DNA from: Periplaneta americana
Lineage: Eukaryota > Arthropoda > Insecta > Blattodea > Blattidae
Assembly (NCBI RefSeq): GCF_040183065.1
Contig: NC_091119.1
Span: forward strand, 105,328,263-105,392,262
Direction: 5' to 3'
DNA: 64,000 nucleotides
Position numbers and translations under genes: made by a program. The notes below the pieces were generated by a model. The model was not told the DNA's origin and did no database searches. It saw only the letters and a program-made list of their open reading frames with translations. This document shows positions 1 to 64,000 of the stretch, piece after piece. The stretch's first letter is position 1; every line of letters begins with the position of its first letter.

Positions 1-453
1 CTAAATAAAAAAAAACTAATTTGTATTTTTCTATCAACACAAATACGAAGGAATTAGGCCTACTAAAGAATGTTGTTGACATGTTTTATGAACTGTCGGA
101 AATCGAAAGTAATATTTGGAGCAATTTGTAATGCTGCAATTGTCACAATTACAAACAGCACATATACACTCTGACATTTTAACACTAGTACTAATTCATA
201 AAACTATTAACAAATTAACTAGCCAAGCAACAATATACATTGCAGTTGATTACAGCTTGTTTCGCGAGTATCTCCATCCCGGCAGGTAGGTAGCAGCACC
301 ATCGTCGTTCGCACGTATAACTGCTAGATGCCCGGTATTATTATAGTAAGGTATTTGGGGCAGTAACCTGAACACACGTTTCAGCGTCACATTGTTGACA
401 AGTAACTCCATCTGTTAGCACAACCATAAAGCATCTAATAGATGCTATAGAGT
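1..453. other. Unassigned AT-rich DNA
   Basis: I see no recognisable gene, RNA or repeat boundary here. It is probably old intergenic sequence; it ends at the TA target site of the pogo-like element. Confidence 0.5.
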
Positions 454-455
454 TA

Positions 456-813
456 CAGTAGAACCTCTATTATGCGTCACCCTATTAACCGATTGATGGA
501 TTATATGACTGACTTCCTCTCTCGCTCTTTTTTTATGTAGAAAAAATATGAAGTACTGTATGCACATTATATTAGTACGAATTTCTTCTACAGAGTGTTT
601 TCTTTACAAACCTTTACCCTTATACAATATGGTCTACTCTTAAAGGGGCCGTACTGTCTAACTTCTGTACAAAATGTTTTCTACAGGTATCAAAAGAAAA
701 CGTGTTGTACTACGAAAAAAGTACGAGTAATTGAATGGTTTGGAAAAAGAGAAACTGTTGTTCATCTCGCATCAGAATACGAAATAGAAATTACAACTGT
801 GCACGATTTAATG

Positions 814-863
<50 letters not shown>

Positions 864-1140
864 GTATAAACTATGTAAATCTAGAACATGAGACCTGTAG
901 GCCTACTCCTATCTTTTCACAGACAACCGTCATTAGGAGTTTTGTCGTTGAAAATCAGACTTAAATTAGTGAACGTCTGATCTGTTATATAGAATGTTAA
1001 AACAGAAGACCACGGAGGAAATTACGAAACTGTATTTTCTATGCACTTAATTTATGAAAACCTTATATGTTAAGGATTATCCGATTTTTTCGATTAACCG
1101 TTCACTCCACCCCTTTCATTACCACGGAGAGGTTCTACTG
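456..1140 (+). mobile_element. pogo/Tigger-like DNA transposon remnant (685 bp)
   Basis: The two ends carry a perfect 12-bp terminal inverted repeat, CAGTAGAACCTC, and are flanked by TA on both sides (454-455 and 1141-1142), the target duplication of Tc1/mariner/pogo elements. Inside, about 679-816 translates to the helix-turn-helix start of a CENP-B/Tigger-type transposase (KVRVIEWFGKRE, then VVHLASEYEIEITTVHDL). That reading frame runs into an AT dinucleotide tract, and the DDE catalytic region is missing. This is therefore a non-autonomous, internally deleted copy. The superfamily call rests on termini, TA duplication and HTH sequence together. Confidence 0.75.
816..859. repeat. (AT)n microsatellite
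   Basis: An uninterrupted AT dinucleotide tract of roughly 44 bp sits inside the pogo-like element, directly after the remaining transposase codons. Confidence 0.95.
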
Positions 1141-1599
1141 TATCAACAACGAAAGAAAAAAAAAACATGTTTTTTTATACTACAGGCAGGTTGGAAATAG
1201 GAGAATTGGTTGCAGTGACAACAATAAGTATAGCTGAGATACAGGCTCTACGTGTACCGGTACATTGTCGAGCCATTGATCAAACTTCCATTTATTTCGT
1301 TAGATTAAAAATAAATTTTAAATAATTTAATAATTTAAATTAATTGAATATTTTGCAAAGAAGAAGAAGAAGAAGAAAGGAGAAATTAAAGACCAGAAAA
1401 GGAAGTAAAATGCGGAAACAATGACTTTAAAATTGAAAAAATGACCTAAAACTTTGAAAATAGAAAAATATGACAAAACAATACACAATAGAATTAATAC
1501 TTTTAGAACCAGATGTTCCTGTTCAGAATTTTAAAGCCTACTTGAGACCAATGCAATATTTGGAAAATAGGAAAATATTTGAGGCTAAAAGGGTTGAAG

Positions 1600-1924
1600 T
1601 TACAGGAGAATGGAGAAAGTTACACAACGCAGAACTGCATGCATTGTATTCTTCACCTGACATAATTAGGAACATTAAATTCAGACGTTTGAGATAGGAA
1701 AGGCATGTAGCACGTATGGGCGAATCCAGAAATGCATATAGTGTGTTAGTTGGAAGGCCGGAGGGAAAAAGACTTTGGGGAGGCCGACACGTAGATGGGA
1801 GGATAATATTAAAATGTATTTGAGGGAGGTGGGATATGATGATAGAGGCTGGATTGATCTTGCTCAGGATAGGGACAAATGGCGGGCTTATGTGAGGGCG
1901 GCAGTGAACCTGCGGGTTCCTTAA
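1600..1924 (+). pseudogene. LINE-B 3' end: C-terminus of a non-LTR reverse transcriptase ORF (broken)
   Basis: Translation in shifting frames gives the C-terminal tail shared by an insect LINE family: LHNAELHALYSSPDIIRNIK, then HVARMGESRNAY, VLVGRPEGKR, REVGYDDR, WRAYVRAAVNLRVP and a stop. A stop follows RRLR and there is a frameshift after the GRPEGKR motif, so it is dead. The RT catalytic domain is absent, as expected for a 5'-truncated retrotransposon. A second copy lies at 32790-33118 and the family probably also ends at the right edge of the window. The clade (RTE/Jockey-like) is from memory and uncertain. Confidence 0.7.
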
Positions 1925-1929
1925 AAGTC

Positions 1930-1933
<4 letters not shown>

Positions 1934-1967
<34 letters not shown>
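1934..1967. repeat. (TTA)n microsatellite
   Basis: A TTA trinucleotide tract immediately follows the LINE-B coding end and may be its 3' tail. Confidence 0.9.
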
Positions 1968-1969
<2 letters not shown>

Positions 1970-1970
<1 letters not shown>

Positions 1971-3428
1971 TTGAGAGCAATGCATACAGCATGAGGAAAA
2001 AAAGAAGACATGTCATCAAAATCCGGCCCCTGCTGATTAGTATTAACATGTAGCTAATCGGCGATGTATGCAATGGAGGGGGAAAGGAACTGGCCACCCT
2101 ACCTTATTATCTACTGGCCTAGTTCCCTCATAAGTGGTGCCTTATTGGTATCACTTGTGAGGCTCAGACTACAGATGGGAACGATATATCGGTTTTTACG
2201 AAATACCGAAATTTTCGTTTCGATATAGCGATATATCGACATCGAAATTTTAATTCAATATATCGGATAATATATCGGTTTTCTTATAAATTTATAGTTT
2301 TTTTTTTTGTGGAATTGTTATCATTATCAACAACAAAAACCACACTAGACAACTCCAATAATTCCCGAGAGATGGCGCTACTGAAGGTGGACTGTTACAT
2401 AATTGTGCAACCTCACTCAGTACCTTGTTCTAATTGGCTTGCCTGGAATTCGAATTAAAATTGTTTAATATGCAGCACCAAATTCAAAATGCAGCGTGTG
2501 CGAACGTGAGACAGACGAGAGGTTTATCTACTACTGTTTTAATATTGTTATTAATGTCCTCCAAGGCAGGAGCAACTCCCACCCTGAAAGGGAACCGTCT
2601 GATCTCAAAACGGGTATCAAAACTTTTATTACTATATTCTGAAATGGGAAGAGAAACAAGGATTTAATACCGATGTGACATTTGTTTACGTCTATGATTT
2701 CTATGCACAACCTAGTGCTGACATTGTTTTCTTATTATATCTTTTAGTGCATAAAAATTCTATCCCTATAATCATCACCATTGCTGTTTGGAATGGAGTG
2801 TAACAATAACTTGGAATGGGAACTTACCGTAGAAGGTTTGTACCAAATCAACTGTGAAGTTTGTTAAAACTTTTAACATTCTAAGTACGATTTACTTACA
2901 TTTAAAAATAATTACGTTCTTAGGTAGAAAAGAGCATTATATCTGTGTCCTGGATTGAATCCTATATAACATTAGAATAATTGAATCGTGTTTCAATATC
3001 ACTCAACCATGTACAGTTCACTTAGGTCTAACTCTTTCCCACTATATCATTTAAGCTCCCTTGCCTCCACCACAATTTTGACTTAGGTTAGGCCCTACAT
3101 CATTATGTAATGAAAAATATGTATTGTTTATTGTTACAATTTTACATTTATGCTTTTGACTGTTATGATATTAATTTCAATGGTAAAAAGGAATGTTAAA
3201 ATTTAAGTAATTTTATTGTAATACAGTAAATGTACGCCTGAAAATGCAATTTGCTTACGGAATATCGATATATCGATAATCGTTCGATATATTTTCTGCG
3301 ATATATATTGTTTATCGAAATTAGGTTTGCAATATATTGCAATATCTATATATCGGTATTTAATTTATTTCCTCCATCACTAGTTCAGACTTGTCTTCGG
3401 ACAGTTGACTAAACAACAACAACAACAA
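1970..3428 (+). mobile_element. LINE-C 3' UTR with (CAA)n tail, split by a hAT-like insertion
   Basis: Sequence at 1970-2169 (including GGAACTGGCCACCCTACC and GGTATCACTTGTGAGG) continues at 3383-3428 into a (AAC)n tail. The two parts join naturally across the inserted element through the duplicated 8-mer GCTCAGAC/GTTCAGAC. I recognise the sequence as a common insect retrotransposon 3' end, but no coding part is present, so clade assignment is not possible here. Confidence 0.5.
2170..3382. mobile_element. hAT-like non-autonomous element with ATATCG subterminal repeats (1213 bp)
   Basis: The ends are short, imperfect inverted repeats (TACAGATGGGAA against TAGTGATGGAGG). They are flanked by an 8-bp direct duplication with one mismatch (GCTCAGAC at 2162-2169, GTTCAGAC at 3383-3390), the hAT signature. 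Both terminal ~150 bp regions are saturated with ATATCG/CGATAT hexamers in both orientations, the kind of subterminal array hAT transposases bind. I found no transposase reading frame in the interior. Confidence 0.65.
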
Positions 3429-3429
3429 T

Positions 3430-4620
3430 CTATTCACATACATCCTTGATCTACTTATGATGGCCAATATATGAAATTGTGACAGTAGTGAGGCACACGA
3501 TAATCGCTTTTGAGTTTATTTCAAACACTTATTAATTTTAGTAGGACCATCGGCGTGACCTTGCGGTAGCGAATGGAGCGCGTGTTCCAAGGCTCGGTTC
3601 GGACGTACGTTTGAATTTTGCTTGACAGTTCTCCGATTGGTTTTCTATCTTTCTCCAATTGCAGTTTCATATATCCCCATTTTAACCTTTAAACTAATTT
3701 CGTCAAATACAGTCCTGCTATCCAAGGGCGTCCGCGGGATCCAATCTCAGTGGTAGCAAGATGGTTAGAAAATTATAAGAAGTGGATTTACAAGGAGAGA
3801 GAAAATTTAACGTGGAAAATAGTCAGTTCTGAAGTCTAAATTACCTTGCGCACGCATTCATAGTTTAAAGCACTCGTTTTTGTTGAATTGTTTACTGAAG
3901 GTATCGTGCACGCAGAGAAAAAAAAAACAAAAAAAAAACGTGTAAAAATAAAAATCTCAGTCACTGGCTACCCCCTGGACACCCTTGCTGCTATCACTAA
4001 TAAAATTATATACACGTTAATAACCGCGCTGTTTATGTTGTTGCAGAATATTGAATTAACCGATTACAATAATATTAGGCTAATCATAATTTAAAGTTGC
4101 AAAATGTTCTTGAAATTTGACGTTGAGTTCTGAAGAGAGTGAATGGCCAGAAAAAAATAGGTAGGAGATGTGGGGGCGGAAACAAGGTCGACGAGGACTA
4201 GACAAGACGCATGAAGGGATGGAGCGATATTGGATATAAGCCGATTGAATCCTGGGAGATAGAAAGGGAGGTGACAAAATGGATGGGGTGTGAATAGAGC
4301 GAGGTATGACAAGAAGAACAAGCAGCATGAAAAACGTGGGCGCCTGACAAGAATGCTGTCACCGCTTTACCTGTTGTCCCACATCAGTGTTTAACGACGT
4401 TTCTCTAAAAGCTGTGAAATTATGTAAGTCAAATAACGTTCTTTAGTTGTATTTGGAGATGCCATCGCAAATTTAAGGTGGACCTTGAATCTATATCTAC
4501 ATGAACAAGAACATTCCGATATTCTCAATCCACAGTAATCTCAAGCAAACTTAAAGGGACATCAACGTTTATAATAAAACATTACCCGCTCTTCCAGTCA
4601 AATTAAATGATACAATAATC
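3430..4620. other. Unassigned intergenic DNA
   Basis: No convincing gene. Around 3550-3610 there is a weak tRNA-like stretch (GGCTCGGTTCGGAC resembles a B box), but I cannot fold a tRNA and do not call one. Short open frames at 3888-4328 have no recognisable content. Confidence 0.4.
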
Positions 4621-4908
4621 GCTTTATGGCCAGTTTCCCCAATGTTTAATTTGGCTTAACTAGTGTTGAATTAACAGCCTGTTTATTTTTAACGTTTTGT
4701 TGATGTATTTTCTATTTCTTCAACATCATTTTGTTTAAAACAACCAACGTATTTTCCATTTCTTCAACATCATTTTGTTTAAAAGAACCAACGTATTTTC
4801 CATTTCTTCAATATCATTTTGTTTAAAACAGCCAACACTTAACTATAACAGTCCTTAACACTATTTTAACCACTCAATAGCAGTTGGTAATGATTTTGCA
4901 CAAGTAAG

Positions 4909-5492
4909 CACTGTTGCCAACATATCGCCCTACAATCTAGCTAACTTTTCAACAAAAAGTAGCTAAATCTCTCCAAAGTTTGTTTAAAAATCCCCAGAAA
5001 TGTCGCTAAAAATTAATAATAAATATCACTAAATAAAAATAAGGAAAACATACATATGCGAAGAAAAATATAATTTCCTCGTCGTTACCCTCTTCTGGTT
5101 GTATTATGACGGCTGTGATGTTGAGGTGGAAGATGTGGAAACGGCTGATTGTGAATACACTGCACTTGATCCAATCATTGACACTACACTTTCTGGCAAA
5201 TTGTAAGTGTGGAAATTTTCACCCAAGCATTTGACTAAAATTTTTTTTTTTTTTGGTAAAATGTAACACTTTTTTAAATCTTGTATATTAAAATACATTA
5301 AAACCAGCAAAAACTACAGTCTCATTTGCTTCACACGAACTGTTGGCACAAAATTCCAAAACTCAATTGCCTCGGGTCGGTTCGAAGTGGAAAATCTCCG
5401 CGTTGCGGCGAAGAACCAAGAATTAGCTGGAGCTCGCGACTCGTCACGTGCCAATCAAAGTTGCCACCGTTTGTTGGTGTTGGAGCAGTAGC

Positions 5493-5538
<46 letters not shown>

Positions 5539-5794
5539 AACCCGGAGAATCACTGAATCAGCATCTTTCATCACTGATCACAAATATATGAGATCAGGGC
5601 TTTCACGTATGAATCATTAGACAACTCAGTCATGCACCTATACCTCTTCTAAAACTAAGAAGTGCATGACTTCAGTTGAATGTTTTAAGTTAAAAGAAAG
5701 GAAAAGTCGCTAATCGTATTTTACAAAATTTGTCGTCGAGACTGATTCAAAATTCCCTAGATTTAGCGACTTATCGCTAAATATGGCAACACTG
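4909..5794. mobile_element. hAT non-autonomous element, TGTTGCCA termini (886 bp)
   Basis: Termini CACTGTTGCCAACA and (inverted) CAGTGTTGCCATAT form a typical hAT terminal inverted repeat. The element is bounded by a perfect 8-bp target duplication CAAGTAAG (4901-4908 and 5795-5802). Removing it restores the R1 sequence seen in the second R1 copy, so the insertion boundaries are well supported. The interior has no transposase; subterminal motifs TAGCTAA / TTAGCGA recur at both ends. Confidence 0.85.
5496..5534. repeat. (GA)n microsatellite
   Basis: A GA dinucleotide tract inside the hAT element. Confidence 0.95.
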
Positions 5795-5982
5795 CAAGTA
5801 AGGCAATTTTTATTGGCTGATATTATTGTTTCAATTCTGTACTCTATAGTAAGTCATGAAACGTGTATAAAATCATAACCTGGCACGGTAGGCCATGATC
5901 GGTAAAGAAGAAGACATATGAAAGTTATAGATGACTACTATTGAATAATAATAATTATTATTATTACAAAGTAAGGTTATAG

Positions 5983-6155
5983 CACAGCCTAGTAAATACA
6001 ATCACGAAGCTTGAGTTGTGAGGGTACTAGAGACTGTGTAGCTACTATTTCGCATTGTCTATGATGAGGCTATAGCAGCGATCCTTGTGCTTAGCAACTA
6101 TCTATGGATGCATATTTACTATGTATTGAGCTTCGTGACTATATCCTAGATTGTG
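5983..6155. mobile_element. MITE family M1, copy 1 (173 bp)
   Basis: Termini CACAGCCTAG and (inverted) CACAATCTAG flank an interior with TCACGAAGCT near both ends. A second copy at 11567-11748 has the same interior (GATAGTTGCTAA, ATTTCGCATTGTCT in inverse). It interrupts R1 relative to the intact R1 copy. Flanking 8-mers GGTTATAG and GGTTAGCC are only partly alike, so the target duplication is decayed or uncertain. Confidence 0.65.
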
Positions 6156-6984
6156 GTTAGCCTATTGTACTAATGTTAACATAATCATTTCTCAAAGTAG
6201 CAAGTTTTGCTGAAACCTTTTTCATATAGGCCTAATACTCACTGCTTATTTTGACACACTATTGACATCGGTTATAGTTAGTTGAAAAGAGTCAGTATCA
6301 TAGAATCAAGAGTAAATAGTAGATGCTGAATTGGAATAAGTGGTCTATTTCGGTTTGTAGGATATTCAAGTCTGATTTAAATTTTATGTAAAATTTTAAG
6401 GCCTACTTGTTTTAAAAATCTAGCCTATATTGTCACAAATTGAGTATCATGCAAAGTATATCATCATTCCTAGTTACCTTATGACGTTGAGATCCCACAT
6501 TTTCTAAATATTCAATGTATAATAGCTGAGCATCAAAATAAGCAGCCAATATGATAATCAGTTCACTTTTGAAGATTATCTTCCTTATATTATCTTTCCA
6601 AAGTGTCTTTTAAATGTTATGATATCACTCATTCACGAAACAATCCTTAAAGAGAGGCATAAAACGTTATTTTCACAATTTTTGTTTTCACAGCTGTGGT
6701 GTCATCTGCCATATTTGACTATCTGTCAAGTTAGTTAACTGCCTAAAATCCTACATTTAAAGTTAACAAACACTTAACAATCTGTTAAGCCAAACTAGTA
6801 TTGAAGACATGAAAAAATATATTTAACAAACTGTTTAAGATTTAATATACGTTAAATATTCTAACAATACTTGGAGAAATCGGCTATTAATTTCCTGCGT
6901 TAAAAGTCTTGGTATTTACATCGTTACGCATTTAAATTTGAACACTCAAGTAACTAATATTAATATATATTTTAAATCTTTTTG

Positions 6985-7229
6985 TAGGTTATTTTACGAC
7001 GCTGTATCAACATCTCAGGTTATTTAGCGTCTGAATGAAATTGAGGTGATAATGTCTGTGAAATGAGTTCGGGGTCCAGCACCGATAGTTACCCAGCATT
7101 TGCTCATATTGCGCTGAGAGAAAACCCCGAAAAATATCTCAACCAAGTAACTTGCCCGAAACGGGTTTCGAATCCAGGCCACCTGGTTTCGCGGCCAGAC
7201 ACGCTAACCGTTGCTCCACAGGTGTGGAC
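6985..7229 (-). mobile_element. tRNA-derived SINE family S1
   Basis: On the minus strand the right end gives a tRNA-like head with A-box-like GGAGCAACGGTTAGCG and B-box-like sequence around GGATTCGAAACCC. It is followed by a body (CAACCAAG... CCGGACTCATTTCA in related copies) and a tail ending GCGTCGTAAAATAACC. Three more copies occur at 21945, 25028 and 57283. Pol III promoter boxes and shared bodies support a SINE; short proteins read across it are not real. Confidence 0.8.
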
Positions 7230-7655
7230 ACTAATATTATCAAGAAAGTGTTTTTTTCACTTCATTCCTTAAACAACATTCGAAAATTTCTCCCGTATTT
7301 AAGAGACTACAGTAAGAATAATATTTTGAAACATTTACAATAATGTTAAAATTTTAATTTTACTGCGTTTAAAAACCTTAAAATAAGCAAATATACACTC
7401 ATAAAATTAATTTTTTATCTCACCAATAAATAAGTAGGCCTAATTAATAATAGTAATAGAAATAATAACAATGAATCAATAAATGAAGTAACCTTATGAA
7501 TCACACTACATGAGATTAAAGTTCAAGTAACGTGCCGCTCTCAACATTAAATTTAAGTTTAGCTTACATTTTATTGTTGAGAGTGGTACATTACTGTGCC
7601 GTGAGATTCACAATCACTAAGTGTGCCGCGAAATTGTCTATACTTTTCTGGTAAA
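7230..7655. other. Unassigned AT-rich DNA
   Basis: An imperfect inverted pair (GTGCCGCTCTCAACA / TGTTGAGAGTGGTAC, about 7531-7591) can form a hairpin. Nothing else is recognisable. Confidence 0.35.
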
Positions 7656-7658
7656 AAT

Positions 7659-7911
7659 AATTGAGGAGCTGGGTGCAAGAAGGGCATTTTAGAGGATGCG
7701 CCCTTTTTGAGTAAAACGCTTTATTGTGTTCTCTGATCTGCTATGCATATGATCATCAAGTTGTAGTTCAATACTGTGATTATAGACGTCAGGAGTAACC
7801 AAAATGTAAAGGCGTGCATAGGTAACATCATTACGGTTTGAATTTTCAACATCAATTTTCTCAAAGCTTGCATTTAAGAGAAGTGCCTTTCTTGCACCCA
7901 ACCCCTCAATT
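7659..7911. mobile_element. MITE with ~30-bp TIRs (253 bp)
   Basis: The ends are inverted copies of one another: AATTGAGGAGCTGGGTGCAA at the left and the inverse of TTGCACCCAACCCCTCAATT at the right, continuing through AGAAGGGCA. A minus-strand open frame of about 80 codons spans most of it, but I recognise no domain. The target duplication is unclear, so the superfamily is not assigned. Confidence 0.7.
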
Positions 7912-8064
7912 TTAATAATTTCACTCAACATCAGTTTTCAAAAATAGAATAAGATATTATTCTAGAAATCCAAACTATGCACTGTTATGCAGCATAAAAT
8001 GAGCTTTAATTAGCTTAAACGCGAAAATATGCCACAAAAATATAAATATCGTGAAATATTATGC

Positions 8065-8985
8065 ATTTATAAAAAAACTATTATCAGAAATATGGTCCCT
8101 CCCTGCAAAGGTTATATGCAAAAAGGTCCCACGTTTGGTAATGTCCACGTTAAAAATGTCCATTGTTCAAAAGGTCCTACAGTTATATGAAGGGCTCACA
8201 ATCAGAGTGGACGAAGTCCACCAGTGATCAGTTTGTGTATTAATACAATCTCGGATGAAGAAAACTTAGATTTATTCATTGCCATAACAAACAAAGTCCA
8301 TAACTCATTTGTTACTCCACAGAGGGCAGCATTTCCTATGGAAGGTGAAGGTTGCTAAGCGTGAGCCAGGAACTTTAAGACTCAATATCTCAGAACTATT
8401 CCAGATGGACTTGGTCCACTCGGGTTGTGAACCCCTCATATGCTCCCGGCCTACAAGGTGCAACATACTAAAATAACTGCGTTTCATAAGAATCACTTTC
8501 ATAAAAAATCTTTTTCAGAGAAGTCAGTATTCAATTACGTCAGGCTTTTAAAAGTCCTACGTGTTACTTCTTGCTGTACTTCGTATGTTATTCAGCACTT
8601 CCTTCACCAGTACCTCTGTGACTTTTGGAGGATTCAAATGGTTTTCTGTACCATCTTTTATGGCTCTAAGATTTCCCAAATCTGAATTAGTCGTACATCT
8701 CGCATTACAGTTCCTCCGATCAAAGCATCTCCAATATTTTCGGTTGTCTTGATGGTAGTTGAAAGACTTTTCAATGGTTTGACCAATTTTATATGGTAAA
8801 TAAAATGTGGGACTATTTGACCTGTGGATCTTTCAGCTACGTGGAACATTTTTTGTTGTGATCCTTTTCATTAAGTTGACCCTACTATGTGTGGGACATT
8901 AAATGTAAGACTATTTGGTTCGGATCCTTCTTGGTTGGACATTATGTTAGTGGGGACATTTTTGATGACCTTTCTCTCTTGGAAG
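8065..8985. mobile_element. Element with inverted GTCC-type subterminal arrays
   Basis: The left part repeats variants of AAAAGGTCCCACG / AATGTCCACG / AAATGTCCATTG / AAAGGTCCTAC. The right part carries the inverse forms GTGGGACTATT, ACGTGGAACATT, GTGGGACATT, GGGGACATTT. The ends are therefore an array of degenerate heptamers facing inward, interrupted by the MITE at 8188-8438. No transposase was seen. The exact ends are approximate. Confidence 0.45.
8188..8438. mobile_element. MITE, TGAAGGG termini, TA duplication (251 bp)
   Basis: Terminal inverted repeats TGAAGGGCTCACAATC (left) and TGAGGGGTTCACAACC (inverted right) extend through GAGTGGAC. TA lies on both sides (8186-8187, 8439-8440), pointing to the Tc1/mariner group. 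It is inserted in the GTCC-repeat element. Confidence 0.75.
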
Positions 8986-9512
8986 CATAAAAAATGCCAA
9001 AACATTATTCAAATATATGCAACATAAAATTTAGTTTGATAAGCTTAAATGTAGATGATTCCTGAAGATAATTAATCGGTAATTAATTACAGCCAATGGA
9101 AAAATATATGCAAATGCATGAACTTTCTGGCCCTATTTATCAGCAATCACCCTAGCAAAACTGCATAATACGAACAACGAATAACAGCTCGCACAAGAAG
9201 CGCGTTACAAACTACCGTCCTTGTCAGCTCTGACTTGTCCATGACTGTTCTTGGTGATGATTGACTTGTTTCCTGTTCAAGCTTACGGAGACATTTCTGA
9301 AAAGTGTGTTCAAGTCGTTCTCCAATTTCGTACAGTTTGCTATCAGTAAGAACATGCTGATACAGGTACGGCTATAGTGTGGGGACGACAACGAAAAGGA
9401 TAATCTCACACAGCAGTAAACACAAATTCCCGAATCTTTTCATTAGACAAATCGTTCCTAATCTTCTCTGTGGTGGTATCCGAATGTCTTTCTAAACAAC
9501 TTTTCTCTATGC
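8986..9512. other. Unassigned DNA
   Basis: No gene or repeat boundary recognised. The last 8 bases (9505-9512) are the left target duplication of the following hAT element. Confidence 0.4.
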
Positions 9513-9824
9513 CAGCCGTGGCGAGAACGTGACTCGCGAAACATTGTGGCTCGCAGTGATAGCTGTGCATTTCGCTTGCTTCTAACCTCCGCCAACCCCA
9601 AACCCTCTCACTCACTGGAGTCAAACTCCGTTCCATTTGTATTTGTCTCTGACCTGCGAGTGCATATGTCTCTCTCGAAACCATGTATGAAAGTTCCAAG
9701 TAGGATGGGAGGACGCATTTTTTTGCTGTCAATATGATGAGAATATTAAATGTATGATTTGTTCACAAGTATTACAAGGAAAACGGTTGTATAACATAAA
9801 ACGGCATTATACTACATGTTACTG

Positions 9825-9874
<50 letters not shown>
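9825..9874. repeat. (ATC)n microsatellite at the hAT-A internal deletion point
   Basis: About 16 CAT/ATC units replace the middle of the transposase gene. The equivalent place in hAT-A copy 2 has a TTA/ATT tract instead. Confidence 0.95.
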
Positions 9875-10007
9875 TCTGTACGTCGGCCCTTTTAAGCAGA
9901 TGTACGAATAATGCGGTTAGCTCTTCAATTTGAACTCACTGATTTACTATGTGATGTTAAATGAAAGCTAGATGTAAGGATTTGACAAATGTTGAACTTT
10001 AAAATCT

Positions 10008-10235
10008 TTGCCAAAAAATAAATATCCGAAGCTTCGTTCTTTCGCTTGCTCTGTTGAAACCATGTTCGCTACAACTTACGTTTGTGAAAAATTATTTTCA
10101 ACAATTAAAACAGTAAAAACCAAATGTAGATCACGACTGACAGACAAATACCTTCGTGATCAACTACGACTGGCAGTAAGTGACATAATTCCTGATTTTG
10201 AAACTTTGTCGCAGAGACATTCTGAAAACAGTTAA
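10008..10235 (+). pseudogene. hAT transposase C-terminal dimerisation domain remnant
   Basis: Seventy-five codons read through the hAT C-terminal dimerisation domain: MPKNKYPKLRSFACSVETMF, then YVCEKLFSTIK, RSRLTDKYLRDQLRLAV and a terminal PDFETLSQRHSEN before the stop. The Met at 10008 is not a true start; it is simply the first ATG after the microsatellite. A near-identical protein segment lies on the minus strand at 28845-29120. Only the dimerisation end of the protein remains, so it is an inactive fragment. Confidence 0.8.
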
Positions 10236-10624
10236 TTTTAGGTTGTGATATTGTTCATTTCTTTCTTCGTTACACGTACTAAACATTAGTTTGTAGCCTT
10301 GTACTGTATTAAATTATATTTAAGTGCTTGACGTAAGGAAAATGAAAATCCGTTAATAAGTCAGACAGTTGCTTCACTTTCCCTTCGGATGTCCGCCTCC
10401 CTCCATAGGTGCTACGCACGTTGCAGGTTACACAGTGGCTCGACGCACGATTACATTTTCGCCACCGCTGTTCTATGCTCTTAGTATCAATAACATGTGG
10501 TGACGAGAACAACCACCCTACTAACTTTCTTAGTCAAATCAAATTGTCTCTATGACCTTGGCAACAGTAACACATGGCGTAAAAATAATTGTGCGCATAT
10601 TATTGTATCATGTGAATTGTCTCT

Positions 10625-10820
10625 GAGTCTACCGCTGTGATTGTTTGGATAGATACGCGTTTCCTCAACCAAGCAGCAAGTGGTTCGATTCCCGACATTG
10701 TCGTGGATTTATTTCCATTCCACGGACCTGAGTGTTTCTTGTATTATAATTCTCCAATGATGTCTCAGCTGTGGCACTGTGTAGTGGTGACCACATGGCC
10801 AGGGAGACCTACAATGTGAA
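10625..10820 (+). mobile_element. Possible degenerate tRNA-derived SINE
   Basis: A B-box-like GTGGTTCGATTCCCGA (about 10679-10694) follows an A-box-like stretch at the usual distance. No other copy in this window confirms a family, so the call is weak. Confidence 0.35.
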
Positions 10821-11520
10821 TATGTTTGATGTTGATAACTCTCCCCTATGCTGTATTCGCTTGTAGGTCGTTATAAATGGAGGAGGTTAAACAGACAAAG
10901 AAAGACTTTTCTCTGAAACCTTCAGAGGCAATTTGTCGGTACGTAAACCGATGTAATCATTTCCTTGCATAATGGTATCTTCTATTTTAATGCCAATTCA
11001 CGTTTAGAATGTAAATTGCACACTTCGTACGCTAAGTCTGATGATGTTTAATTTCCCATGATGCTGCTGTCTCTGTCGCTGGCATTTGTGGGAGTTCCAC
11101 ACTACTTCACTCTCCTATTAAAACTCTATGATTTATTCCCAACTCTTTTTGTTTGAGGCAGCTTGTAATCAAACAACATTCAACCCAAATTAATTATCAT
11201 TAATTAATACTTCCTGCTTTATTTTTCGTCCATTTCGCAGTCATTCAGATTGCAGTGCACAGTTTTAAATTCTCGTAAGTCCCCTCAATAAAATTTCTTG
11301 AACGTATGCAAATTTAATATCTTGCTACAGATACAAGTTTCGTTGGAACAAATACACTTTAACAGTAACAGATAATTACATGGAAGGCAACACATTCAGC
11401 CAAGGTTCCGTCACTTTACAGGTATAGGTTTCTTTGAATAGTTTTAATGCAATTTGTTATTTTTATTTCAATCTTGTACAGAGAAATTGATAGATAAAAC
11501 ACACCGATGGGCGGCTGGCG
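10821..11520. other. Unassigned DNA
   Basis: No recognisable gene, repeat boundary or low-complexity tract. Confidence 0.4.
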
Positions 11521-11566
11521 ATATAGAGACATAGACAAAAGTATTCATACACAGTCATGATTTAAG

Positions 11567-11748
11567 CACAGTCTAGTATATACAGTCGCGATGCTCAATA
11601 TGTAATAAATATGCATCCATAGATAGTTGCTAACCACTAGGATCGCTAGTATTGCCTCATTACAGACAATGCGAAATAGTATCTGCAGAGGCTATTGTTC
11701 CTAGCAATCTTACAACTCAAGCTTCGTGACTGTATATACTAGACTGTG
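11567..11748. mobile_element. MITE family M1, copy 2 (182 bp)
   Basis: The 20-bp termini CACAGTCTAGTATATACAGT are nearly perfect inverted repeats. Both flanks show ATTTAAG (GATTTAAG if the terminal G is shared), a good 7-8-bp target duplication. It sits inside the left end of the Tc1 element, so it inserted after Tc1. Confidence 0.8.
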
Positions 11749-12071
11749 ATTTAAGTATAATATCTGTTATTTAGCGTAATTACAGTATGTTTATTAGTGA
11801 TCAGTTTTATAATAAAATATGGTATCATAGTATGTATTATGTAAATAAAAGACAATACTTTTTTCTACATTACACAATAAAGTTATAAAACGAACTTGTA
11901 GACCTATTTGTTTACAACGATTTTTGATCGGACAGAATTATTCGTACAGTGCGAGTTAAAAGGAACAAATGAACTAGTGAACATTAGACATTCCTATTCA
12001 GTTGTCTCAGTTGAGTACTACATGGTCATAGAGAAGGTCTTATTGTCTGGAGAGAGACTGATTTGTTGAAA

Positions 12072-13048
12072 TGGGTGGAAAAAGTAAGGAAACGTCTGTT
12101 GAAGAGAGGCGAATAATTCTCTCACCTCAAAATGAAGAAAAATTATATTCCGAGACAGCAAAAACAGTTTAAAGGAGCCGATCTACTGTTCAAAGCATAA
12201 TAAATAGGCTCAAAGATAAAATAGTGTTAGTAAGCAATCGAAGAAGTGGACTTCCAGAGAAACTTTCTTCAAGAGAAGAGAGGTATGTAATGAACTTAAT
12301 TAAGAAAAGCCCTAAAACAACTTCATCTGAAATAGCAGCTCAAGTAGAAGAATAGTTTAACAATCCAGTAACTTCTCAAACAATAAGACGGGTCCCACAT
12401 CGCGCTGGGTACAAAGCTAGACAAAGCTAGGATATCAAGAATGAAAACCCATATAAGCAAAATAAACAGAAACAAGAGGTAACAATTTTCAAAAGAGTAT
12501 GTAGAAAAAATAATAAGTTTTGGGAGAATTAAAGCAAATTTAATACTTTTCACAATGATGAACATGTTTTGATTTGGAACTAACGTACCACGGAGTACAA
12601 TGGGAAGACTGGAGGTGGTGGTGTTATGGTATGAGGATGTGTGGCCACTTCAGGTGTAGAAAAGTTAATTTTTCATAGAGGACAATTATGCATAAATTCC
12701 AGTATTTGAACATCTTCATAGAAAATCTAAAAAACCACAGAAAAACTAAATCTTGGTAATAATGACCTCAAACATACGGTGGACATTGTTCGTCGGTGGT
12801 TACTTTACAAAACCCCTCACACATTGAAAACACCTCCACAGTCTCCGGATACAAATCATTAGAGCATCTGTGGAGTGAGTTAAGAGTCCAGGATGAGAAA
12901 ACATCATGTAACAAGCAAGTCGCATATGAAAAACAGTCTGCAGCAGGAATGGAGTAACATTGGATCAAAACAACACAGAAGCTGATGCATTCAATGCCAA
13001 ATAGGTTAAGAGAAATTACATACAGGAAAGGCATGCAAACTCGCTATT
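12072..13048 (+). pseudogene. Tc1-family transposase pseudogene
   Basis: From the ATG at 12072 the translation starts MGGKSKETSVEERRIIL and continues through a paired HTH region (SRSTVQSIINRLKDKI, then NRRSGLPEKLS, SSREERYVMNLIKKSPKTT, SSEIAAQVEE, VTSQTIRRV), as in Tc1/Tc3 transposases. Stops interrupt it within the first 40 codons (V*RSRS) and often afterwards. The DDE portion survives only as shifted fragments (HNDEHV... TKYHGVQW-type sequence near 12550, and EHLWSELR near 12865). About 320 codons would be normal, and the span fits that size. Nonfunctional. Confidence 0.75.
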
Positions 13049-13317
13049 AAATCCAAGTCAACAATACAATTTTTCTCTTATTATTGAAGGTGTATGAATA
13101 CTTACGTCCTGCCATATATTGCCCGTGCAGTGAGAATAAGCATTTTTATTTTGCATTATCGTGTATTTTCGTTAAAAGTTTCAGTATATATTTTACATTG
13201 GCGTAAAGACCATAATTTTCTTTGCGGCAATTAGTGCAATCTTAAATATGTTTCTATAAATATACAAAATATTCTTTTCAACTCGTCTGTACGAATATTT
13301 TTGTCCATGCCTGTAGT

Positions 13318-13430
13318 AGACTGAAAAATGAATGGATGGATGAACTGACGGACGGACAAGTGGGTAAGTGGACAAACAGATGGATAGGCAGGAAGGTAGA
13401 AAGAGACAAATAGAAAGACAAAGACAGAGA
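13318..13430. repeat. Degenerate GGA(C/T)-type simple repeat
   Basis: A run of diverged 4-bp units (GATGGATGAACTGACGGACGGACAAG is typical in style, written here only as TGGA/CGGA variants). Low complexity, noncoding. Confidence 0.6.
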
Positions 13431-13774
13431 GGAGGCATACAGATGATTAAAAGTATTAAATAAGTGAATAAATAAAAAAAAAAACGCGTGTATACCTACA
13501 TACTGTATTACTGCATATCTATCTGCTCTCTTGCTGGCGATGCCTGTCATATGTACTTCACATTAGGCCATTGAAGAAATTCATATTATTCTGTATAAGC
13601 AATGTTCTGCATGATTTATGGAATAGTGGTATCATATAAGTAAATAAGGCAATTATCGTTAAATATGGAACTACTGCAGCTCTAATTGGTAGAAGAGTTG
13701 CAGCTGGCTAATGAAGCCAAATTTCTGGGCAATTCAAATACTGTAAGTAGGCTAATGCTTTGCACAAAAATGAA

Positions 13775-14060
13775 CTATTTCTTTCATCCTTCTTTTCTTT
13801 CTTCCATCTATTCTTTCACCCTTTTTCCTATCTCCCTTCCCTTCTTCCTATCTCCCTTCCTTTCTTCCTATCTTCATTCCTTTCTTCCTTCTTTTCTTCC
13901 TTTCCTTCTTCCTCTCATCCTTTCTTTCTTTCCTTCTGTCTTTCTTTCTTCCTCATCCTTTCTTTCTTTCTTCCTTCCTTCCTCCAATCATTTCTTCCTT
14001 CCTTTTCTCTTTTCTTATATTCCTTCCTTTCTCATCTCTTCTTTTATCTCCTCCTGCACC
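13775..14060. repeat. Polypyrimidine (TTCC)n low-complexity tract
   Basis: Nearly pure TTCC/TTTC units on the plus strand. The long Ser/Phe/Leu-rich open frames through it are artefacts of composition. Confidence 0.9.
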
Positions 14061-14737
14061 AACTTACAAGCCAATGAAAAAATATTTTTCCACTCCCACT
14101 GCCGTAAGTATACTGTTATTACTTCTTTTTTTTTTATAGAAGTAAATGGGGTTTACCGTGATAATGTTGGTTGCTATTGAGGACGGGACCTAAGTCACAT
14201 TACTTCTCTAAGAAAGAAAGTGAAGATATGTTTCGTTGAACAGTTGCATAGCAACTCGACAACCCTCCCTAAAATTATGATATTAAATCACGTAAAATGA
14301 AGAAATATATTTTGTTTCATACTAAGTATATCAAATTTTACTTCTTTCCACACTCCAAAGCAGTACGGAAAATGAAACTTTACGCTATAGTTACTTTCCA
14401 GACTCCAGGCCGACAAACATACGAATACATCATGATAAACCTAGTATGAGAAAACTCAACTATTAGCCTTTCAGTCTATGAATTTACCTAATAAATTGAA
14501 GTCACGTTCAAGATACGTACGTATGGTATTTCTGTCAGTTCGCATTAACTTCCTAACTTAACTAAATTAATTTACTTACATAAATATTTATTTCACCTTT
14601 TTTGCACTGTTTCATAATATCTGGTATAATTTTCATTGCTACAATTGCATTTATTACATGATTCTCTCAAGACCTTTGTATCGCATCGTGACGATTCTGC
14701 AGAGAAGAAGTCAGCTTATTTTCCTGTTCCTCTACGG
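14061..14737. other. Unassigned DNA
   Basis: No recognisable gene. The last 8 bases are the left target duplication of the next hAT element. Confidence 0.4.
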
Positions 14738-15776
14738 CAGCGGTGACCAAAGCGGGTGTCGTGATTACATCATGTAATCACAGACATTTAAACGGGTACG
14801 AGGAGTTTCCTGTACACTGCTGTGTTTTTCATTCACGTATTGAAGGCAAGCAGTGGCGGTATCATGTCGCTCTACAAACTCTGTCTCTACAAGCAGTAAG
14901 AGGTGGTTTCATAAAGATCGAGAACTTTTTCGTTGTTCTGTCGGACATTTTGCTCAACGGTTCAATCAGGAAAGTATAGGAACATTAATTGCCACGCTGA
15001 ATAATGTATTATTATTATCATTATTATTAATAATAATATTATTATTATTATTATCATTATTATTATTACTGACTACTAATTATGGTATGTGTTTCTATAA
15101 TTCTTCTGTGAATATTGGTATTTTTAGATCTTCTCCCTAGAAGGATAAAATTATTAGGTTTTATCTCAATTTTAACCTCCTTAATTTTTAGATGAGAGTA
15201 ATAATTTATTAGTTATTCATTTAATAATAATATTGTAGAAAAACTGATTCAATATTATGTGCTAACGAACTGTTAAACGCCAGGAATTGACATGTTTTAA
15301 ATCATAGCCAGGAAGAGAAAGAGGACATAAATAAATGTAGGCTAAGGAAGTCAGCTACCTAATGGGTTTGAAATATCTCTTGCTCTAAAGCCTTTTAATA
15401 GAACAGAATTTTTCAAAAGAGTAATGATTAAAATAGCTTAAATAACTTGTCCATAAGAAGTTTTTAATTTTGAAAAACTACGAATTTCTCGACCAAGTAT
15501 CGAGAGAAGAATTTAGAAAATTCCTGATTATATTCAAGAGAAAGGTTAAAAAAAGAAGCAAGAAAAATCGTATAATATTCACTGGCTCTTGATGACAGCA
15601 GTGACATTACTGATACAAAAAAAGCTTGAGATTTTTATCCGCGGGATTGTTCAAGATGTTAGTACAGGAACCACCACTGGTTGTAGTTTTCATGCCAAGT
15701 ACCTTTCCTCAGTCTCCTTACTTCATAGGCTGTTTGTCGCATGTAATCACTGTAGCTCGAGTTTTGGTCACCGCTG
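14738..15776. mobile_element. hAT non-autonomous element, GGTGACCAAA termini (1039 bp)
   Basis: Termini CAGCGGTGACCAAA are perfect inverted repeats at both ends. The flanks CTCTACGG (14730-14737) and CTCTACGA (15777-15784) form an 8-bp target duplication with one mismatch. The termini resemble those of hAT-A (CAGCGGTGGCGAAA), so the two may be related families. The interior holds an ATT tract and short open frames (for example HFAQRFNQESIGTL) too eroded to name. Confidence 0.8.
15005..15068. repeat. (ATT)n imperfect microsatellite
   Basis: ATT/TAA units with interruptions inside the hAT element. Confidence 0.85.
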
Positions 15777-15950
15777 CTCTACGATCACGTAGGCAACGAC
15801 CATTATTATGATGCTGTTCTCATTTTATACATTATGGGACATGAAGATGTCACAGAACGACAGGATTCAATATGACCAACATTAATTAAATAAAGTAACT
15901 TACTGTTGTATTGAACTAATTCATCATAAAATCACAATGAATTTGATTTT

Positions 15951-16049
15951 CGGAAAACGTATTATTTGTCTTTCTTGTGTTAAATTTTATATTACCTTGT
16001 TAACATGTTTCAACCTGCTATTTAAGAAAGACAAATAATATGTTTTCCG
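15951..16049. mobile_element. Miniature fold-back element (99 bp), related to F1
   Basis: The two halves are inverted copies: CGGAAAACGTATTATTTGTC at the left and its inverse at the right. The outer sequence (TCTTTCTTGTGTTAAATT) matches the outer arms of the larger fold-back element F1 at 58966-59394. It looks like an extreme deletion derivative that kept only the terminal arms. Confidence 0.6.
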
Positions 16050-16335
16050 ACGTGATATAGTGTTAAAAGTTGTGTCATCAAGATGTATGTAGAATTTTAT
16101 TTACTGTCTTCCTTGAACAGAATCCTTTATACTCCTACTCATACCTTATTTTTTATTTGTTTGGGATTAATTTTTCCATCGCTTCGTTGCATTCTACCAA
16201 TACTTCTTTTGAAATCTCACATCCCTCTCTTAATTCTGCCGCCATAATTATTCGCAACAATTCTCGTCAACTGTTTGTTAAATGACCGGAACTATGGGTC
16301 CTATAACGAGCGTATTGTCTGCCTGAAATGCTGTG
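16050..16335. other. Unassigned DNA
   Basis: No gene or repeat recognised. Confidence 0.35.
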
Positions 16336-16339
16336 TGTG

Positions 16340-16507
16340 TAGTAAAGAATCTTTGAATTTCACAAATCTGTAAGAGGTGGTGATACATATTTTTTTGGGA
16401 TGCCACTGGGAAACTGGTCTTGCCCGACACAAGTCATAAATCGGGGGTAAGGTTACACCGGAGATCGAACCCGAGTCCATAGGATTCCGAGTCCAGTGCT
16501 GTAAGCA
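16340..16507 (-). mobile_element. tRNA-derived SINE, degenerate
   Basis: On the minus strand CTTACAGCACTGGACTCGG, a short anticodon-like loop, and B-box-like GGGTTCGATCTCC are in tRNA order. It lacks a convincing acceptor stem, so it is a SINE head and not a tRNA gene. Confidence 0.45.
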
Positions 16508-17630
16508 AATTCTACTTTCATTTTATCGTTTCTTGTTGATTTAATTTCGCATGCTAATATAGTAATTTTCAGTTACATTTTGGTAGACACACCTATAGGC
16601 CTATAACATTTGTTCCATTTCACTCGTACTCTTTGTATTTTTAAGATGCTCTATATTCTTATCCTATTTTTCATTTATTCATATAAAATCTCTTGAATTT
16701 TATTTTAATATATATTTTTTAATCATAAACGTTTTTTCTAGTCTTCCACCATACATCCCGTTCCATTTCACTAGTAAGCCTATATCAATCCCAACATATT
16801 ACTTTGCGAATAGCTCTCATCACTAATGCAGTTTTTATCTTGTAATTTGTTTCAACACCACATTATTTCTGTTCCACGAATTTATGACACGTTTAGACCA
16901 TTTTTAACGAATCCAATCAGTTATTCATATGATGTTACTTCCTGGTGATTTCAACGAGCGTGATGCTTTTGTATATCTTTTCATCTTCATAATACACAAT
17001 TCGTAACGTCAGGATTATAATAATCCTACACCAGTACAAAATCCGCAAACAAATACTGGATAGTCCAGAATGCCTTTATCCCACACTTAAATCTATCAGA
17101 ATTAATAGGATACATTAATTGTGTAACACAAGCAAATGCGTTAAGAAAAAATCTCGGTGAAACTTCAGTATCTCCCCACACTACACTTTGGAGAGAAAAC
17201 TTACTGCAATCATTAAAAGTTGAAACCTTTTCACATTCTTCGGCCTCACGTCACTTAAATATCCCATCAACTAAACCACTAACCTTGTCACATAGCTCAG
17301 TCCTATAGCCTTATTTAACCCATCGTACCCGTAACGAAACGTAAATCAGACGTCAGTCCCATGTGTGGTGTGGGGAGATATCGAAGAACGGCCAACATCT
17401 CAAACAAATTTGGATAAGGGGCAATATTCTATGAAGGAAGAGTTGGGTATAGTGAAATGTCAGATTCGAATATTAGAAATTAATTCATTTTACTAGAAAC
17501 TCATTCACAAGTATTCTGTCTATTGATGTACAATCTGAAGAAATAGAGTAGTAGTGAATCAGTTCATTACCTCACTTCATGTCTACGAAAATATTAAAGC
17601 TAGTAACGTCATATTCAGGAACAAGAATAC
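16508..17630. other. Unassigned DNA with weak coding-like traces
   Basis: Between about 17020 and 17460 the plus strand shows broken frames (KIRKQILDSPE, LRKNLGETSVSPHTTLW) that could be remnants of a retrotransposon or host exon. I cannot name them and call no gene. Confidence 0.3.
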
Positions 17631-17634
17631 ATTT

Positions 17635-18134
17635 ACTACGTTTTCATGAAGTATTCAAATCGATTTGAATACGCTTACCGTAATGAATACGATCCCTCTG
17701 ATCCCTCTCTTCAAGCAATTTTCGATACGAAAACGATTTGAATACGAAAGCCGAGATGTTAGCATTTTGGTCATCCTGCAGGCTTGACTATAAACAACGT
17801 TGCGTTTTCGAAATGAGGCGCAAGAAGCTTAATATTCTGGTTGTTAATGTAGAAAGTTGATTATTTTTATGAAAATACAAAATATTATGTGTTATAGGCC
17901 TAGTGTAACATGACTATAAAACATAATTATAATATTGCGCTCGCTCTTAGTAAAACAGATAACAGATCAAACAAATTACTGCAGTTCATGCGTAGGCCTA
18001 TGTAAGTCGTTTCGAATACGATACGATACGATACGATAGGTGTATCGACCTTGAGACTCAAATCGTGTTGAATTCTCGTTTTCATTATGGTTTCAATATG
18101 GTGTGATTTGCATACTTCATGAAAAACTTAGTAG
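17635..18134. mobile_element. TIR element with CATGAAGTAT termini (about 500 bp)
   Basis: Left ACTACGTTTTCATGAAGTAT and the inverted right end ACTAAGTTTTTCATGAAGTAT match over about 27 bp through CAAATC. Subterminal GAATACGAT repeats occur inside, including a short GATAC tandem at 18020-18040. No transposase. The target duplication was not resolved. Confidence 0.55.
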
Positions 18135-18226
18135 ATAGGCCTATTATGGAGTGAATGTCCATCAACAATGCTATCATGTATTGTGTTTGGTGGAGTTTCT
18201 CAGCAATGAATTTCCATTGTCTGCTG

Positions 18227-18235
18227 ATCAAATGA
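18227..18235. repeat. Candidate target-site duplication, 3' side of TMEM19 insert
   Basis: The 9-mer ATCAAATGA here recurs as a direct repeat at 19364-19372, just outside the other end of the TMEM19/LINE-tail chimera. The length fits LINE-mediated insertion. Chance agreement is possible given the search space. Confidence 0.4.
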
Positions 18236-18265
18236 AGATACTAAAAGAATGTATGTATGTGTATG

Positions 18266-18310
18266 TATTTATTTACACTGCAAGTGGGCAAGCACCCGGT
18301 GGCAGTGGTA
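18266..18310 (-). mobile_element. LINE-D 3' tail fused to the TMEM19 copy
   Basis: On the minus strand the TMEM19 copy is followed, through a short T run, by ACCACTGCCACCGGGTGCTT and then CAGTGTAAATAAATAC. The same ~45-bp block ending in AAATAAATAC occurs at 46165-46222 after unrelated sequence, so it is a retrotransposon 3' end present in 5'-truncated form. Its position directly 3' of TMEM19 fits priming from the LINE tail followed by a template jump. Confidence 0.65.
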
Positions 18311-18317
18311 AAAAAAA

Positions 18318-18782
18318 TGCCATGCCGCCATTACACAACACATGGATCCATGCTCTCTGTCCACCTTCTGTGTGGTTTTCTTCAACTTTACGTTTTCGTT
18401 CACTTCGAAATTTTGTTGCTTTGGAAGCGGTAACAAAGAAAGTCATGAGGCACATCAGAAATGAATAACTAGTAAGAGTCAGCATAAAGCCCACAAATAT
18501 ACAAAGAATAGCACTAGATATAACTAAATATTTCTTACGAAGACCCCATGCAGCTACTACCAGTGGAGTTATTACTGATACAAGCCACCTTGTTGGAGGG
18601 ATTACAAAACCATCTTCATGATAAATTGCATTTGCGTCAACCGTGAAAAAGGAAAAGGCAAGATTTCCAATCCACATCAGCATAGACAAGGGAAGTGCAA
18701 CAGCACATATTAACACTGGTAACAAAGTAGTTGCCTTTGTTGTATCTTTTTTCACATGTTTTTGCAGAGTTGTAGCTGCCAT
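18318..18782 (-). pseudogene. TMEM19: TMEM19 N-terminal segment of the permuted copy
   Basis: Starts at the likely native start codon (ATGGCAGCTACAACT, minus strand). It encodes 155 residues: a short polar N-terminus, a hydrophobic segment LLPVLICAVALPLSMLMW, then RWLVSVITPLVVAAWGLRKK, a further hydrophobic block (VGFMLTLTSYSFLM), the KATKFRSERKRK basic loop and EGGQRAWIHVLCNGG. These correspond in order to the first ~40 percent of TMEM19 proteins. In the parent gene this part precedes the segment that here lies upstream. Confidence 0.85.
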
Positions 18783-18884
18783 TGTGCATTTCAACCGGTA
18801 AAAAAAAAGAAACTTTGTAGGACGTCTGAGTTTATAAGATTGTTCATAATTAATTTGTTCCTGAAATACTTCTTGTAACTGTAT
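18783..18884 (-). other. Back-splice-like junction: HHISG codons joined to 5' UTR-like sequence
   Basis: Between the last TMEM19-like codons of the upstream segment (HHISG, ending about 18885) and the Met codon at 18782 lie about 100 nt with no similarity to TMEM19 coding sequence. They contain a T-rich run (CTTTTTTTTTACC) and happen to be open in frame. This is best explained as the 5' UTR part of the exon holding the start codon, joined directly to the end of the penultimate coding exon. An ordinary linear mRNA would not have this order. Confidence 0.65.
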
Positions 18885-19350
18885 ACCACTGATGTGGTGT
18901 ATTCCCTTCCCAGCATATTCCACAATACAACCAGTATGATCATCAATCCCTGAATATTGAAGTGTCGCTCCTAGAATAGAATCAATCAGACTCCCTACAA
19001 AACCAGCAAAAGCACCTGCAAAGATGAGTGGCCATTGTGGAGGACTAGCAGCGAGTATATTTGAATCCACAAAGTAGAGGACAGACAAGTAGTAGGAGAG
19101 ACCAATAACTGTACCACCCAAGAGACTGCATATCAGTCCAGGAATTGTTACACCTCCATTTGTACCTTTAGGCACTTTCTCTCTGGTGGTTATGAGGAAT
19201 GGTTCTGCATGACCAACAACTGTTCCCATTACTACAAGCAAAGGCATCTAGAATTCCAAGACTTAACCAAGAGGCTCGGTAATCTTTGATGAAGTTTATT
19301 GGTCTTTCCCCACAACCTGAATCCAGCATGTACAAAAATGCTAGCAGCAT
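18885..19350 (-). pseudogene. TMEM19: TMEM19 middle and C-proximal segment with deletion
   Basis: In the first frame (from 19350) it reads LLAFLYMLDSGCGERPINF, then KDYRASWLSLGILDAFACSN. In the second frame (from 19247) it continues TVVGHAEPFLITTREKV, PKGTNGGVTIPGLICSLLGG, PQWPLIFAGAFAGFVGSLID, GATLQYSGIDDHTG and GKGIHHISG. Between CSNG and TVVG the conserved GDTWASE-type motif of TMEM19 is missing. The switch of frame implies a deletion of about 23 nt. The segment stops at HHISG; the final hydrophobic helix of the family is not present. Confidence 0.8.
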
Positions 19351-19363
19351 ATGGACCTATTCC

Positions 19364-19372
19364 ATCAAATGA
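19364..19372. repeat. Candidate target-site duplication, 5' side of TMEM19 insert
   Basis: ATCAAATGA, the partner of 18227-18235. Thirteen bases (19351-19363) separate it from the first TMEM19-like codon and could be untemplated or parental sequence. Confidence 0.4.
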
Positions 19373-19699
19373 CCAGTTGCCATAGAAACCCTTATGCCAT
19401 AGAAACCCCTAAGAAGAGTTTGAATTAGTACTGCAAGGGTATGCAAAGCCTTAATTAAATAGCCAGATATTTATAAAAAGGAAGAATGGATGACTGGATA
19501 AAGATAAATTACAACACATGAAAAATGAGAAATTCGAAAGTACTATGATTTCATCTGCCACTCCAAGTCTGCTCGTGGTATATTCAAATTACCCTGAAAA
19601 TCATCAACACACATCATATTTTCAAAACTATATTACTACTTGTTACATTTACAATACGAAAGCAGATACTTAAACAGTCTATTATGAAACTAATTTAGC

Positions 19700-20635
19700 T
19701 AAATGACAGCTATGAGCAATATGGTATGAAGATAAATACAAATAAGACAAAGAGCATGGTCATACGAAGAAAAAACTTGCGAATTCTAAATGAGCCAGTA
19801 GAGCAAGTGGACAATTTCACATGCTCGCCAGGAAGTCAAAAGGAGGATAACAATGGGAAAGGAAGCTTTTAATAGAAAAAAGAGCATTTTCTGCGGACCT
19901 CTGGAAAAAGAACTAAGGAAGACACTAGTAAAGTGCTTTGTATGGAGTATGGCAGTGATTGGGGCAGAAACATGGACATTACGACGAAGTGAAGAGAAGG
20001 GAATAGAAGCACTTAAATTGGGATATGGAGAAGAATGAAACGTGTGAAGTGGACAGACAGAAGAAGAAATGAAGCTGTGTTGGAAAGAGTGGGTGAAGAA
20101 AGAAGATACTGAAATTGATAAAGAGGAGGAAAATGAATTGGCTGGGTCACTGGCCGAGAAGAAACTGCCTACTGAAGGATGCACTGGAAGGAATGGTGAA
20201 CGGGAGAAGAGTTCGGGGTAGAATAAGATATCAGATCATAGACGACATTAAGATATATCGTCGTTGTTCCTGCAATAACTCCTATGTGCAAAATATACAA
20301 TTTTTCAGTAGGAGGAAAAAACACATTTATTCATCCTATGGCAGCCGCACATAGGGGATTGTGAATGCTTAAATTTTAAAAAGAAGAAATATAATTGTAT
20401 ATAGGAGATTTTATTATTTGCTGTATAACTATTTAAGCTATTTAATAGAGCAAACATCTGAAAATCGTTAAATATGTCACATAGGAGTTATTGCAGGAAC
20501 AACGACGATATGGATCATTATGAGGAAAAGAAAAGGAAGGTAGAAAATAGGAAAGATTGGAGAAAGCTGGGTTTGCAGTGAAAGACCTTTCCTTGGGCAG
20601 AACACAAAATGAATGAATGAATGAATGAATGAAAC
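19700..20635 (+). pseudogene. LINE-A 3' end: C-terminal RT/tail of a non-LTR retrotransposon
   Basis: Broken frames give YEQYGMKINTNKTKSMVI (end of the RT domain), then KEAFNRKKSIFCGPLEKELR, LVKCFVWSMAVIGAETWTLR, RKMNWLGHWPRRNCLLKDAL and EGMVNGRRVRGR, followed by a GCAGTGAAAGACCTTTCCTT 3' UTR and a (TGAA)n tail. Similar insect LINE ORF2 proteins contain these motifs in this order. It is 5'-truncated, lacks the endonuclease, and has internal deletions. A 251-bp MITE interrupts it near the end. Minus-strand copies lie at 23185 and 28143. Confidence 0.75.
20258..20508. mobile_element. MITE in LINE-A, TA duplication (251 bp)
   Basis: Termini TCGTCGTTGTTCCTGCAATA and the exact inverse at the right form TIRs of about 30 bp (continuing ACTCCTATGTG). 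TA lies on both sides (20256-20257, 20509-20510). Removing the element and one TA restores GATATATGGATC, which is present intact in the LINE-A copy at 23280, so the boundaries are exact. Confidence 0.9.
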
Positions 20636-20639
20636 TAAT

Positions 20640-21940
20640 TTATAAATTTCCTAATTTTGACGAGTGTATTAACTGTATAATATTATGAACGTGTTTCATA
20701 CGCTATTTTATAAAACAATTAGGAAATAGCATATCAAATTTATAATGATGCGTAGTTTTAGATCATGGTCTACGAAGAAAAGGTTTGCTATGGCAACAAT
20801 AATGTATTAAATGATATTGCACGACAAATCGTTTCACAATTATATGGTGCGCGGTAAAAGAAGCGTAGGACAGAAATGGGTGGTTCTGAATTAAGATGGC
20901 CGCCACGTGAATATAAAAAATAGACTTCAGAGTGTGTATAGGGTCTATGTAGCCTCTTTCATTGTGATGTACATAGATCTTCTGATTTCCAGCCCATCAT
21001 AATATTACTGGTCCTCATTTCAAACTTCGCGTTCGTTCTGTAGAAGCCTTAAATGTTATTATTTATGCCCTAGTTACTACGTATCACAAAAATATTAATT
21101 TTGTGGCATAAGTTAAGCCGTCACAATATATGTCGTGAAGTTTCAGGTAGCAAAGTAACATTCACGGTACCGGTACAATAATGTAGCATATTGTGAATGA
21201 TTTTGACTAAAGACAAAGACTGTTTTTGCTAGACATTTGAAATATATTTCCTTCTACTAGCACAGAAACAAGACAAAGATGTTAAATAGTGCCGAGTAGC
21301 TATAGCAACGAGAACCACTCACTTACCTTAATCCGATGTATTCAGTAATTCCCACAAACCACAAGTCTCACGAACACGTAAAATAAAGAAAACTGTGGTG
21401 TCTGCAGTAGATGACAGAAAACTGCAATGGAAATAGAGCCTCTGATCACATACACTTCCAGCCGCTCACTCAATACGACTGACTAACCCGTACAGTTACT
21501 CGCATAGACACACTACCCTCTTTTCAAACGTGATGATGCAATGTCAGGACAGCTGTGTAGCCGCCATTAATAAAAACAGGCAAAATACGAAACTGCATAT
21601 TCTAAACCGGTGGTCTCGAACTCAGAGCATTGTGTTCTTATCAAGTCTTGCCAGCCCTTCATCTCGGCGAGGAGAAGTAATAAACTAGGGACCGTACTTA
21701 CTCTCTAAAATAAGTAATGTAGGCCTACACTGATCAAACATTACTTATAATATTAAGCTTATGTACAATGTTGTGTGCTCTAATGCAAGGTATTTTAATA
21801 CACCAACATTCCAGAATTCCCAAAGGCAATACAGGATTCCCAATAGCAAGTGAAACTTCAAATACCGGTACGCCCTTTGAGTCACTGAACTCGTAGATTT
21901 AATAAATTCGAGAAACCAAGACGAATTAAGTGTTCTCTAT
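20640..21940. other. Unassigned DNA
   Basis: Short motifs such as GATGGCCGCCACG (20900) and GTAGCCGCCATTAAT (21555) might be the two ends of one element, but I could not confirm TIRs or a duplication. No gene recognised. Confidence 0.35.
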
Positions 21941-21944
21941 CCCA

Positions 21945-22205
21945 CCTTTGTTTTTATTGGGTTAATTTACGACTCTTTATCAACTGCTGTGGTTATCTAG
22001 CGTCTGAATAATATGAAGGTAATAATGCCGGCGAAATGAGTCCAGGTTCCAACGCCAAGTTACCCAGCATTTGTTCTTAATGGGTTGAGGGAAGAGAAAA
22101 CACCGGAAAAAAAACCTCAACCATGTCCCAATGAGGATTTCAACTCTGGCCCGTTCGTTTCACGGTCAGGCATTCTAACCATTACTCCACAATGGTGGAC
22201 CCCTA
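21945..22205 (-). mobile_element. SINE S1 copy, diverged
   Basis: Minus strand: GTCCACCATTGTGGAGTAAT head, B-box region degraded (GAGTTGAAATCC), body with GGTTGAGGTTTTTTTTCC and GGGTAACTTGGCG, tail toward TAAATTAACCC. It aligns along its length with the copies at 6985 and 25028. Confidence 0.7.
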
Positions 22206-22439
22206 TTCCACCTTTACTCATTCTTTCGAATCAAGTGAAAGTCGTTTCAGTGTTGCCACGTCTTCTTATAGACCTATATGTGTAAATTATTGTTTTAAAC
22301 GGGTTTTACTAATCAATTTTGCTACCTACATAATTTCTCCTGTTCTACAACTTCATGGGTTTTTCATGGTATACAAAACTGACAGAAGTTTCACGTTGCT
22401 TACCTACTGCTACAGTACAGTATGGAGGAATCTAAAAGA

Positions 22440-23055
22440 CGGAACATAACATTTAACATTTAACGATTCACAGCTCGAACTTATTGATCTTCAATGTGAC
22501 CTAAGGGCTAAAGATCGTTTGAATAATACTACTAGCCTGGTTCAGTTTTACAAGACTAAACATTAGCAATAATATCCACGACTACACAGGCTGGCTGTGA
22601 AAATGATTGCTATGTTTGGCTCAACATTTATATGTAATCAACTGTTTTCTATAATCAACTTTAATAAAGGCAGACATCGAACATCTCTAACTGATGTATC
22701 ATTACGATCAGTAGGCTACTGTTCCTTTCAGCTGCCAACAGCATAAAACCTCGTTTTGATGTACTGATAAATAAAAATATAACAAAATGATATTGTACAT
22801 TTAAGTAGCTATAGAATTTCTATTACTTCTGTAAAATAAATATTTCTTTATTAATTAATAATAGTCCAAGATAGTTTTGCAAACACTGAAAGGGAATTCA
22901 TTTCATAAACACTCGTAATAGTACTTCCTTTTGTGTATATTTTGTACGAGATCACCCCTTCTTCCAGTCCACCCTTATACAGAGCGCAGCTAATATCTGC
23001 ATTCCGCTCATGAGCTGTGAGCCGGCTCGGAGAGCTCAAACCTTGTGCAGGCCTG
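22440..23055 (+). mobile_element. hAT (GTF2IRD2-like) 3' end with transposase remnant
   Basis: Codons at about 22475-22785 read LIDLQCDLRAKDR, VKMIAMFGSTFICNQLFS and GRHRTSLTDVSLRSV: the hAT C-terminal dimerisation domain of GTF2IRD2-like transposases, with a stop after the first part (TKH*). About 270 bp downstream the sequence ends in CCTTGTGCAGGCCTG, the inverse of a CAGGCCTGCACAAGG hAT terminus. The 5' part is missing or not recognisable. Confidence 0.65.
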
Positions 23056-23184
23056 GTCTAGGCAATGCAACATTATTTTTTTTTCTCTACAGTGTAAAAA
23101 ATTGAGTTACGAGTACCTAGTTCTCGCGTTCAGGTAAGGTTTGATGATGCTGAAAAAGTTTAATCATGCAGAATACATTCATTC

Positions 23185-23290
23185 ATTCATTTATAGTGTT
23201 CTGCCCAAGATAAGACCTTTCACTGCATACCCAGCATTCTCATATTTTCCGCATACGATCCATATATCTTAATGTTGTCTATGCAGATTT
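23185..23290 (-). mobile_element. LINE-A 3' UTR fragment
   Basis: Minus strand contains the LINE-A 3' end AGACAACATTAAGATATATGG to GCAGTGAAAGGTCTTATCTT and an (ATGA)n tail at 23185. Shows the undisturbed target of the 20258 MITE. Confidence 0.75.
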
Positions 23291-23466
23291 ATTGTATTTT
23301 ATTTTCCAGCATATAACTAGAAGATGAAACCGGGATACTTTAGCAATCAATGTACGCAAGCATTGACTATAACTTTTGCACACTCGGTACTGGGCCCACA
23401 CTGAGGACATAAACAAAGGTAGTACAGCCTGGTTATGATTGAAAATAAAGTACATGAATACATATA

Positions 23467-23680
23467 TTATACATGCAAGGTTCCGTCTTCTTCGGTTTCG
23501 TTGCCGGCATTATAATGAACGACAAAATACATCCGAAGATTTGCGAACTGAAACGTCCTGCAGCGATCACTCAAACAGTTTTTATATTTTGAGAAGGACC
23601 GTTCAACATCACAGGATGTCAATGGTGAATGCAAATAATACGACTGGTGGTTCAACATTGCACTTGTACACATTACCAAA
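23467..23680 (-). pseudogene. hAT transposase C-terminal remnant (CGGBP1-like group)
   Basis: The minus strand reads HSPLTSCDVERSFSKYKN then CLSDRCRTFQFANLRMYFVV and HYNA, the hAT dimerisation motif (conserved DVERSFS) of a different group from hAT-A. Upstream sequence is cut by a hairpin MITE; nothing of the catalytic core is seen. It is a fragment of about 60 codons. Confidence 0.65.
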
Positions 23681-23682
23681 TA

Positions 23683-23880
23683 CAGTAGAGCGTCTCGTTT
23701 AGGCACAGTGAAAACGTAAACAAAGTGCAGGTAATGTGTGGGAGAGGACGAGCAATTAATATAATTAATTGTAACTAAAACCTTGTGCATCCCTCGTGTT
23801 TATCGTACGGCTCGACCTCCCCCACACGTTACCTGCACTTTGTTTAAGTTTTCACTGTGCCTAAACGAGACGCTCTACTG
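23683..23880. mobile_element. Hairpin MITE with ~70-bp TIRs, TA duplication (198 bp)
   Basis: Arms CAGTAGAGCGTCTCGTTTAG... and its inverse match at all but a few of about 70 positions, leaving a loop of about 50 bp. TA is present at 23681-23682 and 23881-23882. The CAGTAGA start resembles the pogo-like element at 456. Confidence 0.85.
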
Positions 23881-23884
23881 TAAC

Positions 23885-24540
23885 GTAAACACTAAGGCAA
23901 ACAACCTCGACACTAACGTCAGACAACTGTCCACTATGACTGTGCACAGTACTCTGCTGGCTTCGGTTCGGTTCCTAGCGCAACGGAACGGCTGACAGGT
24001 CATTTTGTGTTCTTAACAAAATGTGCCTACAAGAGTAACGTCACATGTCTAAGCTCCGTTTTGCATCAACCTATTGCAGCCGTAAAGGTATCCCAAGCCT
24101 GCCGTCTACATATAACGTATAGACGAAACTATTAATGGTTTACTTTGTAAAGAAGGATGTAAGTCTGTCCAAAGGTTTAGGAAAGGAGACATTTTAATGT
24201 TGAAGTACTTATTTAATATTTTCATATTTGCCAAAATAAATGTAATATTTCGGCAAAATTTTCTTCATATTATGCCGGTCTCTAATTATTAAACTATAAA
24301 TAATTAATTTAGAGATATTCACTGGAGAATTTGGAACTCTGGGTCAAATAAATCTCAACAAAAACACAAAGCTACAAACGTAGACTCCAAAAATATATTA
24401 CCTAGCCTTGGTGAAATGTGAAAACCTCAAGTTTTAAGACTACGAACGCTTTACCTCAGAATATGAAGTTTGTTTGCATCATATGGGTTAAAAATGTGTC
24501 AAGACTCAAGTTCGAAGATTTGCTTTCTCTCACTAAGCAA
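23885..24540. other. Unassigned DNA
   Basis: No recognisable gene or repeat. Confidence 0.4.
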
Positions 24541-24544
24541 CTAC

Positions 24545-24790
24545 AAGCATAGCTCAGGCGGTAGGGGCGTTTGTCTCCCGATCCGGAGCTGCGCTCGGGC
24601 GGGGATTAAATTTCCGCATGGGCTAATTAGACCTACCTGATTTGGTTTTTCCCCAGGTTTTCTCCAGCTGGAGACGAAAATCAGATAATCTCATAGTGAA
24701 TCATCGGTCTTATCTATAATATTTCACTAATTCTATTGATGATAAATTACCTGGTAGTTCGGTAAAGCGCTGTTAATTTACCATTACAAC
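24545..24790 (+). mobile_element. tRNA-derived SINE
   Basis: Head with A-box-like TAGCTCAGGCGGTAGGGGC and a degraded B box (GGCGGGGATTAAATTTC), then a body (CCCCAGGTTTTCTCCAGCTG) and a tail (CGGTAAAGCGCTGTTAAT). Confidence 0.65.
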
Positions 24791-24794
24791 ACTA

Positions 24795-25015
24795 CGCTCA
24801 TGTTCGCCACATTTGTTATTCAACGTAAGCATGCTAGTTTTCCATCCAGTTGGCCGTGGTTCGGTCCCTAGCCTGCTCATAATGAAATTTGTGGTGGAGA
24901 AAAAAAAGTGCAGAAAGTTTACTGGGGCACTCCCGCGTCATTCTTTCATTTCATTAACACATTCCACATCCTCTGTCATCCCCTGTCCTGTCATTTGGCA
25001 TCTGCAATACTTATA
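24795..25015 (+). mobile_element. tRNA-derived SINE
   Basis: AACGTAAGCATGCTAGTTT resembles an A box and GTGGTTCGGTCCCTAG a B box, followed by a pyrimidine-rich body with CATTCCACATCCTCTGTC. It lies directly against the neighbouring SINEs, so three stand head to tail between 24545 and 25215. Confidence 0.6.
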
Positions 25016-25027
25016 AATACACTGTGA

Positions 25028-25215
25028 TGTTCACACCTGCGGAGTAACGGTTAGCGCGTCTGGCCAGGTGGCTCGGGTTCGAATTCCGGTCGGGGCAAGT
25101 TATCTGGTTGAGGTGTATTCCGGGGTTTTCCCTCAACCCAATAAGAGCGAATGCTGCGTAACTATCTGTGCTGAACCCCGGACTCGTTTCACCGGCATTA
25201 TCACCTGGTGTAACA
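25028..25215 (+). mobile_element. SINE S1 copy, best preserved
   Basis: A box GGAGTAACGGTTAGCG and B box CGGGTTCGAATTCCGG are both intact. The body reads GGGGCAAGTTATCTGGTTGA, CCCTCAACCCAATAAGAGCG and GGACTCGTTTCACCGGCATT. Confidence 0.85.
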
Positions 25216-25640
25216 TGAGTTTTGGGACTAGCTCTAATTTATCATGACGAAAAGTAGGCAAAGATACATTTATTTGTTGGATACTACGTTATAAAGTTAC
25301 AGTAAGCCCCGAATATGAGCTTGGTACAGATAGTTGCTCGGTTCTGTGGCCGGCGTAGATTATGCGTGACAGCACCGTTCCTTCCTTGTCTCTGGGCATG
25401 ATGGTGCGGCCCTTCTACACCGGTCACAGGAACCAGCAACTGACACTAATAAAGCCAACATAGATGGTTCTTCATTTTTTTGCTACCCCTCATGATGAAA
25501 TCGATTATTAGCTCTGAAAAGTTTGGTAAAAAGTTTGGGACATGCTGCAAGAATCGAAAATGATGCAGAACGCTCCTCGTAGAAGTCTTAAATTAAATTT
25601 ATGACTTTTTCTAAGATACGTAAATGACTGAAGTGTATGA
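25216..25640. other. Unassigned DNA
   Basis: No recognisable feature apart from short palindromic matches. Confidence 0.35.
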
Positions 25641-25641
25641 A

Positions 25642-25645
<4 letters not shown>

Positions 25646-25691
<46 letters not shown>

Positions 25692-25710
25692 GTAGAAGTA
25701 GTAGTAGTAA

Positions 25711-25763
<53 letters not shown>
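25646..25763. repeat. Compound microsatellite (ATT)n-(GTA)n
   Basis: About 45 bp of TTA units pass directly into about 70 bp of AGT units. Poly-Thr/poly-Asn/poly-Leu frames across it are artefacts. Confidence 0.95.
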
Positions 25764-25764
25764 A

Positions 25765-26930
25765 TTGAAACTGATGAGGCAAAATCTTTCACGTTCAAGT
25801 AAACTGGCATATAAATACAATATTCATGCTGACATCCCACAGAAGTTCTGACTTATAGAATATAATAGAATAGAACAGAATTTCTGCATTAATTGTCTCT
25901 GTCTAATTACTATACTTGCCAAGAGATAAGGGGTTTACATGTTCAAATCTGGTCCAAGGCGATGCAATTCTACAGTATGACTTTTTTTTTACAAACTGAA
26001 TAAAGCTGGAAACTATCGGAGCTTACCAAGAGCGCACATTGCACCCTTTTTGCCAATTAGAAACGCACATAACCCAAAGTCACAATTATGTTAAAAGCGC
26101 ACACGAATTTTCCTTCCCACTTGTACAGATTTAGATCTATCTATTGCTTACGTATTTACAAACGAAGAATTAAGTTAGCAATATGTCTGGTTAAAAATTG
26201 GTAAGCGCTCTTGTGATTGAGTTAGTTAAAATTAGTTTAAATTGCGTTATTAGCGCAAAGTTAAATATAACTTACCTTCTTTAAAAATTACAATCTGGTA
26301 ACCTCTCTTCTACTCTACTTTTCCTGACAATTTCAAATGTAGGTATGTGTTTTCTCCTGCTTTGTTTTGCGCTCTTTCTTGCTGGTACCTCGAATTTTCA
26401 AATACGTTTCTGTTTGAGTTTTTATGAAGACATCTATGGCTAAGTGAATTATAAAAATTATCTTCAAAATGTTTATGAAAAGATTCTGCTCCATTGATTG
26501 TGCATGGAATACCAGAAGTAGAAAAAGCCCACAGTGCAAGAGGAAAGATACTGTCTTCGGCGTCTAAGTTTCTAGAATATAGTCTCAGGAACTGCTAACT
26601 CTGTTCATTTCTGGCACATCACTAATAAGGTCTACAAAGGGTTTCTTCTGAAAAGTTGTATCGAGTCTCTTAATGTAGTGCGATTTAAAAAACATCTAAA
26701 ACTTTCGAAACAGTGCGCTTTCAAAACCATCTAAAACTTTTGAAATATCGACCTTGTGCACTTTTGATGCGTGCTCGAAAATGTGTTCCTGAATAAGAAA
26801 ACTTTAGCTCAACATAAAAATATCAGAGCAACACAATACGCCCCTAGGCCTACAAGCGGCTAAAACCACATGGTTTTTTTCATCCCTCCAAATGTAATCC
26901 ATAACAATCGTGATGCTCTATTATTTAAAG
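25765..26930. other. Unassigned AT-rich DNA
   Basis: Several GCGCAC-type words recur near 26030-26110 and 26760, but no boundary or coding signal is evident. Confidence 0.35.
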
Positions 26931-26934
26931 TAAT

Positions 26935-27135
26935 TCAGAGCCACAGGCGCTACTATGGTGAAAGACGCGTTTGCCTGTTGGTCTGGAAGTGCGAGGCGTG
27001 GGTTCGATTTCCGATTAGGCTCATTGTCTGTTTTTTTTGAGCTCTTGCTCAATTGTGAAGCGAATGTCAGATAATAACATGGCGATTATAGACAATTGCC
27101 ATCTCGCCATCACCAATTCTAAAAAACACCAAACA
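26935..27135 (+). mobile_element. tRNA-derived SINE
   Basis: Head includes GCGTGGGTTCGATTTCCG (B box) about 45 bp after an A-box-like GTGAAAGACGCGTTTGCC. The body contains AGCGAATGTCAGATAATAAC and GCCATCTCGCCATCACC. Confidence 0.65.
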
Positions 27136-27267
27136 ATCTAATAGTTGATAATGTCCTTAAGTAAAATAATTCACTGTCCTTGACTACTGGTTCTCAACGT
27201 TTTCCTTAAGATCATCAGACCTTCCTGCAATTTTCTTTTCGCATTTATATTGCCTATATTTAAATCC

Positions 27268-27269
<2 letters not shown>

Positions 27270-27355
<86 letters not shown>

Positions 27356-27391
27356 TTTATTATTATTTATTTATTTATTTATTTATTTATT
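27270..27391. repeat. (AAT)n then (TTTA)n compound microsatellite
   Basis: AAT units for about 85 bp followed by ATTT units. The flank GGCCATCAGGCCTTCTCTTC that follows looks like the 3' end of an unidentified retroelement. Confidence 0.9.
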
Positions 27392-27429
27392 CTGGTGAAG
27401 TTAAGGCCATCAGGCCTTCTCTTCCACTT

Positions 27430-28140
27430 TGACAGTAGAGTGAGTCTGGAGATTCATAGTTTCCGGTTCAAAGATATAAATTGTGAAGTCTATTCCTACT
27501 AGAAATCATTTTTCTGAAATTTATTTACACTCATTACCTAATACTCGAAAATCTCTTTTATGTTGTATGCCAATCCCTGTGGTCTGGATGTTTCCATGAT
27601 TTCCCTTAGATGATGGGTTCGCTGTTTCAGACTTCATGAGGACGATGAATGTCTATATATTGGTAAGTAACATTTCTTTCAGAAGAGAAGTAAATCTGAA
27701 TGTTCTGGCCGGGAATTACGGAAATTAGAACACAAATAAGAGTCAAAAGTGAATTTTTCTAGTCATCGTCTTCACCCACAATTCTATGACGGGAATTTAT
27801 GTGTTGCATTTTAGAGGTTTACCAAGCCGTAAATAAAACTCTTCATACGTCAAAGTAGTAGAAACCAAGCATATCTCTATCCAATATGTATTTATGGAGA
27901 CTAGAACTACCAATAAACCAAAATTTTATGAAGGTTTTGTATAAAGTTGTTAAACATAGAACATTTACAACAAGATATAAAATTTTAAGACTTGCTACAT
28001 TCTGTTAGACCATAAAAGAAATGAAGAAAAAATAAAAAATTGCAAATAAAATCGGATGCACACTAAGAATGGATGAAAGTAGAATCTCCCCACAAAATCT
28101 GAATTACTACCAATCTGGAGGGAAAGGAAGACTACTAAGA
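27430..28140. other. Unassigned DNA
   Basis: No recognisable gene or repeat. Confidence 0.4.
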
Positions 28141-28844
28141 CTTCAGTTCATTCATTCAGTGTTCTGCCCCAGGACAGGTCTTTCACTGCAAACCCACCTT
28201 TCTCCAATCTTTCCTATTTTCTGCCTTCCTCTTTGTTTGCTCATGTGATCCAATAATGTCGTCTATTACCTGATATTCTACCCCGAACTCTTCTCTCGTT
28301 CACCATTTCTTCCAGTGCATCCTTCTTCTCAACAAGTTCCTTTTCCTCTTCATGATCAGTTTCAGCGTCATTCTTTCTTCACCCACTCTTTCCAACACAA
28401 CTTCATTTCGTACTCTCTCTGTCCACTTCACACGTTCCATTCTTCTCCATATCCCCATTTCAAATGCTTCTATTCGCTTCTCTTCACTTCGTCGTAATGT
28501 CCATGTTTATGTCCCATACAATGCCACATTCCATACGAAGCACTTCACTAGTCTCTTCCTTAGTTCTTTTTCCAGAGGTCCGCAGAAGTTGCTCCTTTTT
28601 TATTAAAAGATTCCTTAACCATTGCTGCCCTCTTTTTGACTTCCTGGCAGCATCTCATGTTACTGCTTATAGCCTAGATCAGCCGTGGCGAAAAGGCCAT
28701 GGTGCGCCGAGCCACTGTGTAAGCTGCAACGTGCATAGCACCTATGGAGGGAGGCGGACAACCGAAGGGGAAGTTAATGTTTAGGACGCGTAACGAAGAA
28801 AGAAATGAACAAGAAAACATAGGACACATTATCACAACCTAAAA

Positions 28845-29120
28845 TTAACTGTCTTCAGAATGTCTCTGCGACAAAGTTTCAAAATCAGGAATTATGTCAC
28901 TTACTGCCAATCGTAGTTGATCACGAAGGTATTTGTCTGTCAGTCGTGATCTAAATTTGATTTTTACTATTTTCATTGTAGAAAATAATTTTTCACAAAC
29001 GTAAGTTACAGCGAACATGGCTTCAACAGAGCAAGCGAAAGAACGAAGCTTCAAATATTTATTTTTTTCCAAAGATTTGAAAAGTTCAATATCTGTCAAG
29101 TCCTTACATCTAGCTTTCAT
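28845..29120 (-). pseudogene. hAT-A transposase C-terminal remnant, copy 2
   Basis: Ninety-one codons, MKARCKDLTDIELFKSLEKN then KYLKLRSFACSVEAMF, YVCEKLFSTMK, RSRLTDKYLRDQLRLAV and PDFETLSQRHSED to the stop. It matches the fragment at 10008-10235 closely, with a longer upstream part because no frameshift precedes it here. It lacks the catalytic core and is not an active gene. Confidence 0.85.
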
Positions 29121-29217
29121 TTAACGTCACATTGTAAATCTGTGAATTTAAATTGAAAATCTAACCGCATTATTCGTACATCTGCTGTAAAAGAATCGAC
29201 GTACAGAGATGATAATG

Positions 29218-29219
<2 letters not shown>

Positions 29220-29262
<43 letters not shown>
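29220..29262. repeat. (AAT)n microsatellite at the hAT-A deletion point
   Basis: AAT/ATT units at the same place where hAT-A copy 1 has ATC units. A short ATGATAATG transition precedes it. Confidence 0.9.
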
Positions 29263-29268
<6 letters not shown>

Positions 29269-29346
29269 AACCTTTTAATGTTTCATCAGTAACATGTAGT
29301 AACTTATAATGCCGTTTTATGTTATACAACCGTTTTCCTAGTAATA

Positions 29347-30230
29347 CAGGCTGTTTAAAAAATACGGGGCATAATTTCAGGTATGTATTTCCCACATGTA
29401 GACAATCAAAATAGTTCATTACAACATGTGTTCGGAAATGCTACATTTCCGAGTTATGGCCTTCAGAACATTGAAATTCACCGGAACGTTTTTCTTTCCG
29501 CAGGTCGTTGTCATTACAGAAAATGTTCAAAATGTCCACCTCCTTCTTGAATACAGACCTCACATCGATGTCTCATTGATCTGCGAACACGATCCCAAAC
29601 TCCAGGAGTATTGCGTATGTCCTCAGATATGATAAGGATACAATTGATACTCTTTCAACAGTCTCCAGACAGTCGTATGAGGAACATTGACTTGCAACGC
29701 TACCCTTCGTGTGCCGATAGAAGGAGTCATGTTCACAGCCTCCAGAATCTCCTCCTGTACTTCTGGAGTTGTAGATCTTGGTCGTCCCCTTCCCAAACCA
29801 GGAGAGTTAAATTTTCCATACTCGCACAGACGGTAATGGAGACGTACAAATGTCTTCCGATCTGGACATTGTCGCTGTGGGTACCTCTCCTGGTACAAAC
29901 GACGAGCCAGCGCAGTATTGCCGTCCGCCTTACTGTACATGAAGTGTATCTCTGCCAGCTCTTGATTTGAACACATGTCGCACAGTCTAACGCCTACACA
30001 ACACTGAATGTAACCTTCGCCTCGGAATGAACTGTCAGAGTGCCCTCTTAATGTCTCCTTTGACGGCAACGACCTGCGGAAAGAAAAACGTTCCGGTGAA
30101 TTTCAATGTTGTGAAGGCCATAACTCGGAAATAAAGCATATCCGGACACATGTTGTAATGAACTATTTTGATTGTCTACATGTGGGAAATACATACCTGA
30201 AATTATGCCCCGTATTTTTTAAACACCCTG
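29347..30230 (-). mobile_element. Tc1/mariner-like element with ~165-bp TIRs (884 bp)
   Basis: Ends begin CAGGCTGTTTAAAAAATACG and (inverted right) CAGGGTGTTTAAAAAATACG. The inverted match continues for about 165 bp through CGGAACGTTTTTCTTTCCGC. TA flanks are at 29345-29346 and 30231-30232. The interior keeps only the N-terminal HTH part of the transposase, so it is an internal-deletion derivative. It is the youngest layer of the nest. Confidence 0.9.
29623..30069 (-). pseudogene. HTH/DUF4817-type transposase N-terminus, truncated
   Basis: The 148-codon frame contains SNQELAEIHFMYSKADGN, ARRLYQERYPQRQCPDR, FVRLHYRLCEYGKFNSPG, GRGRPRSTTPEVQEEILEAV and TRRVALQVNVPHTTVWRLLK, then ends at YQLYPYHI. 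This is the two-part helix-turn-helix DNA-binding region of a transposon family annotated with DUF4817 in insects. The catalytic DDE domain that should follow is missing. The frame itself is intact, so a DNA-binding-only protein could in principle be made. Confidence 0.8.
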
Positions 30231-30836
30231 TATTTGCGAACAAATCATACATTTAATATTTTCATCATATTGTAAGCAAAAGAATGAATCCTCCCATCCT
30301 ACTTGAAACTTTCGTTTTTTATAGAGGTACATTGTTTCGAGAGAGATATTGCGACGATACGGCACTCGCAGGTCCGAGACAAATACAAATAGAACGGAGT
30401 TTGACACTCCAGTGAGTAAGAGGGTGGGGGTTGTAGGTAGGAAGCGAGAGAAAAGCACTGCGAGCCACAATGTGCTCGTGAGTCGCATTTTCGCCGCGGC
30501 TGGCCTAGATCATATATGTAACAGATAACTCATTGCTATGTTAAAATCGGCAGCACTTTGAAGAGAACAACCGCCAGGATCGCCACTCGCTCGCTGTAAA
30601 CGAACACGAGATGGCAGTACAGTCGCTAATGCAATTCAAATGGGAATTATGACGTGACTCCTTATGTAACAACTAGATGGCAGCGTAGTAAACCTGACAA
30701 ATGTTGTTAACGTCAAAGCCTATAAGTCCGACCTATCTGGGTATATATGATCTAGGCTTATAGTACACTCCAAGTATTTGAAGCTGTCCACTTGCTCTAC
30801 TGCGTCATTTAGAATTCGCAAGTTTATCTTCTCTAT

Positions 30837-31225
30837 TTATCTTCCTATGACCATACTCTTCGTTTTATTTTCATTTATCTTCATCCCATACTGCTCACAA
30901 CTGTCATTTAGCTCCAGCAGCATATCCTTTAGTGTCATTTCCTCTCCTGCTAACAACACCATATCATCAGCAAATCTTATGCACTTTATTCTTCTTCCTC
31001 CCATATTCTGAAAACAGTTCTTCACTATATACTCCAAGTAGATGTTGAACAGGGTAGGTGGTAAAGGACATCCTTGACGTACTCCTCTCCCAATTTCATT
31101 TCCTTCTGACATTTCTTCTCCTATCCTGACTTTGGCTCGTTGTTTCATATAAAGATTGCTGCACAGTCTTCTCTCTTTCTTATCCACACCTATTTTCTTT
31201 AGGATATGCCTGACGAATTCATTTG
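30837..31225 (-). pseudogene. LINE-A reverse transcriptase domain fragment
   Basis: The frame reads ILKKIGVDKKERRLCSNLYM, then KVRIGEEMSEGNEIGRGVRQ, GCPLPPTLFNIYLEYIV, the catalytic IRFADDMVLLAGEE box, LELNDSCEQYGMKINENKTK and SMVIGR. FADD with GxxQGCPLxP identifies a non-LTR reverse transcriptase (palm and thumb portion). About 115 residues survive of a normal ORF2 of roughly 1000. The sequence is cut by the nested insertions immediately downstream. Confidence 0.85.
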
Positions 31226-31261
31226 TGTACGGACACGGATCACATGGTTTAGTATCTTGAA

Positions 31262-31680
31262 GGATAGTCCCCTGCGGTGGCTGAGTGGCCAGGCCTTGTA
31301 GTGTTTGATTATAATTATTTTCTAGGAGTCTCGCAGGCGATCTGGGTTCGAGTCCCGGTCAGGCCTGTAGCGGACAAGGTCACACTTTAAGTTTTTCTCC
31401 GGGATCTCCCGTTTCCCTATATCAGGCACGTAGATCATTCCGTCAACATCTCTCCGTTTCGTTGTCATTCCCTAGCATTCATCGAACGCCGACTGGCGAC
31501 ATGCGGAGGGGCTGGCCTAGGGACGAGTGGGATTGCCTGATTGAAACCCGGGTATGCAGCGAACCTTAGTGTAGTAGTCAGCCAGTGTGGATTTCGGAAA
31601 TTGCTTAGGTTGAGGATTAGCACAATCGATAATGAAAGGTCGTAGTGCTGGGACGTAGTGTCCCTCACTAAATTAAATTA
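31262..31680 (+). mobile_element. tRNA-derived SINE with an insertion in its tRNA-like head
   Basis: Head: CCTGCGGTGGCTGAGTGGCC (A box region), then about 30 extra A/T-rich bases (TAGTGTTTGATTATAATTAT), then CGATCTGGGTTCGAGTCCCG (B box). The body continues CGGGATCTCCCGTTTCCC to TAAATTAAATTAAA and abuts a TTA microsatellite. Confidence 0.75.
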
Positions 31681-31695
31681 AAAATAGAGGATAAA

Positions 31696-31696
<1 letters not shown>

Positions 31697-31757
<61 letters not shown>
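31697..31757. repeat. (TTA)n microsatellite
   Basis: Uninterrupted TTA units following the SINE tail. Confidence 0.95.
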
Positions 31758-31758
<1 letters not shown>

Positions 31759-31886
31759 TGTTACTATTTCGTCAATCATGTTACATTTCGTATTAGAGAT
31801 AAAGATTAATGCTCTTTAGATACTGTATATTTAGGTCGAAGAATAAATTATTTTGAAGGAAAGCTTTTGAAACATATTATTGGGGA

Positions 31887-31889
31887 GAT

Positions 31890-31968
<79 letters not shown>

Positions 31969-31969
31969 T
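31887..31969. repeat. (TTTA)n microsatellite
   Basis: About 20 TTTA units immediately beside SINE S2. Confidence 0.95.
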
Positions 31970-31977
31970 ATGTAGAC

Positions 31978-32215
31978 GCTGTATAAAGTACTGGGTTATT
32001 TAGCGCTGTTGGAATTGATGATAGCGAGATGGTATATGGCGAGATGAGGCCAAATATTCGCCATAGATTACTTGACATTCGCTTTACGATTGGAGAAAAA
32101 TTCGGAAAAACTGAATCATGTAATCAGGTCAAGAGGGAATCGAACCCACGACCGAGGGCAATTCCGGATCAGCAGGCAAATGCACTACCGCGTGAGATAC
32201 GCCAGTGGCTTTCGT
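31978..32215 (-). mobile_element. tRNA-derived SINE family S2
   Basis: Minus strand: GCCACTGGCGTATCTCACG (A-box side), GTGGGTTCGATTCCCTC (B box), a body with AATTTTTCTCCAATCG, and a tail ending AAATAACCCAGT. The second copy at 33130 is clearly homologous. Confidence 0.8.
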
Positions 32216-32789
32216 GAGATGTTATATCACACTTGGTGGAAATAAACCTCACGATATGAATTGCTCTGTACGCAATGTTGGGTACGTTAAGATCTAAGGC
32301 TGGCCGTCCACTGGAACCGAAAGCGGCCGTATATGGCCGAATGATCCCACAACAAGAGAATGCATTGGCGAGCGTCCATTACACTCGCCCTATTCGGCCG
32401 TTTGCTGCCGAAGACGGCCGAATGACGATTGGATCCAATTCAGATGGGATTTTCCGGTCTCATTCGGCCGAACAGAGCAACACGTGGTCACTGTTTCCAT
32501 AAATTTCGCCATGAACGCCGAAAAATTAATTAGATCTTGTATTTTTTTTTCATTAAACAAGTGAACTAAAACTTTTAAGGCTTAACAAATTATTGTTCAT
32601 GTACTACTTACTTTAATATCACTGACAAACGTTTCTCAAGTGGTACAACTTCTTTGAAATTTGACCATTTTGAGACTGATGGACGAATTACATTAAAATA
32701 TATTGAATTGTATCAACATTCATCCGATAGTAATCGAAAAACTTAGCACTATCTTCTAGAAGTTTATTGTGTAGGTGTAGATGATGAAA

Positions 32790-33118
32790 CTTACCCATGG
32801 AGATAGTTACACAACGCAGAACTGCACGCTGTATTCCTTACTTACCTGACATAATTAGGAACATTAAATCCAGACTTTGAGATGGGCAGGGCATGTAGAA
32901 CGTATGGGCGAATCCAGAAATGCATATAGAGTGTTAGTTGGGAGGCCGGAGGGAAAAAGACCTTTAGAGAGGCCGAGACGTAAATAGGAGAATAATACGA
33001 GTATTAAAGGATTTGAGGGAGGTGGGATATGATGATACAGACTGGATTAATCTTGCACAGGATAGGGACCGATGGCGGGCTTATGTGATAGCGACAATGA
33101 ACCTGTGGGTTCCTTAAA
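32790..33118 (+). pseudogene. LINE-B 3' end, second copy
   Basis: Frames give the same tail as at 1600: HNAELHAVFLTYLT-like degraded start, then MGESRNAYRVLVGRPEGKR, REVGYDD, WINLAQDRDRWRAYV and NLWVP before the stop. Stops (for example after RRR in CGTAAATAG) and a frame change near 33000 show it is dead. It is inserted in the Harbinger-like element. Confidence 0.7.
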
Positions 33119-33129
33119 AGCCATTTGTA

Positions 33130-33398
33130 TATATGTATGTACTTTTTAGTTGGTTATTTAACGACGCTGTATCAACTACGAGGTTATTTAGCGTCGATGA
33201 GATTGGTGATAGCGCGATGATATTTGGCGAGATAAGCCGAGAATTCGCCATAGATTACCTGGCATTCAACTTACGGTTGGGGAAAACCTCGGAAAAAGCC
33301 CAACCAGGTAATCAGCCCAAGCGGGGATCGAACACGCGGTCGAGCGCAACTTCAGACCAGCAGGCAAGCGCCTTAACCGACTGAGCCACGCCGGTGGC
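33130..33398 (-). mobile_element. SINE S2 copy, well preserved
   Basis: Minus strand: AGCCACCGGCGTGGCTCAGT A box, CGTGTTCGATCCCCGC B box, body GGGCTTTTTCCGAGGTTTTC and CGAATTCTCGGCTTATCTCG, tail AGCGTCGTTAAATAACC. Confidence 0.85.
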
Positions 33399-33476
33399 TG
33401 TATGTATGTATGTATGTATGTATGTATGTATGTATGTATGTATGTATGTATGTATGTATGTATGTATGCATGTATG
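33398..33476. repeat. (TATG)n microsatellite
   Basis: About 19 TATG units adjoining the SINE head side. Confidence 0.95.
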
Positions 33477-33954
33477 TAAGTGTTAAGTATAAGCATGTAG
33501 CACCACGAGGACATACAACTGGTAATTGACGGCCCAAGTGTCGGCTCCAGTGGACGATCGATCGGCTCTTCTGCCGGTTGTCCGGCATTCGGCCGTATAC
33601 GGCCTAACAAATATTCGGCCGTTCACGGTGCCAGTGGACGGCTAGGCTAATGTGGATAAAACTCTCAACTTTCTGGAATATATTTATTGAGTACTGTGAA
33701 GTAAATAGGAACTGCCATCACGTTACAGCGATTTCATTTTGCCTTGAAAAATAGATCACCCAGTAGGAATTACAAAGTAAAAAAGAAACTTCAAGAAAGT
33801 ATTGATTTCATGGCGAAATTTTGGAACTTTTTTGTATAATCTGTCACATTCTGACACCAGATAAATTTAGAATAACTCTGTGTCTCCAGGAAGAAACTTA
33901 AAAAAAGAAAGAAAGTCTACTGAACAAAAAGGATCAGAATCAAATACATGACAA

Positions 33955-34248
33955 TTAGAATATAACACCAGCTCTACACAATGCTACCGCAGCTGGTCCT
34001 CTAGATTCTTTATGATATAGCTCATAATGATGTGAGAATACGGCGATTTTTTTTTTAGTGAAATATGTTTGCTGTGCAATCTCTCTGGTTCCCACGGGAT
34101 TGAGGCGCATGTCTTGGAGGATTCGAGGTGACAACACAATGACAGATGAGCAAGCGAGATGAAACCTGTTTCCGTCCCAAGGGTAGGTGCCCAAGTAGCC
34201 CACAACATGCTCAACAGTCTTTTCTGCCCACTTTCCCTCCACGCGCAT
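33955..34248 (-). CDS. Unrecognised 97-codon open frame, protein-like
   Basis: The frame begins MRVEGKWAEKTVEHVVGYLG and continues TYPWDGNRFHLACSSVIVLS, PRILQDMRLNPVGTREIAQQ, TYFTKKKIAVFSHHYELYHK and ESRGPAAVALCRAGVIF. It is not low complexity, has balanced amino-acid usage and sits in repeat-poor DNA. I recognise no domain, and the run of A near the TKKK codons is homopolymeric. It could be an eroded gene or transposon fragment, a stray exon, or chance. Splice signals were not convincing, and the start codon is simply the first in frame. Confidence 0.3.
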   Translation of the reverse strand: MRVEGKWAEKTVEHVVGYLGTYPWDGNRFHLACSSVIVLSPRILQDMRLNPVGTREIAQQTYFTKKKIAVFSHHYELYHKESRGPAAVALCRAGVIF

Positions 34249-34407
34249 AAAAAAATTTAACTCATAGCTACACAGGAAAGTGAAAAATATATTAGCATGT
34301 GCTGTAAATCATTCTGCAACAGCGAATAACTCAAGAAATATGGATAGCCAAGATATTAAATTATGCAATGGGTCTTCGAATTGCATTCAACACAACATTC
34401 TTTCTCT

Positions 34408-35478
34408 TATGGCCGGTTTCTTCAAATATTGTCACAACATTTAACGAATGTTAAACTCTAAACAGTTTGTTAAGTATAGTTCTTTCATGTCTTCAACAGT
34501 AGTTTGGCTTAACAGATTGTTAAGTGTTTGTTAACTTTAAATAAAGGATTTTAGGCAGTTAACTCATTTGACAGATAGTTAAATATGGCAGATGACATCA
34601 TAGCTGTTCAAACAGAAGTTGTGAAAATAATATTTTATGTCTCTCTTTAAGGAATGTTTCCTGAATGACTGATAATATAAAATTTAAAAGACACTCGGGA
34701 AAGATAATATTCAAAAGTGAACTAATTATCATATTGGCTGCTCATTTTGATACTGAGCTATTATACGTATATTGAATATTTAGAAAATATGGGATCTTAA
34801 CGTGCCACGTTATATACTATGTATGATACTCAATTTGTGATAATATAGATTTTCAAAACAAGTAGGCCTCAAAATTTTACAAGAAATTTAAACCAGACAT
34901 GAATATCCTACAAACAGAAATAGACCACTTACTCCAATTCAGCATCTACTATTTCCTCTTGTTTCTATGATACTGACTCTTTTCAACTAACTATAGCCAA
35001 CGTCAATAATATTTCAAAATACACAGTGAGTAGCCTATTATATTAAACCGGTTTCAGCAAAAATTGCTTCCTTGAGAAGTCATATGTTAGCGTTAGTATT
35101 ATAACCTTACTTTGTAATAATATTACTATTCAATCGTAGTCACCTATAACTTTAATTTTGTCTTCTTCTTTATAGATCATGCCCTCTGTACCAGGTTATG
35201 ATTTTATACATGTTTCATGACTTACTCTACAATACAGAACTTAAAGAATAATATCAGCCAATAAAAAATTGCCTTACATGTGTAAAATTATTACCAACTG
35301 CTATTGAATGTTTAGAATAGTGTTAACGATTGTTATAGTTAGACTAGTGTTGGTTGTTTTAAACAAAATGATGTTGAAGAAATGGAAAATACATAAACAA
35401 AACGTTAAAAATAAACAGGCTATTAATTTAACACTAGTTAAGACAAATTAAACATTTCTTGGAGAAACTAATCATTAG
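34408..35478 (-). mobile_element. TIR element family R1, copy 2 (uninterrupted, about 1.07 kb)
   Basis: Inverse orientation to copy 1 (4624-6890). Ends TTATGGCCGGTTTCTTC (left) and inverse TAATGATTAGTTTCTCC (right). Long stretches match copy 1, including TTGACTATCTGTCA-like and GTTGAAAAGAGTCAGTATCA regions. It lacks the two insertions present in copy 1 and has only one CATTTTGTTTAAAA unit. No coding capacity. Confidence 0.7.
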
Positions 35479-35589
35479 TCTTCTATTTGCGTCATTAAAT
35501 TAAAGCCAGACAACATATTAAAAGAATGTCTCTAATTCTTTTCATTTTATTGCATATTATTTATAACTTGTTACAAATATACTAGTATA

Positions 35590-35825
35590 TGAAGGGGTGA
35601 GAATGATATAGTCCTAAGAGAGACAAATAAAATTCTACAGGAGAGTGTATTGAAGTTTAATGCTATTAGGTGCGGTATCATAATTTCTTCGGCGTAGACT
35701 TACGTCATTTTTTAGTGATTTTTATAATATTTTACTAGTGGTTGCCTCATATGTATAAGTGAACTCAAACAAAAAACCTTTTTGTTACAAGTGTGGCTTT
35801 GAACTGTCTCATTCTCACCCCTTCA
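35590..35825. mobile_element. MITE, TGAAGGGG termini, TA duplication (236 bp)
   Basis: TIR TGAAGGGGTGAGAATGA and its inverse, TA on both sides, and a longer palindromic surround (ACTAGTATA / TATACTAG). The end TGAAGGG is shared with the MITE at 8188. Confidence 0.8.
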
Positions 35826-35829
35826 TATA

Positions 35830-36670
35830 CTAGCCAGAAACGTATCATTTAATGAATTAAACTTTAGTTCATATTAGACCGTATTACGAAGATACTGTGC
35901 TATTTTTTACTGTGTGTACTAAGAAACAAATCTGTAGTTTACATGGTGTGACTAGAGTTCTTGTTGTCGTCAAACTGTCGGGCGGTGTTTTTGTTAATCT
36001 AAATTTATTTATATGCGCTTTAACCTCGAGGGTCATATTCCCTGTGTAGAATCTTTGGCTATTTTTCAGTAGGTCGTAAACTGTTGTTGTGATTCTGTTT
36101 CTATTACCATTTTTTATAAATGGCTTGTATTTATTTTTAAGGCCTGTAATAATTTTATTGTTGTGAATAAAATGTTAGGTTTCTGGCTCTAGCTCAGAAA
36201 CAAATGAAAGGTTAGAAAAAAAAGACGGGTATGATTTGTGATCCCATTTGAAATGATGTCCGAAGATAGGTGATGCTATTTTAAATTCAAAAGTGGAGAT
36301 GGAGGTGAAGGGGTCGAAATGAAAATTCAATCAGCAGTGGTTTTGAACTCTCCCCTCCTTGAAAACTAAATCGAACGACTTTTTCCTCAAAATCGTGTCC
36401 CCTGCACATCTAAAATTATTCGAACTTATTAAATGTAGAAAATCTTGAAAAAAAAAAACACATCCTTCATGCTTCATTCCTATAACAAGGAATGTATCTT
36501 GTCTTCAGTCTTGTGTGTGTTTGGACCTCCGTTGTTTTGAAAACTTGCTAGGTAATTCTAAGCAATTTGTTAAAATTTTGAATTTTGAGTATTAAACCAC
36601 ATTATTTAAGATAATATGTTAAGTTATAACCTAAACATTAAAATGAGTTTACTTGTTCTACAATAGTAGT
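35830..36670. other. Unassigned AT-rich DNA
   Basis: No recognisable gene or repeat. Confidence 0.4.
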
Positions 36671-36674
36671 GAAG

Positions 36675-37391
36675 GGCAGTCTATCTATATGATGTTTACT
36701 TTCAGGGATGATGGCGAAGGGCACATGTATCAATTTGAGATAAGGAACCTTGGTCCGGAAATGACTGAGTCGAAAGTTATAAGCAAAAATAGTTGTGTGG
36801 AAATGAAATTGTAATTTGGCACCACGTGCCCTCCTTCCCTTAACTTTTGGAACAGTCGTGGAAAAATGATTTGGGTCGGATGTCTCCTACGTGGGTACTT
36901 GTCCCGATACAATCTGTGAGCTTGTCTACTGTTCCCATTGGGTCATCCGTATTCGAAAATCAGGTCTGCTTATTCCGCTCTCGTGATCCTCCATTTCATT
37001 AGGACTGATCGACTGGACAATGCATCTTGTACACATACACTGCTGACTACAGACATGCATATCAGGATCGACCATGTCCGTTACACATTACGCTATCTGC
37101 ATTGCTTTAGTGTAGTTTCCTGTCCCCATCCCTCGGACAGCGCAGTGAATGGAATGCTGTAAGTAGACAACGTAAACAACGTCAGATGAATACAGTATGT
37201 CTAAGATGTACAGATAAATACACATAAATAAGGTGTACACAGGAATAAAATTATTTAATTTCCACAGAACTATTTTTGCTTGTAACTTTCGACTCGGCCA
37301 TTTCCGGACCAGGGTTCCTTATCTCAAATTGATACATGTGTCCTTCGCCATCATCCCTGAAAATTAGTAACACCACCTCGGAAACAGCCTG
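36675..37391 (-). mobile_element. Tc1/mariner-like long-TIR element, HTH/DUF4817 family member
   Basis: Inverted arms of about 105 bp: 36702-36810 starting CAGGGATGATGGCGAAGG and 37251-37355 ending in its inverse. The right terminus reads CGGAAACAGCCTG followed by TA, the same CAGGCTGTTT end as the element at 29347. On the minus strand the interior near 36730-36960 reads PNGNSRQAHRLYRDKYPRRR, HPTQIIFPRLFQKLREGGHV, a diverged HTH region. The left terminus is eroded. Confidence 0.75.
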
Positions 37392-37394
37392 TAT

Positions 37395-38145
37395 ATCGTC
37401 TCCTAATAAAATCCCATCCTCACCTTGACGTGGTATAACTCGTTTCTGAACAAACGAGGATCTGGGGTCAAAATCACGGAGGTATAGCCGTTCCATCGCG
37501 ATTAGAGGAAATGTTTATCCAATTACAGACCTGTCCTGAGGCTAAAGATAGCAGCCTTACAACTAAACGTAGTACTTCTCGGCTAGCAACCGATTGGTAA
37601 GACTCGATTTCAAGTCTCCAAAGAGAAAAAGCCGGTCGGATACAAATAATGATAACTAATTTGTAGGTGTGTGATTTGTTGCTAGGATATTATTGATAGT
37701 TACAAGGGAGTTCTGTGTTATTCAGTAACAGGATAGCACACTTACAATTCTGAGTACTGAATTTATCTGTTAGGATTATTTTATGGAATATGAGTAGAGT
37801 TTAACTGTTGTTTCAATTTTAAGTCACTTCACACTTTTTCAGAATAATGACGGACATCTGTTGTCTTCATAGTTTTGATCTAGAGGCACTTTTTGTTTCA
37901 CAGAGTTCTTTGTAATATTTTAACACAATTTATTTTTTATAGATGTAGTATTAGGGATTGCATACAGTTCACCATAACTGAAAAGAGCATGAAAAAATGT
38001 ATAAGAATCCACATTATCTAAATTTCGATCTGTGGTCAGATGTCCGCCTTTGATATTAAGCTACTCATATGTTTGATTCGTTGTTGAAATACTACTGAGA
38101 ATTATAAGTGGTCTGTACTCTATCCCTTAATATGAGGAATGGGGA
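37395..38145. other. Unassigned DNA
   Basis: No recognisable gene or repeat. Confidence 0.4.
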
Positions 38146-38149
38146 TCCA

Positions 38150-39170
38150 GATCATCCGTAACGAATGATTCATCTTACGGACGATTCGTCACATATTACA
38201 TTTTCGTCACCGGAAGGTTTGTCACAGATTACACTTTTGTCACCGGATGAGTTGTTACATGTTGATTTTTTTGTTAGTTTCCACTCCAATTAACTTTGTT
38301 ATTGAAGTGGGGTAAAAATAACTAAGGTTTCCATGGATACTTGCTGAAAAATTTTTAGTAATATTTGGCAATGAAGAGTGAAATTAGATCCACTGTACAA
38401 AATTTTAGTATTATTTAGCAATGGAGGGTAAAATTAGATTCACTTCAACCAAACGTGCTGGAATGAAGTTCATATAGCCTACAGAGATTTCATATATGAA
38501 AATATAGGATGCAAAAAAGGGGCATCGTATGGCGTTGTGACTAGCGTGAGGAATGTAAATCAACGCTGTTATCTACTCTCTCGCTAGGAAGTCCATTGTT
38601 GAACAGCTTATTGGACATTCCCATGCTCCTGACTGGGGAAGAGTTCAAGTAGCAGTCAGTGTGTGTGAATTTGATGAAGGCAGTTTCAAGTGCACTACAT
38701 CGGCAGAGACTACAGCTCAATTCATACAGAGACATCTTGGCAAGGTATCCAGTGAGGCGGCAATGGAACTTCCGAAAAAGGAATCAATTCAGAAAAAAAT
38801 ACGGCAAAGTAGGAGAAAAAACTACACGCAAGAAAATTAAATACCTTGATTTGGATAAAAGTACACTAAGAATCACGGAAAAATAAAACGATTACAAAAA
38901 TGAAGACAACATATTTTTGAGGGCCACTGGACACGATGTTGCAGGTAATTTCTAAATTTGTCTATATTCAAATTACAAGAGCCATTCAGTGATACTGTGT
39001 CTAATTTTTTTATGAAATATTCCCAATCTTTACTGTAACGAACATTTGATATATGAGCAAAAACGGTGACGCAATCGACGTGGGGACGAACAGTCCACAC
39101 GACGAATTATTGGGGACGAAACTTCACTGTGACGAAACATTTGTGACGAAACGTCCTAGACCCGATGGAA
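38150..39170. mobile_element. Element with inverted TTCGTCAC/GTGACGAAA arrays
   Basis: The left end has four spaced variants (ATTCGTCACATATTAC, TTTCGTCACCGG, TTTGTCACAGATTAC, TTTTGTCACCGG). The right end has the inverse set (GGTGACGC, GGGACGAAAC, GTGACGAAACATTTG, GTGACGAAACGTCC). Outer ends GGATCCAGA and inverse TCTAGGACG are only loosely alike, so boundaries are approximate. The interior has small unrecognised open frames. Confidence 0.5.
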
Positions 39171-39174
39171 TGCA

Positions 39175-40217
39175 TACTTATCTGTGTTTTGATTGGTTTG
39201 TTTGTGGAAGTTTTATTCAATGGAAACGGTTATGTCCTCATTAAGGTTACTTGCACTAAATCTAGCAAATATCAGCAAATCTGTGTTGAACAAAGATATT
39301 GTTTTTATTATTATTCTGTGCAGCCACCCCCACCGTCACCACCACCACCGACAAAAGCTCGCCAAAACTCCATCACACAGAACACAGAAAACAAACAAGT
39401 ACATAGTTGTTATATACACAATAGAGTTATATTAAAGAGCACACGTATTACCAAAATAATTGAACTTTGCTTCACAGTACAATTGTAATAGACATTAGCA
39501 TACAGGAAGACATGAGTGCCTGACAGTCGGTGTCGACCTTGTTTTGTTTCAGATATCATAGACAGTCAAAATCGTTCACGATAATCAGAGACAGAGAGAG
39601 GTGCCAATCATCGATAAGAGAAGCTCTCTAAGTTATATAGGTCGTGCAAACTTCACAAGCTGTGTCCCTCTTCTATTTTTTGTAGAAGTACCGGCAAATG
39701 CACAGTGTTGTTGAACGTGAAGCCACTAGGTTTAGTCCCATACTTTATACAGAGAACAGCAAAATCGACCACCAATATATGTATAAGACTAAGACACTCT
39801 ATACAAAATACTTTGCCCTGCTTACCGGTTAAAATACGGGTTTGAAATATAATAATCTATGTTAAAATCCAGATTAAAAGCAAACGAAATCAAAGTACGC
39901 CTCAAATACAAAGCTAAACAATCAAAGAAATGGTGAGTGGTAACAACAAAGTCTAAAAATAATTCTAATGGTGATTTAAAAAGCAAACAACCAAATCCTT
40001 CCTATTTGCCAGTGTTTTATAGCTCTCAAGGAAGCTACTCTGTTTGTTTCTATTACTGTTTATTTTTTTCCAGCAAGAATTATATCAACATCCTCATATA
40101 CAAAACCATTAAGGCGCACAACATTGAACGAATATTGTGGTTCGAATCCCCTTAAGTCACAAATTTTTCTGATGGAAAACTGAATATGTATATACTTAAA
40201 TAATGCATATATTAGCA
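39175..40217. other. Unassigned DNA
   Basis: A short CCACC-rich patch lies near 39325-39352. No gene or repeat recognised. Confidence 0.35.
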
Positions 40218-40225
40218 TGTGGCAG

Positions 40226-40444
40226 CAGTGTTGCCAATTCAACGGTTTTCCCGCTAAATCTGGCGTTTTTCAGTGTTATTTAGCGGGTAAAATTTATGAA
40301 ATTAGTATTGCTGATATAGGGATTTAGTGGATATTTTTAGCACTTACACAGGCAAAATAATGCCATTTTACATTGAAAATATAGTAATTATCGGTTTCTG
40401 CACTGTTTCACAGAGGGTTTTTAAGAATCGGGTTGGCAACGCTG
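40226..40444. mobile_element. hAT MITE, CAGTGTTGCCAA terminus (219 bp)
   Basis: TIR CAGTGTTGCCAATTC and inverse CAGCGTTGCCAACCC. The 8-bp target duplication TGTGGCAG is perfect (40218-40225, 40445-40452). The termini and TTTAGCGG/CCGCTAAAT subterminal words tie it to the 886-bp element at 4909. Confidence 0.9.
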
Positions 40445-40596
40445 TGTGGCAGTGTTTGTTGTTAGGTAAGAAGAATGGAAAACAGCTCTCAAGACAAGAG
40501 AAGTGAGAAAGTTTGTAATAGCAAAAATACTTAAGTGGTTTTCGAGATGGGATTGAGTTACGAATGATTGTTTCACCTTATTGCAATACCGTAATG

Positions 40597-41325
40597 TTAA
40601 GAGGTTAGGCACAACTTACAGCAGTAACATTTTTGGAAATACCATATTCAACATTTTTTTCCTCCAGTACTGCAACTTGTACAATAATGGAAATTGGTAT
40701 GTGTAAAACACTGTCTTTCTGCTATATGAAAAAAATATTTTTACGATTTAAAAAAATTATTTATAACATTTCTTTTTCAAAATTCAAAATGATGATAGTT
40801 CACTGTGCAGTGGTGAAGCGTTTCCCTCATAACTCATAAACTTGTTAACTTCTTCATGTTCTCTCTCTTTTATTTTATTCCTGAAACACATGTTTGCAAT
40901 ATCATGCACTTTCAACTACATGCCTTAATTAATAATATATTTTTTTTTATTTTGTGTTAGAAGAAAATACTAATATTTGACCATTTTTGTTAATGAATTT
41001 ATTTTTTATCAGACAATCTATCAAAGGTAGAAAAGTGATCTTGCATGTAGATATGATATGCATAAATACACACAAAAAATTTCATCACAGAATGTTGGAT
41101 AGTTTTTGAGTTATGTGGGATACGTTTCATCACTGCACAGTGAACTGAATTAAAAAAAAATGTAAATAATTTTTTTTAATCGTAAAAATATTTTTTTCAT
41201 ATAGCATAAGGACAGTGTTTTACACATACTAATTTTCATTGTTGTACAATGATACAATAATGGAAGAAAAAAATGTTGAATATTTCCAAAAATTTTATTG
41301 CTGTAAGCTGTACCTAACCTCTTAA
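40597..41325. mobile_element. Fold-back element F2, copy 1 (729 bp)
   Basis: Arms of about 230-250 bp run inward from TTAAGAGGTTAGGCACAAC and the inverse of GTTGTGC-like TACCTAACCTCTTAA. Shared words include CTTACAGCAGTAA, GTATGTGTAAAACACTG and CACTGTGCAGTG. The central ~250 bp is unpaired and AT-rich. A second copy is at 55171-55830. No coding capacity. Confidence 0.8.
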
Positions 41326-41329
41326 TGTC

Positions 41330-42078
41330 ATTAAAAGGATGGCTATAAGAAGAAGAGTTAAAGATATTTAAGGATCTTCAGGGAATCTTATCGACTGTTT
41401 AAGAGAAATGGAGACTATGGGATAAATGTTCCTCATATTCTCCGTTTTCTGTCCTATGACTTTCAACCATTTCTCTATTACCGCTGCATTATCCTATGAA
41501 CTCTGAAAAGCCACTCTGATAGTTTATCTATAACCACTCTAGAAAATAAAAGTTACGTTCTCAATAAAATAACTATTACTTAAGATACATTAGAATCCAA
41601 ATAGCATTGTAAAACTTCATGAAGTGATTGTTGAGGTTTCTCATTTAAAACGAGCATGTATCAGGTAGATGATTTTCTATTTGATGGAGTGACCTGGCAG
41701 TTGGTCCCAGCAGAGTATCAGTAAATCATTAGGGCTACTAACATCCATTTCCCTCCACAGAAACTTAGACCAAAATCGTGCAAAATTTAGCACTTTCATT
41801 TGTACTATTGCTATTCATGCACGTAATTGCTGGAGTGGGTATATTTACAAGGTACACATTCTATACTATTTAGAGTCCGGACATATGCTAACAGCGTGCT
41901 GTACATAACATTCCATAAATTTTGAAAATGTAATATAATTTAGTAATATGATTTCATAGCTAATTTTAAGTTCAAATTGTTGTGCGTGCAAGTGTCTATT
42001 TACATGGATAACAGATTACTTTATACACATTGTCATTCAAAATAACTTATTACTAATATATTATCTTTTAAAATCTCA
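41330..42078. other. Unassigned DNA
   Basis: No recognisable gene or repeat. Confidence 0.4.
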
Positions 42079-42082
42079 GATT

Positions 42083-42372
42083 ATTGACCAGCCTTATGGT
42101 CTAGTGGTCAGAGCTTCTGACTCATGAGGTCCGGGGTTCGATTCCCGGCTAGAGCACAGGAATTTTTCCTTTAAGGGGATTATTCCTGTGTTCGTCCTTG
42201 GTCTGGAATTTAGGTTAAGTTTAGATTTAAGACCTCTCCTGGCACCACATTATCATAATTATCCTATCACATCATCGCTTTCCAGGCGCCCCAAACTCAG
42301 AAGTGGGTTACAACTAAGCCACTGCCAGGAGAGAAGACCAGAAATGTCGAATAGACAACCTGGTGGCATTGG
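42083..42372 (+). mobile_element. tRNA-derived SINE with intact promoter boxes
   Basis: The tRNA-like head GCCTTATGGTCTAGTGGTCA with B box GGGGTTCGATTCCCGG is the best tRNA lookalike in the window. The anticodon arm does not pair well and a SINE body (CATCATCGCTTTCCAGGCGC, AGCCACTGCCAGGAGAG) ending in poly(A) follows. Confidence 0.75.
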
Positions 42373-42384
42373 ATTAAAAAAAAA

Positions 42385-42650
42385 TTGCCGCGTTAGTGGC
42401 TCGAGTGTTAGCGCGTTAGTCTTCCATCCAGGCTGCCTGGGTTCGATCCACGGCTAGGTCATGGTGGACAAAGCAGACGTTGTAGAGAGTTTTTCTCGGG
42501 AGTTTCGTTTCTCTCTCTATCATTCTACCAACACTATCCACCTTGTACTCATTTCATATACTATCTGCAGTAATTAAAATTAGGCTGAGATACAATCTTG
42601 TATGGGTTACCGATTTTTATATAGGATGAATTTTAATCTCCGGGCTCCTG
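42385..42650 (+). mobile_element. tRNA-derived SINE, tandem to the previous one
   Basis: A box GTTAGTGGCTCGAGTGTTAG, B box CTGGGTTCGATCCACGG, body with TTCTCGGGAGTTTCG. It begins immediately after the poly(A) tail of the upstream SINE, as if inserted in that tail. Confidence 0.7.
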
Positions 42651-42925
42651 AGGTTTATCAGACTATTCATTTGCGGATGGGGCCTGATTATACCAGGGGA
42701 TGAGACAGGATGACCCACCTGTCAGCATTGGATTCACAAATGCCACCCGGAACACTTGTCGGACTTGGAAAATCATCGCATACACAGGGCTCAAAATGGG
42801 TCAAACATGTCTAACAAGCAAAGATTCTGATGGGGACAGATAAAAAAGTTATTTTATTTTCTTTCGCTATGTTAAAAATGTCAAAAGAAGTGCTTATACA
42901 AATTTCGGCTACTCTACTACAATTA

Positions 42926-43301
42926 CGAGGGCAGTAAAAAAATAAGTTCGCCAGGACCGTTAACAGAAAGAAAACACAATTTCATTGGGAAAATTTATTG
43001 AAACAGACACAGCAAATTGTTGAGCTATTTTTCAACATATTCCCCGTCGGAATTGAGACATTCGTCATATCATGGGATCGACAGATGGTTGTCAAACGCT
43101 GGTTCCGATCCCAGGCGGCTGACTTCCACGACACAAGGATATAAAAATTGATCCCATGGTATGACAAATGTCTCAATTCTAGTGGGGGATGTGTTGACAA
43201 ATAGAGCAACAATTGTTGTATCTGTTTCAATAAATATGTCCATGTAATTGTGTTTTTTTCTGTAAACGGTCCCAGAGGAAATCACTTTATGGACGGCCCT
43301 G
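42926..43301. mobile_element. mariner-type fold-back MITE (376 bp)
   Basis: Right terminus, inverted, CAGGGCCGTCCATAAAGTG against left CGAGGGCAGTAAAAAAATA. The arms pair over about 150 bp (AATTTATTGAAACAGACAC / inverse ATTTATTGAAACAGATAC, GAATTGAGACATTTGTCATA). TA flanks both sides. The centre (near 43080-43140) contains GGTTCCGATCCCAGGCGG. No catalytic domain. Confidence 0.8.
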
Positions 43302-43304
43302 TAA

Positions 43305-44595
43305 TTGCGGTCGAGTGGTCAAAATTTGTGTAACCACTTCTTTTGATATTATTAACATGGTGGAAGAAAAAAAAGTGAAATTTTTTATCTTCTACCATCA
43401 GAAGTGTATGAACCCGTCTCCTCGAAAAGCGAATCCAAACCAAGGTAACATTATGCCTTACTGAAATTGTTACTGAAAAAAATATTATTAACGAAACAGT
43501 CGATGCTTGTATATATTTAACATTCTGAATGCTTGCATAAAGCATACTTTCATAACAATAAATCTGTTCAAGGGGAGAGTGACTTTGATTACACATAAAA
43601 ACAACAAATAAGGTAAATCAACTGATTTGATGACGTTTGTTCTATTAAAATTACATTATGACTAAATGTCAATGCTAAAAATTTTGGTATTTTGTCATGT
43701 CTATAACAATAAATGCATTTCATATCCGGACTCTGCTAATAAAATATGCATGAGAAGTTGTTCATGGATGTAGGAAAATTGTAGGAACCACTATAGGCCT
43801 ACATCGTACAGAATAAAGTTCTTTATTGTCTAACAAAATGTACTTTAGCTTCATTGTGATATAATTTTAATATTTTAGTCTATTATTTTGCAAAAAGGTT
43901 TAAGTGAGAGGATTTTTCTTATATTCTATCTTACTGACGATCAATTAAGCAAAACAAGGGACAGGTTGAAATACTTCTCTGTTGCCTAAAATTTCATATT
44001 AGTCGGAATACAGTGAGTATTAAGTTTGCACGACCCGTTTGAAAAATGCACTAAACACACTAACGAGTGGCAGCATTCTACTGCTGCCTTCTTAAATTTA
44101 AAAATTATCAGATGCAGCAAAGCAGTCTAAGTGAGATAATTTCGCCATTATATATGTATTACTCGACACGACAAGGGATGTACTTCCGGATAAGGTAGCT
44201 TCCAAGCTTCAGTTTAATTGTAGGAAATCTTTCTAATTTGGTTCGGTGAGGATTTCAGTGGCGGCTTGTGAGGCAGAGCTTCGTGTATGCTGATTTGACA
44301 ACGCTCTTACATCAGACACTAACACATATAAGATAAACACAAGATTAGCAACATTATTGAGACTATACATTATGAAATTAAATATCTTTATTACAAGTTC
44401 TCTGGATATCGCTTTTAATAGATAACAAATATATAATACAATTAACATTATTTCTTCAAATACTCTCTGAATATCCAACATTTTTGTATACTTAGAGATA
44501 GATCATCTTTCTACAACAGAATACTTAAATAGAAATTTTGAGTTTAAAACGTGGCATTTTTTTATTTTAATGTAATTCAATATTATGAATTATGC
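43305..44595. other. Unassigned DNA
   Basis: No recognisable gene or repeat boundary. Confidence 0.4.
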
Positions 44596-44764
44596 ATCGT
44601 TTACAATGACGCGACAGGACACAGCGACGCGACATTGTATAAATTATGGACCAATAGGAATGCAGAATTCCATGACGTCACGACGCAGATCGCGACTCGA
44701 CGAAAGTTTAAATTGAGTTAACTTTTACAGCGCGACGTTACCGGAATGCGTATGCGTTTTGTTT

Positions 44765-44862
44765 ATGATGGCGTCGTCTGCAGCAAAATTGAATACTTTT
44801 TCAGATGAGATGTTGATAGAATTGGTTAAAGGATGCCCTGAATTATACACAATGAACCGAGA
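44765..44862 (+). pseudogene. MADF-domain protein, first exon remnant (Harbinger accessory gene)
   Basis: From the ATG at 44765 the frame reads MMASSAAKLNTFSDEMLIEL then VKGCPELYTMNRE and meets an in-frame stop. DEMLIELVKGCPELYD-like sequence is the start of a MADF DNA-binding domain, which Harbinger elements use in their Myb-like accessory protein. GA|GTAATG just before the stop is a plausible splice donor, so the stop could be intronic. The remaining two thirds of the MADF domain was not found downstream. Confidence 0.6.
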
Positions 44863-45629
44863 GTAATGTTATTAATTTCAAGAGATTACTGTTTAGGATA
44901 TTTCAAACAAAAAAGTTTAATATAATTTTGCTCGTTTCTACTTCATTTTTGAAAAAAAAAAAATTATGTGAAACATTTCATGGCGTGTTTTGAGAAAGTC
45001 ATTGAATTAGCTTAATTCCCAACATGCTTAGTCAATTTAAGAGAGCAGTGTATTATGATAAAAATAGTTTTTGTCGTTTAAATATGCAAAAATTTCATCT
45101 GAACAATTGTAAATTTTCGTTCTGAAAAGGAATTTTAAAACGTTACATTTGTTAGATCAAATTTCTGCGTATTTATTATCATAATGCAGTGCTCTCTTAA
45201 ATTGACTGAACATATTGGTAATTAAATCTATGGTTTTTCGAAAAGACAGTAGTTTTGTTTATGAGTATTAATAAGGATGTAACTGTATGTCTTATTTGAA
45301 CTGTTGTATCAGTGAAGCGTTGTGAGTCAGTGAAGTTATGGTTTTACAGTGTACTTAATAGTTTCGATCAATGATAATTTATAGTGTCAATGAAATGTGT
45401 TCTATAGTGTCAGTGAAATGTGTTGTATTGTGTAAGTGAAATGTGTTCTAAAGTGTTAGTGAAATGTGTCATAGTGCCAGTGCAGTGAGTGAGATGAGAG
45501 TAAAATGAAAGATTATTATCCGTACCAATCTGAAACTTATGTAGGGCCTATACATATGTAGGTTGTAATGTAAAATTAGGTTCACTTATTAATTAAGTTA
45601 TTTTATGTATTATTATTAATTGTAATTAT

Positions 45630-45826
45630 TGGTTCGGAATATGTATAAGACTTTCTTGTGTTCAATTCTAACGTACCTTGTTTACATCTTTCAACCTATT
45701 TATGGGTCATCCTCAGAACTGGTCGTAGTTGGTCTTGGCGCCTCTTGTTTTGTTTCCTGTGAGGGTGTGTTCGTGTGGTATAATGTAGAGTCAAAGAGTG
45801 TGTGTAATTATTGTGTAAAAAATGTT
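45630..45826 (+). mobile_element. Single arm of fold-back element F1
   Basis: Starts CGGAATATGTATAAGACTTT and runs through TTATGGGTCATCCTCAG, TTGGTCTTGGCGCCTC and GTGAGGGTGTGTTCGTGTG to AGTCAAAGAGTGTGTG. It matches the left arm of F1 at 58966 and lacks the return arm. Confidence 0.75.
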
Positions 45827-45829
45827 AAA

Positions 45830-46055
45830 AATGTTATGTTTTATTTAACGACGCTCGCAACTGCAGAGGTTATATCAGCGTCGCCGGATGTGCCGGAATT
45901 TTGTCCCGCAGGACTTCTTTTACATGCCAGCAAATCTACTGACATGAGCCTGTCGCATTTAAGCACACTTAAATGCCATCGATCTGGCCTCGGGATCCAA
46001 CCCGAAATCTTGGGCATAGAAGGCCAGCGCTATACCAACTCGCCAACCAGGTCGA
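45830..46055 (-). mobile_element. tRNA-derived SINE family S3
   Basis: Minus strand: GGTTGGCGAGTTGGTATAGC (A box), TCGGGTTGGATCCCGAGG (B box region), body ATTTAAGTGTGCTTAAATGC and GTCCTGCGGGACAAAATTCC, tail GAGCGTCGTTAAATAAAAC. Confidence 0.8.
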
Positions 46056-46164
46056 CATTATTCTGTAAAATTGTACTGCGTATTCTTACTGTATTGTGTA
46101 TTCTTATTGTATTGTGTATATAATTGTATTGTGTATTGTAATTTGATTGTGTATTGTTTATATT

Positions 46165-46222
46165 GTTTGTACCACTGCCACCGGGTGCTTGCCCACTTGC
46201 AGTGTAAATAAATACAAATAAA
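46165..46222 (+). mobile_element. LINE-D 3' tail, second occurrence
   Basis: ACCACTGCCACCGGGTGCTT through CAGTGTAAATAAATAC and a further AAATAAAT repeat. Identical in core to the block fused to the TMEM19 copy, but preceded here by a TATTGTGTATT-type simple repeat, which shows it is an independent 5'-truncated retroelement end. Confidence 0.75.
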
Positions 46223-46349
46223 TGTTTCATATAAAACAAGTTCTATCTCGGAAAGGAAGCAAAAGGAAAACAATAATTATATTATTTTTTTGTTTAAAAT
46301 ATCTCAAAGAATAAATCTCTGAAATTAATGACATTATTTACGGTTCATT

Positions 46350-46785
46350 CTTTATATCACGGTTTGTTAACATGAAATACACAATGATTTCCATCCATGG
46401 CTCCCATGAAGTTTGGAAAATTTACTTTTTTCCAATATCCTTCTTCCGCCTCCGTGAAATTGTCCTCAGAGAGTTTCCACTTAATGAGGTGCTTTTTAAT
46501 TTATCCCAGATTACAGGACTTGTTTCTAAAACTATAGGCCTAATAGACATTGTGGAAGTTATAATACGAAAATCGTAAAGAGAGAACATAGAGAGAGAAC
46601 CAAGTTCTTAAACAGAGGTACCAACTATTAGGGAAACCTAACCTCAAAGTTACGCTTAGACGCTCTGCTGGATGCCTCCCGCATTGGAGGTTTTTGTATT
46701 TGAGGGCCAATGATATGCAGGAGATCATCAAATTGCGAAGATGTCATTCGCATATAGTTGTGATATGTTGATTTCTTCTACTTCA
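46350..46785 (-). pseudogene. PIF/Harbinger nuclease (HARBI1-like) remnant
   Basis: The minus strand reads MRMTSSQFDDLLHIIGPQIQ then KPPMREASSRASK and, after frame changes, ERLSVTLRL (the family's ERLAVTLRFL), WKLSEDNFTEAEE and KVNFPNFMGAMDGNHCVF. The last contains the GAxDGxH signature around the first catalytic aspartate of the DDE_4 nuclease. Stops and frameshifts break the gene and the second and third acidic residues were not located. It converges with the MADF exon at the other end of the element. Confidence 0.7.
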
Positions 46786-46879
46786 AAAATAGAGGAGGCA
46801 GGCATCGTTTCATTTTAAGTTTCCTAATCAACACGAACCAGCGATTCAAGTGGCGAATGTCGCGTCATTGTAAATTAAA

Positions 46880-48055
46880 CATTACTATGCATTTCCAATT
46901 CAACAAACCGCCACTTCTTACAATGGAAAATAGTGACATAGGTAGTGCAGCAATGAAGACTAGCTTAAAGTGAAGTCAAACTGGTGACAAGTACAGATGT
47001 GACATGCCAGTGAAGAAGTCTGGTGTTTCATGTGAGTCCAGATATTCATTTCTTTCGTTTGCCACCAAGTGCAGCAATAGTTTTACTAGGATCCAAAACT
47101 GCAAGAAATAGTTAATCTATCTAATTGTGTTTATGCATTATTACAACTTGTCCGGAGAACAGAATATTTCGTAATACAAAATTAATAGTTAAATATTTTC
47201 TTTATGTCTTTTGTATCCAGAAACGCACCCTAATCTTGAGCATCATTTAAAATGCATTAAAGCTACTTGGACGAAGCCTACTGATCCTTCATATATCGAC
47301 CAGAATCTAGGCTACAAGCCGAAAAATGACTGAGTCACTACAATGTAGACGTCAACTCTATGTCAGCTGAACAAACATAAGACTCAAAGTTGACCTCAAA
47401 TTTTTATTTCATTTATATATAAATCTCTTACACTGTATCACAATGAGATTGCCCCACAAAATCATTCTGATTCACGCTTTCAAGGTAGGAGGAGCTAAGA
47501 GACTCACTTGTTCACAAGATACAGTGTCTCTAACAGATCGAGTGCCGACGCGTTCAATTCCAAGGTTGCACGGTTTTTTATCAGAGAAAGTTTAAACTGA
47601 AATTAAGGAACATGTGTTTGAAATATACTTCCAAGATTATTTCAATTTCTGAGTGCAGAACATATTAGTTCGTGCAAAAGGATGGAAGTGTAAGAAAGCG
47701 GATTCGTTGCTTCAAACTCGGCAATATGTATCTTCATGTAGGAATATTGAATATTCCAGATTGTTACACTTTCGGAAAAGAAACAAGTTTATGAAAGTCT
47801 GTATTAGCATCTGGATATGATTCGACGTACATAATGTTCACTTACAATTTTTAGATAAATACTTGGATTTAGTATTATGATTAAAATTAAAGCTATTCAG
47901 CTCAACAAGTATAGATAAAGCAATCACAAGAATCAGGTATAACAATGATCATCAGTTGTATCATTTGAGCTTGTAAAACTGTACAGTTTAGGAATTTGAT
48001 CGAAAATGGGTGAAAGTTTATCACATATCATACAAATGTATTACTTCATATTTGA
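46880..48055. other. Unassigned DNA
   Basis: No recognisable gene or repeat. Confidence 0.4.
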
Positions 48056-48079
48056 ATATCAGATAGTAATTATTTTATG

Positions 48080-48425
48080 ATGAAGGATGGATAGAACAGA
48101 GAAAAATACTCTCCGGCACTGGGACCCGAACCCGGGTTTTCAACTCTACGTGCTGACGCTTTATCCACTAAGCCACACCGGATTTCAGTTCCGATGTCGG
48201 ATCGAATCCTCTCAGTTTAAGTTCTACCTCTCTGTTCCCCTTTGGTGGCCTACCCTCATATACTGTGTCACAGAATATGTGAAAGTGGCACAATATCCAA
48301 CGCACTTTGTACAGAGGTGCACTCATTACAAGTGACTAAGTGGCCGGGGTCCGACGGGATGAACGCCGTCTTCAATCACTAAGTGATTACTTACGCGTAT
48401 CATATTATTATGATGTACCGAAGTC
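48080..48425 (-). mobile_element. SINE family S4, left unit of an inverted pair
   Basis: Minus strand: GTGTGGCTTAGTGGATAAAG (A box), CCCGGGTTCGGGTCCCAG (B box), flanked by GGCCACTTAGTCACTTG on the 5' side and CTCTGTTCTATCCATCCTTC on the 3' side. Its inverted partner lies at 48490-48828. Confidence 0.75.
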
Positions 48426-48489
48426 CATATAATATTTCCGTGCAGGAATTTTGCGTTATCATATAATGAAATATATATCATATGTACTG

Positions 48490-48900
48490 TACTCCGGTTC
48501 ATCATAATAATATGATATGCGTAAGTAATCACTTAAAGACGGCGCTCATCCCGTCGGATCCCGGCTACTTAGTCACTCGTAATGAGTGGACCTCTGTACA
48601 TAGTGCGTTGGAAACTGTGCCACTGTCACATATTCTGTGACACAGTACATTAGGGTAGGCCACCAAAGGGAAAACTGAGAGGTGGAACTTGAACTGAAAT
48701 GATTCGATCCGGCATCGGAATTGGAATCCGGTGTGGCTTAGTGGATAAAGCCTCAGCACGTAGAGTTGAAAATCCTGGTTCGGGTCCCGGTGCCGGAGAG
48801 AATTTTTCTCTGTTCTATCCATCCTTCATCATATGATAACGTACAATTCCTGCACGGAAATATTATATGTACTTCGGTACATCATAATAACATTGTAATT
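48490..48900 (+). mobile_element. SINE family S4, right unit of an inverted pair
   Basis: Plus strand copy: GTGTGGCTTAGTGGATAAAG, then CTGGTTCGGGTCCCGG, ending CTATCCATCCTTCATC, and continuing into ATTCCTGCACGGAAATATTA, which is also present inverted in the 48425-48480 spacer. The two units are divergent with 5' ends together. Confidence 0.75.
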
Positions 48901-48904
48901 ATTT

Positions 48905-51900
48905 GTTTGGTTTTACTAATATATCCATGACATCCTAAGGTATTAGAGGTATGGGAACTGCAATTTGCTGGCTCCCGTATACCTAGAATAAAGTGTACAT
49001 GGATACCTTACGTAATAACCATTATCATAAATAATACACAGGTTATTTCAAACACATAACACTTGAGCCAGCATATGCAGGACATCATACAATCGAATGT
49101 TTAAGACATATTTTTCAAACACACCAAGTTCCATCAAACTCCTCTGAAAAGAGGCAAAAGTCCTTCTAACGGCACTGATCTACCTACCAATTTGTTCATT
49201 ATTATTGCGAGCAAGATGTTGGTTTTCTAGAATACAACTCGGTACCAGTGAGAATGCAACACTCGTTCTTAGAAGCTCGACATACTAGTCAGATATTAAC
49301 ACCAAGAAATAGAAGGGTCGCCCAGAATGAGAAACCCATTACCAGAGATAGTACTATCAAACGAAGAATGAAGCTATAGTTTGGCGATCATACAACCTCT
49401 AACAAGCACATTTTTATTTTTATGTTTTACAACAATATTTTACCCTTTGAAACCAACATATACATGTATACAAAAACATATTACGCACTTCTTAGAATTC
49501 AAGGTAGATATATATTCATTTTCCCAAAAATGAATCACTTCAACAACAGTAATGCTCAACACAAATATGATTCAAGAACATTTAATTATCATTTCGAGAT
49601 ATAGCTTGTTTTTCAATTACATAGTATTAATCTTACATTCATTTGCTTTTCATAAGCTCCGACTTATGGTGAAAAATTCCTCGAATTTTTTCACTTCTGA
49701 GGAATTCACTTTATGTGTTTTGTGATATATCATGATGGTAACACCTTGTATGATAAACGTTTGTACATTAATGATATTTTTCATGTATGATTGAGTAAAA
49801 ACGTATCTCTTGTAATATTATTTAGGGTACAAAATCGTATTTCTCCCAATATTTACAGCATTCAAGCAAATTCAACACGTGCAATGTACCTTCCAGATTC
49901 TTCACTTTCTCACAGACACACACAAGCACTAAATGATGAGTGTGCTCTATAATTTAAACAAAGGGAACTGTATTACATTCAGAAAATGACTGTTTTGATT
50001 ACAGGAGCTGCAGCTAAAACATTCATCTTTAAAAGACCTCCGTCTTTGTGGGTGTAGAGTATTCTACGCAAGTCCTATGTACGGGAGAAGTGAACAAACA
50101 GATTTAAAAATGAAAATGACACTTGGTAGTAGTGTTATTGGTATTTGCTATGTCAATTGTTACATGAACCACGAAACTGTACTGGAAGAAGTGAAATACG
50201 AAGTGTTCGTTTTCTACACCCACACATAACAATGACAACCTTGTACGCGCAATTTATTTTATGAGTGAAATAAATTATTTGAGCAATATTATATCGATGC
50301 AATGAACATAATTGTGAATATAAAAGTAACAAGAAAGCACATAGGAAAGAAAAACAGCAACTGTACCCAGCTTCACACTTCATTACATCGAATGCAATCC
50401 TCTGTAGTTCTAGATTGACTTCACAGTGTTACGTACAAATATGAACAGAACCACATTTTAAACTCCACTACGAATCAGAATAGCTTTTAATTCAAATGCT
50501 GAGAAGGTTATCGACAGCTGAACCCAAGAAAAAATTACAACACATTTATTATATCTAACAGTTTTAACTTAGGATAATTTTAAGACAATCATTAACGATT
50601 TCTCTATAATTAATAAACTGTTTATTTTTAATGAATCCCTTGTGTAAGTTATATACTAAATGGGCATGAATAAGGTTCTCAATTTTTAAACGATGCTCTG
50701 AAATACGATGAAAGTTCTAAACAAGTTAATTGTTATTAATTTAATTAATCTTAGATACTTTCTATAGTCGAGCAAATTTAAGTAACCCAATTCGAAGATT
50801 TCAAAGATTATTTTTTTATATACATCCAAGCTCAACTATGAAAGTTGAAATGAAGTATTCATTCACACAGGATTTTAAAGTTAAAACGAAGAATACATCA
50901 TCATACAAAATGGATTCACATTGAATGTGACGTATATGAGCATCAATAACATTTCAACAGAAGAAAACGTATTTCTTCCTTGATGTGATGTGATGTTTAT
51001 GTGTTAAGTAATAGTTTCATACATGTTTCCATTAAAACACAAAAATTAGTAAACATTATTAACATTGCAGTAGGAACCATACCACACAGGGAGTACCTGA
51101 CTGCTGGCATTTAGATTACGTATATCCAGGCTCTGTTTCCAAATATAATTTGTCATTATCTAATAGACTTTGTACTCTAGTTCTGAAGATAATGTTATCA
51201 AAATGACCAACTGGTGGAAGTATATAAACATTTTAGGAAATTTTCCTTAATTACTTAATAAAAATTAACATAACTTACGGTATTGGAAGTTAATATAACG
51301 AGCAAATTTATAAAATGAAGTACAGTATTTAACACATTTTTTGCTATTCAACAATTAGTATGATTGAAATATTAACTAATTTTGCATTATCTTGAAACAG
51401 CATTTCGTAATATGAAATTGTATATTAAAGAAGGTGCCATTACAATAAAATATTGCACTTGAATGAAGTTAAGTCAAATATGTAATATAAAAATTACTGA
51501 TAATAAAAAAATAAAATAAATAAAACGATAAGTATTTAAAAAATTACCGTTCGGAGATCATCATTCCTATGAAAGTATCGGTCTGTGAGACGATACATAT
51601 TTTTTTTTGACTTACAAATTTACGTACGTAGCTCAAGGCAGAATCGTTCGAGGTAGTCTCTGCGAAGATAAACTGGACACATAAAATCTCTTGCTATTGA
51701 TATTTATGTTCTCCTGCCATACAGTAGAGAAAATTAGAGCTTCGTTACAAGAAAAAACTGAGAATTAATACACTAAATTTATAAATGATTTTAACAATTT
51801 TAAATTTTATTTGGAAACAGGGTGCACATTCTGTAGCTCAGTTCCTTGCCCACTTTACTAACTACACTTACAACTCCTATCCTTTCAAGCAAGTGTTACA

Positions 51901-52270
51901 AGCCTTCACATTTATATTTCGTGAAGGGGTTATTCTGATCAGTTATTCATTTTATACTGAAACAATATGTACAATAGATCATTATACACTATGGTATAAT
52001 TTATTATTTCGTAATTATGATCAATTGACAATTTCTTAAGTATACATTCCAAAATATTATTCTTCCCATATATAGAGTACATGTCTAAGAACTCAGACAA
52101 AATGGCAGAATAATGGGATCTAACAAGATGGCTGAGAATTAAAATCTCTTCTTAGTTGAATATGTTTAATTTAACTATAAACTTTCTCCATAAAGTAATA
52201 TTGTTTAGTCCAGCTTTATTTGTTTATAATATAATTTCTCATAACATTTTATCTACATTTTCGAAAAAAG
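48905..52270. other. Repeat-poor AT-rich DNA; possible 3' UTR or intergenic of a minus-strand gene
   Basis: The longest stretch here without a recognisable element. I see no coding domain. If the exons proposed at 52542-52871 are real, this is downstream (3') of them on the minus strand; an AATAAA occurs on that strand near 52273. Confidence 0.35.
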
Positions 52271-52541
52271 GAAGCTTTATTTCCTCTCATCTGCAAAACT
52301 TGCAGTAAGTTTCAGAATTAGCAACACTGCATATAAGGGTTTGCGTTTTCCCTAAATAAGTAAGACCTGCTTACTTGAAAATTATTTTCGTCGTGATCAT
52401 ATATTCGTTCGGAATAAATTAGCTACCAGAATTCTGAGGTGAAAGTGAAAATAAGGACATAATCTAGTGTGTAGTAGTTGCAGATCGGAAAGCTTGAGGC
52501 ATGTTACACTACTGCGTGTTTCATATTTACATTCCTAGTGA

Positions 52542-52871
52542 TTATCCTGAAGTACTTGCAGAATGTCCCGTACGAGCCACTACCGGATCTTCCTCTTCCC
52601 GATATCCTTTCCACAGTTCAGTGTCCGTCTCACTTCGCGACGGGGACGTGATTTGAGTTCCGCCTATATGTAAAAAAAAAGAAACTCTCTCTGTCACAAT
52701 TTGAGTTCGACAGCGAGTGGGAGCTAAACGATCTGGGTCAACATCAAGTTGTAACGGAGCGTGGATCGTGGAGCTGACGTCTTCACCGCAGCAGGATGAA
52801 GAGGGAAGCGGCCAGCAAGAGCGCCAGGCAGGAGTCGACCCGGCCACAGGACTGCGTCACTTCTATGTCAA
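52542..52871 (-). CDS. Candidate 3'-terminal exons of an unidentified host gene
   Basis: A GC-rich island in AT-rich DNA. On the minus strand GTGTGTTGCAG at 52872 is a good acceptor. The following 85 nt read DIEVTQSCGRVDSCLALLLA, ASLFILLR, a likely membrane segment, up to a donor GCG|GTGAAG at 52787. A downstream acceptor (CGCGAAG, next base 52632) would join in frame to ETDTELWKGYREEEDPVVAR, TGHSASTSG and a stop at 52544. The alternative acceptor ACATATAG (next base 52663) gives a shorter tail ending HVPVAK. AATAAA lies about 270 nt downstream. I do not recognise the protein. Splicing is inferred from consensus only, and the patch may instead be an unspliced frame. Confidence 0.35.
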
Positions 52872-54267
52872 CTGCAACACACCACAGAACCGTGATTCTA
52901 GCTCATTAGGAGTAACTGTTTTGTGGGTTAAATGTCAACCTCCACAAAGGCTTGTTTGATATTTTTACATTTTCTGAGTTGTTAAAATTCTGTAGCACAG
53001 TGCATGAAACCAATAACTCTCACTCAAAAAAAGATAATACTAGCAATGTGATGCTAATCCTTTAATACAGTGATGTCAAAGCAAGCGCATTTTTCTGACC
53101 TTGAAGTCGTGCGCGGGCATCAAGCGCTAAGAATGGAAAGAGGAAGGGTTGTGTATAATAAATAAGTAGCCTGTTGGGTTAAGAAAACAGTGGTGCACAA
53201 GCTTCAGACGGAACGTGAAATTTTTATGTCTTTTTTTATATGACTTCTTTCTGTTTGATATTATCTATATTGTCTGTAAAACAAAAGTACAAACACTGAT
53301 TTCTTAATATTGCAGTTGTGTTTCAAAAGTTAATAACATAATAAAGAGTTAAGAAGGAATATTTACATAAATTCCATAGTAGTACAACTATACTGTACTA
53401 AATCGATGAAACACATCATTCATAAAGAAAGTGATATCTCAAAAAAAGAGACTGAGTATGACATGATAAGTTGGAATTGATATATTCTGGTACCTTTACC
53501 CTTATAAAAGCAATCAATAAACTAATCAAAACAATATTACAGTACAAAGCAAAGTTACCTAGGTGCTGTATATGTTTTAAGTGTAACTAATATTACATAA
53601 CAAAACTCTTATCGCATTATGCTTTTAAGGTGATATTGGTGAGCAACTTCCTATCATCAGAATATTAAATTATTTTCTCGAAATGTGCTGACGCTATAGA
53701 GCTGACATTTTTACAACACGTGGATACGTATATTTTGCTTCTGATGTAACAGCAGTTGCTTTGTTAATTCATTTCCTTACAAACAATTTCCATGCGAATA
53801 TTTTCAAAATTTTCAATACACTAACTTCAGTAATACGTATTTACGGTATATTATATTTACGAAAACATTCTGTAAGGCTACTAAATAAATATACCTATAT
53901 CTGAAAATTTGACTTTTCTATAAAAAAGTTGAGAAAATATTTCTTTTGAATAAAAAAATCAAACTTTTGAAAAATGAGCATTAAAATTAAAACTTACATT
54001 CTTATAATGCAGTTATACTTCTCAGACAAATCTAAAAATTAACATGGACACATTTTAATACGTTCTCTTTCCTTTATGCATTGAATCAGTGTTGGCCATC
54101 CCTGAATATAGCTCAACCAAGCGGCATATACCACCTCTTTCGTCTGTCTCTTTCCTTTACGCTGTAAAGCTCTCAGGCACTCCTGAGCTCTAAAGCGCGC
54201 GCTTGCTCCTATGGGCATCAATTGACATGACTGCTTTAATATATCATCCCTCAAATTGTATTATGTA

Positions 54268-54839
54268 CAGTAGTGGCAAAAAAACAGGACCGACGGAATA
54301 AACAAAGTCCCCGAAATGAGCCACTGCGCATGCCACGCCAGCATTCACAAGATAGCGAGTAATCTCTTGAAATTGTTGTAGTTTCGACTGCTGACGTAGC
54401 CCATTTCTAAAGCCATTAGAACATAAGCTGGTACAATTCATGTTCTGGGAATAATAAGTTAATTAAGTAGTAAAGTATCGCTGCAATCGAAAAGTATTGG
54501 GAATACATTTGATGAAGGACCAAAAAAAAAAGTTTCCTTCCCAGGCAGGATTCGAACCACGAAAGTCTTAGGGTGCTATTCATAGACATTTCGCAGCACG
54601 CGCTACGAGCGTACTAAGCTAGCCCCGGCTATCCACTGGTTACTACTACAGAATTCAAATCATATTCTATCGCTAACACTGGTTTATGAATACGAAAAAC
54701 GCTGATCATCCACCGGAAGCCCGCGCTAAAAATGTCTATGAATACGGCCCTTAGTTACCAGTCTATCGTGGCTCTGGAGTGAACAAGGCTCTGAAATCAG
54801 CTACAAGGGTCGGTCCGGTTTTTTTTTTTGCCACTGCTG
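54268..54839. mobile_element. Tc1/mariner-type MITE, host of a SINE fragment and a second MITE (572 bp)
   Basis: TIR CAGTAGTGGCAAAAAAAC and inverse CAGCAGTGGCAAAAAAAA, extended by ACCGGACCGAC. TA at both ends (54266-54267, 54840-54841). The interior carries a tRNA-like segment interrupted by the 180-bp MITE below. Confidence 0.8.
54571..54750. mobile_element. PIF/Harbinger MITE (180 bp)
   Basis: TIR GGGTGCTATTCATAGACATT and inverse GGGCCGTATTCATAGACATT, flanked by TTA on both sides (54568-54570, 54751-54753). TTA plus a GGG start is diagnostic of PIF/Harbinger. It is inserted in a tRNA-derived sequence. Confidence 0.9.
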
Positions 54840-54909
54840 TACAAATTTTAAGTACCCTATATAAGGTGAATGATGACCTCTGCACGAAAATGTAAGAGGA
54901 GATTCTACA

Positions 54910-55166
54910 TGAGGAGCATCGTTTCAAAACGTATTAAGTCCCCCAGTGGACGAAATTAAATTTCTTACTTTCTATTTATTTATCTTTCATGCTGTGAAAT
55001 GTGATGGTTCCAAGTCGTCATATTTGTAAACTGTGAAACCAGTACTTAAAAATAGTTTGGTGTAGTGTTTTGAAAACTTCTCCGGTTTACGAGTAATCCA
55101 GTTTTTCGTCGTTCGTGTAAAAAAATTGTAAGTTGCACATAATACGTTTTGAAACGATGCTCCTCA
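54910..55166. mobile_element. MITE with 26-bp TIRs (257 bp)
   Basis: TGAGGAGCATCGTTTCAAAA (left) and the exact inverse at the right, extended by CGTATTA. It ends 4 bp before fold-back element F2 copy 2. The target duplication is unclear. Confidence 0.75.
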
Positions 55167-55170
55167 CATA

Positions 55171-55830
55171 TTAAGGGATTAGGTACAGCTTACAGCAGTA
55201 AAATTTTGGAAATATTCAACACCTTTCCTCCGTTACTGTATCTTGTACAATAATGGAAATTAGTATGTGTAAAACACTGCCCTTCTGCTATATGAAAAAA
55301 TATTTTTACGATTTTAAAAAATTATTTACGTACATTTTTTTTTCAAAATTGAGTTCACTGTGCAGTGATAAAGCGTTTCCCACATAACTAAAAAACTATC
55401 CAACATTCTGTGATGAAATTTTTGTGTGTATTTATGGATGTCATAATGATGCAAGATCACTTCTCTACCTCTGATAGATTGTCTGATAAAAAATAAATTC
55501 ATTTAAAAACGGTCAAATATCAGTATTTTCTTCTAACAGAAAAAAATATTTCTTTAAGGAATGTAGTTGAAAGAACATGAAAAAGTTAACAAGTTTATGA
55601 GTTATGAGGGAAACGCTTGATCACTGCACAGTGAACTGCCAACATTTTGAATTTTGAAAAAAGAATATATAAATATTTTTTTAATCATAAATTTTTTTAG
55701 TTTTCATATAGCAGAAAGAAATTATTTTACACATACTAATTTTCATTATTATACAAGATACAGTAATGGAGGAAAAAATGTTGAATATTTCCAAAAATCT
55801 TACCGCTGTAAGCTGTACATAACCCTTAAA
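55171..55830. mobile_element. Fold-back element F2, copy 2 (660 bp)
   Basis: TIR TTAAGGGATTAGGTACAGC and inverse TTTAAGGGTTATGTACAGC, TA on both sides (55169-55170, 55831-55832). Arms contain CTTACAGCAGTAAAATTTTG, GTATGTGTAAAACACTG and CACTGTGCAGTG as in copy 1. It gives the TA duplication that copy 1 leaves ambiguous. Confidence 0.8.
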
Positions 55831-56155
55831 TATGTAACAAAACTTGTATTCCACTTTTCTTCGATGAAGCACTTTAAGCAGAAAAAAATATCTTTGTCCA
55901 ATGTTTGCAGCCGGGAGAAATGGCTGATTGCTGTACAAGAAGATAGGTAAATCTAATCTGAACAGTTAATCTCGTGAATGTTTGTTTGTAAATTAAACCG
56001 TTTAACCATTAATTTGAATTGAATAATTGCGAAAATCGTTCAAACAAATCTTGCAACGCAGTGCACTGTCGCGTCCCACCAACTAAGTATAGCAGAGGAG
56101 GAGGGGAAGGTAAGTAGTGCAGGCCGCGCTTGCTTGCATAGTCGTGATGTTGTCA

Positions 56156-57175
56156 AATGCTTTATGGAAACATAACGATTTCCTTTAAATCGGTGAATGT
56201 TACAGAAGAAAACTTATTTAGATTTTTCAAATCTCTCCTTATTATCTATTACCAGTTTCATTTTGGTGAAGAGGTTATCATCCACTTTGTATAAGGATGG
56301 CAAGCATACTGTAGGTACATTTAAAACAAAAGACTTCCGTATATTTGTTCAGAACGAGTTAGTGAGGATTATGGATTTCATACACAGCGCCACAGAATTT
56401 CAATATACAATCATCTATAAAGATGTTTCAGGATTCGTCTAATCTGGAAGTGCAAATCAATCGATTTTAAATAGAGCACACATAAGGAGATTTCAATTGT
56501 TCTCTTACGGTCGGGTGAATGTCGTACTTGTCACTGAAATCGTAGTTCCTAGGCTCAAACTCGTCGGAAAATGATGGATTAATAAGTTATAAATCTTTTA
56601 CAAGGGAAATTAAACCAGAAGTTTTTCTCGTACATTTATACCACGCGAAATCGAATCTAGATAGAATTTTATTATCAAAGCTATCATTAAGCTGTTATCC
56701 CACCAAGTTCCCTTCTGTGAACAGGTATAACTATAGGGTAACGTCTCCATTAAGAGTGCAGATATCTATGCAAGACAATGTCATATGAGACATGATAATT
56801 CTGGTGGATGAAACAGCAAATATAGAAAATAATAAATAGGCAACGGATTTTTAGGTACTAAACGCTAATATTCCAAGTAGTTACAGTATAAACAAGCAAG
56901 CAATGCCTTCAAATAATGCCGCTGGGTTTGCAAGCGTTAGCCAATTGCAGTGAAAGATAAAACTCTGTTTTCGCTGTTTTCATGCTATTAGCTACAGGTT
57001 CTAATGATTTAGCCTTGTGGGTAATTTCAGTAGGCGGTACTCGCGTTTCAAATGCAAATTCAAATGAACAGTCACAACCGTTATTTACAAATAGCAAGCA
57101 TACTTCGCTAGAATCATTACTCTCCAGCTTTTGTTCAGCTCTTCTCTGATTCTTGTGGAATAATTTTCACTCACA
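56156..57175. other. Unassigned DNA
   Basis: Open frames such as LFRFFKSLLIIYYQFHFGEE (near 56215-56275) are not recognisable. Confidence 0.35.
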
Positions 57176-57204
57176 GTATAAGTTAGTAATGAGTAATAAG
57201 TTAT

Positions 57205-57685
57205 AATTATGATATGATATGATATGATATATGATATGATATGATGAGGTAACTGATATGATATATGATGTGATGTGATAAATTTTATTTTATTTAAGTA
57301 GGTTATTTTACGATGCTGTATCAACATCTTAGGTTATTTAGCGTCTGAATGAGATGAAGGTGATAATTCCGATGAAATGAGTCCGGGGTGCAGTACCGAA
57401 AGTTACCCAGCATTTGCTCAAATTGGGTTGAGGGAAAACTTGCCCCGACGGGATTCGTACCCGGGGATGTGGTAAATGATATGATATGATATGATATGAT
57501 ATGATATGATATGATATGATATGGTATGATATGATATGATATGATATGATATGATATGATATGATATAATAGGCCTATATGTGATATATGATATGATATA
57601 GGATATGATATGATATATGATTTACGATACGATATGTGATATGTGATATGGTAAATGATATGATATATGATTTATGATATATATT
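57205..57685. repeat. (ATATG)n pentanucleotide satellite, split by a SINE
   Basis: ATATG units before 57260 and from 57472 to about 57570, with degenerate units to 57685 (ATATGATATATGAT variants). The intervening 57283-57470 is SINE S1. Confidence 0.9.
57283..57470 (-). mobile_element. SINE S1 copy inside the satellite
   Basis: Minus strand head CCACATCCCCGGGTACGAAT with B box GGGTACGAATCCCG, body CAACCCAATTTGAGCAAATG and GGACTCATTTCATCGGAATT, tail CAGCATCGTAAAATAACC. The A box side is missing, replaced directly by satellite sequence. Confidence 0.8.
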
Positions 57686-57699
57686 TTATCACAGCATTT

Positions 57700-58155
57700 C
57701 GTATATGTAATGGTGGACCTCACACTTTCCTGTATACAGAGCCACTATTAACAATCATTACAAATAACACTTCTTTTCAGAACACTATATTAGAACTATC
57801 TTATTCCCACTAGCTATCTCCCCTCTTACTGGTCAGTCTCTCATATATTTAATACTTATCCTACGGTACCTTTGTTTCGCTATTCATTAGTTCACGTATA
57901 CTTCGTACCTTACTGTGTATATCAGTTCACTTTTATAGTCGATTCGTTATATTCAGTTCGTTATTTGCTATAACAACTTATTCCACCATCAAATAATTCC
58001 TATTCACACCTTCGTTACTCTGATGCCACTAGACAGTTTCTACTACTCTTATCTTGATCTTTTACTAGTTAACTAATGCTAGTCACTCGTTACTCTAAAA
58101 ATACTATTCATTAGTCTTTTTTTTTTCCTAGCAAAACAAGTCCTTATCAGCATTG
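57700..58155. other. Unassigned DNA
   Basis: Pyrimidine-rich on the plus strand; may include untranslated LINE sequence linked to the ORF1 remnant. No domain seen. Confidence 0.35.
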
Positions 58156-58168
58156 ATCTCTTCCTCTT

Positions 58169-58945
58169 TCACTGACCACCCACCCCTCTTCGTAGCTTGC
58201 ACTTATCTTCCTTATCGCTATCAAATCTCGTCTCCTCCAACACATTTTTCTCGCTTTTCGTTATTTCCATCGTCTCATTTAACTTTTCAATTAATTTCTC
58301 GATTTTTTTTATTGCCAACATGCTTCTGAAATGTTCAATATCCCCAGTAGTCATTGGACTTAGTCTTTCAACCCCAACTTTTGAACCACTTCCAATAACT
58401 CTTTAATTTTGTCCTTAACTGTCTGATGGCAATAATCTACGTCGAATATTTTTTCATTCATCAATACCGCAAAATGTCCATTCGCTCTCGCTTCTTTTAG
58501 AAACAGCATTAACGTCTTCCTCTTGTTTCTCGTTTCCTTGCTGTAGCCCCAATCGATTCCTATCCTTTTCTGTTTGATATTTCTCAAATTATTCATGATG
58601 AATTCTATTGAGCTTTCGTATCTAAACTTGACTAGAATTGGTCGACAATTTGCTCCATTTCCTAATCTAACTGCTTCTTCAAACTGGTTCTCATTCAGGT
58701 TTAGCCTTAAGCTGTAGCACTGCATTATACGTTCCCCTCTCACCTACTCTCTCTATTCCTTCATTCCGAATATAATAAAACTATGTTTTTCCTTCTCTGA
58801 TAGTCTTCCAGATTTTTTTACCCTCTTCTGCTATCCAGTGTTGTCTTGTTGTAGTTTCCTAATTTTATCTTCTTTTCCTTCCATTTCTTGTGTTAGTCTT
58901 GCTATTACTCGCTTCATATCATTTAGATTTTACATCTTGATTACA
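58169..58945 (-). pseudogene. Non-LTR retrotransposon ORF1 (RNA-binding protein) remnant
   Basis: Minus strand reads VIARLTQEMEGKEDKIRKLQ (coiled-coil-like), FIIFGMKE (the IIIFGxxE start of the ORF1 RNA-binding fold), then YSLRLNLNENQFEEAVRLGN, CRPILVKFRYESSIEFIMNN, RIGIDWGYSKETRNKRKTLM and LFLKEARANGHFAVLMNEKI. The pattern (polar coiled coil, RPILVKF, SKETRxKR, KEARxxGxxA) is that of L1/RTE-type ORF1 proteins. Stops occur near 58740-58830, and a second open part at 58169-58354 is Lys/Glu-rich. It may belong to LINE-A, whose ORF2 lies elsewhere in the window; that link is a guess. Confidence 0.65.
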
Positions 58946-58965
58946 CAACTTTTAACATTGTATCA

Positions 58966-59394
58966 CTTCGGAATATGTATTATATGACTTTCTTGTGTTA
59001 AATTCTATCGTACCTGGTTTACATGTTTCGACTTATTATGGGTTATCCTCAGAACTGGTCGTTGTTGGTCTTCGCGCCTTTTGTTTTGTTTCCTGTGAGG
59101 GTGTGTTTGTGTGTGTAATGTGGAGTCAAAGAGTGTGTGTGTGTGTTCTGAAATTGAGTTGTGTCAATTTCAGAACACACACACTCTCTCAACACACAAC
59201 TCAATTTCAGAACACACACACTCTTTGACTCCACATTACACCACACAAACACACCCTCACAGGAAACAAAGCAAGAGGCGTCACGTCAAGACCAACAACG
59301 ACCAGCTCTAAGGATGACCCATAATAGGTCGAAATATGTAAACCAGGTACGATACAATTTAACACAAGAAAGTCATATAATACATATTCCGAAG
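58966..59394. mobile_element. Fold-back element F1, complete (429 bp)
   Basis: Two arms of about 190 bp run inward from CTTCGGAATATGTATTATAT and its inverse and pair almost throughout (TATGGGTTATCCTCAG, GTTGTTGGTCTTCGCGCC, GTGAGGGTGTGTTTGTGTG, TGGAGTCAAAGAGTGTGTG). The GT/CA-rich loop contains a further repeat TTCTGAAATTGAGTTGTG. No coding capacity. Confidence 0.85.
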
Positions 59395-59399
59395 ATTTA

Positions 59400-60490
59400 G
59401 ATTTTGTTTAAATTCTTATGGTCTTACTAATAAAAACTCTATATATAGACTTTTAACTGTCTTATACAGTGAGTAGCTCGTTTTAAAAAACCGTGTGTAA
59501 ATTCCTTACTAATGATCACTACATATGTCGTGTATAACAGTATAACTGTTACACAGCTACGTCATAGTTTCGTCATTACTTCATTACGAAAGGTAATAGA
59601 ATATCTGAGGTTCTCTATTGCATCCGGTAGAGCGCTCTAGTGTGGCGTGTTAAGTATCGATAGTACACCTGGCTCTGATCGATTACCACACTATATTTTG
59701 GTCAAAGAGTACAAGTTACAGCAATATTATTCTGATTATTCTGTGCTCTTTGGTTTGTTCTTCTGTGGTTACAAGGCAACCATCATCATAAAATGACAGT
59801 CGGTACGAACAGCTGTTAGAGGGGCGGCCATTTTTTCTCTATATACAACGCTTAAACAAGGGGTTAACTACTGCAAAGCAATTCCCATTGTATAGTTACA
59901 GACTGTTTATACTTCCTCGCTTATGCATGGATATTGATAATGTTATCTGCCTCAACTCTGCATAAGTCTCGTATAAAAACTGTACACGGTTTATTAGTAA
60001 GACCGTTATATTATTGATTTAAAACCCTTCTTCATTTCTTTTCGCAACATTTATAACATCACTGTCTCTGCTCTTTTTGTCGGCCTTGGGTTAAGTTCGA
60101 CGCCTCCAATTATTATCAATAGTATTGTCAGTATTGCTACTATCGGCCATGTTAGTATATCGTCGCCTACAGATCGCTATATCTTCGGCATTTCCGCATT
60201 TTTGCATTCAGTCTTTCCATTCTTGTTATAATTATGGACACATATATCCACACCCATCTTGTTAATTATCTACACTTTCACACTTTCAAAAATTACTTCC
60301 TCCTTAATAATATCCTCTCTTTAATAACACAAAATCTTCATAATATTATGCTCTACCTTACGTTGAATGAACCTCCATTGCAGCGTCAGCGTCTGATTCG
60401 TGAGAGCTCCGCTACATGTCTGTTACCTTCGATCGGTACTGGATGAATGGTGTAATAGATTATGCATTTCAGAATAAAATTTATAATTGA
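59400..60490. other. Unassigned DNA
   Basis: No recognisable gene or repeat. Confidence 0.4.
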
Positions 60491-60492
<2 letters not shown>

Positions 60493-60531
<39 letters not shown>

Positions 60532-60532
60532 T
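60493..60532. repeat. (AAT)n microsatellite
   Basis: Uninterrupted AAT units. Confidence 0.95.
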
Positions 60533-60677
60533 GCATTATTTTTGTTATTATTTTCATTCTATGTACTGAATAATTTGAATCAAATTCTGATTTAAACCGA
60601 AATTAATAATTTCTTTACATTCAATACTTTTCTATTCATTAAAAAACCGAAAGAATTAAAAATGGGTAATGAAATTA

Positions 60678-61400
60678 CTGTCTGATTCGTTTGGGTATGG
60701 ATAATAATTTATTATTATAAAGCTAGTATGATAATAGGAAATATTTCTTGCTGGTTATATCATGATTAAAAGATGGAAGTTTCCATATTTGACAATCAAC
60801 AATGCATAAACTGAAAGGACAAATGAAAATAGTAGTTGATTAAAATGGCTACTACAAATCAACGGCGGGTACAATGTGTTCTTTGGTATGCTAAATTTGA
60901 GAGTGTTAAAAGAGTTCAAAGGAAATTTCGACGTGAGTATGGTGTGCGTAATATACCTAAATATTATTCCATAATGTTGTGGTATCAATCATTTGTATAA
61001 ACAGGTTCTGTGTTTAAAAAAACAAGCTGGAGGTCGTAGGCGAAACCCAGTACGAGAAGCAGCCATCTCTTGGCTTGGCCCCCAAACTCACCAGATCTAA
61101 CCCCTCCTGACTTCTTCGTGTGGGGTTTGTTAAGGACATTGTCTATTCACAGAAACCCAGGAACACTGATGATTCTGAGAGTAAAAATTACTCAACAAAT
61201 CACCCCTCTTATGTTACAACGGACTTGGGCTGAATTGCATCACCGTTATGAGTTGTGCAGGATGCGCAATGGCGGTCATGTTGAGCTCTGAGGAATCTCC
61301 CATCTTTCAGTGTTGTATGCACAAAATTTCAACAAATAAAGTTCAGTAGTAAATGTTTTACGGTGTTTTTATTTTAGCCATACCCAAATGGATCTCCCTG
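60678..61400 (+). mobile_element. Tc1/mariner-like element with HTH and DDE remnants (723 bp)
   Basis: Left CTGTCTGATTCGTTTGGGTATGG-type end (written by its core TTTGGGTATGG) and inverted right CAGGGAGATCCATTTGGGTA form the TIR, with TA at 60676-60677 and 61401-61402. The transposase gene inside is internally deleted, joining the HTH region to the last catalytic segment. Confidence 0.8.
60845..61291 (+). pseudogene. HTH/DUF4817-type transposase, internally deleted
   Basis: From the ATG at 60845: MATTNQRRVQCVLWYAKFES then VKRVQRKFRREYGVRNIPKY, SIMLWYQSFV and a stop; then TGSVFKKTSW and, after a deletion, LAWPPNSPDLTPPDFFVWGL, LQRTWAELHHRYELCRMRNG and GHVEL with a stop. PPNSPDLTPPDFF carries the second DDE aspartate of IS630/Tc1-type enzymes and the first and third catalytic positions are in the deleted part or not visible. 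An intact enzyme would be several hundred residues, so this one is nonfunctional. Confidence 0.8.
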
Positions 61401-61401
61401 T

Positions 61402-62280
61402 ATATATTTTCTCCCTTAATAGTCAAAACGTTCTGACATGTATGTTCGGAAGTATTTCCCAGAATCAGAGCTACAGTTCTTTAATGCTCTAACATTAATG
61501 CTTATTAGCCCAGAGCGTTTGAAGTTGTATAAGACTGATATTGTTTCTCACTCAAAAGTTGTATGTCTTTTTACCCTTTTACACGTTTCTGAAATTTTGA
61601 ATGAGTCGACATATTATTATAATTTTTGAAGTTATATTATTTTTAATATTTCTTAAACCAAACATTTCAAAGAAATCCTGTTGTGACATTTAAAAGTTTG
61701 ACGATTGGCAACAGCAAACTGAATCACTGTAGTAGGGTCTTGTCTATTATATTCTGTATATTTGAACTTTCTCTACTAACTTCGCTGTTTGTAAAATCCT
61801 CTTTCCAGTTCCTTTCTGATATGCGCATGTTGACAAATGGCGAAGAGAGGTGTGTACACAGAGCCACCGCGTGTGACTTTACAGGGATTCCGCAGCTAGA
61901 GAGATTCCCTGCATTACGCATCATCTCTTCAACGAGGCGGGGAGTAGGAGGGACCTCCCGGAACTTTTGTTTCCACTCTCGCGGAGAAGATAAGTCAACT
62001 CGGCCGAGTCAGAAGATAATAACAGCATCTGCAAACTTTTATTGCATACGTCAAGAGCATAACTCAAGTTCTGCGTTCAACTTCCAAAATAAGTTCGGAT
62101 GCTCAAATTTCCTTTTGTCGAGTTTAAATTGCTTTCCTTGGTTCGTGGGCTCATATGATTCGATCATTTACATATCCATCTGGGCACACGGTGTAGTAAG
62201 TAAGCCAGGGGATGGGCTGACCAAAAAGTAGGATGTTAAATAAGATAAAAAGCAGATTTCAATGCACACAAATTATGAAA
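61402..62280. other. Unassigned DNA with a long but unrecognised open frame
   Basis: A 182-codon plus-strand frame (61683-62231) crosses a GC-richer patch at 61820-62010. The composition is Ser/Phe-rich and no domain is visible; a minus-strand frame overlaps it. I do not call a gene. Confidence 0.3.
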
Positions 62281-62284
62281 GAAA

Positions 62285-62490
62285 TTTAGTGGGTTACTGA
62301 ACGACACTGTATCAAATACTGGTTATTTAGTGGCGATGGTGATAGCAAGTTTGTATTTGACGAGATAAGGCCGAAGTTTACCATGAGATTATCTGGTATT
62401 TGCTTTAGAGTGAATTGAGGAGAACCTAGGAAAATAATCAACCTGATAATGAGTTCAAGTGGAATTATAACCCAACTCTGGACACAACGA
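62285..62490 (-). mobile_element. SINE S2, degenerate copy
   Basis: Body matches S2 (GGTTATTTAGTGGCGATG, GATGGTGATAGC, GACGAGATAAGGCCGAA on the plus strand) but the tRNA-like head is eroded. Confidence 0.6.
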
Positions 62491-62599
62491 AGCCTTGAAT
62501 ACACACAGTTTCTATCAAACGTTTAAGAACACTCCTTCAAAAGTGATGTTTCACTTCTGTCTTCATACTTATATGAAACCCCCTGATGTTCATAATGGG

Positions 62600-63411
62600 A
62601 CCTAATGCCTGTGAAAAAATTAATTTTGGGATACAGTTAGAAATATCTGAAAGGTTTCTTGTGAAAATATGGCTTTTCGTTTAAGCAAATTGTGATACGT
62701 TGTTTAAGAATTAAAATCCACATATTTCTATATTTTCTTTAGGAAAAAATGTAATTTTCTAAAATTCAAATTGACCCGGGACCGCTACCGCCTCTTACAT
62801 CATAACATTGGGAGTTGTTAATACTAGTCAATCAGCGTAGTCCCTCCAATTTAGTAAACAGTTGTGGAGTTTGCTACAAACGTGGAAAGGTTAGTTGATT
62901 TCTTGAAAAAAAAGTGACACTGGGTCGAAATTCAGGATATATTATTATTGGAATATGGAAGAATGACTACAGATCTGCAGTACTCGGGAAAAGTGACATA
63001 AGTCAGTTTCCACAAACCTTTTTTGAAAATTTATTGACAACTTACACTGGTTTAAGTCGATTTGATTTTTTTCTGTATGAATTATTGTAATGGGAGGAAT
63101 ACTTATGTCTCTTTTTTCAAGCGAGCAGATGTTCCGTAAGTTGTCAATAAATTATCAAAAAAGGTTTGTGGAAACTGACTTGTGTCACTTTTCCCAAGCA
63201 CTGCAGAGATAATATCTAACTCTATCCCAAAATTCATTCATCTAAATACATCCATTCTGGAATAATGATTTTTTTCCTAGAAAAATGTAATTTTTCAGTA
63301 ATTTTTCCATGACAGAAAAATTGTTATGTAATCCACAGTTTGAAAGAGAAAAATATTAGGTTTGCAGTAAAAAAAAAATAATTTTTTCACAGGCATTTGA
63401 TCCCTTTATGA
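62600..63411. mobile_element. TIR/fold-back element with a hairpin core (about 810 bp)
   Basis: Outer inverted repeats ATGCCTGTGAAAAAATTA (left) and the inverse at 63385-63402 (right) surround an inner hairpin. Its 75-bp arms at 62974-63045 and 63137-63207 include GACATAAGTCAGTTTCCACA and ACAAACCTTTTTTGA with their inverses. No coding capacity. Confidence 0.7.
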
Positions 63412-63439
63412 TCATTAAAGGATTCCACGTAAGTATAAA

Positions 63440-63540
63440 GCTACGATTTGTTTACGGCGATTATCACCGGACGCACATCGCCGGCGATTATAAACGCTGG
63501 CGATGATCGTCGGCGATGATCGCTATAAAGCAGCGTTGAC
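63440..63540. repeat. GGCGAT-rich subterminal-like repeat cluster
   Basis: GGCGAT/ATCGCC words recur at least seven times in 75 bp (ACGGCGATTATCACC, ATCGCCGGCGATTATAA, CTGGCGATGATCGTC, GGCGATGATCGCTATAA). It resembles the end of a DNA transposon whose body lies to the right. Confidence 0.45.
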
Positions 63541-63764
63541 AGACAGAGACTAAACGGAGTCGGGCACTCCACTATGACTCCTTGCGTGCTTCGGTGCTTC
63601 CACAGACATAAGTTCAAAGCATAGCTGCGTCCACAGCAGGAGCGCTGGAAGAATCGAGCTCAAGTTCTAGTTCCTTCTTTGACCCAATCTGGGAGAACGT
63701 GTTTTTGTGCACAAAAGTGAGGAATAATGTATAGTGCAGTGTCTAATTTTGTAAACAGTTTCTG

Positions 63765-63900
63765 TCAATGAAAATACTCAATGTGAAGCGTCATTACGAG
63801 AGAAAGCATCAAAATGATTACAAAATGTAGAAGATGAGGAACGTGCTGATCTGGTAAAGCGTATGAAATTGGAAAGTGACGAAGATGAATGCAATATATT
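63765..63900 (+). pseudogene. Possible hAT BED zinc-finger remnant
   Basis: The plus strand reads NVKRHYERKHQNDYKM then, in another frame, VEDEERADLVKRMKLESDED. NxKRHYExKH is the distal half of a BED/C2H2-type finger found at the N-terminus of GTF2IRD2-like hAT transposases. It is broken by a frame change and continues toward the window edge without recognisable catalytic sequence. Confidence 0.45.
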
Positions 63901-63977
63901 TAAACTCTTTTCACTGGAGAATACTATATTACAGTATTATCTGACCTTCGTCACGAACTTAGCAAACTTAGGCAGCC

Positions 63978-64000
63978 TTGACACTTACTTACTTACTGGC
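63978..64000 (-). mobile_element. Probable LINE-B 3' end, cut by the window edge
   Basis: The window ends ACTTACTTACTTACTGGC, which resembles the inverse of the LINE-B 3' flank (GCCATTTGTAT after the stop at 33118) with a short tail. Too little is present to be sure. Confidence 0.3.

Follow-up and report, generated by a model that had tools for sequence, protein, structure and literature searches.

The window, a stretch of 64,000 nucleotides (C3:105328263-105392262), contains an insert made of three blocks in one orientation: the 3' half of the TMEM19 mRNA, the 5' half of the same mRNA, and a LINE-like 3' end with its tail. This insert is probably a composite retropseudogene that formed by LINE-type target-primed reverse transcription, with either template jumps or prior ligation of RNA. 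Its structure points to a template of joined or broken mRNA pieces and not to an ordinary spliced RNA circle. Judged from its sequence, the locus belongs among the LINE chimeric retrogenes, not among the fossils of back-spliced circRNAs. Chimeric retrogenes are a known kind; the circularly permuted form is new. A permuted, intronless copy that covers one lap resembles the fossil of a back-spliced circRNA, yet no splice junction is present at the joint of this copy. Permuted order alone is therefore no proof of a circRNA origin. The insert is also an insect example in which a host mRNA copy is joined to the 3' hairpin of a LINE-like element. Its joints are exact and could, should further copies of this kind come to light, separate template jumping from RNA ligation.

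The TMEM19 copy and its parent gene

A PF01940 profile search of the 3.23-Gb genome identifies two loci. One is the copy in the window, with two matching stretches in a single open frame; the other is a gene of several exons on contig C13, with three stretches. When the TMEM19 part of the copy is used as the query, the genome search returns ten stretches from two loci only, namely the copy itself and nine pieces of parental exons. With E-values between 6.3e-12 and 4.5e-95 for the nine exon pieces at a genome size of 3.23 Gb, the TMEM19 match is not due to chance. The parent gene is on a contig other than that of the window and extends from C13:161755386 to the stop codon at 161771693. It has eight exons, A to H, separated by seven introns, all of which are GT-AG. 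The 40 kb surrounding this gene were aligned to the copy, with BLAST to the exons and with global alignment.

The copy extends over positions 19345-18318 of the minus strand and is intronless, with mRNA nucleotides 562-1055 placed before nucleotides 1/2-556. The 3' piece (18875..19345) contains the rest of exon E, exons F and G, and 75 nt of exon H. The 5' piece (18318..18875) contains exon A, exon B with the start codon, exons C and D, and the first 47 nt of exon E. Both pieces are spliced, and all seven parental introns are gone at the exon edges. The exon alignment thus bears out the earlier note on this DNA, which described a permuted, intronless TMEM19 copy on the minus strand and a retrocopy of spliced RNA. 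That note also took ~100 nt before the Met codon to be 5' UTR. This is correct; the spacer of ~90 nt is parental 5' UTR and consists of exon A and the first 12 nt of exon B. Relative to exon F, the copy has a 23-nt deletion (19228..19229) that shifts the reading frame and marks the copy as a pseudogene.

The two ends of the copy are in exon E and are 5 nt apart, with ACACA (mRNA 557-561, C13:161764208-161764212) missing between them. The abutting breakpoints described earlier are therefore present, but the lap is not a full one: it is 5 nt short, and the parent protein reads GGMA-TQ-LAFLYM at this point. If the second end is taken as uniform over the 1,055 nt, the chance of a gap of 5 nt or less in either direction is ~0.01, which is a post-hoc figure. 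At the other boundary, the copy enters the last exon, H, and stops within its coding part at mRNA nucleotide 1055. Missing from it are the 3' UTR and the ~26-27 C-terminal residues of TMEM19. This is congruent with the previously noted loss of ~25 residues but not with the loss of the whole last exon, of which 75 nt remain.

The copy differs from the parent by 32 substitutions at 1,025 aligned sites, the single 23-nt deletion and two extra T. The 3' piece has 16 substitutions at 471 sites in addition to the deletion, and the 5' piece has 16 substitutions at 554 sites and the two extra T. The divergence of the two halves is alike (Fisher p 0.72), so both probably originated in a single event. 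As the locus is judged from the assembled sequence, an assembly artefact could be considered. Such an artefact is extremely improbable, as the copy is intronless, has 32 differences from the parent over 1,025 sites, to a similar degree in both halves, and is located in a window that contains no N.

An open frame of 324 aa (18273-19247, minus strand) spans the former 5' UTR as well as the two halves of TMEM19. The substitutions are distributed 11/4/14 over codon positions 1/2/3, with 3 more in the UTR. The lack of stops in the frame at ~3% divergence is weak evidence of use, and no function of the copy is apparent from the reading frame.

A different repeat is present at window positions 19689-20258 on the plus strand. 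It shares 82% identity with sequence located ~2-2.6 kb upstream of the parent gene, and part of it is also 85% identical to the last intron of that gene. Its plus-strand frame presumably resembles a reverse transcriptase.

The internal joint

Canonical circRNAs join splice sites. The internal joint of the copy (18874..18875) connects the inside of the last coding exon, H, to the first base or bases of exon A. It had previously been placed at 18885/18884, and the alignment to the parent moves it to 18875/18874. The joint reads ...ACAGTTAC|AAGAAGTATT, with one C common to both sides. In the parent, GTTAC is followed by TGGATAACC, the coding sequence of the remaining residues (LDNHSINL...), and AAGAAG at the start of exon A is preceded by CTCTAATTC. 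Directly at the joint, the parental sequence after the exon H breakpoint is TGGATA and that before exon A is CTCTAATT. The joint has no GT or GC donor and no AG acceptor, wherever in the 1-nt overlap it is placed. The closest GT is located 5 nt upstream of it, and the closest AG has its end 4 nt downstream. Splicing via these two sites would drop ~8 nt that are present in the copy.

The earlier note proposed a back-spliced circRNA as the template and stated beforehand that a joint away from the exon boundaries would refute this. The joint is 75 nt inside exon H on one side and at the first base of exon A on the other, with no GT/AG, and the canonical circRNA origin falls with this position. 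A retrocopy of a canonical back-spliced TMEM19 circRNA would account for a permuted and intronless copy of about one lap that has no poly(A) and an incomplete last exon. It is nevertheless hardly credible, since neither side of the joint offers a donor or an acceptor and no acceptor precedes the first copied base of exon A.

The available text on the circRNA-derived pseudogenes of mouse and human (circRFWD2, circSATB1 and others; PMC5345220) describes an exon order that is compatible with a circle, as in the copy. The circRFWD2 pseudogenes are mostly without poly(A) (39 of 42 cases), and the copy is also without poly(A). These pseudogenes are recognised by their back-splice joint, which in circRFWD2 connects exon 6 to exon 2, whereas the joint in the TMEM19 copy connects the inside of an exon to the start of the 5' UTR. 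The copy also differs from them, as far as the same text describes them, in the LINE-like 3' end that is attached to it. The literature surveyed, which comprises titles and abstract openings and few subscription papers, contains no insect circRNA-derived pseudogene, nor any circularly permuted retrocopy whose joint is not at splice sites.

Sequences flanking the copy

At its 3' side, the copy is fused to the 3' end of a LINE-like repeat, identified by genome search and alignment of copies (18249..18318, minus strand). This end has a length of ~57 nt and a (TACA)n-type tail, and its orientation is the same as that of TMEM19. The two sequences meet at 18318/18317, with one nucleotide (A) in common. 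Taken together, the three joints of the insert have 0-1 nt in common and no extended homology. A predicted 3'-terminal stem-loop of the LINE-like RNA (18272..18312, minus strand) is fully kept, and the joint with TMEM19 is ~5 nt beyond its base. The RNA fold of 18313-18241 has an energy of -15.2 kcal/mol (z -2.67), and 2 of 200 shuffles are as good.

The 38-nt core of this 3' end has 7,475 matches in the genome at two or fewer mismatches (3,724 and 3,751 by strand), and the reversed-pattern control has 0 and 0. With 7,475 ends in 3.23 Gb, the chance that a random breakpoint lands in the final 60 nt of one of them in the same orientation is, by arithmetic, ~7e-5. The LINE machinery suggested in the earlier note is therefore indicated more directly than that note knew, by a LINE-like 3' end fused to the copy. 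The note overlooked both flanking pieces, this end and the MITE-like fragment, and did not see the insert as a chimera. In the 40-kb region of the parent gene, no significant match to either piece is found (best BLAST E 0.026 for the LINE 3' end; best profile E 0.54 for the MITE).

The copies of the LINE-like repeat have apparently variable 5' ends and a constant 3' end. Together with the hairpin, the tail and an upstream frame that is presumably reverse-transcriptase-like, this pattern points to a LINE. A Pfam search with the 224-aa upstream frame returns 0 families at E 0.01, and no reverse-transcriptase frame is seen by eye farther upstream of two of the copies. Of the 100 exact matches listed, the first 20 (contig C1) were inspected by eye, and in all 20 the 90 upstream nt displayed are LINE sequence throughout. 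The 21 BLAST copies nearest to the joint are more varied. In four of them (L022, L026, L028 and L031), the sequence directly above the hairpin units is not LINE, and in at least two more (L030 and L036) non-LINE sequence is present within ~50 nt, again by eye. Short LINE ends are thus not unique to the TMEM19 locus, which counts against the composite retropseudogene. In L022, L026, L028 and L031, at least one repeat of the hairpin segment's own CCACTGCCACCGGGTG unit is placed before that segment, with other sequence before the repeats in turn, as if synthesis had restarted at the 3' end. The window contains another copy of the LINE-like 3' end at ~46070-46230 on the plus strand. It is 96% identical over 55 nt, and LINE body is seen upstream of it by eye.

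Insertion of the TMEM19 sequence into a pre-existing LINE is rejected, as the upstream part of the LINE is not seen beyond the other side of the insert. A target preference for ATTCT is also rejected. Of the 21 best BLAST matches, 9 or 10 have this motif behind the tail, but the query itself included that flank. In 20 copies chosen regardless of flank, ATTC follows the tail in 2 and ATTCT in 0.

The 5' side of the copy meets a MITE-like fragment at 19346/19345. This is a 50-nt internal fragment (19346..19395, minus strand) of a terminal-inverted-repeat element of ~160-165 bp (29 genome copies aligned; profile E 1.3e-16). On the consensus, the fragment extends, by eye, as far as the inner edge of the right inverted repeat. 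It may represent either target DNA with a loss of sequence or an additional RNA template. A MITE that served as a simple target and has its remainder on the far side is rejected, since the profile search gave one match only within 18000-19800. A short direct repeat, GGGTTTCTATGGCA, with its units 17 nt apart, is present at 19408-19378 (minus strand) and overlaps the left edge of the MITE-like fragment. A second repeat family, with genome copies 65-84% identical, is found in the 3' flank of the insert at 17850-18133.

No target-site duplication of the insert is detected by local alignment, where the score is 9 and the shuffles have a mean of 8.2 and a maximum of 11. The 9-nt match TCATTTGAT (19372/18235) is rejected as a duplication because it is near chance, by estimate, and is not at the ends of the insert. 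In a search of the upstream 1,450 nt of other copies of the LINE-like repeat, three of the 21 (L027, L033 and L039) scored above all 60 shuffles. All three are in repetitive sequence, L033 and L039 in simple repeats and L027 in a repeat that is also present in the window. The duplication test therefore says little on what the element leaves. Among the 40 candidates scored, of 469, there is no paralogous empty site for the 3' flank of the insert.

Formation of the insert

In the proposed mechanism, target-primed reverse transcription would start on the tail of the LINE RNA and copy the 3' hairpin. Near the base of the hairpin, synthesis would change to TMEM19 RNA, through a template jump or across an earlier RNA ligation. 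It would then copy exon E back to exon A, continue into exon H and back to exon E, and halt 5 nt short of its start. The side and the orientation of the LINE-like 3' end fit target priming on LINE RNA followed by TMEM19 RNA. The permuted order and the abutting ends suit a TMEM19 RNA that was once contiguous. LINEs of the L2 and RTE clades are described as stringent in RNA recognition, and U6 copies are reported for them as chimeras only in the available part of PMC4476161. Recognition of this kind, if needed here, would explain the LINE hairpin instead of poly(A). Several points count against the composite retropseudogene: no target-site duplication is seen, the LINE identity is itself deduced, and two joins plus a third foreign piece make a long chain of steps.

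The accessible parts of PMC13174262 and PMC8857657 discuss how such chimeras may form, either by template switching or by ligation of the RNAs prior to reverse transcription. For the chimeras of a human LINE-1 assay, the authors of PMC8857657 favour ligation before copying over jumping, and their argument, as given there, speaks against the jump variant of the mechanism. The insect R2 enzyme in vitro, as described in excerpts, jumps maximally when the primer has a 3' overhang of 1-2 nt that matches the 3' end of the acceptor. This preference is compatible with the 0-1 nt common at the joints of the insert. In RNA-ligated U6/LINE-1 chimeras (Moldovan et al. 2019, as cited in PMC8857657 and PMC13174262), a chimeric template exists before reverse transcription, which is likewise a possible route for the insert. 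Ligation of the same kind could also yield a non-spliced TMEM19 circle. The insert differs from the U6/LINE-1 chimeras, as these citations present them, in that the partner is an mRNA in permuted order and ligation is a proposal only.

The TMEM19 template may, tentatively, have been an end-ligated, non-spliced circle that was opened in exon E. The insert could then perhaps be regarded as the fossil of an mRNA circle, in which the 5' end (the first base of exon A, a putative transcription start) was ligated to a 3' end left by a break in the last exon. Such a circle would have been entered in exon E, fused to the LINE hairpin and copied once around. That one mRNA was cut in exons E and H and its two parts copied in the wrong order is rather doubtful. 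A further conceivable variant of the composite retropseudogene has two joins onto independent fragments of TMEM19 mRNA, with the abutment in exon E arising by coincidence or from a shared site of cleavage or pausing. It requires neither a circle nor a common molecule, and double template switches by LINEs are described in the available text of PMC2104539. The exon H breakpoint is in a stretch of high predicted accessibility (95th percentile), which favours independent fragments; the exon E breakpoint is unremarkable in this respect (70th percentile), and ends 5 nt or less apart are expected in ~1% of cases under uniform breakpoints. Overall, nothing decisive is obtained from RNA folding.

The remaining explanations place the permutation at the level of DNA. 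A linear TMEM19 cDNA or retrocopy could have formed a DNA circle that was opened in exon E and end-joined beside a pre-existing LINE end and the MITE. In a yeast assay, a LINE gave rise to circular DNA products, according to the accessible part of PMC3510499. Joints with 0-1 nt of overlap and no target-site duplication found also agree with end joining; both neighbours of the copy are repeats, and short LINE ends occur elsewhere. This origin is unlikely, however, because the LINE 3' end has the side and orientation that target priming predicts, at ~7e-5 by chance, and because no LINE body is seen on the other side of the insert. A partial tandem retrocopy with later deletions on both sides would, by inference, give the same order of blocks. 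It would require two deletions, in separate copies, within 5 nt of one parental point, one of which must also end at the LINE 3' hairpin. The joint between exons H and A contains no poly(A) or 3' UTR, unlike a tandem of full copies, and tandem copying with deletions is very improbable.

The composite retropseudogene is most similar in structure to the LINE chimeric retrogenes, which include WEIRD/Mg-SINE/MGL of Magnaporthe, mammalian U6/L1 and human mRNA/L1 (available text of PMC2104539, PMC4476161 and PMC13174262). In these, as in the insert, the LINE 3' end is at the 3' side and a foreign RNA copy is fused upstream. They are mostly in sense orientation, do not need homology at the joint and include double joins, as does the insert. 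For example, Gogvadze et al. (PMC2104539) describe, in the part available, 33 bipartite LINE chimeras and one tripartite chimera from the rice blast fungus, in which the switch shows no microhomology. The tripartite chimera has a 14-bp target-site duplication, whereas none is found for the insert. The insert further differs from the chimeras in these texts in that the partner is a single host mRNA present as two permuted, abutting pieces, and in that only ~57 nt of LINE-like sequence are kept. The available text of the mRNA/LINE-1 chimera paper (Law and Burns, PMC13174262) contains no word beginning with circular or circRNA. A search for comparable retrocopies of the cyclophilin family gave 33 matches, and the one examined is a gene that has introns and, over 1,900 bases, no LINE hairpin. 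Compared with an ordinary processed pseudogene, the TMEM19 copy is likewise made from spliced mRNA and contains a frameshift; it differs in its permuted order and in having, in place of poly(A), a LINE-like 3' end.
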